Source of the DNA: Allodiplogaster sudhausi
Taxonomy: Eukaryota > Nematoda > Chromadorea > Rhabditida > Diplogasteridae
Length of the DNA stretch: 64,000 nucleotides
Assembly (NCBI GenBank): GCA_945643635.1
Contig: CALZFC010000249.1
Location: forward strand, 147,501-211,500
Direction of reading: 5' to 3'
In this document: positions 1 through 64,000 of the stretch, piece by piece
How the letters are laid out: every line of letters begins with the position of its first letter
How positions within the stretch are numbered: the first letter of the stretch is position 1
Program-made: the position numbers and the translations under genes
The notes under the pieces: generated by a model
What the model was told of the DNA's origin: nothing
What the model saw: the letters and a program-made list of their open reading frames with translations, nothing else
Databases searched by the model: none

Positions 1-51
<51 letters not shown>

Positions 52-1366
52 AAGAGAGATAGAGGACCTCGAAATTTCCACTACTTTTGTGTAGTATTCC
101 GTCTTGATTGATCAGCTGACATTATCTTCGAGTAGACGTCTATTATTGAAAGTGGTTAGAGAACACGTAAAAGCCGGAGGCAACAAGAGATGTGTATGAG
201 AGAGAGAGAGAGAGAGAGAGTGAACGGGAAGACATGGATGTCAAATACATTGTTTTGGCCTGTTTTGCTCAAGGTCCTGTTTGTGCAAAGGCGAAAGTAG
301 AAGCACTTTGACTCTCTTTCTGCTCTCTCTTCTCTCTGTCTCGCTCTCTCTCTCTCTCCCTCTCTCTCTCTCTTCTCTCTCTCTCGCTCTCGCTCCATTT
401 CTCTCTCTCTCTCTCTCCTACATACGGTCTAAAGCAGAGGTAAGTCGTAACCTCCTAACCTGCTTGACATGGTCAGTGCGGCTACTTCAAAGCGAACACA
501 TAAGATATAACGAAAGTCGCTTTTACACAGTGCCTGATGTTAGGGCAGATATGAGAGAATGAGAGAGAGAGAGAAAGAGAGAAAGAAAGAGAATGAGAGA
601 GAAATAGAGAAAGAGAGTGAGAGAGAAAAAGAGTGAGAGAGAAAGAGCGAGAGAGAAAAAGAGAGAGTGAAAGACAGTGAGAGAGAAAGAGAGAGAGATA
701 GAGAAAGAGAGAAAAAAAGAGAGTGAGGGAGAGAGAAGGTTAGGCTAAGATTTTATGACAACTTGCCACCGTAAATGAAGAATCATATAAGTTTTCCGGT
801 GCCCTTATGTTAGCGGTTGGGATGCTCGTTAAATTACCGTGCTTTATGATAAAGATAGAGAGACTGAGAAGGAGATAGACTGGGAAAGAGGGGAAGAGAG
901 CGGGAGAGAAGGAGGGAGAGGTGGAAATGGTGAGAGAGAGTGAGAGAGAAAGAAAGAGGGAGAGAGACTACGAGAGAGAATGAGAAAGGGAGAGAGAGAA
1001 ATATGATGAGAACAAGTGCCACAAATGTGTCCCGATGTCAGAAGAACAACCACCAGTTGTTAGGATTGTCTCACTTACACATCTCCTCCGTTGGAAAGAG
1101 AAGGAAGATTAATAAGCGCCCTGTGACGGGCTGGGAGAGAGTGAGAGAGAGAGAGGGAGCGAGTGTGAGACAGGACAGCTTTACCGCATTTCATTCGAGA
1201 TCAGGTGTCAACTGGTTGAAATGAAAATGAAAAAAAAATTACTGATCTTAATGGAAGATAATCTACGTAACCCTCTCGGTCTCTCTCTCTCTATTTCTTT
1301 TCTCTTGAAACCATCATCATCTCTGTCTCTCTCTCTCTCTATTTCTTTTTCTCTCGAAACCTCTCT

Positions 1367-1405
<39 letters not shown>

Positions 1406-1571
1406 CTCTCTCTCTCTTGCTATCGTGCTCCCGATGTGGCCTTTTGGCTACTGCGGACACCTAAAACCACTGAATAAGAGTGAATGATGGATAAGACGTA
1501 AGTCTTGACATGCTAACATATCGTCTTCTTCTTATTCATGATTTGTGCTCTCTCTCTCTCTCTCTCTCTCT

Positions 1572-1613
<42 letters not shown>

Positions 1614-1801
1614 ACTCTTCTCCTTTCCAGTGTTTTCTTCTTTCTCTTTTTATCTCTTTTCGAGATTCGCTTCACACCCATCCAAAAGGCCAAACTATGA
1701 TGTTGTTTTCCTGTCATCAGGCGAATTGAATCACAAGAAAAGAATTTGGCAGAAAATCTGTACGCATATTAGATTTAGCAAGAACGTCAAAAGTGACAAT
1801 G

Positions 1802-1846
<45 letters not shown>

Positions 1847-2096
1847 AAATCTCGCTTTTCGTAGGCATAGATTTCAGCCGCTCTATATATATAGGATTTT
1901 TTCTTTCCATTTGAAAAAATATAAATGTGCATATTTTAATGATGAAAGAAAACTTTATAAAAAAATTATTGACTTGTTTACTTGTTCACATGCTTCCACT
2001 TGCTAAAGTATGTTTATATATTTTGATGATAAAAATAAAAACAAATTAAAAATTTGTTTACTTCTCTTTACATTGTTTACACACAAAATTGTGCAG
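1..2096. repeat. GA/TC microsatellite-rich 5' flank
   Basis: Purine-pure (GA)n runs lie at about 1-62, 188-220, 553-738, 856-1000 and 1130-1165. Pyrimidine-pure (TC)n runs lie at about 300-415, 1276-1420 and 1549-1620. A (TA)n run lies at 1803-1834. Open frames here are low-complexity Arg/Glu or Ser/Leu strings and are not credible proteins. A good donor-like site follows AAAGCAGAG near 445, so an untranslated or first exon of the downstream gene could lie here, but no start codon for it could be shown. Confidence 0.85.
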
Positions 2097-3946
2097 ACTC
2101 TGGCGGCATCGACTCGTGCCTCGAGTGCTCGGAAGCTGAAGATGACGAAGAAGAAGAAGAAGAAGAAGACGCCCATCCAGGCCCTCCTTCTCTTGATCAG
2201 CGTCACCTCAACGCCGTGCACGAGGAGCTGGAGAAGTTGAACATCGCCACTGACGTCATCAACAAGCTTGAAGTGCAGCTCGATGCGGCGCGTGCCAACT
2301 TTCGGTCAATTTTTTTTATACTTTTTTTCCTACTCAAAAAAATATATATACATATTTATAACCTTGATATTTATTTAATTTAATTAATATTATTTTAATT
2401 TTTAGTCGTAATTATTTACATTGGCTGAACTAGTTCTTCTTAAGTCGTGCTATATATTGAATGATATTGTTGAGGGCTCTGGGGTTTTGGCTATTTCACT
2501 TGGCGATTTGTATACTCTATGCATATATGCATACTGTGAGCTTTGATGTCGAAGCTATAGCAGGGGCAACAGTGAGGGAGAGAGAAAAAGAGAAAGAGAG
2601 AGAGAGAGACAGAAGAGAGAGAGACAGGGAGAGAGGAAGATAGCGATAGAGAACGAGGGAGATGGACTGAATCGTGTCTATGCTGACTTTATCACTACTT
2701 TTTCGAGAGAACTACTGCATTTATGAGGTGTTCAAGCTCTCTTCCTCTTTGTTTTCCTGTCTGCTTTCGTCACATGGTGACTTGCTCTTGGAAAAGCTAC
2801 TATAATTGAAGCAACAATTTTGAGGCCGCTACCTCTTTTTTCAGAACGAACTATGCGTACGCATGTGAAAAATTATCCATTGCTCTAAACGGATATGTAA
2901 AGAACGGCTTGAACGTATGACAGATTTTTTTCTTTAGCGGTCGTATATGAACTAAAGAGATTGTGGCGCAGGTCTCTAAAACGCCCATAGAGAGAGAGAG
3001 AGGGAGAGAGAGAGTGAGTGAGAGAGAGACAAAGACAGAGAGAGAGAGTCAGCCGAGAGAAAGAGCGACAAATCAATGGTTTAATCCATTTTGATCAAGT
3101 GTTTTGCTTAAATTTCAAGACAATCACCCACTTGGGTAATCGGACTAGGGCATCTATTTGTTCCACTATTTGTAATAATGCTATTAAGAATAATAATAAT
3201 TATCCTCTCTAATACTTCCAACCTCTCTGACCACAGACAGGCTGTCGCAGCTTTCCATTTCGATACTAATCGCTCTTGTTTCGGGCTGTCCCGAAAAATG
3301 AAAACAAGGACAGCTCTCCCTACTTTTTTGGCACCGATCCGCTTTCAGTATTTAACATGTTGCCTCATCAAGCGAGAGAGAACATGTTAGAGAGGGACGC
3401 GAGAGAGAGGGAGAGCGGAGAGAGAAAGAGAGCGAGAGAACGAGAGAGCGAGAGAGGGAGAGGAAAGAGAGAAAGAGAGGGAGGGAGAGAGAATAAAGTG
3501 AAAGTTAGCCACATGGAGCTAGTCACCCGATCATGCGGACACGTCTCCGATGACAATAGTTCCAGCTTATGGTTAGAGAGAATTGTATGAGAGAGACACA
3601 TAGTGTGAGAAAGAATAGGAGAGAGCGAGAAAAATGGAGAGAGAGAGCAATAGAGAGAGAAAATAGAGAGAGAGAGAGATAAAAAGATTGAGAGAATTGT
3701 CTGACAGGTAGCCTTTACACTAGGTAAGCGCAAAAAATCTGCCTGTCCTGCTCTGTTGAAATTTCTTTCGTTCCTAGTCGGGGTACATTTCATGATAATG
3801 GCAAGAATTCTGTAGGCTTACTTATGTTAGTTTCATCGGTGTATCGAAAAAAAGTATTTGGAGGAAAATACGTTTTGGCATGGGCGAGAGGCGAGAGAGA
3901 GAGGAAAAGAGAGAGAGTGAAAGAGAGAGAGGAAAAGAGAGAGAGG

Positions 3947-3989
<43 letters not shown>

Positions 3990-4132
3990 TGCTAGCTCTG
4001 TTTGATCCCAGCGAAGCGATCGGACAGTGTGCTTCAATTCGTCTCAACGCTTCTCTTTCCTCGCGCAATGCTTGATCTGCAAGGAGCACCCTGGGGCTAT
4101 TTGCCCATCTCTCTCCTAGCCTCTTTCTGTCT

Positions 4133-4178
<46 letters not shown>

Positions 4179-6920
4179 TTCTCTCTCTCTCTTTCTCTCT
4201 CCCTCTTTCACTCTCTCTTTCACTCTCTCTTTCTCTCGTTCACTCTCTCTCTTTCTTTATCTCTCTCTCTCTCCCCAGTTTCATCTTCAGCTTCGCTCTC
4301 TTCTTATTAGACTTGCCTCCACCTGCGCGCACAATTCGCATTCAGCCATCCAAGAGGCAAACTGGCCCAGAAGGAGGAAGAAGCCAATGGAAAAGAGAAG
4401 AAGTATGATGATGATTGGAGAGATGAGATGAGGTGGATCGGCTTAATTGTAAGAGAATCTCACCAAGTGGTGATGGAGAGAGGGAGGGGCTCCAAGAGAG
4501 AGTGAGAGAGAGAGGGGGGAGAGGGGAGAGGAAGAGAGAAAGAGAGTGAGAGAAAAATTTAGAAATAGAGAGAAAGATTTAGAAATAGAGAGAGATAATT
4601 GAGAACGAGACTGGAAAAAGGCGGCACAAGAAGAAAGGCAGGACTGAAGAAACAGGACTGAACTGTGGCGACTACAGTATAGGTCTGACTATGAGAGAGA
4701 AAGAGAGCAAGGAAGAGGGACAGAGAGAGAAAGAGGGAGAGGAAGAGGGAGAGAGAATGTACTCACTAATTGCAAGACAAATAAGTGAAGCTCAAGAGTA
4801 GGGGGAAGTGAGAAGAGAGAAGGAGGGGGGGGCAAAAGCAAATGTTTAGGCTCTCCCCCGCAAGTCTTTTCACCAACATGAATAAAACTCCAAATGTATG
4901 ATGTTGAACATAGCATGTGGTCTGTTTGTACGGCGGTACTACTGTGAGAGAGACAGAGACTGAGGGAGAGAGAGAGGGAGAGAGTGGGATGTGAGAGCGA
5001 GGAAGAGATGAGAGAGAGTGAGAGAGGGAGTGAGAAAGAGAGAACGATACAGATAAACCAGGAAGTTGACTTCCTGAGCGGTGCTTTATGACGGGTAATA
5101 GAACGAGTAAATGTATGCACATACCCTACAGCCCTATTCTTATCCGATGAAGAGGAAGAACACCAAAGATGAAGCAAATTAAATCGACGAAAATGTACTA
5201 AAATTAATTAAAATTGTAGGATTTATTGCAAAACACATAACTAATTGTAAGAGTTTGTGAAATAATTAAATTTATTTTCATGATAAAATAAAAGATAAAT
5301 AAATTAATAATCTTTCAATATGTTCAGCGAGGTGCAGAATAGCTGGTCGGAGAAGCTGAAGGAGCTGAGCAAAAAGTACGGGTCGTCCATAGCGAAGGCG
5401 AGGCCATACTACCAGGCACAAGTGCAGGTGTGTGTGGTGACTTAAACATTGATCTATTGTTTTTTTTTTATTTATTTCCTTAAATAAATAGTAAACACTT
5501 TCTAATTATTGAATGGTTGCCAAGGCTGAAAAAAGGAAATAAAAAGAGGATATTTATGTTGATCAATGTGGAATAAATAATGTTCAACAATTTTTTTTTA
5601 GATGTCGTTTAAGAGTTCTTTATTAACTGGTCTCATTGATGGGGCAATGCTGAGCTCCTTGGCTAGTGAGCTACATATGTGTTGGCTTTATCGTTGTCCT
5701 TTCTTTCTATCTCTCGTTTCTCTCTCTCTCTCTCCCTCTCTCTCTCTGGCTGCCTCTCTCTCGTTTCCGCCTTCTCTCTCTCTCAGACTGTCTCACCCTC
5801 GTTTCCTTTTCCCTCTCTCTCCCTCTCTCTCTCTCCCTCCCTTTCTCTCATCTAGCACGGATATTAATATTTGCCCAGCTACCATAGTTGCCAGCCGTCA
5901 ACCTGCGTCATTGCAAGCCGTTTGGCCTTCCTGGCGACTACGTCAAAGGGCCTGTTGCCATGTTCAACCAAAACTGGAGAACCATTTACAGTTAGCTCCA
6001 GCCATTGACCCCTTTTGATCTCCACTTCTGTATTTGTTCTACGATTGAGGGGTCGAGATTGATTAACCATAAGAAACACCATTGAGTACGAGGTGCAGTT
6101 GAAACGTCAGTCATAGAATGAAATTTTCACGCAGAGATTGAGGACGCATGCATAAGTCAATTGAATATAACATGAAAAAATTGAATGCTCAAATATGTAT
6201 AGTACTTTCAGAGTGGTCCACAGCCCGTTAGGTTATTTCCCAGTCGTGCGTCTGCGCAAACCACCGTGACTTGAAACTAGAAACAATTGCATTCACCTTT
6301 AAAAAAAAAGCATACTATTCGGGGAAAAAGAATGTTGTGTTGCCAAATAATATATATATATATATATATAATTTGCATTGGATGACTCATTTTGTGTGAA
6401 GTGTAGCTGTCGTTTCGTAAGTGGAGACCAACTGGGAGGGTCGTGGGGACGAGGATATTGGGTAGTGTACATAGGATATTTGTGCTTCAGAATGTTGTTA
6501 TGGATGAGTCATCAATACTTCTGCTCATATCATAGAACTGAGATTAATGTGGGAACGAACTCTTGCAAAGGCATTGGCGTTTTGGCTATTGGCTAACGGG
6601 AACATTATGCTGGTTTACTTTAATAAATTGTTGCTTTGATAACAAAGAGGAAATTTTATTTTAGTAAAACTCCTAAGTCTAACCAATGAGTACGATTTAA
6701 GAATGGAAATGCACACGTCAGTGCATTGAGAGAAGGTTTATCGAGCCCCCCCCCCTTGCTCATGTCAGTAGTTCGATTCTTTTTAAGACTATTTTATGAC
6801 TCTCGTTATCGGGGAAGGACCTGCGCAATTGAGTGCTCTTGTCCCTGCACCGCATGCCCAGTAGATATTGATAGGGCAAATATCCAATGCCTATTTCTTT
6901 GACTCTCTCTCCCTCTCTTG

Positions 6921-6958
<38 letters not shown>

Positions 6959-9900
6959 ATGAACTGTACAAGATATCATCCCGTGGCAACACGTCATCTG
7001 CCGTTGAATATTCGTTCCATCTATCAAATCGAAAGAACATCTCGGGTGTCGTGGAATAGGAATATTATGAGAATGTAAAAGGTTCAGGTGCTCGATCATT
7101 ACTTAATGTGTCTGGTCTGAAACAAAGACAAAGAAACGATTTGAGGGATCATATGACCTTGAGAGAAGTCGCAAAGAGCCACACATGTTCGGAACCAGAC
7201 GGAAGATAAGTGGAAGGCAGAAGGAACAGAGCAAGTCGATTTCTAACCGGTCTAGTTCTCTCGCTTTTTCTCTCTCTATTACTCTTTCTCGCTCTCGCAT
7301 CCCTGTCTTTCTCTCTGTTCATTCATTCCTGTTTCTCTCTCCTCTTTAAAATAATTATTCTCCTACTTGTCTCACAATCAGTATTCCTTCAAGAAGATTT
7401 CTAAACTGAACCAGCAAGGAACAATTTGGAGTCAGGGATACTTTCAGTGCAAATTAGCTTGTAGGAAGATAGGAGCTGAGAAAAGGACTGGCCAGTATTT
7501 AGAGGATAAGCTTGAACGGGGTGTTGGAGTTGGTCAAGGGGAGTCTGATAGGGAACAGTAGAGAGTGAGAGTAGATGAGAAACTGAGAGGCCAGCGGTAG
7601 AGAGAGAGATGGAGGGATATAGTAATAGAGATATTGAGGGACAGAGAGAGAGAACAGCTAGAGAGAGAAAGAGAAAGAGAGCTAAAGAGATAAAGGTAGA
7701 GAAAAGAGAGAACGAGAACGCTGCCCAATCTCGTTTTTTTCCGTCGTCAATTTAGCTCTTGTATGGAGTGGACACTTCAAAGGCACGAGGCATTGTTCGG
7801 TCCATGGCTTGCTCTGCAATACAGAAAGAGTGAGCTATTTAGGAAGGGAAGAAGGAAGAAAGAGATCTCGAAGGAGGGAATTGGGAAGAAAGGTTCATTC
7901 TTGTGAACGGTGCACACAAACATTTCAATACATGGATAAGAGATAAAATGCTAACAAATCAGAATGGTAATAAAATTTAGAAATAATTTTTTTTTTAATA
8001 TATGTAATATTTTATTTGAATGCAAATTGTGCGATGCAAGTGCAAAGAAATAAGTGTTATCGGATGCAAATTTATGCAATGCAGTAAAAAAAACGTTTCA
8101 TTGAAAGAAATAAAATGCTAGAAAATATATTTTTATTATTATTACTTATTTTTGTCTGTCATAAATAATTAAATTTTTGCAGGAGCGCAAGCTGCGCGAA
8201 GAGTCGCAACGCGCCGCGATCCGCTTCGAGCGCGCCTCGAATCTGCTTGCTGTCGCCAAGCAGCAGGTGCAGCTCACGCAGGACAGCCTCAGCCGGCAGA
8301 GCAACGTGCATCCCGAGTGCCTCGAGGTGCGATGCTACAGTAGAGCGGGAGGACGGGTCTCCATGAGAAAATATTTTAAAATTGAACATTTGCTCGTGTC
8401 ACCGAAACTCTGCTACTGTGTGAAGGGTTGATCAGAGCTCATCTATAAGTTTGCGAAAGAAAAACTGATAAAGAAATATAAAAATAATTTATAATAATTA
8501 TTATTATTAATAAATGAATAATTAAATAATAATAAGAGCAATAATAATAGTAAGCAATAGGAATAGCAGTAGCAATAGGAATAAATAGGAATAAATAATA
8601 ATAATATTGATAGTAATAATGATGAATAATATTAATAATGAAAAAGTAAAGAAATACGGATTTCCTATCTTGAGGTGCTGAACCATCACATCCAGCGCGT
8701 CTCCGAAGCAGAGGCGGAACGAGTCGCAGCAGAAGAGCAGCATCGATCCTATGCTGAGAAGTTAGTAATAATATATCCATTATACTTAACAGCGCGAGTA
8801 TGGCATTTGAAATCGACCAATTTTTTGGTATTTTGTACTACGGTCATTTAAAGGAGCAGTCCATGGAGATTACAATGTTGCTGAATTTTTTGTTAATACT
8901 ATCCGGTTTAACTAGAAACATCGTTAGGAAAAGTGATAATGCGTCCTGAAGGCGGCCCTGAGGAGAAAAACCACATTTTCCCCACGCCGTACTGTAGAAT
9001 TTAGGGAGTGACGTCATCACCCCTTGCCTATTTTGTCCGCATGCACTCCCTCATTCTACCAGAAAGAAGGTGAAAACTAGGTGCGAAGCGGCAAGCCACG
9101 CTTGAGATTCGAGGGAAGAGAAAAGAGGCAGAGAGAAAAAGGCTCACAAAGTCTAGTTTGTAGTGATGGATACTGTGCTAGCATACCGCCAAAACTTTTT
9201 ACAATATCTTGCGCGAATTCAAACGTTAGTTCTGCACAAGCGGCTTTCAAACTCCATGGATAGTTCCTTTAACAACCTCGTCATCAAACAGCTTTGCACT
9301 GACAATGAGCGTTAAAATAAGGAAATAAGGCTCACGAGAACCGCCTATGCATGTCGTACATTATCTTTTTCTTAAAAAGAACCCTCTTTTCTTGAAAACC
9401 ATTATAGCGTTTTAAATCTATTTCCCGTATCTTTTTAAAGTAAAAAAAAATAATAAATTAGAATTGGCATAGTAATTTTGTAATATATTTCAAGATAATT
9501 TTTTTCCTTTATTTATATTACAACATTGGAAAATTTTTTTTTTTTAATTTAATTTTTTTTCCTGACAGAATGATCACGATGGCGGCGTCGATCTCGTCGA
9601 TGGAGAAGGAGCAACGGTCAGCGATCAAGAAGAGCCGCGCCTACTTTGAGAGTGCACTCGAATTCTCGCGCGTCCTCGACCGCCAGAAGGCACTCATTCT
9701 TCAGCTAGAGGCAGAGGTGCAGAAGGGATTTTAATTAATTTATTAATTTACTTACTTAGTTATTTACTATATTAATAATAATGTGAGAATACTGAAAAGA
9801 CTTCTTCTAGAAGATTCGACTAACGGGAATAGTAAATCAAATTTATTTGTTTATATCACCACCATACAACAGCGGCAACTTTTATCCTGTGGTTTTGCGT

Positions 9901-12534
9901 TACTGGTTTGTTATGAAAGTGTTTACATTTAGCGCAGGCTGTTATGGCCGTAAACGGGCATCAATAATCTACTTTAACCTTATGATCTCTAATGAGTAAA
10001 TATAATAGTCGCCGCAAATTTTCATTTTATCCACTTTTTGTCGCATAAAACTTCAGTTCTTGTTTGCTGCCCAAATTGACGAACACTAAATTTCTTCTCT
10101 TCTTTCTCTCAGGTCCGCCAGAAGAAGTGCGACTACGCGACGTCGCTCTCCAATCTCGAGCGCATCTCCGACTCGATCCACGAGCAGCGCAGCCTGGGCG
10201 GAGCGTCCGCTCGCTCCGCAGGGGGCGGAGCCAAGGCAGCCGTGGGAATCAAGGGGGCGGAGTCTGCACCCGATGGACCGCCGCCGTACAGGTTAGCAGA
10301 GTTCATGTTCTGCTTGTACCGTCTTCAACAAAAATGAATCACAAAAATGGTCTTCAATTGCTTTAAAAAATTGATGATATTTTTATTTAATTTATTAAAA
10401 AAACATTTATGAATGGGGATGAGGTATTAAATTTAATATTTACATTATTTCAGGCCTACAGCGCCTCCTGCCTACGACGACCATCGCTTCGACAGGCGAG
10501 ACGGCGCTCACTTTGTCATTTCACCGCCGGAAGACCAGGTATTCAGGCTATTCCTGTTTGGTCCCGCAGCGCTCATTCCTGATTACCGTATCTAGGAATA
10601 GCAAAATTTTATTTCAAGATTGACGCATGCAACGTTGGTCCAAAGGTTGAACTTCCTGACATCCATCTTTATTGCTTTATTTTAAACGAAAGGTAACTTG
10701 ACATTCCAGATCCCAGTCTTCTCGGTGCGTTTTACGAGGCTGTAGAGTGATGAAAGTGGAGAAAGAAAATAAAGAGAGGATAGATAGAGAGGAAAACAAG
10801 AAAAGCGTAAATAATTCAAAGATGTCGTCCCATCCTCCCCATCCCGATACTTTTTGATAAACTGATGAGCTATGCTTGATTGTAAATTGGCATTCTATCC
10901 TCCCAGAAAATATTCATTCGACACTCAATAGAGCTTTAGCCTGAAAATATTGAGACACTAGCAGGGATTGAACTCTCGCTTTATGCTCTAATAGGCTAGG
11001 GGCTAACCATTAAGCCATCAAGGGTACCTTTTTAGCAAGAAGTGGACGCGGTGCTTTCTCTCCTGGATGAAGAGGGCGCCGAAAAGGCGGGCCGTTCTCT
11101 CGGCTCCGGAGTCATTCTCCTCGCACAGCAACTCATGGGAGGTGGACGAAGGGGCGAGGACGACAGGCACAAGGAGAAGTTTGAGTCAGTACTGTTTTTT
11201 TATTAGTAGTTTTTTTTCTTGTATAAAATATCTTAAGAGATTGTCTTAAAGTTTATAATTCAAATCCTTTTTATCCATAATTTTAAATAGAAGTTGTGCA
11301 TTAAATTTTATAGTTAGAGTGATTAATAAAGCAAATAATAAATTAATTAAAATTATTTTCGAATTAATTTTCTCCCTTTCAGCTTGAGTGGCTCGCAGAC
11401 GGACGTCAGCTACCACACGACGCTGCCTGAGGGCAGCCTTCCGATTCACTCGTCCACTTCTTCGTCGCTGCACTCCATGGGAGAGTCGGGCGAGTCCAGC
11501 GAGGTCCGTGTTGAATTGAACACAAAAAAGAATAGTAGTTACAAATTGGTTAATTTTTAATAGAATTGGAGTGGACATATGTATGCACGCCAAGCCATGC
11601 CTTGGACAACAGCGATTTTTAAAAATATATATCTACTAGGTACGCTTTATTGAATACCGGCGGTTTTTGCTCACAGGATCAAGTGAAAGAAATGGGCATT
11701 GCGCGGTATGTTGGTTCTGTCGCAGCTGACACTGGGAAAAATTGTTTAAATAGTTTATCTTTTAATCAAATTTTTTAAATAATTAATTAATTGGGAGTCT
11801 ATAAATCTTCAAAAATATTGTTTGGACAAGCCGGGATATTGAAAAAAATGATGCAGAAACCAGTAAAGTATGTAGCTTCCTGTATTTTTGAAAGCAGGTG
11901 GATTTGTTGCTAAAAGCAAGCATAAAAGAATGTGTATTTGCTTTGGATTGTAGCAACATCTAATATACATATAATGTTGTGCTAATGTCTTTCCCGCTCA
12001 AGTTGTCCTGTCGGGAAATTAGCTTTTTTTCAAACCAATTTTTCAGGTGCAAGTTAATTTTATATTTCTAGGATATCTCTTTTTCTGGGTGCTCATATTC
12101 CGCTTTTTCCCTTCCCAGGTGTCCTCGCTAGCGTCGGGCCGCCTCGACTGCACCATGACCGATGAAGCTCTCTCGGGCATGCTCCGCAGCCATTCCACGC
12201 TCATTTCGGTTAGAATATCTCTCTTTTTGTGAGCGTGTATATCTTCTTCTTCTTCTACCAATGTTTCAATAAATAAGAAATAATTATTTATTTTGTGTAT
12301 TTCATTACATTTCAGTTATTTCAACTTCAAAAAAAAGGACGTTAGAAAATGTGTTTTGTTATTCTCGAACTGAAATACTGAGAAAATTTAAGGAGAAAAG
12401 AAAACTTAAATTTAAAGTTACCCTCGCAGGAGATTGACGGCTGTGCCGAGCGGGTGGAGTCGCTGCTAAAGCGAAGCTTCAGCGATGCCGACCCGGAGAG
12501 CGGCGTCGAGAGCACGACGGGGAGCAGCAACTAA
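2097..12534 (+). CDS. SH3BP5: SH3BP5/REI family protein (Rab11 GEF), 5' incomplete
   Basis: Exons: 2097-2304, 5328-5427, 8183-8326, 8675-8760, 9569-9716, 10113-10291, 10454-10538, 11036-11184, 11393-11503, 12119-12208, 12430-12534 (stop TAA). Phases agree at every junction. The first visible exon opens after an acceptor, so the start codon lies upstream. An acidic Glu-rich stretch precedes EELEKLNIATDVINKLE, the signature start of the SH3BP5 coiled coil. Exons 2-6 continue the long heptad-rich helix through KKSRAYFES and NLERISDSIHEQR, matching the vertebrate protein in order. Exons 7-11 encode a Pro/Ser-rich, low-structure tail, as in the family. Members (Sab in mammals, REI-1/REI-2 in C. 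elegans) act as guanine-nucleotide exchange factors for Rab11 on membranes; mammalian Sab also binds JNK at mitochondria. Family identity is firm; which role this copy has is inference. Two introns near 3 kb are packed with microsatellites. Confidence 0.9.
2572..7712. repeat. GA/TC arrays in introns 1 and 2 of the SH3BP5 gene
   Basis: Outside the 5328-5427 exon, the two long introns contain alternating purine and pyrimidine tracts. GA-rich tracts lie at about 2572-2650, 2990-3065, 3370-3495, 3583-3690, 3890-3990, 4470-4600, 4690-4760, 4945-5045 and 7560-7712. TC-rich tracts lie at about 4130-4275, 5700-5850, 6900-6953 and 7255-7345. A (TA)n run lies at 6350-6370. No exon-like GC-rich reading frame with splice sites was seen between them. 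Confidence 0.8.
8847..9272. mobile_element. small inverted-repeat (MITE-like) element in SH3BP5 intron 4
   Basis: The left end reads TTTAAAGGAGCAGTCCATGG and the right end is its near-complement (CTCCATGGATAGTTCCTTTA). This gives about 22-bp imperfect terminal inverted repeats around roughly 426 bp. A second inner inverted pair (AGGGAGTG ... CACTCCCT near 9002 and 9045) suggests a folded structure. There is no transposase frame. The structure fits a non-autonomous DNA transposon; the superfamily cannot be fixed because the duplicated target is ambiguous (TTTA/TTAA/TA). Confidence 0.55.
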
Positions 12535-14170
12535 ATATGTTTTTGGCAGTCTGCCAGAAAATTAGGCCCCGCCCACCACTTTCCCACGCTCCTATCACTA
12601 CCGTCCAGCATTGGATCTCTTCCATTTTTGTGCTGATGTACCAAGACTGATTTTGCACAAATGTCTTTACCATCACTTTTAGTTTCTTTCTTTTTTGTTT
12701 GCCAAGCCTTCTCTTTCTCTTACTCTCTCTCCCTCTCTCTTTCTCTATCCCTCTCTATTCATCATACTGTCTCATCTGACGGTGCTATCTCTCCATCTAG
12801 ACTGGTCTCTCATCTCCCTATCCCGCTGTATCTAGTTCGCTTTTTTAAGCCAAGGCCACCAGGATTCCATTTCTAAATGACGATTCTCCTCAATCCTTAA
12901 CCATTTGTCTCCATTTCAGCAAATCTGAGAGATTACGATGATTTCTTTTTTTGTATATGTTTTCACGAAAGGTCCGCGGCCTTGGATCACTTTTTCTTTT
13001 TAATGCTCATTAGCTTCGTATTTCTGTAATATTTGGATGTATAAGTTGAATCTCGGTCGCTTTGTTCACAAAGCGCCCCCCTTGAATATGCTCACTACTG
13101 TAACTAGCACACCTAAATTGTCTGTGCCGAGTGCTCACGGGTCGTCCGCCTTATAAGAAATGCTCGCGCCCCAGCCTCAGCTCTTATTTTTAGTGTGACC
13201 TTCCGTAATCAGCAGATTGTTTAGCCGTCATTTTTGTCACAGAGCGATAGACAATTTGTCACTGCCACGACTCGAGATTGTAGACAATGATATAGTATGC
13301 ATATATATAGAAATGATTCCACTCGAGATGCTTTCCGAAATCCCGAACGAGCCTTGCCTTCTGTCGCTTAACTTTACACCGTAAGAACTTTCCTATTGAG
13401 GATTACATTTAAGATACCACTCCTGATTCCACCTGAAGTAGGTTGTAGCTATTTGACGTAATTAACACTTTGTAATCGTTTCTAAGACATGAGTTCTCAC
13501 TGCTCTTCAGCATCTTTTTTTTGCCGACCTGTATCTGGCCCCTTTCACGTCATTTAGCCGACGCGTTGTAAGCTCAGACGGTTGCTTTGCCAGCGACTCT
13601 CTCATTCTGTGATTCCCTCTCTTGCGTACAAATCGGATTTAAAGCGTGCACAGATAAAGACCGATATGGTGTAAATATGTTATGGCAATGAATCCAGCAG
13701 ATAAGGTGAAGAAACGTGGTAACTGTGAAATCTGTTGAATCCTTAACATGAAGATGCCGTTTAACCTCGAGCTTATATGTATGTATTTGTTTTTATTCGT
13801 ACATCATAAAAGATTTTTGACTTGCATTGACAATGAGGGAACCTTGACAATTACTATGGATTTCAGGGTTTTTCAAGACAATTTTACTTCTTAGCGTCTT
13901 GTTTGGCAACAGACAGGCTACCCTCAAATATAAGAAGAATCGGTGTCGAAAAGAAAGTTTCGATGTACTTTTAGGCCAACTTTTTCTCGATAATTTCAAA
14001 TATGAAGAGATTTGCATAAATAAAGTTTAAAAAAAACTTGTCGGTCAAACGTGCATTCTTTCAGGCATGCATTCACAAGTTCTGCAAATGTGCTCGCAAG
14101 ATCTCTGTTCTTTTATAAAGCTCGATAGAAAAGAGTACACGAAAAAAGGTGGAAACATATTGATTAACTT
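12535..14170. other. 3' flank of the SH3BP5 gene, no gene recognised
   Basis: The likely 3' untranslated region follows the stop at 12534. It has a short TC tract near 12715-12755 and otherwise ordinary mixed sequence. No exon with credible splice sites and coding bias was seen on either strand. An AATAAA hexamer lies near 14018-14025, but it is not certain that it serves this gene. Confidence 0.5.
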
Positions 14171-14179
14171 GATGTCCAT

Positions 14180-14565
14180 GTTTGCACTCACCAGCTCCCT
14201 CCAGATACTTCGCTCGGTGCGCAAGTTGTCTCGCTCAGTCATGAACTCGGACTTGATCTCAGAGTCAGCAGTCGCCGTTCTTGAGCTCGGAAAAGGTCAA
14301 ACAAATAAAGATAAAATAATTTAAACAAAATAAGCGAATCTTTTTTTCGAATTCTATTGGCATGCCATTTAAGAAGAACAACAAAGAAAGCAATTCATAA
14401 TTTTGAAGTAACACAAATAAAGAAGGATACCTCTGTCTTCTGTTTGCAATCCTTTTCCAACGTTTCTCGCTCTCCTCGTCCTCTTCATCTTCTTCCTCCA
14501 CTTCAGTCTAATCGCGTTGCTTTTCCATGATTGCCAAGATGCGGAGAGAACGGGAGTGCTTGTGA
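14180..14565 (-). pseudogene. truncated copy of the PDZ-like gene (first and fourth exons)
   Basis: Read on the minus strand, 14565-14420 resembles the acidic first exon of the PDZ-like gene at 16792-18979 (same start context, Glu-rich run, then a Lys-rich end) but has an in-frame stop soon after the start. 14290-14190 resembles its fourth exon (SEI...RDNLRTERS.W.ELV). The second and third exons are missing. It lies beside a broken copy of SH3BP5 exons, so a block containing parts of both neighbours was probably duplicated. Unlikely to make a protein. Confidence 0.65.
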
Positions 14566-14787
14566 GTTCTCATTTTTACCTCATTTTTCTCTCGTAGAAT
14601 TTAAGCGTATCTAATTTGGGGTAACTTTTACCTTGAACTCTTGTGCTATCTCAGTGACTAGGAAAAAGAGCGAGAAATGTATGAAATGCACAAAACATAT
14701 TAGAAGAAAACGATAACAGCCAAATATTTTATGTAGTACTTGGAAACGAGTAATAATAATGTTATTGTATTTTTCTCTTGCGCATGA

Positions 14788-15264
14788 GCGCTAGCTTCGC
14801 GAGAAGTCGCAACGCGCCGCGATTCGTTTCGAACGCGCCTTGAATCTGCTCGCTGTCGTCAAGTAGCAGTTGCAGCTCACGCAGGACAGCCTCAGCCGGA
14901 AGAGCAACGAGCTTGCTGAGTGCCTCGAGGTGCGAGGATTACGGTTAGGGAATGAGTCTTGACGGGAAAATATTTTAAATTGAAGTTTTCGAAGCCCTGA
15001 TAGGGTGGGCGGGAATAGTATATGTGTCAAAGCGGTACATTTTAAAATGTGAAACCAAGTTTTGGAAGATTCTACAACAGTACCAGGAGGTTGAGGGGAT
15101 GCTGAGTTTCTCTAGTGAGATAAAACAAGATAAAAAAATAAAATAAAGATTAATAAATAATAATTTCAATTTTAAGGTCATGAACCATCATCTGCAGCGC
15201 ATCTCCGAAGCAGAAGCTAAGCGAGTCGCAGCTGAAGAGCAGCTCTCTCATATGGCTGAGAAGT
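14788..15264 (+). pseudogene. broken copy of SH3BP5 exons 3 and 4
   Basis: 14788-14930 repeats exon 3 of the SH3BP5 gene (REKSQRAAIRFERAL then LLAVV) with a TAG in frame where the parent has a Gln codon. 15178-15264 repeats exon 4 (NHHLQRISEAEAKRVAAEEQ) after an intron of about 250 bp. The acceptor of the first piece is lost. It is nearest in sequence to the gene 6 kb upstream, so it is a local duplicate that has decayed. Confidence 0.8.
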
Positions 15265-15339
15265 TGGAAATATGCATAATCAAAGACTTATGAATCTATG
15301 TATTCAATATATTTGAATTAAAGAATGATTAGAGAATTG

Positions 15340-15875
15340 AAGGACCAGATTGGTGGTGTGGAGAACGGAAAATGTCCAAAATGTGTGTACATTTCGTACC
15401 AAGCTGCTGGGTGATGGAGAGAGAAAGGCAGTGATAGAGTGATTGAGAGTGATAGAGAGAGAACGAGAGTGATTGAGAGAGAAAGAGAGTAATAGAGAAA
15501 GAATGAGAGTGATAGAGAGATAAAGAGAGGTAGCGAGGGAAAGAAATAATATCGAATCTATGGCGCTGACATGGTAGAAAGCGCCCGGTTCGTCTTCGAC
15601 ACTCGGTTCAGTTCTGGTTTGCGTTGAGTGTGAACCCGGTGTTTTGGTGCCCGTCAGTGCGATAGATTGTATATTATTTCTTTCAGTCGATCTCTTTCTC
15701 TTTCTCTTTTGCTCTCTCTCTCTCTTTCTCTCTCGCTATTCTCTCTCTCTCTCATTCTCTCTCCTTCTATTCCCTCCCCCTCGCTGCCAGGCAGAATTTT
15801 AGTATCTTGGCACAAAATATGCACAAAAATGGAACAGAGCTAGTCGTTCACTAACAGGTGTCTCTCTCCTTTCCC
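15340..15875. repeat. palindromic unit, copy 1 (diverged)
   Basis: Outer arms (CATTTCGTACCAAGCTGCT near 15390 and TTGGCACAAAATATGCAC near 15812) flank GA- then TC-rich tracts. The core near 15576-15660 (GCGCCCGGTTCGTCTTCGAC ... GTGTGAACCCGGTG) is an interrupted inverted repeat. It has the same plan as the array at 20.6-27.3 kb but is the most diverged copy and stands apart from it. Confidence 0.7.
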
Positions 15876-16791
15876 GTTCTCTCTCTCCTTGTCGCTCTCT
15901 CTCTCTACTACATATCTTCTTCTTTTCTCTCTCCTATCTCTTTCTCTCCTTCCTTGTCTCTTTTTCCAACAATAACGTCGTAAAATCTCGTTCGTTTCCG
16001 TCGTCAATTTAGCTCTTCTCTGGAGTGGACATTTTAATGGCGCAAGGCATTGTTCACTCCATGGCTTAGTGAAATGCAGACAGGGTGAGCTATTTTGGCG
16101 GAAAGAAGAAAGAAGAACGAAGTCGCGAAGGAGAATAAGGGCTTATCCTTGTGAAGCTGGACAGAAAAGCAGTTTAACAAGACAAGACGAGTAGCTTCCT
16201 CGGACTGTTTATGATCTCTTTCTATTGCTCTTTTCCTTTGCTAAATAAAAACAATAAATAACTAAATATATATTTTTTTTTAAAGTATGTGTGTATGTAT
16301 ATATATAGCAATTTCTTTGAATTTAATTGCAAAGTCATTATTACACATTTCCAAAAAAAAAGTGGGAATTGAAGAACTTTGCATCCAGCATTAAGAAAAT
16401 TTGTTTTTCATATCTTTTGAGAGCATTTTTATACCTTTTTAAAGCAAAGAAATGTGGGGTTTAATTCAATCATCGCCAAGAAGATTCCCTTTGTCGTCGA
16501 ACTGGGTTAATTTTTGGCTCATTCCTAGAGTAATATGGCCAATGATATCTATTTTTTCCCGACAATTTTGACACTGATTATGTAAAATTTGATGCAATTG
16601 TTAAGCTCTATTTTTCTTATACTAGTAGTATTTCTCTGGAAGTGTAAGATATACACATTGGGAAGCAGAACAGTAATTATTGGAGAGCGGGAGAGGGACA
16701 AAGGGGCGGAGCTGAGCGAAAATGGGCGGGGCGTGAGAGGAAAGGGGCAGTGCGTGAGCGATGGAGAAGTGATTCGTACATCCGACTTTGT

Positions 16792-18979
16792 CTACTTGTT
16801 GCGTGGCTTGAGCTTCATGAGGATTGCGGCATCCCGTTTCTCGTCCTGAAAAGGAGAAAACAATTATCAAAACAAATCTATCGGATATAATAAATTTGGT
16901 TTTTTTGTTGAAAAATTGGCTCTATTGCATTGAGAAACGTTGTTTGTTGTCGTCCATTTAGCAATGCAGAAATATATTTTTGTGAACTCGGTGCTGATAT
17001 TTATGCATAACTACAGGCTCATATTCAGTAAACTAAATCAAGAAATATCATCCTGTCACCTCTTGTCACACGGTTTCTGTGTCCGTTTCTGTTGTTTGTT
17101 AGTGCATTGTCTGGGGCAAAGTTGTCTTCCCGCCCATGCATCCTCGGCTAGGACCCAGGGGCAAGGGTTGGCTCAGTCCACAGGGGTTAGGCATCAAGCC
17201 TCAGGGCCCTCAGCTTACTAGGATCATGATTAGGTGGCTGGGATTAGTCCTCTGGGCACCTCAGGGTCCTTATTGTTAGGTAGCTAGGGATGGCCCATTC
17301 TCCATTTATTTACTCACAAGCTCCCTCCAGACGCGCTCGGTTCGCAAGTTGTCTCGCTCAAACATGAACTCGCACTTGATCTCAGAGTCGGCCGTCGCGT
17401 CCTCGTTCTCGGAAATGATTCAAGAAATTAAAATAAATTGTTTAAACAAATTTCTGCTTTAGTGAAATGATAGCATTATCTTAAAATTTACATACTACGT
17501 GATAAATAAGCATTAATCACGCATGCAAATTTTTTCATATTCTTGTCCCAGATGCAGCGCCCGAAATTAATGCAAAGGCACAATGACAAAACGACGAACT
17601 CGAGAGATAGACTTCGACGAACTTCTGGGCGGCCTTCGCGAGGTCGACCCTGACCTGGACGGGCTCAGCGCGCATCGCGACGATCCGGTCGCCAACCTTA
17701 ACCGATCCGATCAGCGAGTCCTGTCAAAGAAGATCTTAATTTTTTTCTCTTATTATTATTATTATTATTTTATTTATTTAATTACTTAATTCAAATTCTA
17801 GTGAAAGAAGATGCGCTTCTTTATTCTGACTATAAGATAATTTTTCGTTTACGCATTTTAATTTTAGAAAAAAACACAAGAAAAACTTCCTAAATAAAAT
17901 TAACTGTTCTACACCCTTTACAGCCGTGAATGGGTGCTTCTATTATTCTCATTGCCGTCATGGGATGTTTCTATTACCCTCTGTTGTCAGGGATGCATTT
18001 ACATACTACCCTCAATGTGGCCAGCGGTGCTTCAATTACCCTCAATGTGGCCAGTGGTACTTTAATTATCCTCAATGAGGCAAGGGGTGTTTCTATCACC
18101 CTCGTTGTCGCCAGGGGGTGCTTCAATTACCCTCAATGTGGCCAGGGGGTCAGGGGGATGCTTCAATTACCCTCACTGTGGCCAGGAGTGCTTCAATTAC
18201 CCTCAATGTGGCCAGGGGCTGCTTCAATTACCATCAATGTGGCCAGGGGTGCTTCAATTACCCTCAATGTTGCCAGGGGGTCAGGGGGTGCTTCAATTAC
18301 CCTCACTGTGGCCAGGGAGTGCTTCAATTACCCTCAATGTGGCCAGGGGCTGCTTCAATTACCATCAATGTGGCCAGGGGCTGCTTCAATTACCATCAAT
18401 GTGGCCAGAGGTGCTTCAATTATCCTCCATGAGGCAAAGGGGTGTTTCTATCACCCTCGTTGTCGCCAGGGTAGTTCGACTACCCTCGTAGTCGCCAGTG
18501 GTGGTTCCCAATATCCTCATTATTATCATGGGGTGCGTCGATTCCCCTCCTCCTTCCGCCACCTTGACACTCTTGACGATGAGCCGGTCGTCGTGCGTGA
18601 GGTCGTCGAGTTCGTAGTTCTTGATGACGAGGTTCTTGTAGAAGAAATCGGCCTTCTTCCTCGTCTGCTTCTTCTTCTTCGCCTTTCCGCCCGGCTTCTC
18701 CTCGCCATCCGTCTAAAAATTAGCGTTAAAAAAACTGTTTTGGCAAGTGGTTACAAGAACAAAGCAGCAAGTCATCTTATTGCAATAATTTGTTTTTCTT
18801 TTAACATTTAATTTTCGAGAAATAAATAAAGAAAACACCTTGGTCTTCTGCTTCTTCGTCTTTTCCTTCGTATCATCCACGGTTTCCTTCGTCTCATCCA
18901 CCGTTTTCTTCTCGTCTTCGATCTCCTCGTCCTCCTCTTCCTCTTCTTCCACTTTTGGCTCATCTTCTGGCTTTTCCAT
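16792..18979 (-). CDS. PDZ-like domain protein
   Basis: Five exons on the minus strand: 18979-18839 (ATG, 47 codons), 18712-18563, 17720 to about 17585, 17407-17318, 16845-16792 (stop TAG). Exon 1 is acidic then Lys-rich (MEKPEDEPKVEEEE...). Exon 2 carries a basic patch (GGKAKKKKQTRKK) and leads into YKNLVIKNYELDDLTHDD. Exons 2-3 join as RLIVKSVKDSLIGSVKVGD followed by RIVAMRAEPVQ, which has the spacing and the VGDRIV signature of a PDZ domain. Exon 4 is charged (FERDNLRTERVWREL) and exon 5 ends LMKLKPRNK. PDZ domains bind C-terminal peptides of partner proteins; the partner here cannot be told. The donor of exon 3 and the acceptor of exon 4 are weak, so that junction is the least certain. 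Intron 2 contains a 30-bp minisatellite. Confidence 0.6.
17928..18540. repeat. 30-bp minisatellite in an intron of the PDZ-like gene
   Basis: About 20 units of roughly 30 bp, consensus near GTGCTTCAATTACCCTCAAT followed by GTGGCCAGGG, with variants (ACCATCAATG, CATGAGGCAA). Because 30 is a multiple of three, all plus-strand frames stay open and give an artificial long repeated peptide (ASITLNVARG). Higher-order repetition is visible: a GGTCAGGGG variant recurs about 130-140 bp apart. Confidence 0.9.
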
Positions 18980-19329
18980 GACTGCCAATAAAAGAGGCGA
19001 CCGTCCGACGCGAGGGAGTGCTTGTGAAGTAACTTTCAATTTCTCAGTCTCGCCGCCTAATTGATATGTTGCACTTTAACATTTTAATTCTGTCCTGCCC
19101 TTTATGCATTATATATTTAAAAAAAGAGCATATTCCTTACGGTTGTACTTATTACGCTCTTTTTGCCTTTCAATATGGTGGGAAGAAGAGGCACTCCTCA
19201 ACATCCTACCCAATTAGCAAAAAATTTCAGCAAGCGAAGATAGATATATATAGACGTCAGAAATAATCATCGTACATAATCAGTAAATTTTCTTCCAACA
19301 TATTTAGTCATCAAATTCTGACCGCCTAT

Positions 19330-19400
19330 GTAGTGGTAGTCCGACAACTCGACCGTTGCCGTGCAGTTCGAGAGCACATCTTCACGGCACGCGAGCCTTC
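19330..19400 (-). pseudogene. fragment similar to the secreted-protein exon at 19941-20107
   Basis: Read on the minus strand, NCTATVELSDYHYIGGQNL parallels TVTATVILSEYSMIGGQNL in the neighbouring exon, so the two are duplicates. Upstream, the frame is closed by a stop after about ten residues, and no signal peptide joins it in frame. A hydrophobic stretch exists in another frame near 19450, so a frameshift may have broken it. Confidence 0.45.
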
Positions 19401-19697
19401 ATCTCCGGAAGTCAGCGAGAAGTGCGCAGACGAGAAGAGGACCGAGAAGAAAAGTATTTCAGGAAGAATAAACAAGTAAACAGAGCTGTGCAGACAATAA
19501 TAGAGGGGAGGGGGGAGGGGTTCAAATAGAGGGAGGGGCACTAATAGAGAAAATACGGTATGTTTTTTTTTCGTTCGAGATGTGGTAAATTCGTGAAACA
19601 TCATATGAACATCATTTTGCTGATGGTGAAGACAAGACGCAGTGAACATTCCCTCTATGAAAAGTAGAATAAGAAGTAATCAAACACAAGATCACGG

Positions 19698-20107
19698 CTA
19701 GGTCAATCCAGTCGCCAGTCATCGTGTGCTCTATCTTGCGATCCACGAGGACGTCATCCATTTTGTTCACAAGTTTGTGCGCCCAAATAAATGAATAGAC
19801 AATGCAAATAAGTATTTTTTTTTTAATATTAATTAAATTTTTTGAACTACTTATTCTCATGCAAAATGCACTAGAATCTTTCATGCAAGTATTGCATGCA
19901 AATATAATTTCTAATTTTTTTAACTTATAATTAAGTCTACAAATTCTGACCGCCGATCATGCTGTATTCCGACAATATGACGGTGGCCGTGACGGTCCTT
20001 TGCGGCAGGAGAGTGAAGGCCGTGAAGGCCGCCTTCATCAAAGCGCCGGAAGCACGCGATACGAGCACAGCCGCGCCAATCAAGAAGAGGAGCGATAAGC
20101 GAAGCAT
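19698..20107 (-). CDS. candidate small secreted protein, partial
   Basis: Exon 20107-19941 starts with ATG and encodes a good signal peptide (MLRLSLLFLIGAAVLVSRAS, likely cut near residue 20), then about 35 residues ending IGGQN before a donor GTAGAC. A second coding-like stretch (MDDVLVDRKIEHTMTGDWID) at about 19770-19698 ends at a donor-like GTGATC, but no clear acceptor precedes it. The alternation of hydrophobic and polar residues (TVTATVILSEY) suggests a small beta-rich extracellular domain. I do not recognise the family; a transthyretin-like nematode protein was considered but the usual motifs are absent. Confidence 0.35.
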
Positions 20108-23100
20108 TTCTCAAACAATAAACAAGTAGCCAGAGCTGGCAGACAACTTGCCATTTATTTTTATCGAAAAAAACAATGCAAGACTTCAGAGGGATGAATT
20201 GAAGGAGAAGAGCGTACCCTGAGTCGACAGATCAACAGAGCTTAAGGGACGAAGAACGATAAGGAGCTCAACAAATTCTGACTTTTATTCACATTTCAAA
20301 TGACAAATTAATGAGCATACTAGTGCAAAATAATAATTTCGCGATAAGTTCATAAAATTGCTTAATTTGTCCTTGTAAATTCACCTCTATGGCCCTAAAG
20401 TCCTTGAATGGTGTTTTTTTTTTTACAGTTTATGACGTTAATACGTGCACTCTGGAAGTACGAGGAGCCTTTGGGTGAGTTCTTGCCGGGAGAACTGTTC
20501 GAATCGCAGCGAGATCTACAACAGCGTCAACCTGTCCAAGTTGATGCTGAGTTTTCTTGTCCAAAGGTGAAAAAGAATTGTTGAATTTTTATTTTTTTAG
20601 ACTACACATTCAGCTTTAACACACATTACAAACTAAACTATTTGTCTCTTTCTCACTCTTTCTCTCACGCTATCCTTCTCACTTTCTCCTCTTTCTTTCT
20701 CGCATTCTGTAATAACAATATCCCCTTTCAGACGACTGCTGTGTTGTCGTTTTTATAATGCATGCCGGCATGAGTTCTTGCTTATAATTAGTAAGCTTAT
20801 CCACGCTTTTTCTGAAGGCAGAAGAGAGAGAGAGATAGAGAGAGGGAGAGAGGGAGTGAACTTTATTGAGATATATGTATGTATGTATGTTAGGAATAAG
20901 AGAGCAGGAGTGCCAAGGAGAATTGAGGGAGCAGATTGATGGTTTGGGGAGAATGGCCATTGTCCAAAATTTGTGCGCATTTCGTACCAAATGCTAGGCT
21001 GCGTTATAGAGAGAGAGAGAAAGGGAGAGAGAGAGCGATTGAAAGAAATGATCTACAATCTTTCATACTGGAAGGGTGCAAAAGCACCCGCTTCGTTCTC
21101 GATGTACTCGGTTCAATTCAGGTGCATGCACCGAACGCTGAGTGTGAATCAGGTGCTTCGGTGCCTTTCAGTGAGATAGATTGTATATTTTTCTTTCAGT
21201 CGTTCTCTCTCTCACCTTTCTCTCTCTATAAGGCAGGATCTTGGCCCAAAGTATGAACAAAGAATCAGCAGAGCAAGTCTTTCACTATCGTCTCCCTCTA
21301 TCTCTCCTATCTCTATCTCTCTCTCCCTTTCTCGCATGCTCCGCCCCCTCCCCCATCGCTCTCCCCCTCGGTCTCTCTGTCGCTCTCTCTCTATCAGAGA
21401 TGTCAACGGCCGTTGGGAATTCCCAACATTACGAGTGCCCGGTTTAATCAATTAATCGATCGAATAAATGGATTGAGTGTTTTTATTCAATACATTTGAA
21501 AATATGCACGTATGTTTTCGACTTACTTAAGTCTATGTAGATATTTGCGTTATCTTTATCTACAGCATGAAGAATTGCATCCCTTTGTTGAAATAGTATT
21601 TATTAATAAAAAGATAAAGAGGAGACGATATGCAAAAATGTTGATAAGATAGTGTGTATAGAAAAGGAAAACTACCTATTATAGATTTTTCAGCTCGTCA
21701 ATACATATACGTATTTATAGTTTAACTAATATTAATTAATCTTTATCACTGATACAATCATGTCAACTTGTTCCTTCTGGTTTTCCGTTGCATTAACTTA
21801 ACTTCTTTATTTAAGGCAGGAATAAGTCAAACAGTTTAGCATGAATTATTAGAAGAGAAAATCTATAGGTGAATAAAAGAGAAGATGAGTAATGTAATAT
21901 GGTAATAGCTAACCATAAGGGCGAGGGAAAGAAGATGGATATGGAGAAGGTCAAGCGTCCAAAATTTGTTCACATTTCGCACCAAATGCTAAAGAGCAGC
22001 GAAAAAGATAGAAAGAGAGAGAGAGAGCTAGAGAATGAAATTGATCTAAAAGCTCTCGCACTGACTGCGTTTAAAAGCACCCGATTCGTTCTCGACATGC
22101 TCGGTTCACTTCAGGTGCATGCACCGAAGGATGAGTGTGAATCGGGTGCTTTCATACCCGTCAACGAGATCGATTGTATATTATTTCTTGCTGTCGCTCT
22201 CTGTCTCTCTCTCTCTATCAGAACGGATCTTGGCACAAAATATGCACAAAGAATGAACATAGCACTTCGTCAAATTGTTCACAAATCCTCTCCCTCTCTC
22301 CCTCCTATCTATTTATCTCTCTCTTTCTCTCTCTCTCTCTCTATCTCTGTCCCCCTTTCGCTCGCTCGCTCTGCCCCTGCCTCTTTCTCCCCCCCCCCCT
22401 CTGTCTTCTTGTCGCTCTCTCTATCAGTGATGTCAACGGCCCGGCTCGACGGGTCGGCGGGCGGCCCAACATTCCGTTGGCCGAGGCCGTTTAATTTATT
22501 AATCAATCGATTAATTATTTGATTAATTGGTCATGTATTTATTCAGAACATTGAAAATACGAATGTTCTCGGGTAAACAGGACGTATTTTGGGAGTGATA
22601 AGTTTTTGGGCATTTTTGTACGGTCGTCTTCAGGCCCAATTTCACACATTCATCAAAAATCATGGTGTTGAAAATTGCCCTCACTTCTTGTGCTATTCTG
22701 AATTACGCGTGAGAGGCACAACTTCTTGTCTGTGGACTCTTTAATGAAGATTTGTAACATAAGTCTTAGTCGAGCAACAATAACAGTTTATTGACAGAAA
22801 TTTTAGTTCTGTTAACCCGAGAAAGAGCAATCTTAAATATACATATATGTATTTTCTAGTCAGAGAAGATATGTAAGCACACGCAGATAGCAACAATCCA
22901 TTCATTGTAAAGAAGTAACAAGGAGAATTGAGGGACCAGATTGATGGTATGATGAACGGCCATTGTCCAAAAATTTGTGCAATTTCGTAAGAGAGAAAGA
23001 GAGAAATAGCTAGAGAAAGAAGTGATCAACAATAGCTCGCACTGACTGGGTTCAGAAGCACCCGATTTGCTCTCGACGTACTCGGTTCATTTCAGGTGCA

Positions 23101-23944
23101 TGCACCGAACGCTGAGTGTGAATCGGGTGCTTCGGTGCCTGTCAGTGAGATAGACTGTATTTTATTTCTTTCAGCCGCTCTCGCTCTCTATCTCTCTTTC
23201 TCTCTTTCTGCTCCTCTCTCCTTTTATCGGGCACGATCTTTGCACAAAATATGCACAAAGAATGAACAGAGCAAGTCCTTCACTATCCCATCTCCCTCTC
23301 TCTCTCTCAGCCATCTCTTTCTATCTCTCTTTCTCTCCTATCTCCCTCTTTATCTACCTCCCTCTCCCTCTCTCTCTCTCCCTCGCTCTCTCTCTCGCTC
23401 CCTTAGCCTCCCCAGTTCGCTATCTCTATCAGAGATGTCAAGTGTCCTGCCCGGCCCGACAGTCCGGCTTGCCATGAATGTTCCGTTGGTCCGGGGCCAG
23501 TTTTATTAATTTATCAATCAATTAATGATATGAATAATTTATTAATTATTTTATTCAAGAAATTACCAAGAAAGTGACAACATTCGAATATATTTTCTCG
23601 ACTGACTTACAATTAGCTTTATGTACTGCATAAAGAATTTCCTCCATTTTTTGTAATAACATGAATTAATAGAAATATTAACAGGAGAAGATATGCATAA
23701 ATATATAAATAAAGACAAGATTAGTGGATGTTTCCAGCTTGTGAACTCATGTATTGATAGTTTTATATGTTTGTTAAAGAAAATAAATCTGCCTTTACCA
23801 TTATACATTTGGGTTAGCTTGTGCCAATGGGTTTCCGTTGCTGGGATGTTATGTCATAACAAAATTCCCTTTCTTCCTTTTTGTCATGCATGCCGGCATG
23901 GATTCTTGTTTGGAACGCTTATCCATGCTTTTTCTGAAGGCAAA

Positions 23945-23983
<39 letters not shown>

Positions 23984-24527
23984 ACTTTATTGAGATATGT
24001 TTATGTTAGGAATCAGAGAGCAGACGTAAGAAGGAGAAATGAGAGAGCAGATTGATGGCGAAATTTGTGCACATTGCGTAACAAATTCTAAAGTGCTGCG
24101 TGTTAGAGTGAAAAAGAGAGAGAGAAATGGCAAGTGAAATAAATTGATCTACAATCTCTCGCACTGAGAGAGTGCAAAAGCACCGGATTCGCTCTCGATG
24201 TTCTCGGTTCATTTCAGGTGCATGCACGGAACGTCGAGTTTGAATCAGGTGCTTCGATACCCGTCAGGGCGATACTAGATTTATATTATTTCTTTCAGGC
24301 GCTCTCTCTCCCTTTTCTCTCTCTATCAGGCAAAATCGACACCAAAATATGCAAAAAGAATAAGCAGAGCAAGTCATTGACGAATCCGTCTCCATCTTTC
24401 TCCTATTGCTTTCTCTCTCTCTTTCTCTTTTTCTCTCTCTCTCTCTTTCTCTATCTCTCTCTCTCTCTCTCTCGCTCGCTAGTTCTGCCCCTCCCCCTTT
24501 CTCTCCCTCCCCCTGTCTTTCTTTCTG

Positions 24528-24572
24528 TTAGTCACAGCCGAAGAGCAGTATCGCTCCTATATTGAGAAGTTT
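24528..24572 (+). pseudogene. relic of SH3BP5 exon 4 end
   Basis: GTCACAGCCGAAGAGCAGTA followed by TCGCTCCTATATTGAGAAG matches the end of SH3BP5 exon 4 (VAAEEQHRSYAEK). Only about 45 bp remain, inserted directly after a TC tract of the palindromic array. Confidence 0.65.
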
Positions 24573-25777
24573 GAAATATGATCAAAATAGTTGTTTATAA
24601 ATAATATTCTATCAATATTATCAACTCCATTAGTATTAAACAGTTCTATTTCCAAAATACTTTTGTACCTGTTTATCTGGAATGCTATTATTGAGCATGA
24701 CGTATTTTGGGAGTGAGAAATTTTTGTTTATTTTAGTACGGTCGTTTTCAGGCCCAGTTTCACACATTTGGTAAAAATTTCTTGCTCATGGTTATGTTAT
24801 CAAGAATTTTGAATCCGGCATTAAAATAAGGAAAACAGGCTCTTCAGATGATTCTTTTTCTGTCATTAAAAAATCAATTTTATGATATTGCTTGGACCCC
24901 AATGATGTGGCAAAGGATATTTTATTCCAAGAGGATTTATAAAGCTCATCCATGCTTTTTATGAAAGCGGAAGATAGAGAGAGAAATCAGAGAGCAGACG
25001 TAAGAAGGAGAATTGAGAGAGCAGATTGATGGCGAAATTTGTGCACATTTCGTACCAAATGCTAAAGTGCTGCGTGTTGGAGAGAACGAGAGAGAGAAAG
25101 AGCGAGTGAAATAAATTGATCTACAATCTCTCGCACTGAGAGGGTTCAAAAGCACCCGATTCGTTCTCGACGTACTCGGTTCACTTCTGGTGCATGCACC
25201 GAAGGCTGGGTATGATTCGGGTGCTGTAGTGCCCGTCAGTGAGAGATTTTATATCATTTCTTTCCGTCGCTCACTCTCTTCCCCTCCCTCTTTCAGGCAC
25301 GATCTTGGCACAAAATATGCACAAAGAATGAACAGAGAAAGTCCTTCACCAAGCCATCTCTCTCTATTCTCTCTCCAATTTCTTTCTCTCTCTCCTATCT
25401 CTCTCATTCTCTCTCCCTCTCTCTCTCTATCTCTCGCTCGCTCTGTAACTGCCTCTTTCTCTCCCCTACTGTCTTCCTGTCGTTCTCTATATGTATGAGC
25501 CGGCCGACTGCCGGCCGCAGGGCCCAAAAATGTTCATTACATTAATAAGAATGTGACAACGTCTGACGATATGTTCTCGACTAACTTAATTAAGATTAGC
25601 ATTGTTTACTGCATGAAGAATTCCTGAAGTGTCATTTTTAAAAGTTGTTTTTTTTCTTAAAAATAACATTAATTTGCCTATATCGCCTGCAATACAATTG
25701 CGGACATATTTTCCTTTAATCTATTTCTTGTTTAATATTCCGCGGTTTCTAACTTGCCACCTAATTTCTTTCACTCA

Positions 25778-25957
25778 GATAAGCCAGAAGAAGTGCGACT
25801 ACGCGACGTCGCTCTCCAATCTCGAGCGCATCTCCGACTCGATCCACGAGCAGCGCAGCCTGGGCGGAGCGTCCGCTCGCTCCGCAGGGGGCGGGGCCAA
25901 GGCAGCCGTGGGAATCAACGGGGCGGAGTCTGCATGCGATGGACCGCCGCTGTAGGG
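25778..25957 (+). pseudogene. well-preserved copy of SH3BP5 exon 6
   Basis: Nearly the whole of exon 6 (QKKCDYATSLSNLERISDSI through GGASARSAGGGAKAAVG) is repeated with only a handful of differences, behind an intact pyrimidine-rich acceptor (TTTCACTCAG). Near the end the parental TACAG donor context reads CTGTAGGGG, which creates a stop. The flanks share nothing obvious with the parent introns. The high similarity points to a recent copy or to gene conversion. Confidence 0.8.
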
Positions 25958-26899
25958 GTAAGTAGAGAGTAGTCATCTATTCTAGTTGTGCCGTCCTCAC
26001 CAATTCTCTCACACTACCTCTCTCACGTTTTCCTCTCTCTCTCTCTCTCTCTTTATTCCATCACAACACCTCCACCTTATTATCGTTTCTGTCACACATG
26101 CCGGCTTTTGATTAGCTTTCTTTACTGCATGAAGTTTACTGGATGTTTTCTGCTCGTTAAATCATATATTTATAGTTTTATATATTTCTTCTACAAAAAA
26201 TCATATTTAATTTTTTTAAGACTACATAGGTGTATGTATACAGCTCCTACACTAGTTGCCAACCTCACTCTTTACCTCATTCTTACTCTTTCTCTCTCTC
26301 TCACTCTTACTGTCTCACTATCTCTCTTACTCACTTTCTTCTCTGTTTCTGGGCCGCCGGCAGGGGGGCGGGACAATTGGGCTTGAAATCCCCGCCCCAG
26401 TTGACCGAGAGACTGATCGCCGTCTCTCTCCATCACCAACAAGGTCAAATCCATTGAACCATCGCATCATATTTATGATTGTTGCTCTATATGTTGCTGT
26501 TATTTGTTTTGTTTTGATTCTGAATTGATTGATTGATTATCTGCTTACCATAATTGCATTGCTCATAAACCTACTATGCCGATGAGTTGTACTGTGTGTT
26601 AGTTGAGCATAAGAAGAAGATCGCGGGCTCTCTCTCTCTCTCTCACTCTCTCACTCTTTCTCTTACACTTTCTGTTATAACTATATCCCCTTTCAGATGA
26701 CCACCGTATTTCTGATTCGTCCTATGCCGGGATTGGTTCTTGCTTGGTAAGCTCATCCATGCTTTTTCCGAAGACAAAAGAGTGAGATTGATCGAGAGAC
26801 GAAAGAAAGAGAGAGAGAGAGAGAGAGATAGGCGGAGAGAATGAGAAAGAGAACTTTATTGAGATATGTCTTAGGAATCATAGAGAGAGAGAGACGGGC

Positions 26900-27276
26900 T
26901 AGTGAACGACATGCTCTGTTCATTCTTTGTGAACATTTTGTGCCAAGTTCGTGCCTGCTAGAGAGTGGGGTGGGTAGCGAGAGAGAAACAGAGAGAAGTC
27001 GCACTGACTGGGTGCAAAAGCACCCGATTCGTTCTCGACGAACTCGGTTCACTTTCGGTTCATGCGTGCCCGGGGTGCACGCACCCAAAGTGAACCTAAT
27101 ACGTCGAGGACGAGCCGGGTGCTTCTGCGGGCTCTCAGTCAGTGCGATAGATTTTATGTTATTTCTTTCAGACACTTCTCTCTCCCTTTCTCTCTCGCTG
27201 TTCAACCCTCTCACTAGCAGGCACGATCTTGGCACAAAACGGGCACAAAGAATGAACAGAGCAAGTTGCTCACTTA
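26900..27276. mobile_element. full-length foldback element, palindromic unit copy 7
   Basis: The left half (AGTGAACGACATGCTCTGTT ... TTTTGTGCCAAG ... CCTGCTAG) is the reverse complement, with mismatches, of the right half (CACTAGCAGG ... CTTGGCACAAAA ... GAATGAACAGAGC). The inner core 27016-27127 is a hairpin of about 55 bp per arm (AAGCACCCGATTCGTTCTCG pairing with CGAGGACGAGCCGGGTGCTT) closing on CCCGGGG. This copy keeps both halves of the core; the other copies have lost part of one arm, so it looks closest to the ancestral form. No open frame. Confidence 0.7.
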
Positions 27277-27539
27277 ACGATCTCTTTCTCCATCTCTCCT
27301 ATTGCTCTTCCCTCTCTCCTCTCTCTCTCTCCCTGTCGCTCTCTACCTGCATCGCTCTCCTCCCTCCGCCTATCTGTTCGTTCATTCCTGCTTCTTTCTC
27401 CACTGTTAAATAATGATTTTCCAACTCATTTTGTTCTCCTTCAACAAGATTTCGCAAAGAATTATGTATTTGTCATGCGAAATGCACTCGATTGAACGCC
27501 GTCAACATTAAAATGCCCGCTTATTAGCATATTGTTATT

Positions 27540-27900
27540 GTTAGATGCATTGGAAAACTGCAGCTGTCTGACGAATTTTTGTATTCCACCATCAGAAAAT
27601 TCCCATGTGCTAATTGAAATTTGTGCACAGCGAGTGAAAGCAAGCTATTTAAGATGAACCGACAGAATAATACCTCAAAATTCTACTGTTCTGATGTTCA
27701 AGGAATGTTTTTTTTATCACTTTCTTGCACTTGGCAATGAGCGAAAATGGCTGACAATGAGGATCGTTCAGGAACAATCTTATGTAGTTGTGAACTTCTC
27801 CCCCAGAAGAAAAAAATAAAAAAATAAATATGGAGATGAAGATATGAAGTGATGTTACAGCAGTTGAAGAAGAAGCCTGGACATTATTTAGTGTAGAACG
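27540..27900. repeat. dispersed block shared with 50.3-51.4 kb
   Basis: Contains GGAAAACTGCAGCTGTCTGA, GTGCTAATTGAAATTTGTGC, CTCAAAATTCTACT, GGCAATGAGCG-AA-ATGGCT and GATGTTACAGCAGTTG in the same order as the block at 51.06-51.39 kb, with many substitutions. Part of the first section also recurs near 50.34 and 58.86 kb. It has no coherent reading frame. It appears to be a segmentally duplicated flank of the 7TM loci. Confidence 0.6.
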
Positions 27901-28025
27901 AAGAACATAAATGTGGAAGAATGTTCTCAAGTGAAAGGTATATCGTAAGAAAAAATCAGTAACGCTAGACCATATTAAAATGACGGCATGAGCAAGAATT
28001 GAAGCGGTGGCACTTTGAAAGGAAT

Positions 28026-28145
28026 CTAATCCGTTAAGAGAATGTCCGTGATTCGACTCGTTGCCTCGGCGACGATGACCGGCCCGGGAACACCGAAGCC
28101 GAACCTCGCATGGATAGCCGCGAGCGCCCCCGGCTTCAGGAGATT
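28026..28145 (-). CDS. orphan terminal exon, unknown protein
   Basis: On the minus strand, after an acceptor (AAAAGGTTCAG), 39 codons run to a TAG: NLLKPGALAAIHARFGFGV, then PGPVIVAEATSRITDILLTD. Third positions are rich in G/C, as in the certain exons of this window, and the peptide looks like a folded globular protein end. I do not recognise the family. Its reading phase does not fit the next upstream pair of exons (28999-29351), so at least one exon is unseen or the two belong to different genes. Confidence 0.4.
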   Translation of the reverse strand, partial: NLLKPGALAAIHARFGFGVPGPVIVAEATSRITDILLTD

Positions 28146-28751
28146 CTGAACCTTTTAAGATGTAAAAGGACCTTGTTTTGCACGATAGACCTTTCAAGCA
28201 CGTACATAGCCTCTCTTTTCTCTGACGTTTCTATCTCATGGTGTGATAATTGGGGAGGAGGTGTAGAACATTCTTCCTCTTCTTCCTACTCTGTTGCACT
28301 CGTTTTCTTCTATACTATTAATAAAAAAGAAATGCAAATATCAGACGCATTTTATTGTGTTTTTTTGGCATTTTGAAAACTAATTCACCAGTAATAAATT
28401 TAATTAATATAACAATTTTCCCTAAAAATTCGTTAACTATGCCGCAAATTTTTATTGAGAAAAGAAAAAGGCATCGAAACTTTGCTGAACGACATCCACG
28501 CAAGGGAGGGCATCGCGGCACGAAATATCTCCTTTAGATATGTATGACGGACGCTTGTACGCAGCACCTCGAACAACCCGATGATCAGCAGTATGGACTT
28601 TGGACATATTCCGAAAATAAAGAAAGAAAGTTTGAAAAAAAAACAGTATTATTAACAAGTTATTTTAAGAATTGCTTTAAGACTTTAATATTTGCTCGAA
28701 AATATCGGCTGACGCTAGCTGAAACGAATTGCCGCATCCGCACTGTGATTC

Positions 28752-28812
28752 CTCACTCTCATTCTCGCGTGCTATTTCTCAGGTGAAAATAGCTCGCGTG
28801 AATGAGAGTGAG
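28752..28812. other. 61-nt imperfect hairpin
   Basis: CTCACTCTCATTC pairs with GAATGAGAGTGAG; then, past a 1-nt mismatch, CGCG pairs with CGCG and GCTATTT with AAATAGC, leaving a loop of about nine bases. About 24 base pairs with single mismatches gives the size and shape of a nematode microRNA precursor, but nothing shows transcription. Confidence 0.5.
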
Positions 28813-28998
28813 AAGGGCCGCGGTAATTTGAAATATCACATAATTTTTCGGTGATCGCCCTCCTTAAAACACTAAATCTAACAATACAATTAGTACCATT
28901 ACTAAATATAAATAAATAAAAGCGTCATATACTTAACGAAATAAAACAAATGAAGTTTTAAAAATTCTTAATATTTTTAACCATACTATACGTATCAC

Positions 28999-29351
28999 CT
29001 TCCCGAATTTCCCAGCCTCCACAGAAAATGATAATGTCCTGGTTGTCAGCTGGATTGTACTCAAGTATTTTGACTGCCACGAGGGCAGCGCTGCCAATCG
29101 GAGAGAGTCCAGGAGGAAAACGAAATTCCGAGTATCTAAGATTGGAAACGACAAAAAATTTTCGAATTTCCGATACACAAAAAATAGAAGAAAAACTATT
29201 ATACTATTTGATTATGAATATAAATATCGCATGAAGAAGGATTTTTGTTTGTTTGCTGAAACATACCTTCCTCGAAAGTTGGCCTTGAATTTGCGGAGCG
29301 TTCGTTGGACTGGGCTATTGAGTATGAAGTTGAAATCGTCATGGCGCGTAG
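28999..29351 (-). CDS. two orphan exons, unknown protein
   Basis: Minus-strand exons 29351-29267 and 29090-28999, with a strong donor (GAAG|GTATGT), an acceptor TTGGCAG and a donor GAAG|GTGATA. They join in phase: TRHDDFNFILNSPVQRTLRK ... FRG then SAALVAVKILEYNPADNQD, ending in IIIFCGGWEIRE. The matched phases and natural-looking peptide argue for a real coding region. No family is recognised, and neither a start nor a stop exon was found nearby, so it is a gene fragment or has distant exons. Confidence 0.4.
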
Positions 29352-29439
29352 CTTTGATAAAAAATCCCTCTTATATTTTATCAACTGCATTTTATATTCG
29401 TTTCCACTTATTCATCAGAATACGGTTTACTTATGGTTC

Positions 29440-30326
29440 CTGATCATTGTTGCTCGTTTGAACTAAAGCGAATTCCTATCCGATCAGCAGGATAATGGAC
29501 GATGGTGGCCCGTCACAGTTATGAAAAGCTAGTGAGGGAGAGAGAAGCGAGACATAAGGCAGGGAAAGAAAGGTCTAAACGGACAGAGAGAGAGAGAGAG
29601 GGAGAGAGAGAGAGAGAGATGAAGAGTGAACGAATGTTAGGTAGAGAGTGAGAGAAAAAACGGTGAATAATACAATGTGTGCATGAGAGATAAAGAGATT
29701 TGGGAAATTGAAATGTACATTCCTTTAAAAAAAAATGAACTGCAACTAACGTAATGAGGCTAGAATATAAGCACGCAATGAAGATTTGTACAGACGCATG
29801 TGATAGATAATTATGAAATGAGAGATCTTTGTCTATTTCTCTTTTTTTTGTTGCTGTTGAAAGCTTATATAGTTCGCGCTAACAATAAGAAGAGCTATGT
29901 ATTTTAAGAGTTTTTTTTTATATCGGACTGATTTTTTTTTTGCAAAGTATCTACAAAAAAACATACTTGAAATATCTATAGCAACTGAGACAATTGTAGC
30001 ACGATTGTTGGCTTTCATTCTTTTCAAAAGAAAAGAACATCCGTTCACTTTGGCACGTTTGAGCTGAATGGACAATATATAAAAGACAAAGTAAAAACAT
30101 AAAAAAAAACTCAACAACTACTTATTGTAGTAACTATGCATGGGACTCAGGGCAAAATGTCAAGGAAGTTTCATGAACAATCCTAAGAGGCGAATTCGAA
30201 ATTTTTTTTAGAACAATTGGAGAGTGATATCAAATGAGAGTGCACGATCTGGGGCGTGGCGCTTACGAAAACACAACAAAAGAAGTCTAGAAAAAGAACA
30301 CAAAAGCAAGCACAGTGCATATCAAT
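29440..30326. other. intergenic, microsatellite and AT-rich
   Basis: A GA tract lies at 29580-29625 and A/T-rich sequence follows. No exon-like stretch with splice sites was seen. A minus-strand open frame near 29833-30117 is AT-driven and does not look like a protein. Confidence 0.5.
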
Positions 30327-33300
30327 TTAACACTTGAAAGGCAGCACCGCCTCCTTGTTCCTTAGGAACAAACGCCTGATCGTGTCGTCGTGGCGGCGAT
30401 GGATACAGGGGAGGAGGTTCTTGATGCACCGAATCGACTCTGTGGAGTAGTACTTCCGAACCTCTATTGAGCCACGGGCGCGGTGCTGATTCAGCACATC
30501 CATCACCATCTGCTTCTCGGCTTCCGTCATTTGGGGGTTGCGCAGCTTGGACGCCTGCACCTTACGCGGCATCTCTCTGCGCGTTTGCAGAGAGAGACGA
30601 GGAACGTCAGCATCAGAGGCCTCATTCGGCACCTGTGCAACAGGCTTATCGCTGGGAGAGGCCCCTCCAGACACCTCGACGCCCACAGCTGATACCTGGC
30701 CGGACGACAGCCAGGTGTTGCGGGAGACATTGGCCGATACCCGTGGAATAAAAGGCACCACTGCCTCCTTGTTCTTATAGAGGAAAGCCTTCATCGCGTT
30801 GTTGCAGATTACGATTCCGGGAATGAGCTTCTTGATGAATTGAACAGATTCTGTGGAGGCGTACTTCCGTACTTCAACAGAGCCACGCGCACGGTGTTCG
30901 TTCAGCACTTCCAGTAGCATCTGCTTTACAGCTGGTGTAATCTTGGGGGCGCGCGCGCGCACGTCCTTGGGCGCCCTCTTTCTGCGCGGGTGCAGAGAGA
31001 GACGAGGAGCCTCAAGAGTAGCGTCATTTTGACCCTCAACGGGAGCCCCAACTGGAGCCCCAACGAGACGCTCAACGGGAGCCTCAGCATCAGAGGCCGC
31101 ATTCAGCACTTGTGCGACGAAGGGAGAAGCCCCTAAAGTCACCTCCGTGTCCTCAGAAGACGCCAATCCTGACGGCATGCAGGCAACGTGGTTGTTGCGG
31201 GAGATATTGGCCTGGGTCATGACGAGTTGCGTGAAATCGGTACACGTGGAGTATTTATCCACTCCGTTATTGTGATCCTCTGGCAGGGGGGCCGGTCGAC
31301 TGGCCGGCGCGTCGGCACTCGGCTTGAAAGCGACCACTTTTTCGATGTTCCTGGCGAAGAAACAACTGATGGTTTGGTCGCACCGTGTGATGCAGGGAAC
31401 GAGCTTCTTTATGAAGGAAGTGCACTTCTTCGAGGTAAAATGTAGTGCCTCCATGGAGCCACGGGAGCGGTGCTCATTCAACACCTCCAGCAGTATCTGC
31501 TTCTCGGCTCCCTTAATTCTTGCGCCGCGCTCTTTGCGCGGTTGCAGAGGAAATTCTAGCGCCTCAGCATCATTAGCCTCATTTAGCACCTGCGCGATAG
31601 GGGTAACGAGGGGAGAGACCCCTCCAGACACCTCAGTACCCTCAGCAGACACCTGGTCGGACGACAGCCAGGCAGTGTGGCTGTTGCGGGAGACATTGGC
31701 CTGGCTCAAGACGAGTATCTTGTATTCGATGCCCGTGGAAGCCTCATCCACTTCGTTCACGCGGTAAATTGCCGTCATCTGCGCGTGCTGGGACAGATCC
31801 TCAACACGATTTCCTTTATTGCTGCTGGAGCCACAACCCAAAACTTGATTCCGATCATCCCATAAGAACTATAATACAAAAACTGTATAAAGATTAAAAA
31901 ATATGTATATAATAAAATAAATAGATAAATAAATCGCAACCTTGGCTGCGAGATCGACTGTGAACTTTCCGAGAGCGGCAGCCGCGTACCAAAGATGCTG
32001 CATTCCGAGAGATCGAACGAGCGACGCTTTGCCAGGAGAGGCAGGCGGCGCAGCATTTTCGAATTCAGCCACGGAACGATGGGCTTCAGCCAGCCATGTG
32101 GCTAACTTCAATTGAATACGTTAATGATTGCAGTATATTTAAGAAATGGTTGCAGATGATAAAGGAGGAACTTCAATTACACGATAATTATTGTAGAAAT
32201 GTGAAAGCTTAACTTCGTTTAACCATAATAAAAAAAAAGCAGATCAGAAGTAATACAAGCAAAATAGACTGGCAAAACATTTTAAGATTTCTACTGATAG
32301 AAAAAGATCCTTAAAAAGCTTACAAATTTTGGCATTTTTAATGTGAAGAAGTTGATAAAAGGTTTTGTATCACGATAAGATGCACTCCTAAATAACTAAA
32401 TGGAAAATCTTACCTGATTCTGATCCACTGGCATCGCGCTGAATTTCTCGAGGAGAGCGAGTGCGGGACTGAGGAGTCGCATTTCTCGGTCGGATGTACC
32501 GTTTGCAAGGAGCAAGGTATTTGTCTTAAGATTACAAAAGGTCTTTTTTTCTTTAACTGAAAATGAGCGATTTACGTTCGATAGCTGAATTGTATCAATT
32601 GTAAAATCGAATGAGCTTAAGCACAAGAGACGCGGAACAAAAGAGAAACGAAGAGTAAGAATTCAAAAAGTGAAAAATGTTCAGTGATGAAGGATTGGAC
32701 GAACAACGCTGGCGTGTTCGGCGATACGAGCCAGCGAGTTGCGAAGTTGTTGCTCCTAAAGTACAGGGCACGTGATCGAGTTCGCAGCAAATGAAAATCT
32801 ACAAGTGAATAAATAAATGTATTGAAAACTAATAGCATATATATATATGTATGTATACATGCAATAAACGCTACCTTGGCCAAGAGATCGACGGAGAACC
32901 TTCCGAAAGCGGTAGCCGCGTACCAAAGATGCTGCATTCCGAGAGAGCGAACGAGAGATGAGGAGCCAGAGGCAGGTGGCGCAGCATTTTCGAAGACAGC
33001 CACGAAGAGGCGGGCTTCCGAAAGCCATGCGCCCAACTTTTAAGGAATACTATTAATCAAGGCGTGTTGATAAATGATGGCAGGTGAGTAGCGTTTTCTT
33101 ACACAAAGAGCAAGCGTTAAAGCCTGATTGCACACACACACGCACACTACTGGTTGTAATATATTGAGGTTCAAACCTGATTCTGATCCTCTGGTATAGC
33201 GCTGATCTTCTTTAGGAGAGCGAGTGCGGGCCTGAGGATATCCATCCCTTGCTCGGGTGCGCCGTCGGTAAGAAGGCAATTTGCCTTGAGATATGTAAAT

Positions 33301-34158
33301 TAAATTATTCATGTCATCTGAAATGAGCGGTTTATTTGCTAATTTTAGAATTAACCGTCAAACTAGTAATTGGAGACTGGAACAAAGGAGAAAAGATGGA
33401 GAGGAATCTGATTGTTCAGAAAACTGACTACGTCGACGTGTTCTGCTATGCGAGTCAGAGAATTGCGAAGCTCTTGATCCATTCTAACAGGCCAAGGAAC
33501 GCGATCAAGTGCTAGAAAAGGTCAAAGATTCATAAAAAAAATGCAAGTATGTATATGCGCGCAAATAAATTCGCGGAAGATGAGCGATAATAGAGTATCA
33601 TGTAATCACTGACTTATGCAAGAATGATCGACTACCAGCCAATAATTACGGAGGAATAAGAAATTGATGCCAAATGGTGTAGCCAGCCATAAAATTGAGA
33701 GGTAACGGACTACTCACTCTCTTTTTCATTCCCATTGACTTTATCCTCATCTTCTCCAGCCTTAAGTAAAGCTGAGAAATGGTGACCAATGGCATAAGCA
33801 AATACAGAAGAACCTAGGGGCGGAGAAGCATAGAGCGAGAGATAGGTGAAAGTGAAATGCGCTTCTAAATTGCGTGAAGTGTAAGAAATGTAAACAATAG
33901 CGAGGTAAAACATGCCTTCGAGCAATGAGGATGAAGAAGCCGAAGAGTGAAACATGAGACAGCGTGCAACAGCCTGGCACGTTTATAGCCCGAGTAGAGT
34001 CCTTCGTTTATCCGTTATTCCATTCTCCCATTTCTTCCTTGCCGGTTAATTGTAAAATTTGCACGTATACCGCTGTCAGTTGACTTGAAAAATTTTTTTT
34101 TAAGGAGATAAGGCTTCAACTGACCAACGGCACATGCGACCACCTGAAGCTTCTTCAT
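30327..34158 (-). CDS. modular 781-residue protein, unrecognised, nine exons
   Basis: Minus-strand exons 34158-34125 (ATG), 33813-33718, 33511-33432, 33284-33177, 33036-32875, 32755-32708, 32524-32414, 32105-31941, 31868-30327 (stop). All eight junction phases agree and the total is exactly 782 codons. The N-terminus MKKLQVVACAVGSSVFAYAI is mildly hydrophobic (signal or anchor). Exons 3-5 and 6-8 are two copies of one helical module: QELRNSLTRIAEH, then LRPALALLKKIS, then LGAWLSEAR with LGMQHLWYAATAFGR. Exon 9 holds three copies, about 60 residues each, of a basic helical domain (KQMLLEVLNEHRARGS ... FIKKLIPGI ... NKEAVVPF) at residues near 387-448, 574-637 and 717-779, joined by SRN..AWLSS.QVSA linkers. 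No family is recognised. The exon 6 donor is weak. Exon 9 has no ATG near its start, so it is not a separate single-exon gene. Confidence 0.6.
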
Positions 34159-34229
34159 AGTCCCACAATCTCTCTCTGAAGAAGGTAACCGATCTAAAGG
34201 ATCAGAAAATAAAACAAGCAACTAGTGTG

Positions 34230-35100
34230 CAGTAGACTAATAAGCCCCATTTGGCAGCGGCCTGGATTTCCGTGAAGAACAACCAGGTTAGTTGTTATAA
34301 CCTCTTTCCTTTTTCAGTATCACTAGCTGCACGCGCGCTTTGAATTCCGTTGGGCACGGTCATGCACACACATGCCTACACCTCATCCTTCCCACTACGC
34401 ATTCAATATCTTTCTTCCCTCTACTTTTCTGTTAAAGTCTTTACTCGGGCTATCAACTTCGCAGTGCTGCGCGCTGTCTCATATTTCTCTTTCTCTTTGC
34501 CTTTTTCACGTTCGATATTCTAAAGCATCTTTTCCTCGCTTTTGTCTACACACTTCAATTGATTTAGAAATGTATTTCGCTTTCACTTCTTTCTTTACAC
34601 CTTTACAGCTCCAAGAAGTATCTGATCTGTGGCACAAACGATCTAACGATAAGTTTGTCTTTTAAATACAAGAAAAAAGAGAACTAGACAGGAGCAGTGT
34701 TTCAACGAAAGAAGCTCTAGAAGAAGCAGGTCCAACACCGACCCTGGCTAGTACGTGAATGAGTAGATGATGAAAGTGAAATGATGCAGATGACCACTGA
34801 AAGCATTTTTGCTCGGAACACTTGATCGAGCGGGCAAAGGCCCCAAAGCAATTCTCTTTTTTCCCTACTAAACACCATGTGTTAACTTGAAAAAATGTTA
34901 AGTTAATACATTCCTTTTTTTATCCATCTTTGCAATGAAATTACGATATATGTACTATGTACCGTATTTTCTCTACAAGTACCCCCCCCCCCTCCTCGAA
35001 TACATACCCCCATTCATAATGTAATGCATATAAATGTATAATATATGTAAGTGGAAAAATTTATAGAACATTATGCAGAGGGAAAAAAGGTAACAGAATG
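34230..35100. other. intergenic, nothing recognised
   Basis: Mixed pyrimidine-rich sequence from 34300 to 34600, a C run at 34983-34992 and AT-rich sequence. A plus-strand open frame near 34372-34665 has no codon bias or motif that supports it. Confidence 0.4.
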
Positions 35101-35169
35101 TGCAACAGTTGAGTCAGAGCAATTAAACACGATGGCATTGACGATGTCGTTGTCGGCACAGCGAATTCC

Positions 35170-36165
35170 TCAAATGGCCTTGTTGCAGGAGGCATTGACT
35201 TGGCTCATGACGAGATCGATATCGTTGTCCTTGTTGCCCACGGCATCCTCATCCACTCCGTCTTTCTCATCCTCCGCTAGGGGGGTCACGCTGCCAATCG
35301 CATTCATCTGCGCGTGCTGGGACAGATCCTCAACATGCATTCCCAATCTTGCTGCTAGAACCACAAACTAAAGATTGTCTACCGAGCATCGGTTGCTTGT
35401 TCCATGAAAGCGAGCACAATCTATTTAAGTTAAAAAAAATTGTTTATATACAAGTGATTAACTATATACCTTGGCTACGAGATTAACGGATAATTTTCCG
35501 AGAGCAGCGGCCGCGTTCCAAAGATGCTGATTTTCTATACCATGAACGAGTGACGGGGACCCAGTAAAGGCAGGTGGCACAGAATTTTCCAAGGTAGCCA
35601 CCGAGTGACGGGCTTCCGCCAGCCACGCGCCCAACTTGAATTGATTTCTTTCAACGATTTCCTTATATTAAGACATATTAAGTATTCACTTAAATTATAT
35701 GGTAACGACCACAAAAAGGTTAAAGTTTTAGGAGGATATACATATACATATCAAGTTCAATTTAGACTAGAAATCTAGATTATTTTTAATGACAGAGCAG
35801 AAAGGATGTAAAGCACAAGATTTTTTGTGCTTTACCTTGAACTTCTAACCTGATTCTGATCCTCTGGCAAAGCCCTGACCGTCTCGAGGAGATCGATTGC
35901 GGGACTTTGAAGAAGCGTCTCTTGCTCGTTTGCAAGGAGAAGGCGATTTGCCTTAAGATTAGAAGAGCTTATTCTAGTCAGCTGTTGTACAAAGTATACA
36001 ATTAACGAAAAATAGAAGAATGGAACAAAAGAGAAATGAAGGCCATAAAATCAGTTGTGTCAAAATATAGCGTTAAACTGACTGAGTCGAGGTGGAATGC
36101 GATGCGAGAAATTGAATTTCGAAGTTCGTGGTCCATTATTACAGGCTTAGGCGCGTGAGCGAGTT
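35170..36165 (-). CDS. shorter paralogue of the modular protein, 5' incomplete
   Basis: Minus-strand exons 36165 to about 36083, 35951-35850, 35634-35470, 35367-35170 (stop). They mirror one module of the gene at 30327-34158: DHELRNSISRIAFH, then LLQSPAIDLLETVRALPEDQ, then LGAWLAEARHSVATLE with NQHLWNAAAALGK, then VEDLSQHAQMNAI. Exon phases are the same as in the larger gene. The last exon stops soon after the linker (LVMSQVNASCNKAI), so the triple domain is absent. A possible upstream exon (LSPQLFDSD near 36200-36240) would fit in phase but has no start. It could be a short functional protein or a truncated copy. Confidence 0.5.
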
Positions 36166-36249
36166 CTACAAGTAGCCCAACTATTGCTAAAAGCACAGGA
36201 GACAACTACGCACCATCAGAATCAAAAAGTTGTGGGGACAATGGGATGC

Positions 36250-36850
36250 ATTTGAACGCTCAGTAAACGACTAACACGCTACATTTATAGCGATAACTGG
36301 ATGTGATAGAAATAAAACAGGCAGTCCAATTAGCTCTCAATTAGAAGTCGACTCGAAAATAAGCCTAATACCAAAATTCTATAGTAGAAAACGCGGAGTG
36401 AGGAGGAGGAAGAAAAGGAAAGCTTTTAAATTAAAATAGAACACTATTAAAACTTGATAGTACAGCTACCCTCGATACTGTCCTTGAAAGACAGTGAGGA
36501 TGGCTTTCGAGAAGAAGAACAGAGAGAAAGCGAGACACCGCACTCCATTAGAGCAAAAGACAAGAGAGGATGAGAATGCGCGGGAAGGCCGTCGTGCGTC
36601 CGAAAAAAATTCAAATAGTTTTAAATTGTGATTTGTTTTAATGAATTTTGTCTACTATCGATGGAGGATTTTAGAGCACCAAGCACTTTGTTAAACTCCT
36701 GCCGCCATCTCATTGACGGCATACCTTGCTTCCACCTAGGACCACGAGAATAACACTAGTAATGGTTATAAACAAACCCTGTCTGAATCTTTAAGCAATT
36801 CTAGGTCATGCTATTTGTAGGTCACATTTTATGTATTTATACAAATATGC
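36250..36850. other. intergenic, nothing recognised
   Basis: No exon-like frame or repeat was seen beyond short purine-rich stretches (36395-36420, 36510-36560). Part of 36690-36790 resembles the flanks at 49.62-49.78 and 56.76-56.88 kb, which also sit downstream of 7TM loci. Confidence 0.4.
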
Positions 36851-36856
36851 AACTTG

Positions 36857-38660
36857 TCATGGTTTATTATCGAGCGGTTTTACGAACGACGTTGAGACAT
36901 TGACGCTGCTCAATTGTGAGCATCTGATATTGTGGCGCGTCAGCCGTCGAAATAGGCCGAAAAGAAATTTTCGATAGCCAGTAGATGTCAGAATTATTGT
37001 CAGCGACTGCGCCGGCGAATGGAACGCGTATATGACCATGGAGACTGCCGTAAGATCTAATTGTAAGAAGATTATGTTGTTTTTTAACAACGGAAAAATA
37101 TAAACTTGAATGATGATTCAGATAATATAAATCCATTCAGCAATTGACTTGTAGTAATAAAATTGATATATGTATATGGACTCACCGTCATTCTGAATCT
37201 TTAATGTTATCATGGTAATAAGAGTGGCAACTGGAAAGGCGATAAAGAATACCGGTACGCATAGCTAAAATCAGCAAATAATTTTTCTGAATCTGAGATC
37301 GTCGGCTAAAATTATATTTGCCAACGTCATCGAAACATTAGCCAAAAATGTGAAAACCTTTATTTGATACTTCTTTTTTAGAATGGCCTTGTTTTTATCA
37401 CTGTTCGAATATGAAGCACTTCACAGACTGTAGCGAGAAGACTGTAGAAGAGTCGCTTTTGAAGGGCGAGTCGTCCTCCCGACATATTGACTGAAGAGGA
37501 AGCAGATCGGATGATGTGGCGCATGTGAAGGCACATTGCAGTAACAACAACAATCGAGAAGCCGCCAGAACCGACAAGGGCACCTGCAAATGTACGTATA
37601 AGGATACAGACTTGTACACTTGGTATTATTGACTGGAAAAGGATAGAAAAGTGGCTGGCTGTGCGAACGATGTTCTGCCCATGGAAACCAGTGAAAAGCA
37701 CAGTGAAAATACAGACATTTCGCGGAGTAATATATTTATATCAAATTGTTCATCACACGTGCTGTATTATCCCACCAAAACTCATCCATGAACAAGAGAC
37801 CCGACGCGTGATCCAAACAGAGAAACTGTTCGACTTCAAAGTCGTAGAGATGTTCAAATGCCTGTGGTCGATATCTAACACCGATTACGAGGAAAACAAA
37901 ATCTACCTCAATGACACACACAGAGGCGCGTTCAGCTAATTCTGGCTGAAGAGCGAGTGCGACAAGGACGATAAATATTACTACTAAACATGGAGGAATA
38001 CAATATACACCGATCAGCGCCCTGTTTGATAGCCGCCATCGTGAACGGGGCAATTGCAGATGCTTAAAGAACCATGCACTGAATGATTCTACAGTAATAC
38101 ATTAGGACCATTTTGAACGCGCCCCCAAATATTTGGATCTTCAGCAGGCTAGAGAGTGTGCGAAATAGGAGAGTGGCTAACAGCATACCCGGATCCGTTT
38201 TTAATAAATAGCGCGTATTTACATGTTTAATGTACTCAGTTGTTCTTGACTTCGAAATAAATTCAGAGTAAAAACCTATATCTATTTTTTAATCAAGCAA
38301 GAGGGCTCTGCTGTGTTCTTTAAAAATGATTTGCTAGGGAGTTGCTAATTTGCAAACAAACTCTATGTTGAGAAGCAGTAACCAGCTACCTTTTTCAGAA
38401 TATAAAATGAAACTAACTTGGTGTCGATAGATGAAGCAGAATACAAGTATCGTGAGGCAAGTTATAGCGAGTAAGAATGAGAAAAGCTGAATCAATTCGA
38501 ACATTAGAAGTTTTGATGAAATGTGTTTCCTATTGCTGTTGTGAAGCCAACCAACAAATCTTGCTAATGTAAGTTGCCACACTGATGAGTAAGCAGAAGT
38601 GATGATGTGGCGCATGTGAAGGTACATCGCAGTGCACGATTTGGGGACTGACGGCGACTT
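36857..38660 (-). pseudogene. nematode 7TM chemoreceptor locus 1, 5' replaced
   Basis: Minus-strand pieces: about 38570-38400 (TM3, FLLAITCLTILVFCFIYRHQ), 38065-37900 (TM4, SNRALIGVYCIPPCLVVIF), 37860-37770 (loop, DFEVEQFLCLDHA), 37590-37400 (TM5, FSIVVVTAMCLHMRHII), 37266-37186 (TM6, VFFIAFPVATLITMITLKIQ), 37085-36857 (TM7, QSLTIILTSTGYRKFLF, then FRRLT). The RHQ end of TM3 and the YRKF end of TM7 resemble nematode Str/Sri/Srh receptors. TM1-TM2 are missing: just upstream (38730-38580) a piece of a TM5 exon (MYLHMRHIITSAYSSV) runs directly into the TM3 exon, a recombination scar. Probably not functional. Confidence 0.6.
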
Positions 38661-38887
38661 CAAAGGACTTGATTGAGGTGAAAAACCAGAGATGTCCAAA
38701 ACCAGGCCCGGCCCGGGCTTGATTTTCAACATCCCAGGTTTTTATTGGGTTAGCTGTTGTGCCTTGATTTGATTTGATTAAATAAAATATTCCAAACGTT
38801 TTAATTGAAAGAGAATTTTTTCAATCGGCGCGATTTTCATATAAAAGAGAGGTTCTAGAATGGTTTTTAAAATATATTATTCTGATA

Positions 38888-39030
38888 TTCAGAAGCACAG
38901 CAAGAAGCCCCGTCTCGTACTCGGCGACTGGATCTTCTTTGCGGAGATGGGTCCTACTCCACTGTGCTAAGCACGTCATTCAATGGCTTCTCTGAAGGCC
39001 GACCCGCTTTCATCGTATTTTCACTCAACA
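38888..39030 (+). pseudogene. relic of the ODC-like C-terminal exon
   Basis: KKPRLVLGDWIFFAEMG continues in another frame as SYSTVLSTSFNGFSEGRPAF, so a frameshift splits a copy of the exon that reads KPRLAEGDWLFYPNMGAY in the gene at 45431-49454. The orientation is opposite to the adjacent copy at 39429-40791. Confidence 0.75.
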
Positions 39031-39428
39031 TATAATCAACATATTTCTTGCACTACATTAACTTCTTAACTCTGAGTCATCAGAAAAGAAAGGTTCAATA
39101 ATTATCTACGTTTTTTTTAAATCTCAATCAATTCAGGAAAAAAAAATCTGCCACTAACTCCGGGATCTCCGATCTTTTGCGAACTGCACCATTTCAAGAT
39201 GCATACATACTTTTTTATTATAAATAGACCTAAAAGCTCATTGTGATAAGGTTGTGAAATATTCGTAATAAGCAATAAAATAAATTGGCAACAAAATTTC
39301 CCGACAAAAGACACAACTTGCAAAACGTTTCGCGAAAGAATAGGTAAAAGCGTATCCAGACATATTTGATAAAAAGATAATCGATCTTGAAATAACTATA
39401 TATATTTTTTCCTTTTCGTTCTGTCATT

Positions 39429-40791
39429 TTATGCAGTCTCGCGACCATTTCCGTGCTGCATCCGCTTCCTGAAGAGAGCACGAATGTGTGAAGGTGAATT
39501 CTAAATTGAACATATGAATAATTTTGAAAGGAGAATCTTCACACACCAGTTTTCCTTGGAGATGGCGTAGGCCGGTTCGCCTTGCGTGAACCCGTTGAAG
39601 GCTGTCGCGAGCACGGAGGAGTACGCGCCCATGTTTGGATAGAAGAGCCAGTCGCCCTCGGCGAGGCGTGGCTTGCGAGCGCATTTCTGGAGACAGCAAA
39701 AAAATTTCACAAATATTTTAGCTGTTATTGTCTCTTTACCTTCAACATATTTTTTTACTGATTTGGATATGTATGTAGCCAAACGAATTTTTTCTTCTTT
39801 TTTTTGCCTCTCCCATTGCTATTTTTTTTCAGAGTGATCATCCCGGTTGATCAATTAATGAATGAACAGAGAGAAACAATAGAAGTGCATACTATTGATT
39901 TCTTTACACCCCCATGATGATTTTAGAGAGTACTTCGGCGAGCTTTTGACTTGTATAAAAAAAAATGAATGTGTTTTGTTGCATGAAAAGTTCTCTTTTT
40001 CGAGCAGTTTTTTTTAAATATGCAGAAATAATAATTAAATAATAATCTCCATAAATGCATACTTCGACAAGATCCGTGGAGTCGGCAGTCGGGCCCCAAA
40101 CTCTGCAGGGAAAAAGCTCCTTTTCACCGTCGCAGTCCTCGCTAAACCGGCAGATTTCACGTGAGCAAAAAGTTGATAGACGGACATTAACTTTATATAA
40201 TTAAATCATGATTCTGTAAATTATAATATATATTTGTATGTGATAGCAGTAATATAATCCTTTTTTTGCTCAAACTTTTGATGTCATGCCCATTTTCAAA
40301 AGTATCATATTTCAAAGTTTTTTGAATCTTGTACGTTTAATTAAAGTTCTACTAAATAAAATGTCGTTGGCAAAAATGTGCAACATTTATATACCGTAAC
40401 GGAACGCCGCAGACGCTCTGCTTTCCCCAGATAAGCCGACTGAACGAGCAGAAGGCGCCGTCGTTGATGAAATAATTGAAGCCACGAGATGAAATGACGT
40501 CATCTTCAATTGGGGGAGGAGGGGACTTTGGTCCTTCTTTGTCTGGCGCCTTTGTCACTTAGGTTGCAATCTTTCGCGCGCTTTCGCACGAATCGGTGAC
40601 CAAGATCTCCTAAAGAAACGGGGTTGATATGATATATTGACATCTGTTTATTTATTGATACCACAGGCGTTTAGAAAAACATTTAAAATAATAAAAATAT
40701 AAAAAAAAAACAGAAGAAAAACCGTTTCCGAGTGTCCGTTCACAGTTTGAATGCAGACAATGTTGCCATTGTCGTTCTGCTGAGGAGGCAT
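39429..40791 (-). pseudogene. ODC-like copy with the PLP-barrel exons deleted
   Basis: Minus-strand pieces: 40791-40723 (MPPQQNDNGN...), 40609-40560 (EILVTDSCESARKIAT then TAA), 40558-40395 (SSRGFNYFINDGAFCSF), 40141-40063 (EDCDGEKELFPCRVWGPTAD), 39686-39547 (KPRLAEGDWLFYPNMGAY), 39468-39429 (KRMQHGNG..., stop). Compared with the plus-strand copy, everything from the third to the ninth exon, including the PLP lysine region, is gone. The second exon runs straight into the tenth with a stop at the seam. The 3' splice sites and reading frames are intact, so the tail may still be expressed, but not as a decarboxylase. Confidence 0.7.
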
Positions 40792-41179
40792 CTCTGACAA
40801 TGCGTATTCCTTTTAATGGAGCTAAATCTCAATGTTAAAATCGCGTCTTTTTGCATGACAGAGAGCTTGTGATATAGAGAGACGCGACAACAATTGTAAG
40901 AAAAATAAATTTAAAAAAAGAACAATTACCTGTGATGCTCGTGCATCTTTAAGATTTTTTTATTGATCTGATCAAATTAGTATAATGAAGAGACCGTCGC
41001 ATACAAAGTCCAGATACATACATAAGATGCATATTTACAAGCATATTCAGTAACAATTTGTAAAGTTTTTTTTTAAATTAGTCAATTCAAAAATTACTTA
41101 AAACAGCTCAAGATTAGAATAATGCAAGATATTGAAGTTGCATAGAAACGCACAGCTAATAGGATGACCCTACCAAATC

Positions 41180-41500
41180 TTCAAAGTCGAGAGGATAGAT
41201 CGCTTTCTCTTTTCCAGAGGAGGCAAGCCGCTTTATCAATTTAAAGGCGCGAGGGCAAACTGCACACAAAAGTGAAAATTTGACCATTAAAAACGGGTAA
41301 TGGGGTGAATTGGACTACAATTTTGGACGAAAGGGATAGGACGACGGAGAGAGAGAGAGAGAGAGAGATGTAGAGAGCGAGAGAGAGATAGAGAAATAGA
41401 ATAAGTGCAGGAGATGTTTCAAAGAAGCGAAAAGGATGACAAATAAAATCAAAATCACTTGACTGAAATCAAGATCATTTGACCGCTCCCCCCTCAACCG
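41180..41500 (-). repeat. ODC 5' module, copy 1 (inverted)
   Basis: Reverse complement of 44960-45360: shares AAAAGTGAAAATTTGACCAT, the GA tract, TAGAGAAATAGAATAAGTGC and GAAGCGAAAAGGATGACAAA with that copy. It lies upstream of the minus-strand ODC-like relic and may hold its promoter. Confidence 0.75.
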
Positions 41501-41639
41501 TTTTGTTGCGAATCCGAATCAAACAAAATTTTTGTTTTCGAAATAGTAATTCATAAAAACTGTCAGATGTAAAAGGCGAAACTAGGAAAATGGTTATAAA
41601 GAAAATATTGAATGTAAAATAGGATATCGTTTAAGGGAC

Positions 41640-41930
41640 AGGCACAGCGAAGAGGGTGAACTCTCCCAAATCTCCAACGCAGAGAACGGCGATCTCCCTC
41701 TCTCTTCCGTGGGAGAAAAAGCGCTTTACCAAGTGAGAAGCGAGAATAAACTTGACACAAAAGTGAATGTATGACCATAAAAAACGGCTAGCGAAGTGAA
41801 TTTGGCCTAGAGAGTTGGTAGGATAAGCAAGAGAAGGCCTAACACCAGGAGGGTGATGAGAATGAGAAAGACACACTTCTACTTCCTCCTGACCTCTTTT
41901 AAACTGTCAGATGGAGAGGAGTTATAATTA
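41640..41930 (-). repeat. ODC 5' module, copy 2 (inverted)
   Basis: Near-complement of 42850-43165: GAACTCTCCCAAATCTCCAA, GGAGAAAAAGCGCTTTACCA, AAAAGTGAATGTATGACCAT and CACACTTCTACTTCCTCCTG all recur there inverted. The two copies face each other across about 0.9 kb. Confidence 0.8.
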
Positions 41931-42194
41931 GTCTAACATCCTGGTAAGGCTATTGCTTCTTTCTGTATGATGGCCTCCTAAGGCTATTTCTCCGCGCCTT
42001 GAAAGAATCCAGACGAGCTTGATAATTCTAGAGAGATGAAATGGTGGATAACACATATTCTAGAAGCATTTTCTAACATTACGAAGATCAAACCATCAAT
42101 CGACATAAACTAGCGGAATATGCATTCTAGATTCCGCAACAAGAGCATTTCTCTGCGGCTCCTGCCTTCATCGAGAATTGAAAAAAAATCTATT

Positions 42195-42330
42195 AGTTTA
42201 ATTTGAAGAAGGCCAACAAGAAGCGCCGTCTCGCCCTCGGTGAAACTGGCTCTTCTTCCCGGATACGGACGCTTACTCGACCTTGCTGACAATGAGCACG
42301 CCATTCAATGGCTTCTCTCATGGCATTTTT
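42195..42330 (+). pseudogene. second relic of the ODC-like C-terminal exon
   Basis: AACAAGAAGCGCCGTCTCGC followed by CCTCGGTG, then WLFFPDTDAYSTLLTM and STPFNGFSHG in shifted frames, matches the exon reading GDWLFYPNMGAYSSVLATAF. At least two frameshifts; not functional. Confidence 0.7.
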
Positions 42331-42849
42331 TACACGCACAATTGGTAAAAAACATTAATTTAATTTGTTCAGGAAACAGAAAGTAACAAACATTCGCAAC
42401 TAATAATATTTCTCGCCTCTTATGCTCTGCTATAGATGAGCATTTGAAATGCGTACAAAGTCCGCTGTTCTTTTCTTGAATTGTGATGGAATTTACATTC
42501 ATTAGTTCTTCATAAATAAACAACATTTTTCTCAGTCGTATTTTCATAAATTCCTATTTCCATTACGCACTTTGGCTTGATTAGTAAAAAGATGTTGGCA
42601 AAGCGTACAAATGGACGCATTCATCGGGAGAGAATCCTTGAATCCATGATTCATATTCTGCTACTCTATGTCGATCGATATTCTTTGTTCTCTTGATGTT
42701 AGAAAATTCTTCTAGAATGTGTTTTCTCCGTTCGCAATGCACTTCTTCTCCTTCGGATTATGAAGCGCGGCTTGATTCATTTCCAGCGTTAGGAGGCCAG
42801 CATACAGATATACCAAAGAAGCACTAGCCTTACCAGGATGTTAGGGTCA

Positions 42850-43165
42850 TCCTAACTCCTCCCCTTCTGACCGCTTAAAAGGGTCAGGAGGAAGTAGACG
42901 TGTGTCTTTTTCGTTCTCATCACCCTCGGCATTCTCCACCGCTTCTCCTGCTTATCCTTCCAAATCTCTCGGCCAAGTTGCTCTGATACCCGTTTTTTAT
43001 GGCCATACATTCACTTTTGTGTTAAGTTTATTCTCGCTTCTCACTTGATAAAGCGCTTTTTCTCCCATGGAAGAGAGAAGAGACGATCGCCGTTCTCTTG
43101 GAGATTTGGGAGAGGTCACCCTATTCGTTGAGCTTGTCCAAGAAACGATATCCTTTGTCTCGTTC
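42850..43165 (+). repeat. ODC 5' module, copy 3
   Basis: GTCAGGAGGAAGTAGACGTG ... TTTATGGCCATACATTCACT ... GATAAAGCGCTTTTTCTCCC ... GAGATTTGGGAGAGGTCACC. Precedes the isolated ODC-like first exon at 43494 by about 330 bp. Confidence 0.8.
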
Positions 43166-43493
43166 TAATCTATAGCAATTTCAAATATTTTTGAAATATT
43201 TTATACCCTGCAAATTTAAGCTAAAATTTATGTAAAAACATATATTGTTTGTACATATCTGCTCCTTGCCAACGACCCTTTGTACTTTACAATTATCCTA
43301 ATAAATCTGTGAAAGTATTTTAAAGGAATGGAAAATAAAAAAAATTCAATTTGAATTTTCATGACTAATATTTATCTACATATTAATATCACATGCTTCC
43401 TCGCCCTTGTGGTAGGCAAAATAGAGCGAATTCGAACTTGAGTTTTTTTTTGGTTCCTTAGAAATATAATCACTTCTTTAGTCGCAGTGCCAG

Positions 43494-43557
43494 ATGCCTC
43501 CTCAGCAGAACGAGAGTGGTGAAGTTTTCTTGATTCAAACAGTTAATGGACACTTTG
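43494..43557 (+). pseudogene. isolated ODC-like first exon
   Basis: After an acceptor (GCAGTGCCAG) the ATG opens MPPQQNESGEVFLIQTVNGH, then a donor-like GTTGAT. It matches the first exons at 45431 and 40791. No later ODC exons follow before the next copy starts, so it is a stranded duplicate. An acceptor directly before the ATG, seen in the plus-strand copies, suggests trans-splicing or a 5' untranslated intron. Confidence 0.7.
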
Positions 43558-43809
43558 GTTGATTCACAATGAATGAAGTCTGTTACTCGTAAAATCGGCG
43601 TTAAGGGCGATCCAAGGCGAATAAATAGTGTCTTGTTTTTCACCTTATTTGGTCAGGTTGAGCTAGAACATTCGATTGCAAGTGTCCCGAAGGCACACAA
43701 ATCTCTCTGCCCTGAGGAAATTAACAGCATTCTCTGCTTTGAATTCGCGAATATTTTATTTTCCAGCCATTTTCAAAAAAATTGGCAGAACTACACCGTG
43801 GCCGACGAG

Positions 43810-43876
43810 GCCCTTCGACTCCTTCAGTTTAAACTTAGGCATATGGTCTAAATTTAAACTGAAGGAGTCGAAGGGC
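43810..43876. other. 67-nt near-perfect hairpin
   Basis: GCCCTTCGACTCCTTCAGTT plus TAAA (810-833) pairs exactly with 853-876, giving 24 uninterrupted base pairs. After one mismatch TTAG pairs with CTAA, closing on a small loop around CATATG. Too perfect for a typical microRNA precursor, but it would give a dicing substrate if transcribed. Confidence 0.6.
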
Positions 43877-43899
43877 ACACAACCTACATTTTTGCTTAA

Positions 43900-44436
43900 A
43901 ACATAGGCTCACCTGCCCGTTGTCCAAACCACAAGTTTCTGTGGAAAGAGGCGAAAGGCAGAACACCATTTCTGTCGGTTGCTTACACCGTATTTTTAGT
44001 TGTCGGGCAGCTAATCGTTGTAGGAGTTTTTCTCGAAGGAACTCGTTATCAATGCTATTGGTTATTATCATTTGATGAAGGAGATATGTTCTGGTTCGAC
44101 AGTGGATTGAGAGAATTTATTTGAGATATTTATTTATTCAGAGAACCCCTTGTGTGACCCTTAGGAGATCACCCCCTTTGGAGATCCTCCATGAGACCCC
44201 TTTTTGCTCTCACTCTTTATCTCCTACTTGGGGTCCTCCATCCTCCTCGCTGTCTCTTCTACTTCCATATACAAAGGCGGAGGCTCGAACACGACTCTAC
44301 AAAACAGATTAGCTAGTTTTTCAACTTTTGCAGCTTTTGTTCACAGTTTAAATGCAGTTTAAACTATAAAATAAAAGCTCCAAAAGTCGATTTACTTGCA
44401 GTTTGTGGGTCGTGTTTGATATCCCAGATAACAGAA

Positions 44437-44485
<49 letters not shown>

Positions 44486-44950
44486 CAGACAGAGGAAAAC
44501 ACTCGAACATAATATATGCTGGCAGCCGTGCTCGCAAGAAGCGAAAAATGCACTGCTCAGCAGATCATTAATGAACCGTAGCCGATTGTTTTCATAAAAG
44601 TTCCGTTTGAATGTTCTGCTCAGACGAATATTCTTCTTTGTGTGTATGTATAACGTTGTCGTCCTAGCCGTCAAAGTAAAAGTAAAAATTAAAGCTTATA
44701 ATTAACTGAACTTACCAAAAACAGTAGCAGCTAATAATAGTTCGTCTCTTCTACCCTGCTATCAGCTGTTCATCAATTGCCATTGGGGGATTCACTATTT
44801 TCTTCATAATCATTTCCCTAGTTTCGTCTTTACATCTTGCAGTTTCCATAAATGACTATTTCGAAAACAAAAATTTCGCTTGATTCAGGTTCGCAATAAA
44901 AAGGTTTGGGGGGGGGTGTAAGGCGAACGAAAGAATGGATGTTATTACTT
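43900..44950. other. intergenic, no gene recognised
   Basis: A (GA)n tract lies at 44442-44482, then mixed sequence. A minus-strand stretch near 44070-43980 (NEFLREKLLQRLAARQLKIR) has a coding look but no supporting splice sites or neighbours. Confidence 0.4.
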
Positions 44951-44959
44951 ACTTACTTT

Positions 44960-45360
44960 ATTATCGCACACCGAAGTGAGACGCGGAAGAAGTCAGTTAA
45001 GTGATCTTGGTCGTTATTTGTCGTCCTTTTCGCTTCTTTGAAACAGCTCCTGCACTTATTCTATTTCTCTCTCTCTAACTCTCTCTCTTTCTCTCTTTCT
45101 CTCTCTCTCTCTATCTCTCACTCAATCTCTTTCTCCCTCTCACCATCTCCCTCACTCCCTCTGTCGCCCTTTCCCTTTCGTAAAAACTGTAGTTCAATTC
45201 ACTCCACGACCTGTTTTTAATGGTCATACTTTCACTTTTGTGTGTACTCTGCCCACGCGCCTCTCCATTGATAAAGCATTTTTCTCCCTCCCACGGAAGT
45301 GAGAAAGCGAAAGACGTTCTTTGCGTTGGAAATTTGGGAGAGGCCACCCTATTCGTTGTA
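44960..45360 (+). promoter_or_regulatory. ODC 5' module, copy 4, likely promoter region of the ODC-like gene
   Basis: Fourth copy of the module, ending about 70 bp before the ATG at 45431: TCGCTTCTTTGAAACAGCTC, TC tract, TTTTTAATGGTCATACTTTC, TTGATAAAGCATTTTTCTCC, TTTGGGAGAGGCCACCCTAT. The blocks conserved among four copies are candidates for regulatory sites; no core promoter element was identified. Confidence 0.45.
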
Positions 45361-45430
45361 CTTGTAAAGTAAGAGAGCGAATTCTAGCTTGAGTTTTTTT
45401 GGCTTCTTAAAAATGATGCCACATCTTTAG

Positions 45431-49454
<4,024 letters not shown>

Positions 49455-49864
49455 TTCGCAACTGCCAAAAAAGAACACTATGAAAAAAAACTATAATATC
49501 AAGAGTAATACATATGTACGTTTGCTGAGGGCGGTTCTTTTGATAAACGATTTAATATGGGAGTTATTACATTTACGAAGCATATCCTCGAACAAATAAG
49601 CTGCGCAATGAGTTGTCGCCAGTCTTGGGAGACTTGATGCATGACGGAGGAAATTGGCACCAAGTATGTATGTACATATGTATGTATCTTGTTAAAGACG
49701 TCCCACCATCTGGTAGCCGGCTTACCTCGCTTCCGCTTATGTAGGCCGACGCCATAGCAATGGTAATAGACAATCTGCGCTTTTTGATCCAGTAGATTCT
49801 TGCTTAGCCCAATGACAGCGAAAATTTGGTACTTATTGCTCTCAATAGCATTTTCAACCCTTTA

Positions 49865-50060
49865 TCACTGTTCCACTATGAAACACTTCCACGGACTGTA
49901 GCAAGAAGATTGAAGAAGAGTCGCTTTTGAAGGGCGACTCTCGAGGTGGCAGAACAGATGATGTGGCGCATGTGAAGGGACATTGCAGAAAGAACGACAA
50001 TCCCGCAGCAGACAGAACCGACAAGGCCACATGCAAGCGCATGAAAATACTGTCATCTTT
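49865..50060 (-). pseudogene. isolated 7TM TM5 exon
   Basis: Minus strand: CGIVVLSAMSLHMRHIICSA then RVALQKRLFFNLLATV, the same TM5 exon as in loci 1 and 2 with a short deletion (SVNMSGG lost). No TM6 or TM7 exon lies downstream. Duplicated flank sequence continues to about 51.4 kb. Confidence 0.6.
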
Positions 50061-50329
50061 TTTTCATTATTGATTTCATAAAATGGACGGAAAGCAATAT
50101 ATTTGTATACAAAGGTTTCCAAAGAACCTGCAGTTCACCCATTACAATGAGGCCCTGTGCGTGATCCACGCAGAGACTGTTCGACTTCACCGTCGTAGAG
50201 ATGCTCAATGCCTACGAGGATATTAAGAGCGACGCTGCCGAAAAAATTTCCAAACATTTTGTTATTTTAACGAACGCATAGAAATAATGCTCGTATCTAG
50301 GAAGTGCGCTCGATCCAAAGATGTAGACG

Positions 50330-51400
50330 TCATGGGCAACCTTTGCACTGCCTTAGATACTGTGGAAAACTACACCTGTCTAAACGTTATACTGACAATG
50401 AGCTAATTGGCAAGTTCAATTTCAATTTATGTCTAACGAGAAAATATAAAGTATACCAAAATGTACCCTCGAGTCTAATTAATTACACGAGAAACAACAG
50501 TGTAGATTGTACTGCTGGGAATGAACGTTGAAGAAAGCGTCATGGGATGTTGGAATATAATGCCGGAACCGTTTGGGCATCTCGCATATTCAGACGATAA
50601 GTATGCAGATTCAACACCCTTCGAAATATCTGTTACATCTAAATTGAGAGCAAAGGCCAAATATAAATCTGTTTTAGCAACTCTAACATTAGCGTCAGCT
50701 ACTAAGCAGGTGAATATAATGCTACACCAGCATCTACGCAGCAGAGAGACCAACAGCAAATATCACTTATGCTTAGCTGACCATGAGCGCCATTAGTTGT
50801 GGTTTCATTAAGTTTATATTTTTTATTATATACAATTAGAAGAGTGCACACCGTTAATGTTGAGTGTTGAAGAAATTGTCTGGTTTGGCGGCGCTGGAAT
50901 AAAGAGGAAACGTTGAAGTACGTACATATATGTACATACATTAATAGGCAGAATGGACAAAATTTAAACGACTGAGACGCTGGGACGTTATCGACGATGC
51001 AACGAACTCGACTTCAAATTGCAATTTTAACAATGTCATGGTTATAAATATGTGTATTGGGGAATTGCAGACGTCTGGTTACTTTTGTATTCAACGAATT
51101 CCACTTTGCTAATTGAAATTTATTTACAGCGAGATAGCGTAATGTCTCAAAATTCTACTTCTTGGAAGTGCAACGAAAGTTTTATGAAGAAAGATCATGG
51201 CGGATATTGCACACTTTTTTTGCATTATTTACATACGTTGCTGCGCCTGGCAATGAGCGCGAATGGCTAACAATGAGTAACGTTCCATTAATCACCGTTG
51301 CGAACTTATTCTCCAGAAGCTAAACAAAAAAAGAAAACAAACATGGATATGATGGTATTACAGCAGTCGGCGAAAAAACGCAAGATGTCAAATATTTTCG
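50330..51400. repeat. dispersed block shared with 27.5, 55.0 and 58.6-59.2 kb
   Basis: GTGGAAAACTACACCTGTCT, GTTGAAGAAAGCGTCATGGG, TTGAGAGCAAAGGCCAAATA and ACATTAGCGTCAGCT recur with divergence near 54.98-55.2 and 58.86-59.2 kb. 51060-51390 recurs at 27580-27900. These are probably old duplicates of the DNA beside 7TM genes. Confidence 0.55.
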
Positions 51401-51471
51401 GAAAAGATTTGTTATTTTGAATATATCAGGATGAGGGATGACTCACCGAACTACTCGATTTGTTTAGTACA

Positions 51472-52177
51472 TTAATAATTTCTACTTATTACTGTACTTT
51501 TGTTCTTGGAGTGTCTCACGAAAGACGTTGAAATGTTGACGCTACTCTCTTGTAAGCATCTAATCTTGTGGGATGTCAGGCGCCGAAAAAGGTAGACAAG
51601 AAACTTTCGATAGCTACAGTCCCGCTCAACATTGTTGGGTCCGGTATTAATAGTATTAATAGTATTAATTTAAATAATACAAACTGGAATAGCGCGCTGA
51701 ATACGCATTTTCGTGTCATTTCGCATAGGAGTTTACCTATTTCGACCATGGAGATTACGACTATGAAGACCGTTTTCAAAAATATGCTGAAATGGCTGAG
51801 AACTCATAATATTGCATTTAATTTGGCCGCGTTTGGGTTCCAAACGGGCTGGCTCGAACTCCTGGACTACAATGTGCAAAATAATGTGAAATTTTCAGAG
51901 CACTTCTTACCTTTTTTGAGTTTCTTGTTTTATTTCGCTTGAGTTTCTCATTTTGTTTATGTATAAACGACGAAAAAAAAGCAAAAAAAAATTTCGTGCT
52001 TGCAAAAATCTATTCTCAAAAATGTATCGAACCGAGACATCGAGATTGCCGGTCAAAGACTTACCAATACTCTACAAACGGTACAAACAGATCTGATGAT
52101 ACCTTTCTTTGGACAGCGTCGATTGCTCACAACGGAAACGTTGATTCTGAACACTCTCTGTTTCCTACTTTAGTGGG

Positions 52178-52215
<38 letters not shown>

Positions 52216-52453
52216 AAGAAGGTGCAGCGTCGACTACATCTACTCTGCGTCACCGTTTCAAGGCTGAAGCTACGGTATGTCGTTAGACCAACGATTTTTA
52301 TCATTGTCAGCTAACAGCACCTGCACCTTCTTTCACCTCTCTCTCACACGCCCTCTCTCTATCTCTTCTCTCTCTCCCGCTCTCTATTTCTCGCTCCACC
52401 GGTCTCTCTTTCTCTTTCTCCCTCTCTCCTTCTTTCTCGTTCTCTCGTATTCC

Positions 52454-52498
<45 letters not shown>

Positions 52499-54647
52499 CC
52501 ACTAAAGTATGAGCTAACGTATTCAGAATCGACGTTTCCTTTGTGAGTCAATCGACGCTGTCCAAAGAAAGGTATCATCAGATTACGTTATACAGTCTGT
52601 AGAGTATTGGTAAGTCTTTGACCGGCAATCGCGAGGACTCGGTTCGATACCCTTTTGAGAACAGATTTTTGCAAGCACAAAATTTTTTTTTTGCTTTTTT
52701 TTCCTCGTTTATACATAAACAAAATGAGAAACTCAAGAGAAATAAAACAAGAAACTCAAAAAAGGTAAGAAGTGCTCTGAAAATTTCACATTATTTTGCA
52801 CATTGTAGTCCAGGAGTTCGAGCCAGCCCGTTTGGAACCTAAACGCGGCCAAATTAAATGCAATATTATGAGTTCTCAGCCATTTCAGCATATTTTTGAA
52901 AACGGTCTTCATAGTCGTAATCTCCATGGTCGAAATAGGAAAACTCCTACGCGAAATGACACGAAAATGCGTATTCAGCGCGCTATTCCAGTTTGTATTA
53001 TTTATATTAATACTATTAATACTATTAATACCGGACCCAACAATGTTGAGCGGGACTGTAGTTGATGTCAGCATAATTGTCAGCGATTGTGCCAGCGAAT
53101 GGAACGAGTATACGACCATCTAGGCTGCCGCAAGCTCTATGTTGAGTATGTTGTTATTGCACTGTACAACAATGATTATTTATATTTAAAAAAAAACTTG
53201 ATTTACTCACCGTCATTCTGAATCTTTAATGTCAGCATGGCCATCAGAATGATAACTGGAAAGGTGACAAAGAATAGCGGCACGCACAGCTAAGTGCAAC
53301 AAACATTTTTTGCTGAATTTGCAATGATGTTTCACGTAGTAATTGTAAAATTCATCTATATTTCTTGAATATCCGAAAATTTATCGGTGTTCGAATATGA
53401 AGCACTTCACAGACTGTAGTAAGAAGACTGTAGAAGAGTCGCTTTTGAAGCGCGAGTCGTCCTCCCGACATTTTGACTGATGATGAAGCAGAAGTAATGA
53501 TGTGGCGCATGTGAAGGCAAATTGAAATAATAGCGACTACCAACAAGCAGGCCCAACCGACAACGACACCTGTAGGTAAATATATGGATACAGACATTCT
53601 TGATTTGGTGATATGAAAGCAATAGGTAAGTCACTTCGCACAAGAGCAAGCTCACCCATTAACAAGTGACTTTGTGCGTGATCCAAACAGAGAAACTGTT
53701 CGACTTCAAAGGCGTAGTGGTTTTCAAATGCCTGCGAGCGACATATCAAATATGGGGTACGAGGATAAATGAAGTTTCCTCAACCATTACTGACATATTC
53801 AGAAGAATGTTCAGAGATTCGGTGAAAGGCGAGTGAGCCAAGAGCTAGAATTAAGCCATGTAACACAGCGGTAGTGCCATATACGCAGATTAGCGCCCCG
53901 CGTGATAGCCGCCATCGTGAACCGGATAATTGGAGATGCTATAACTCAGCATTTTAATAGCATGACGACGCACCCTGATTCTTTTGTTGTGATCTCAGAA
54001 AATTCTCATAAAGTCGTCTACAAATTTACATTCATAATGTACTCATTACGTTCTTAATTTCGAACTTAATTTCAACTCTCAACAATTTATCGTATTCTTC
54101 AACCATCATTTGGAGAACGTTGTAAATCTGCAAGCAAAAGAAACCATGAAACTTACTTGGTGTCGATAGATGAAGCAGTATATCAGCATTGTAAGGCAAG
54201 TTGCAGCGAGAAATAATGAGAATAACTGAAACAATTCCATTTTTGAGGATGTTTTGAAGATATTTCCTTTATGCTGTTGTGAAGCCAACCAACAAATCTT
54301 CCTAATGTGAGTTGCCATATTGCTGGAAACTTGAAGGGGCTATCGACGTAAATGCAATACAATGGAGGGAAGAATGTGTGGCGGCTGATGAGATCGAATG
54401 TGATGTCGTTAACGATTTGTATGAGCTGTAGATCAAAAAAGAGTGTGAGAAAAGAGGGCCTAAGTGATGCAAACAAGAATTCACAGACCACAACGGCTGC
54501 GAGAAGAAATCGATAAGTGCCTATCTTTCGGTCGCTGTGCCTTAGAATGGCGACAGCAGCGAGGATGTTGAGAGCGACGCAGACGATGCAGATTGCGGTG
54601 TGCAGCACTCGCAATGAGTGCAGCAGAGAACGCGGGAAAACATGCAT
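51472..54647 (-). pseudogene. nematode 7TM chemoreceptor locus 2, interrupted by a foldback element
   Basis: Minus strand from ATG at 54645-54647: TM1 (AICIVCVALNILAAVAIL), then RKIGTYRFLLAAVVVCEF (TM2), a long loop, QLTLGRFVGWLHNS, TM3 (LFLAATCLTMLIYCFIYRHQ, shifted by one frame, near 54250-54160), TM4 near 53945-53850, a loop with EVEQFLCLDHA near 53700, TM5 near 53550-53410, TM6 at 53295-53215 (LFFVTFPVIILMAMLTLKIQ), TM7 from about 53125. The TM7 exon is cut after QSLTIMLTST by the element at 51617-53058 and resumes at 51616 with YRKFLVYLFRRLTSHKIR to a stop at 51472. Str/Sri/Srh-like; the frameshift before TM3 and the insertion make it a pseudogene unless the insertion is recent or heterozygous. 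Confidence 0.7.
51617..53058. mobile_element. 1442-bp foldback transposon-like element with TA target duplication
   Basis: Both ends read CAGTCCCGCTCAACATTGTT inward, and TA flanks each side (51615-51616 and 53059-53060). The arms are near-perfect reverse complements for about 560 bp, including CCATGGAGATTACGACTATG and GAACTCCTGGACTACAATGT. They continue into a (GA)n tract at 52183-52211 and a matching (TC)n tract at 52459-52496. No transposase frame. CAGT-type ends with a TA duplication are typical of Tc1/mariner-derived non-autonomous elements. It interrupts a 7TM exon whose two halves are recognisable on either side. Confidence 0.85.
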
Positions 54648-54979
54648 GCTGTCTTGATCCTTATTTCAGGTAGAAAACGACATTTACTTAGTTATATTAG
54701 TTATACCTATAAGTACACATTATTTACGCATGTGTGACAATAATTTCAACGCTTTTCTTGACAGGAGAATGCATGAAGAAATGTCCTGGACGTTTTTAGA
54801 ATTATATATATATATATATATATATATTGGTAAACTGCAAATGACGAAGCGCACGAACTTTATGCTGAACGAATTGCATGTGCAATTTTCATTTGTATAC
54901 AAAGAGATAATGATATTTACACGAAAGGCGTACACCCGGGTCTCAATAACTAAACGAGAAACAACAGTATAGCATCTCG

Positions 54980-56050
54980 AGATTGTACTGCTAGCAAGTG
55001 TAACTCTCGTTTAGGTTATCGCAAACGTGGACAATATATCATCTATTCCAATGGAAACAGCTGAAACATCTGAATGGAGAGCAAGGGCCTGACTCAAGTT
55101 TGTGGTAGGTGCTCGATGTTTGTAAGTGTCAGAGTCAACGACAGAGCAGGTGAATGCAAGGCATACGCTAATTAATCAATGGATTCTGTGGAGCGTCATG
55201 AGTAGTCGCCCGTCTTGTGGATCTGCCGTGCTATTAATCTTGATCAAACTGACGCCAGTTTGATCAAAAGTTAATGAACATTTTATTTTCAGCTGAGTGA
55301 AATTTCAGTGAAATGTATTAGGGTGTTTCAAAAGGGGAACATTTTGTATTCCTCTTTTTGGGAATTTCTTATTTTGCCTCAACATTTGGAAGTATACTAA
55401 AATTGTCACGGCTCTTGCTTTACTGTGAGAAAAGAAATGTTCCCAAATATGCGCCCCGGCCGACTTCATGAAAAGGATGAGCAGGGTTTTGACTATCTCG
55501 CAAAACTTGGTATTGAGAGATTGGTGTTGAGAGACATGGGCAACTTATTCACTTTTATTATCACCAAAAGCATATTAACTTTGAAAACAATAAAAGTGGA
55601 CAAAGAGAAAAATGGAATGTGGGGAGGTAGACTTGTGTGTAAAAGAGAAGAAAAAGAGAGTCGAAGAGAAACTCATGGGTGACAGAGGCAGAGAGCCTCT
55701 ACTCAAATGGAGAAAGGAGGCGGAAGGAGTAAGAAAGGAAAAATAGGCTAATAAGGCATTCAAAGACTATAACTGTACTAAATCACAAGTTCAATTCTGC
55801 GAGTCGACAAGTAAGAATTCTTGCCCCGGTAAACAAAGCACCGGCGCTTACATCACAGAAAAGACTCGAACAAAGACAACGCATTATTACCAGATAAAAG
55901 GAAGAAAAAACAAAGTAAGTAAGTCACGGACGACAAAACAACCGACGACCTGAAGAACCCTCTTAATTAATAGTTTTTGTAACAATCGAGTAATTATAGG
56001 TATCTTTGCATATTCAATCACAACTAAAGGGCTTTGATGCTGACTTTCCA
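54980..56050. other. intergenic with diverged duplicate flank
   Basis: 54980-55190 is a weak copy of the block at 50.5-50.8 kb. 55240-55267 is a perfect short hairpin (TTGATCAAACTG, loop ACGC, CAGTTTGATCAA). 55600-55700 is purine-rich. No gene recognised. Confidence 0.45.
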
Positions 56051-56058
56051 TAACAAAC

Positions 56059-56239
56059 CTTGCGAGCTTTGCCCTCCTGATCGAACTTGCAGAGACCATA
56101 CCATTCCCAAGGAGCTCCTTGCCGAAGACCTTCATGAGCAGAATGGAGCGCTTCTTGCAGAGCGCCTCCACCAGCAGGCGCATCCTTGACATCAGACGCA
56201 GCCGGGGCGGCCGCGGCAGGCGCCGGCTTGACGTCATCT
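56059..56239 (-). CDS. orphan internal exon, Ala/Pro-rich, unknown protein
   Basis: Minus-strand exon between an acceptor CCTGCAG and a donor CGCAAG|GTTTGT; 60 codons in the frame with strong G/C third positions. It reads DDVKPAPAAAAPAASDVK, then GGALQEALHSAHEGLRQG, APWEWYGLCKFDQEGKARK. The first part looks like a flexible linker and the second like the edge of a folded domain. No flanking exons were found, so the gene cannot be named. A competing frame is also open but Arg-rich and less natural. Confidence 0.4.
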
Positions 56240-56963
56240 CTGCAGGAATACCCTTCTTCAACATTACATTCTAATATACATAAATTCGTTCACTTACTGA
56301 AATAGCAAGTAAAATTTATAAAATTAGCACGGACAAACAAAGAAATATATTTAAAAGGGATTAGCTGTCGAGGCTAAACAAGTTGAGTTGCTTTGAAAAA
56401 ATTTACTAGGCCGAGCTTGTTTCTAATTCCACTTGTTCTTGGTTGAGAGTTGTGTCACATTTAAAATTGCGGAAACAGTATGCAAAAGTGAGAGGGCAAA
56501 AGTGAGTAGAAATTTTTTAGACTGTTTTCTTCTCTCACTTTTGCTCACTCTCTCGTGTCAGAGACATAAACTTTAGCAAGCTTTCATGGTAGGCGCAGTA
56601 TGAAAAATGAGTCAAGCTCTGCATAGGAAGGGAGTAAATGTGAATGAACCAAGCCATTTTCAATAGTAAACATGCACATAACATGCGTTAAGTTTTTATT
56701 TATGCTCGTTCAAATTTCGCTCAGCTCTAGTTTCACTTTTCTTCCTAGATTAATAGCACGGCTGATGCGTGATGGAGGAAAATGGCAACAAAGATCTTGT
56801 TAAACTCGTCCCGTCACCTAACTTCAGCATAACCCCACGACGATATCATTTCGTAGAAATGGTTATAAACAAACTGCGTTGTTTGAATCTGACACTTGTA
56901 TATTATGCTATTTGTTTTGACACATTTATACCGTAATTGTATCACACGAAATTATGCAAATAG

Positions 56964-58595
56964 TTATGGTTTATTACAGGGCCGCATAAAGAACGACGAT
57001 GAGACATTGACGCTACTCTCTTGTGAACATCTGATCTTGTGGCATGTCAGCCGTCGAAATAACCCGACAAAAAACTTTCGATAGCTATTCAATGTCAACA
57101 TTATCGTCAGCGATTGTGCCGACGAGTGGAACGAGTACACTACCACGGAAGCAGCCGCAAGATCAAGAATGATTATGTTATTCTAAGGTACATAATAATC
57201 ACAAAAACCTAAAAGAGAAATTTATATTGTGTAAATCCAATAAGAAAAATAATTGTGACAATGGACTTTCTGGACTCACTCACCGTCATTCTGAATCTTT
57301 AATGTCAGCATCGCAGAAAGAATGACAATTGGAAAGACAACAAAGAATACCGGCACGCATAGCTAAAAGTAGCGAATACTTCGCTGAATCTGCGATGATC
57401 TCATCATAATTGTCAACTAACATTATCATAATCAGAATAGCCTGAATCCAGCCAATAAAACACAAACTTCTCTTACGACTTTGCGACATATTGACTGATG
57501 AGGAAGCAGAAGTGATGATGTGATGCATGTGAAGGCAAATTGCAGTAACAGCGACAATCAAAAAGCAGACCCAACCGCCACAGACACATGAAAATGTATG
57601 CACATAGTAAGGATATAAATTTATTTCTTCATTGTTGATTTGATGATATGAACTGGAAAACAATATTTATAACATAAAGTTGTGAATATTTATATAAAAT
57701 ATATAAGCACCAGAGATCAAGCTCATATGAATCTTTTTTTCAAACCAAAACTCACCCACTACCAAGTGGCTCTGTGCGCCATCCAAACAGACAAACTGCT
57801 CAACTTCAAAGTCGTAGAGATATTCAAATGCCTGCAAGGAATATCATGCCAAACATCGAATACGACGATAAAAATATATTGTCCTCAAGTATTACTGACA
57901 TACTCTGAAGAGCGTTCAGCAGACATTCGGCGTAGGACGAGTGAGCCAAGAAGTAAAAGCAAGCCATGAAAAACAGCGGGAGTACAATATACAACGATCA
58001 GAGCCCCGTGTGATAGCCGCCATCGTGAACCGGACAATTGGAGATGCTTAAAGGAGCCATAAATCCTATCTTGAATTCGCCTTTTGCCCGACACGAGGGC
58101 GAGAGAGCATCTTATTTCGAGATAAGCTACTATAATATTCAGGAAAGTTGCAGTATATGATGGTTGTATTCCCTGCGCTTTTAAAAATGACTCAAACAAA
58201 TTTTTTCACAACCGGATTCTTTTTCATAAATAAGGTCGTCTACAAATGTACATGTAATACGTACTCATTATGTTCTTTATTTCGAACTAATTTTAAATCT
58301 CAACACTTAATCTAATTCTTCTACTTTAGATGCGGTATAAAGTTGTTAATTAGTGTAAAGGGTCCTTATGTATAGCTTGTTATATTACGTACATCTCTTT
58401 CTATTACTGTATGTACGTCTCTCTCTATTTCTGTATGTATGTGTGTATCTCTCTCCTTATTATTCTCTCATCGCCTGATCTCTCTATCTCTCGGTGGCGA
58501 TTGCAGCGAGGACGTTGAGAGCAACGCTGCCGACGCAGATTGCTGTGTAAAAATCTCGCAACGAATGTAGCAGAGAACGCGGAAAAGGACGCATG
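56964..58595 (-). pseudogene. nematode 7TM chemoreceptor locus 3, TM2-TM3 missing
   Basis: Minus strand: 58595-58490 gives MRPFPRSLLHSLRDFYTAIC with TM1 (VALNVLAAIA) and then runs into a pyrimidine-rich tract. TM4 (SHGALIVVYCTPAVFHGLLL) is near 58060-57940, the loop with a FEVE-like motif near 57840-57780, TM5 (LIVAVTAICLHMHHIITSA) near 57560-57490, TM6 (VFFVVFPIVILSAMLTLKIQ) at 57365-57285, TM7 (QSLTIMLTLNSYRKFFVGLF, then RRLT) near 57140-56980. TM2 and TM3 were not found. Same subfamily as loci 1 and 2. Confidence 0.55.
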
Positions 58596-59140
58596 CTGCA
58601 CAGCACAGTGGAACAGTGGGAAATACATTCGTGTTATGGTCAAACTAACATTATCCCTATGTTTGATAGCGCAACATTGGGATAGTGCTAGTTTAATCAT
58701 AACTGAATGGGATAAGGTGCTGTATGGTAGGACTCGAGCATACGTCTTTTGTAAAAATCATATCCTCGCGCTGTGCATATGTACATTTTAATTGGCACCT
58801 GAGGATTCGTTCAACATAAAATCGTGAGCTTAGACAGCTGCATTTTCCAATGTATCCAACAATTATGCTTTAGTATGCCACCAGATACATTGGAAAACTA
58901 TTTCTGTCTAAGATTAGCGCACAAATTTTGTCATGTCCAATTTCAATTAGCTTTCAACGAGATAATAAGATTTATACGAAAGGCCTCATGAACTTAAAAG
59001 AACCAGCAGAGTAACACATCAAGATTATCATGCTATACTATAATAAATTCAGCGAATGTTGAAGAAAGTGTCAAGTTTGGGGATGTTGGAATTCAATAGC
59101 TTAACCGTGATATTGAGAGCAAAGGTAATATATAAAGTTG

Positions 59141-59244
59141 TGGTTAGTGCTCGATGTAAATAAATATTAGCGTAGCTCACGCTAATATGTAAATAAATAT
59201 TAGCGTGAGCTACGCTAATATTTATTTACATCGAGCACTAACCA
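59141..59244. other. perfect 47-bp hairpin
   Basis: Positions 59141-59187 (TGGTTAGTGCTCGATGTAAA ... CACGCTAATA) are the exact reverse complement of 59198-59244, with a 10-base loop TGTAAATAAA. Not one mismatch was found. The left arm continues a diverged block that exists once at 50.6 and 55.1 kb without the inverted half, so the right arm is a recent inverted duplication here. Confidence 0.9.
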
Positions 59245-59599
59245 TGAGCAGTTGAATGGAAAGCATTAACATCGATGCAGCAGGTCTGTGATTGGAACGA
59301 AAGGTCTTGGCTTAGTTAATTTCGGTGAAAATTATTTTTTGAACATATAATTTAAACGTACATTTGATGACGTCATTGTCAACGTTGAGAGTAAGTAGCG
59401 TGAAAAGGGTGAAGATTGGAATAACAACAGAGATATGTTACAATTATGGTTACGTTAGCTGAACGCGGTAATTGATGGGTTCATACATACATCAAGCTAT
59501 CGTATGCAACAAGAAGATTGCACACCTTAGCGAGTAGACTAAAAAAAGAGGTGCATCTTAGCGGCGCTTCGTGTCTCTGACAATGAGTCAACCGCTTAC

Positions 59600-59762
59600 G
59601 GTTGAAGAGAAGGAAAGAAGTGTGCCGGTGAGAGCCGTAAGTCCTCCACCTGTTGTGGTTTATGTATGTACCTAATGAGAATGTTCGAGACTCACGTTGA
59701 CAAGTATTCAAGTTGTAGTCAACCTTTGCCTTTGGACCCTCCGAGTCATCCGAAGCATCCAT
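59600..59762 (-). CDS. candidate 5' end of an unknown gene (two exons)
   Basis: Minus strand: ATG at 59762, exon to 59696 (MDASDDSEGPKAKVDYNLN, TCQ), donor C|GTGAGT, acceptor ACAACAG, exon 59649-59600 (RGGLTALTGTLLSFSST), donor ACC|GTAAGC. The phases agree. The acidic start followed by a Gly/Leu-rich hydrophobic run suggests a small membrane protein. No third exon was found before the 7TM locus, so the gene is truncated or has a distant exon. Confidence 0.4.
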
Positions 59763-59839
59763 GATACGAAGATCGTTGGAGGAATTGCATGTATGCACAT
59801 ATATGCATGTTTCTGATAACTTTTTCTTGAAAAAAGACA

Positions 59840-60620
59840 TACAAATTTCGTTCGTTCTCTTTTCTTAATATAACAAACGCGAAACAAATGCCGGAAAGAA
59901 CATGAAACTGGTTTTTGGTCTCCTAGATAATCTCAAGAAAGGTGCAAAATTGCGCATCAAACAAGAGAGCCAGAGACAGGAACACAGACAAAAAAGAATC
60001 ATAAAAGATCATGCCATAAAATTAAGGATAGCGAAGTAAAATGTTGCATTTCAGTTTCATGTAGATGTTAACATCTCCTATCGTATTTTAAATTATGTCT
60101 TCGCGAGTATTAATTGTGAAACTACACGATTAAAATGTATTAACAACATAGAAGGTTCTCGTTATTGAGAGAATCTCATGAAAATGGCTTTTAAACAGCT
60201 ATAAAAAATTTCAAACTCACAAGAAATAACTTTGTTGTAATAGAAATCCTGTCATGTCTATTATGCTTATGCCAATAACATTCCTTCCAACGTGTCTTGG
60301 CAGCCCCTGGAAGCATGTCAGTATATAGGCTCGAATAATACATCAACATCCCTTCACTTACATTCATATTACGTGCATTTTGGTTTCTGATGCGGACGCA
60401 TTTTAGATAGATAACAGATTACAGATAAATAATTACTGGGGAAGATAACGAGAGTTGGTTAATGAGAGAAAAAATAGAGAGAGAGAGAGAGAGAAAGAAC
60501 AGGCAGACAGAAAGAAGGAGAGAAAGAGAACGTGGTAAAATCTGCACAATGTGGTTTGAACAATGATAAGGATTGAAGCAGAAGCTGAAGAGCAGTCTTG
60601 CCGATTTCTGGTTCATTGCC
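59840..60620. other. intergenic upstream of the acid sphingomyelinase gene
   Basis: AT-rich sequence with a GA tract at 60475-60535. No exon recognised. It may contain the promoter of the gene starting at 60621; no specific element is evident. Confidence 0.4.
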
Positions 60621-63600
60621 ATGCGTCTCTTGGTATGTTTCCTGCTTTCTCTTCTTCTTCTTCTTCCGATTGCGACTGCTCGGCCCTCCAGTATTTCTGG
60701 TAAGCAAATCAACAAAAATAAGCTTTCAAAGTTTGAAACTGTTGAAAATATAAGAGAGAGAGGAGAGATATTAGGGATATAGAAAAAAGAGAGAGAGAGA
60801 GATAGAGAGAAAGAGCAGAAAGTGATGGAAGTAGAATAAATGTCGTTTTGTGCAACTAAAATTTTGCCTGATCACGTGATTTAGATCTACTAGAATTGGT
60901 CGGGAAAATTCAAATATATTAGGGTAGAGTTTTGTGCTAGTTGAATCGATTTTGCTCTATTTCTTTGTCGGAGACACAGAAGTCATGAAGAATATGTATA
61001 GATAAAGCTTTTGTACATCGTTATGTGCTATAGATGCGATATTTCCGATCAGATGTTGATGATCATTCATCACTTCAGCTTTGCGAGGACCAACCAATTT
61101 TCTAATAAATTAAATATTCATACGTATCTGCCGTTCAATCAATTAATAATATCTTAATAACAGTAAAATTTCAAAAAATTTCATACTTTCTCTTCCTATG
61201 ATATTTTCAAGCCGCGCAGACATCTGGCACTTGTAAGGCATGTACGCTTCTCGTCGAGATTCTGCACAATCTATGGGGTGATCGTCTCATCGAGGACTGC
61301 CTTGGAGAGCTGGTAGGAAAATAAGGAGAGAAAGAAAGAGAGATCTATTAGGGAAAGAGAGAGATAGAGAGCGAGAGATAAATAAATAGGGAGAGAAAAG
61401 CTGAAATTGTTAATTGAGATAGCGAGGACAATTAGGAAAATCAAGAGTTACAGATGGAGAAAGAGAAGCAGGAGAAAGCTAGCTGTCATTGCAGATCGGC
61501 TACATGTGTGAAGAGCTCAAGCTTGAAGATAACTTTGTCTGCAAGGGAATCGGCACTAACTTTGAGGTGGCATTTATATATATATATATAAATATATGTA
61601 TATTTTAGTCAATTGTGCGAATGTCGTAAGTTGGAAATAAAAATTAAGCAAATATTATTGAAAAGCGTGAGACGCGTGTGTTGTATTTTCTCCAAAAGTT
61701 TGTTTTAAAATATGTCTATATTTGCATAATCACATGTGTTTGATTTACATTATATGTACACAACATTTATCTTTTAGAAATAACAAATATTAATAAAGAT
61801 GAACAATAAAAATAATATACATATGTATAGTACATATGAAAAGGAGGAAATCACATTTTCTAATTTAAAAAAAATCAATGAATAGTTAAATAAAATAATA
61901 TTAATTAATTATTCAACAACAATTCTCAAAAAGGAGGAGATTCAATACGTGGTCGGCGAGTTGGTGGTCGAGCCATCGCAACTCTGCGGTCTGCTCATCC
62001 ACGAATATGGCACCTTCATCGATCCATTCAATGCCACGTGGCATATCGAGCTGCCCGGCGGGAAACCGCCGCATAAGGAACTGCCGCCGCCGTCGGTCTG
62101 CCGGATTTTTTTTCTCTCTCCCTCTTACCTCTCTCTTTCTCTTCTCTCTCTCACTCTCAATCTCTCTAACTCTTCATCCAAAGAAGTTTTTTTTGCAAAT
62201 CAGAAGCCGGCCAAATTCATTGATAGCATCTAGCTTTCATAAGGAAATTAACAACCAACCCCCCCCCCCCAACAAGTCTCTTTCCGTGCCCAGAGAGCCA
62301 AGCCGACCCTGCGCGTCCTGCACCTCACCGATCTGCACGTCGACCGAGAGTACACGCCGGGCGAAGAGGCCGAGTGCGGCGAGCCGCAGTGCTGTCGCAA
62401 GCCGTTTGACCCCGATGTCTAATATTTCTAATAAATTTTTAGGTTTAAAAAAATAATTTTTTAAACATAATTTTTTAAATGTAGATCATACACAATATTA
62501 AATCAATTAACATGCGCGCAATTTCAGGAGACAAAACGCTCGCGAGGCGCCGTTAAGGTCTGTTCATTTATTATACGTCGTTCTTCTCCCAACGAATTCT
62601 TTCTCTTCTTCTCCACTTTTTTCAAATTTCAATCCTCCTTATCCTTGTTTTTTAAATTTCCCGCTAATCCTCCTTCTGCTCCTGCACAGATGCCCGCCGG
62701 CTACTGGGGAACTGTCGCCTCGTGCGATGTGCCGTATTGGCTGCTCACTGCAGCACTCGATCACATCGCTGCGACGCATACGGATGTACATACATACGTG
62801 CAATTGGAAAGAACCGAGAAAACCCCAGTTTGAAATGGCGCGCTTTCCCCCCGAATAACGGATGATAAGAGTATCCATATATCAAAAGAAGATTATGATT
62901 GAGTTTTATGATCTAAGAAGGAAAAAAACTTATTTTATAAAAATGAAGAGTACATAAGATATTAATGAGCAAAAGGGGATTGAAATTATGTTTATTGTGT
63001 AACTAAAACTATTAGTTCAACGGCTAAGTAATTACTCTTTATTAAGCTGGATTACGTCGTAGTCTCCGGCGACCTCGAGTCGCATGCAATCAACGAGTAC
63101 ACAAAGGAGCGACACCAAGTATGGCGAGCCACTTATCCACCATGTACATGCATACAGTACAACCAACATCCTATGAATAATTTGCTTCGGCTTTTTTTAA
63201 ATTAATCATGGCACATTGGGACTCGATCCGCATCCCCTCCTACTATAGTTAATTTCAACTGAGTAATCGGACAACTTCATTCTCATGGAATTACTCTAAT
63301 TTATTTAGCACTGTTTATTTGTTTGAGACGAAGATGCGCTAAACCATCTCACCTGGTAGTTTTGTGCATTCATTAATTACTCTAAGGTAAATGAAATGTT
63401 TCCAATAATATTTGATAGGTCAGTGAAATCGGGCGGAATTTAATAATAAATTAAATTTGAATATTTAAATATCTATAACAAGTGTAAACTTGGTCTCATG
63501 CTCTCTCTCTCTCTCTCTCACTCTTTCGCTCATCTGTCCGGCAAAAAGGCGCGAATTCAAATGCGAGTTTTTATCTCCTTTAAGGCGCTCATCCGCAACA

Positions 63601-64000
63601 TCTCCGATACGGTTCGCGCCCGTTTCCGTGTGCCCGTCCTCTTTGCCGTTGGCAATCACGAAGACGTACCAATCGATAGGTCAGCTGGAATTAAAATACT
63701 TCGTTTTTTTTCGCTAATGGCCCATAGTGTGAACAGATATTACTTTGTTAAGCATACCATAAAGCCGAAATGCATTTTTTATGAAAAAAAAATTTTTTTT
63801 TTAAGTGCCCGTTGACTTTCATGTTCCATTATATTTCGCAGTCCCCAGAAACGCGTGTAAAACAGCGAGGGATTATGAGGCATTCAAGTGTTGCGGCGAT
63901 TTGAACTGACATTTCCTTGTTCTTTTATCCTCTTCAAGGGAGCCATTTACAGTTTCGCGCCCCACTTTGTGCCCGAGAAGTTCCACATGGACTGGCTCTA
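60621..64000 (+). CDS. asm: acid sphingomyelinase (secreted/lysosomal), 3' end beyond window
   Basis: Exons: 60621-60699, 61212-61312, 61495-61566, 61934-62095, 62294-62416, 62528-62551, 62690-62785, 63047-63118, 63585-63679, 63953-64000 (continues). All phases agree. MRLLVCFLLSLLLLLPIATA is a signal peptide. Exons 2-4 form a saposin-B domain (GTCKACTLLVEIL, EDCLGEL, MCEELKLEDNFVCKGI, LCGLL), which presents lipid. The metallophosphoesterase domain follows with LHLTDLHVDREY (metal ligands Asp and His), ECGEPQCCR, AGYWGTVASCDVP, VVSGDLESHA (GD motif), FAVGNHEDVP (GNHE), then SFAPHFVPEKFHMDWL. This is the order in C. elegans and human acid sphingomyelinases, which cleave sphingomyelin to ceramide and phosphocholine using zinc. 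The catalytic C-terminal histidines lie outside the window. The exon 4 donor (TCG|GTCTGC) and acceptor are weak but keep frame. TC- and GA-rich tracts occupy introns 1, 2 and 4. Confidence 0.9.

Follow-up and report, generated by a model that had tools for sequence, protein, structure and literature searches.

A non-autonomous foldback transposon, probably of Tc1 type, in the last exon of a nematode chemoreceptor gene

Positions 51617-53058 of the window, the whole 64-kb stretch of Allodiplogaster sudhausi DNA that was analysed, hold a foldback DNA element of 1442 bp, which was identified by repeat alignment of the window letters. With a probability of about 0.85, it is a non-autonomous foldback transposon that was inserted into an Srh-type receptor gene, at a TA of its last exon, a Tc1-type transposase being supplied in trans. 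The element belongs to a high-copy family with several hundred recognisable ends in the genome, it is flanked by TA on both sides, and paralogous receptor exons carry the target site without it. This looks like an ordinary and well-resolved insertion of a foldback family, most likely of Tc1 type.

Structure of the element and the interrupted receptor exon

The termini of the element read TA-CAGTCCCGC...GCGGGACTG-TA (ends CAGTCCCGCTCAACATTGTTGGGTCCGGTATTAATAG, the end sequence also being written as CAGTCCCGCTCAAC). The two adjoining TA copies lie at 51615-51616 and 53059-53060, as read from the letters and from a paralogue with a single TA, and the outermost 53 bases of both ends are identical. 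The coordinates, the ends and the TA on both sides had been given exactly in the initial annotation. The long, near-identical inverted arms described there, put at about 560 bp, are also present but slightly longer, at 595 bp each. By arm alignment, the left arm spans 51617-52211 (plus strand) and ends in (GA)n, and the right arm spans 52464-53058 (minus strand). The arms account for 595 + 595 of the 1442 bp and thus for most of the element, which places it in the foldback structural class. Aligned to each other, they differ at 25 of 590 ungapped columns, with 10 further gap columns as short indels, and the alignment score is 508.5, while none of 50 single-base shuffles exceeded 14.5. The mismatches are distributed unevenly, with 7/384 in the outer 385 columns versus 17/166 in columns 386-560 (Fisher p = 3e-5). 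Close to the left arm end, a TATTAATAG repeat is located at 51645-51673 (plus strand), with TTAA at 51647, 51656, 51665 and 51670. The centre (52212-52463, from repeat search and fold) consists of an inner inverted pair followed by a TC-rich, mostly unpaired stretch; the inner pair, 52182-52227 and 52321-52366 around 93 bases, overlaps the end of the left arm. All Rfam matches in the centre were below the gathering scores and fell on a low-complexity stretch. A reading frame is open over at least 100 codons in 40 of 50 arms; its variable sites are spread evenly over the three codon phases (18, 18, 19), by which a protein encoded in the arms was ruled out, and the arms are without coding constraint.

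No second copy of the element was found in the 64-kb window. Other repeats are present there. Inverted duplicated pieces at 39401-40513 and 48619-49495, 82-97% identical and symmetric around ~44.5k, enclose an ornithine-decarboxylase-like gene, for which the best named matches among the best nine rows are from strongylid nematodes and Pristionchus at 46-48% identity. A second long inverted repeat is located at 41621-42134 and 42640-43154 (538 columns at 78%, with ~506 bp between the arms), and a 104-bp palindrome at 59141-59244 (96%) is possibly a small palindromic element. A direct repeat at 10100-10331 and 25766-26003 (89%) contains an exon, presumably of an SH3BP5-like gene, which suggests a partial gene duplication. 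On the minus strand, an open frame of 513 codons that contains a threefold internal repeat (30327-31868) had no Pfam match above the cut-off.

The host gene, an Srh-type chemoreceptor gene on the minus strand, carries the element in its TM7 exon, which is also its last. The upstream part of this exon (53059-53136, its start at 53136 being predicted from a splice acceptor) ends in QSLTIMLTST, and the downstream part (51475-51616, from the reading frame and the paralogues) begins with SYRKFLVYLFRRLT. After removal of the element with one TA, QSLTIMLTST is followed by SYRKFLVYLF in a single open frame, so the initial description of a TM7 exon split into halves reading QSLTIMLTST and YRKFLVYLF holds. 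The insertion at this TA would have broken the receptor frame between TM7 and the C-terminal tail. Upstream of it, the exon contains an in-frame TAG at 53120-53122 (minus strand), reading ELAAA-stop-MVVYSFHSLAQSLTIMLTST, while TCC (serine) occupies this position in all five paralogues examined (36.9k, 57.0k, L080, L081 and L082). Among these five, the stop is private to the interrupted copy, although sequencing error could account for a single stop. With its own in-frame stop and the insertion, the receptor copy is broken twice, and its disruption is ordinary decay of one copy of a large receptor family. Nematode chemoreceptor genes are present in the window near 37k, 54k and 58k. The joined exon chain of the paralogue at 37k reached 50.7 bits with Pfam 7TM_GPCR_Srh (cut-off 26.3), and the chain at 57-58k reached 31.3 with Sri (cut-off 23) and 29.6 with Srh. 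These chain scores are those of paralogues; for the interrupted copy, two single frames were tested, one of which matched Str below the cut-off.

Element-free targets were found at paralogous places in the same genome, which are not alleles of the interrupted copy. In the window, the paralogous exons at ~36.9k and ~57.0k are without the element. Genome searches were made with the left flank (40 of 89 candidates scored) and the right flank (40 of 86). The insertion point is reached at 24 other receptor places. In 10 of them, the other exon half follows at a distance of -2 to 15 bp; in one, only a more distant piece of it is present, 185 bp away; and two more were read directly and are empty (C95, 94% in the left half, and C10, 88%). 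A gap near 1.4 kb was seen in none of the 24. The paralogue L082 (C4:2827846), found with the right half, reads GAGAGC-TA-GTTGATGTCA, which is the target with one TA. The empty-site check called for in the initial annotation was thereby answered on paralogues.

Copies of the family and their target sites

In a genome search with 2155 first-look candidates, 24 other full-length copies (covering 1-1442) were identified among 40 scored candidates; L022, which matches only 1-1252, was excluded. TA is found on both sides of all 25 full-length copies, the window copy included, and their 300-bp flanks are mutually dissimilar except near another element end (L009, L011 and L023). The 30-base end motif, with up to two mismatches, occurs at 307 + 290 = 597 places in the 351.8 Mb of the assembly (382 contigs), while the reversed control gave 0. 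The first 100 of these places, all exact, resolved into 35 pairs and 30 unpaired ends; 26 of the 35 pairs are 1410-1481 bp long, and the remaining ones measure 483, 805, 980, 988, 1266, 1277, 1337, 1551 and 8202 bp. The 8.2-kb pair (L061) owes its length to an insertion of ~6.9 kb in one arm of an otherwise ordinary copy. The genome would contain about 300 copies, provided that two ends are retained in most of them. The expectation that further copies with the same ends exist is borne out, and a foldback family is documented here as high-copy with clean empty sites. At L009, 47 bp from a full copy, an 82-bp TA-flanked palindrome consisting of the foldback ends alone was noted (C16:106921-107002).

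Five copies (L039, L046, L072, L073 and L074) were inspected for different interiors behind the same end, an idea that was rejected for L072 and L073. What lies behind the end of L072 is an inverted-repeat element nested in the terminal TATTAATAG repeat, flanked by TTAA at either side and having GAGAGCCTGTCTGAGATA as inverted ends; L073 differs from an ordinary copy by a base change. L039 holds a relative of the L072 insert (266 bp at 78%). Another inverted-repeat insert, with a 649-bp arm at 96%, starts at TTAA in L046, where the element was not resumed at the far junction within the 2 kb read. Flanking TTAA is demonstrated at either side for L072 alone; by their target, we take the nested inserts to resemble piggyBac-type elements.

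A description of the family was not found in open-licence literature, searched by titles and abstract starts, among the matches listed, and none of the listed matches to literature containing the end letters of the element was about a transposon. The family may already be named elsewhere.

Arm divergence, age and mirrored changes

The high identity of the arms had been taken as a sign of a recent insertion. This did not hold when the 25 copies, oriented by their centre, were compared arm by arm: the divergence is 5.1% within copies, and between copies 4.3% (left-left), 5.4% (right-right) and 5.9% (left-right). Since arms are about as divergent within a copy as between copies, their identity gives no insertion date, and it should not serve as an insertion clock in a high-copy foldback family. 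In only 4 of 25 copies are the two arms sister tips; left arms mostly cluster with left arms and right arms with right arms, inside subfamilies. An apparent swapping of arms among copies vanished once the copies were oriented by centre. Of 1434 bases, 34 distinguish the window copy from the copy nearest to it; four other pairs of copies differ by only 0.4-0.6%. At 30 sites, the two nearest copies agree against the window copy, and 16 of these look derived in the window copy and 13 in the other two. By these comparisons, the window copy appears to be moderately young, not among the youngest.

Within the window copy, the first 535 positions of the arms contain 23 mismatches, of which 14 are new, 8 inherited and 1 other, and 6 sites that are asymmetric in both nearest copies are symmetric here. 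Mirrored sites, at which the two arms agree in a base that deviates from the overall majority, number 10 in the group of the window copy, with 0.18 expected for independent arms. Elsewhere, they number 11 in L024, 9 in G5, 7 in L025, 4 in G2 and 3 each in L014 and L017, and they are few in L010 (2), G3 (1), L026 (1) and G4 (0). The total of 57 compares to a mean of 24.6 and a maximum of 48 for random pairing of the left and right arms of groups (total reached in 0 of 2000 permutations, the kinship of the groups being ignored). This pattern suggests arm-to-arm copying in some lineages, including the subfamily of the window copy, and not in others. Mirrored pairs of mutations in the founders of subfamilies might stem from gene conversion or from repair in which the palindrome is formed anew; re-formation of the palindrome from one arm would leave the same mirrored pattern. 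A further-reaching proposal, that the hairpin shape is maintained because one arm is copied onto the other again and again and that the hairpins are a standing source of double-stranded RNA against the family, is tentative and considered rather doubtful. With mirrored substitutions, a test for arm-to-arm copying in a DNA transposon is possible on the sequence alone.

The putative mobilising transposase and known foldback systems

The terminal ~30 bp of the element (CAGTCCCGCTCAACATTGTTGGGTCC) are the putative recognition site of a Tc1-type transposase, which, supplied in trans, would cut the element out and paste it into TA, duplicating the TA. The assignment to Tc1 is based on TA, on CAGT and on similar outer bases. 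TA as target-site duplication is present in 25 of 25 full-length copies, together with a single TA in the empty paralogue, and the terminal inverted repeats start with CAGT. A DDE/D transposase is not encoded in the element; with arms free of coding constraint, it can therefore belong to Tc1/mariner only as a non-autonomous derivative. For DDE_3 (Tc1-type) transposases, 55 matches were found in the genome (best 1.1e-11), and 69 with one of them as query. Fourteen DDE_3-type loci, a minority of these matches, were examined. Three of them (L062, L071 and L078) end in long terminal repeats flanked by TA, each of which starts with CAGTNNCGC; their outer ends read TA-CAGTGGCGCTCA in L062 and L078 and TA-CAGTACCGCC in L071, compared to TA-CAGTCCCGCTCA in the foldback element. 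L066, L067 and L068 carry an inverted repeat of 29 bp whose letters differ (CGAAAGTTTC), and no clear terminal repeat was seen in the other 8 of the 14. The end CAGTCCCGCTCA itself was found in 0 of these 14 loci; a 9-base match to the element end inside the gene of L071 is due to chance. The Tc1/mariner relative with the same ends, for which a search had been suggested, has a counterpart in three elements with similar ends, but in none with identical ends in the loci examined.

The main rival to a Tc1-type transposase is one of the pogo/Tc4 type (DDE_1), by which the element would be moved as C. elegans Tc4 is. TA and CAGT ends are likewise features of pogo-type elements, so that these ends are not exclusive to the Tc1 type, and the genome contains 7 DDE_1 matches, all above the Pfam cut-off, with 6 lying in open reading frames 344-526 codons long. 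However, these matches are weaker (best 3.9e-4) than those to DDE_3, the one DDE_1 locus examined (L083, 2.2 kb) has neither a terminal inverted repeat nor a matching end, and the flanks of the element, CTA and TAG, share TA, as in all 25 copies, without a TNA duplication. A mover of this type is considered unlikely. Misassembly can create long palindromes, but a false palindrome would hardly account for 24 further full-length copies with shared left-arm and right-arm lineages, for TA on both sides or for the empty paralogues, and an artefact is next to inconceivable. An equally negligible chance is given to a Mutator/foldback element resembling Tm1, a root-knot nematode family of foldback elements with long composite inverted repeats; according to PMC3169594, 45 of 53 complete Tm1 elements have duplications of 8-10 bp, mostly 9, in contrast to the TA of the 25 copies.

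The initial annotation also proposed that double-stranded RNA from the arms could feed silencing of the receptor family, which would turn the insertion into a working regulator. The element strand is predicted to fold as one long hairpin with a small inner stem (-1018 kcal/mol, a value without shuffle control), and a hairpin RNA is plausible; for C. elegans, PMC3878927 describes that read-through transcripts of inverted-repeat transposons such as Tc1 can fold back and feed RNAi. However, in the window, which contains several receptor paralogues, the arms show no similarity to receptor sequence and the element has no match other than itself. The element family would for this reason be the target of small RNAs from the arms, and silencing of receptors would need a spread of small RNAs into the exon. 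Since the receptor copy, moreover, carries a private stop of its own and the element is a generic family member present at many unrelated places, a role as regulator is highly improbable, and silencing of the receptor family as originally stated is not supported. If the element is transcribed, a long hairpin RNA would be formed, and its small RNAs would be directed against the transposon family itself.

Compared to known systems, the foldback element shares features with three groups. Tc4, about 1.6 kb in size, consists mostly of inverted arm and is likewise a nematode DNA element; its target is TNA, in contrast to the TA on both sides and the CAGT ends found here. Tc4 is named a fold-back element of C. 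elegans in the title of a 1991 paper cited in PMC6829131. With Tc1-like elements, the foldback element shares the TA target duplication, the CAGT ends and three co-resident elements with TA-CAGTNNCGC, while it differs in being without a transposase gene and in the arms that fill most of it. Tm1 is, according to PMC3169594, a nematode foldback family with non-autonomous members; it differs in its composite repeats and in duplications of mostly 9 bp, in place of which the 2-bp TA is found in the foldback element described here.
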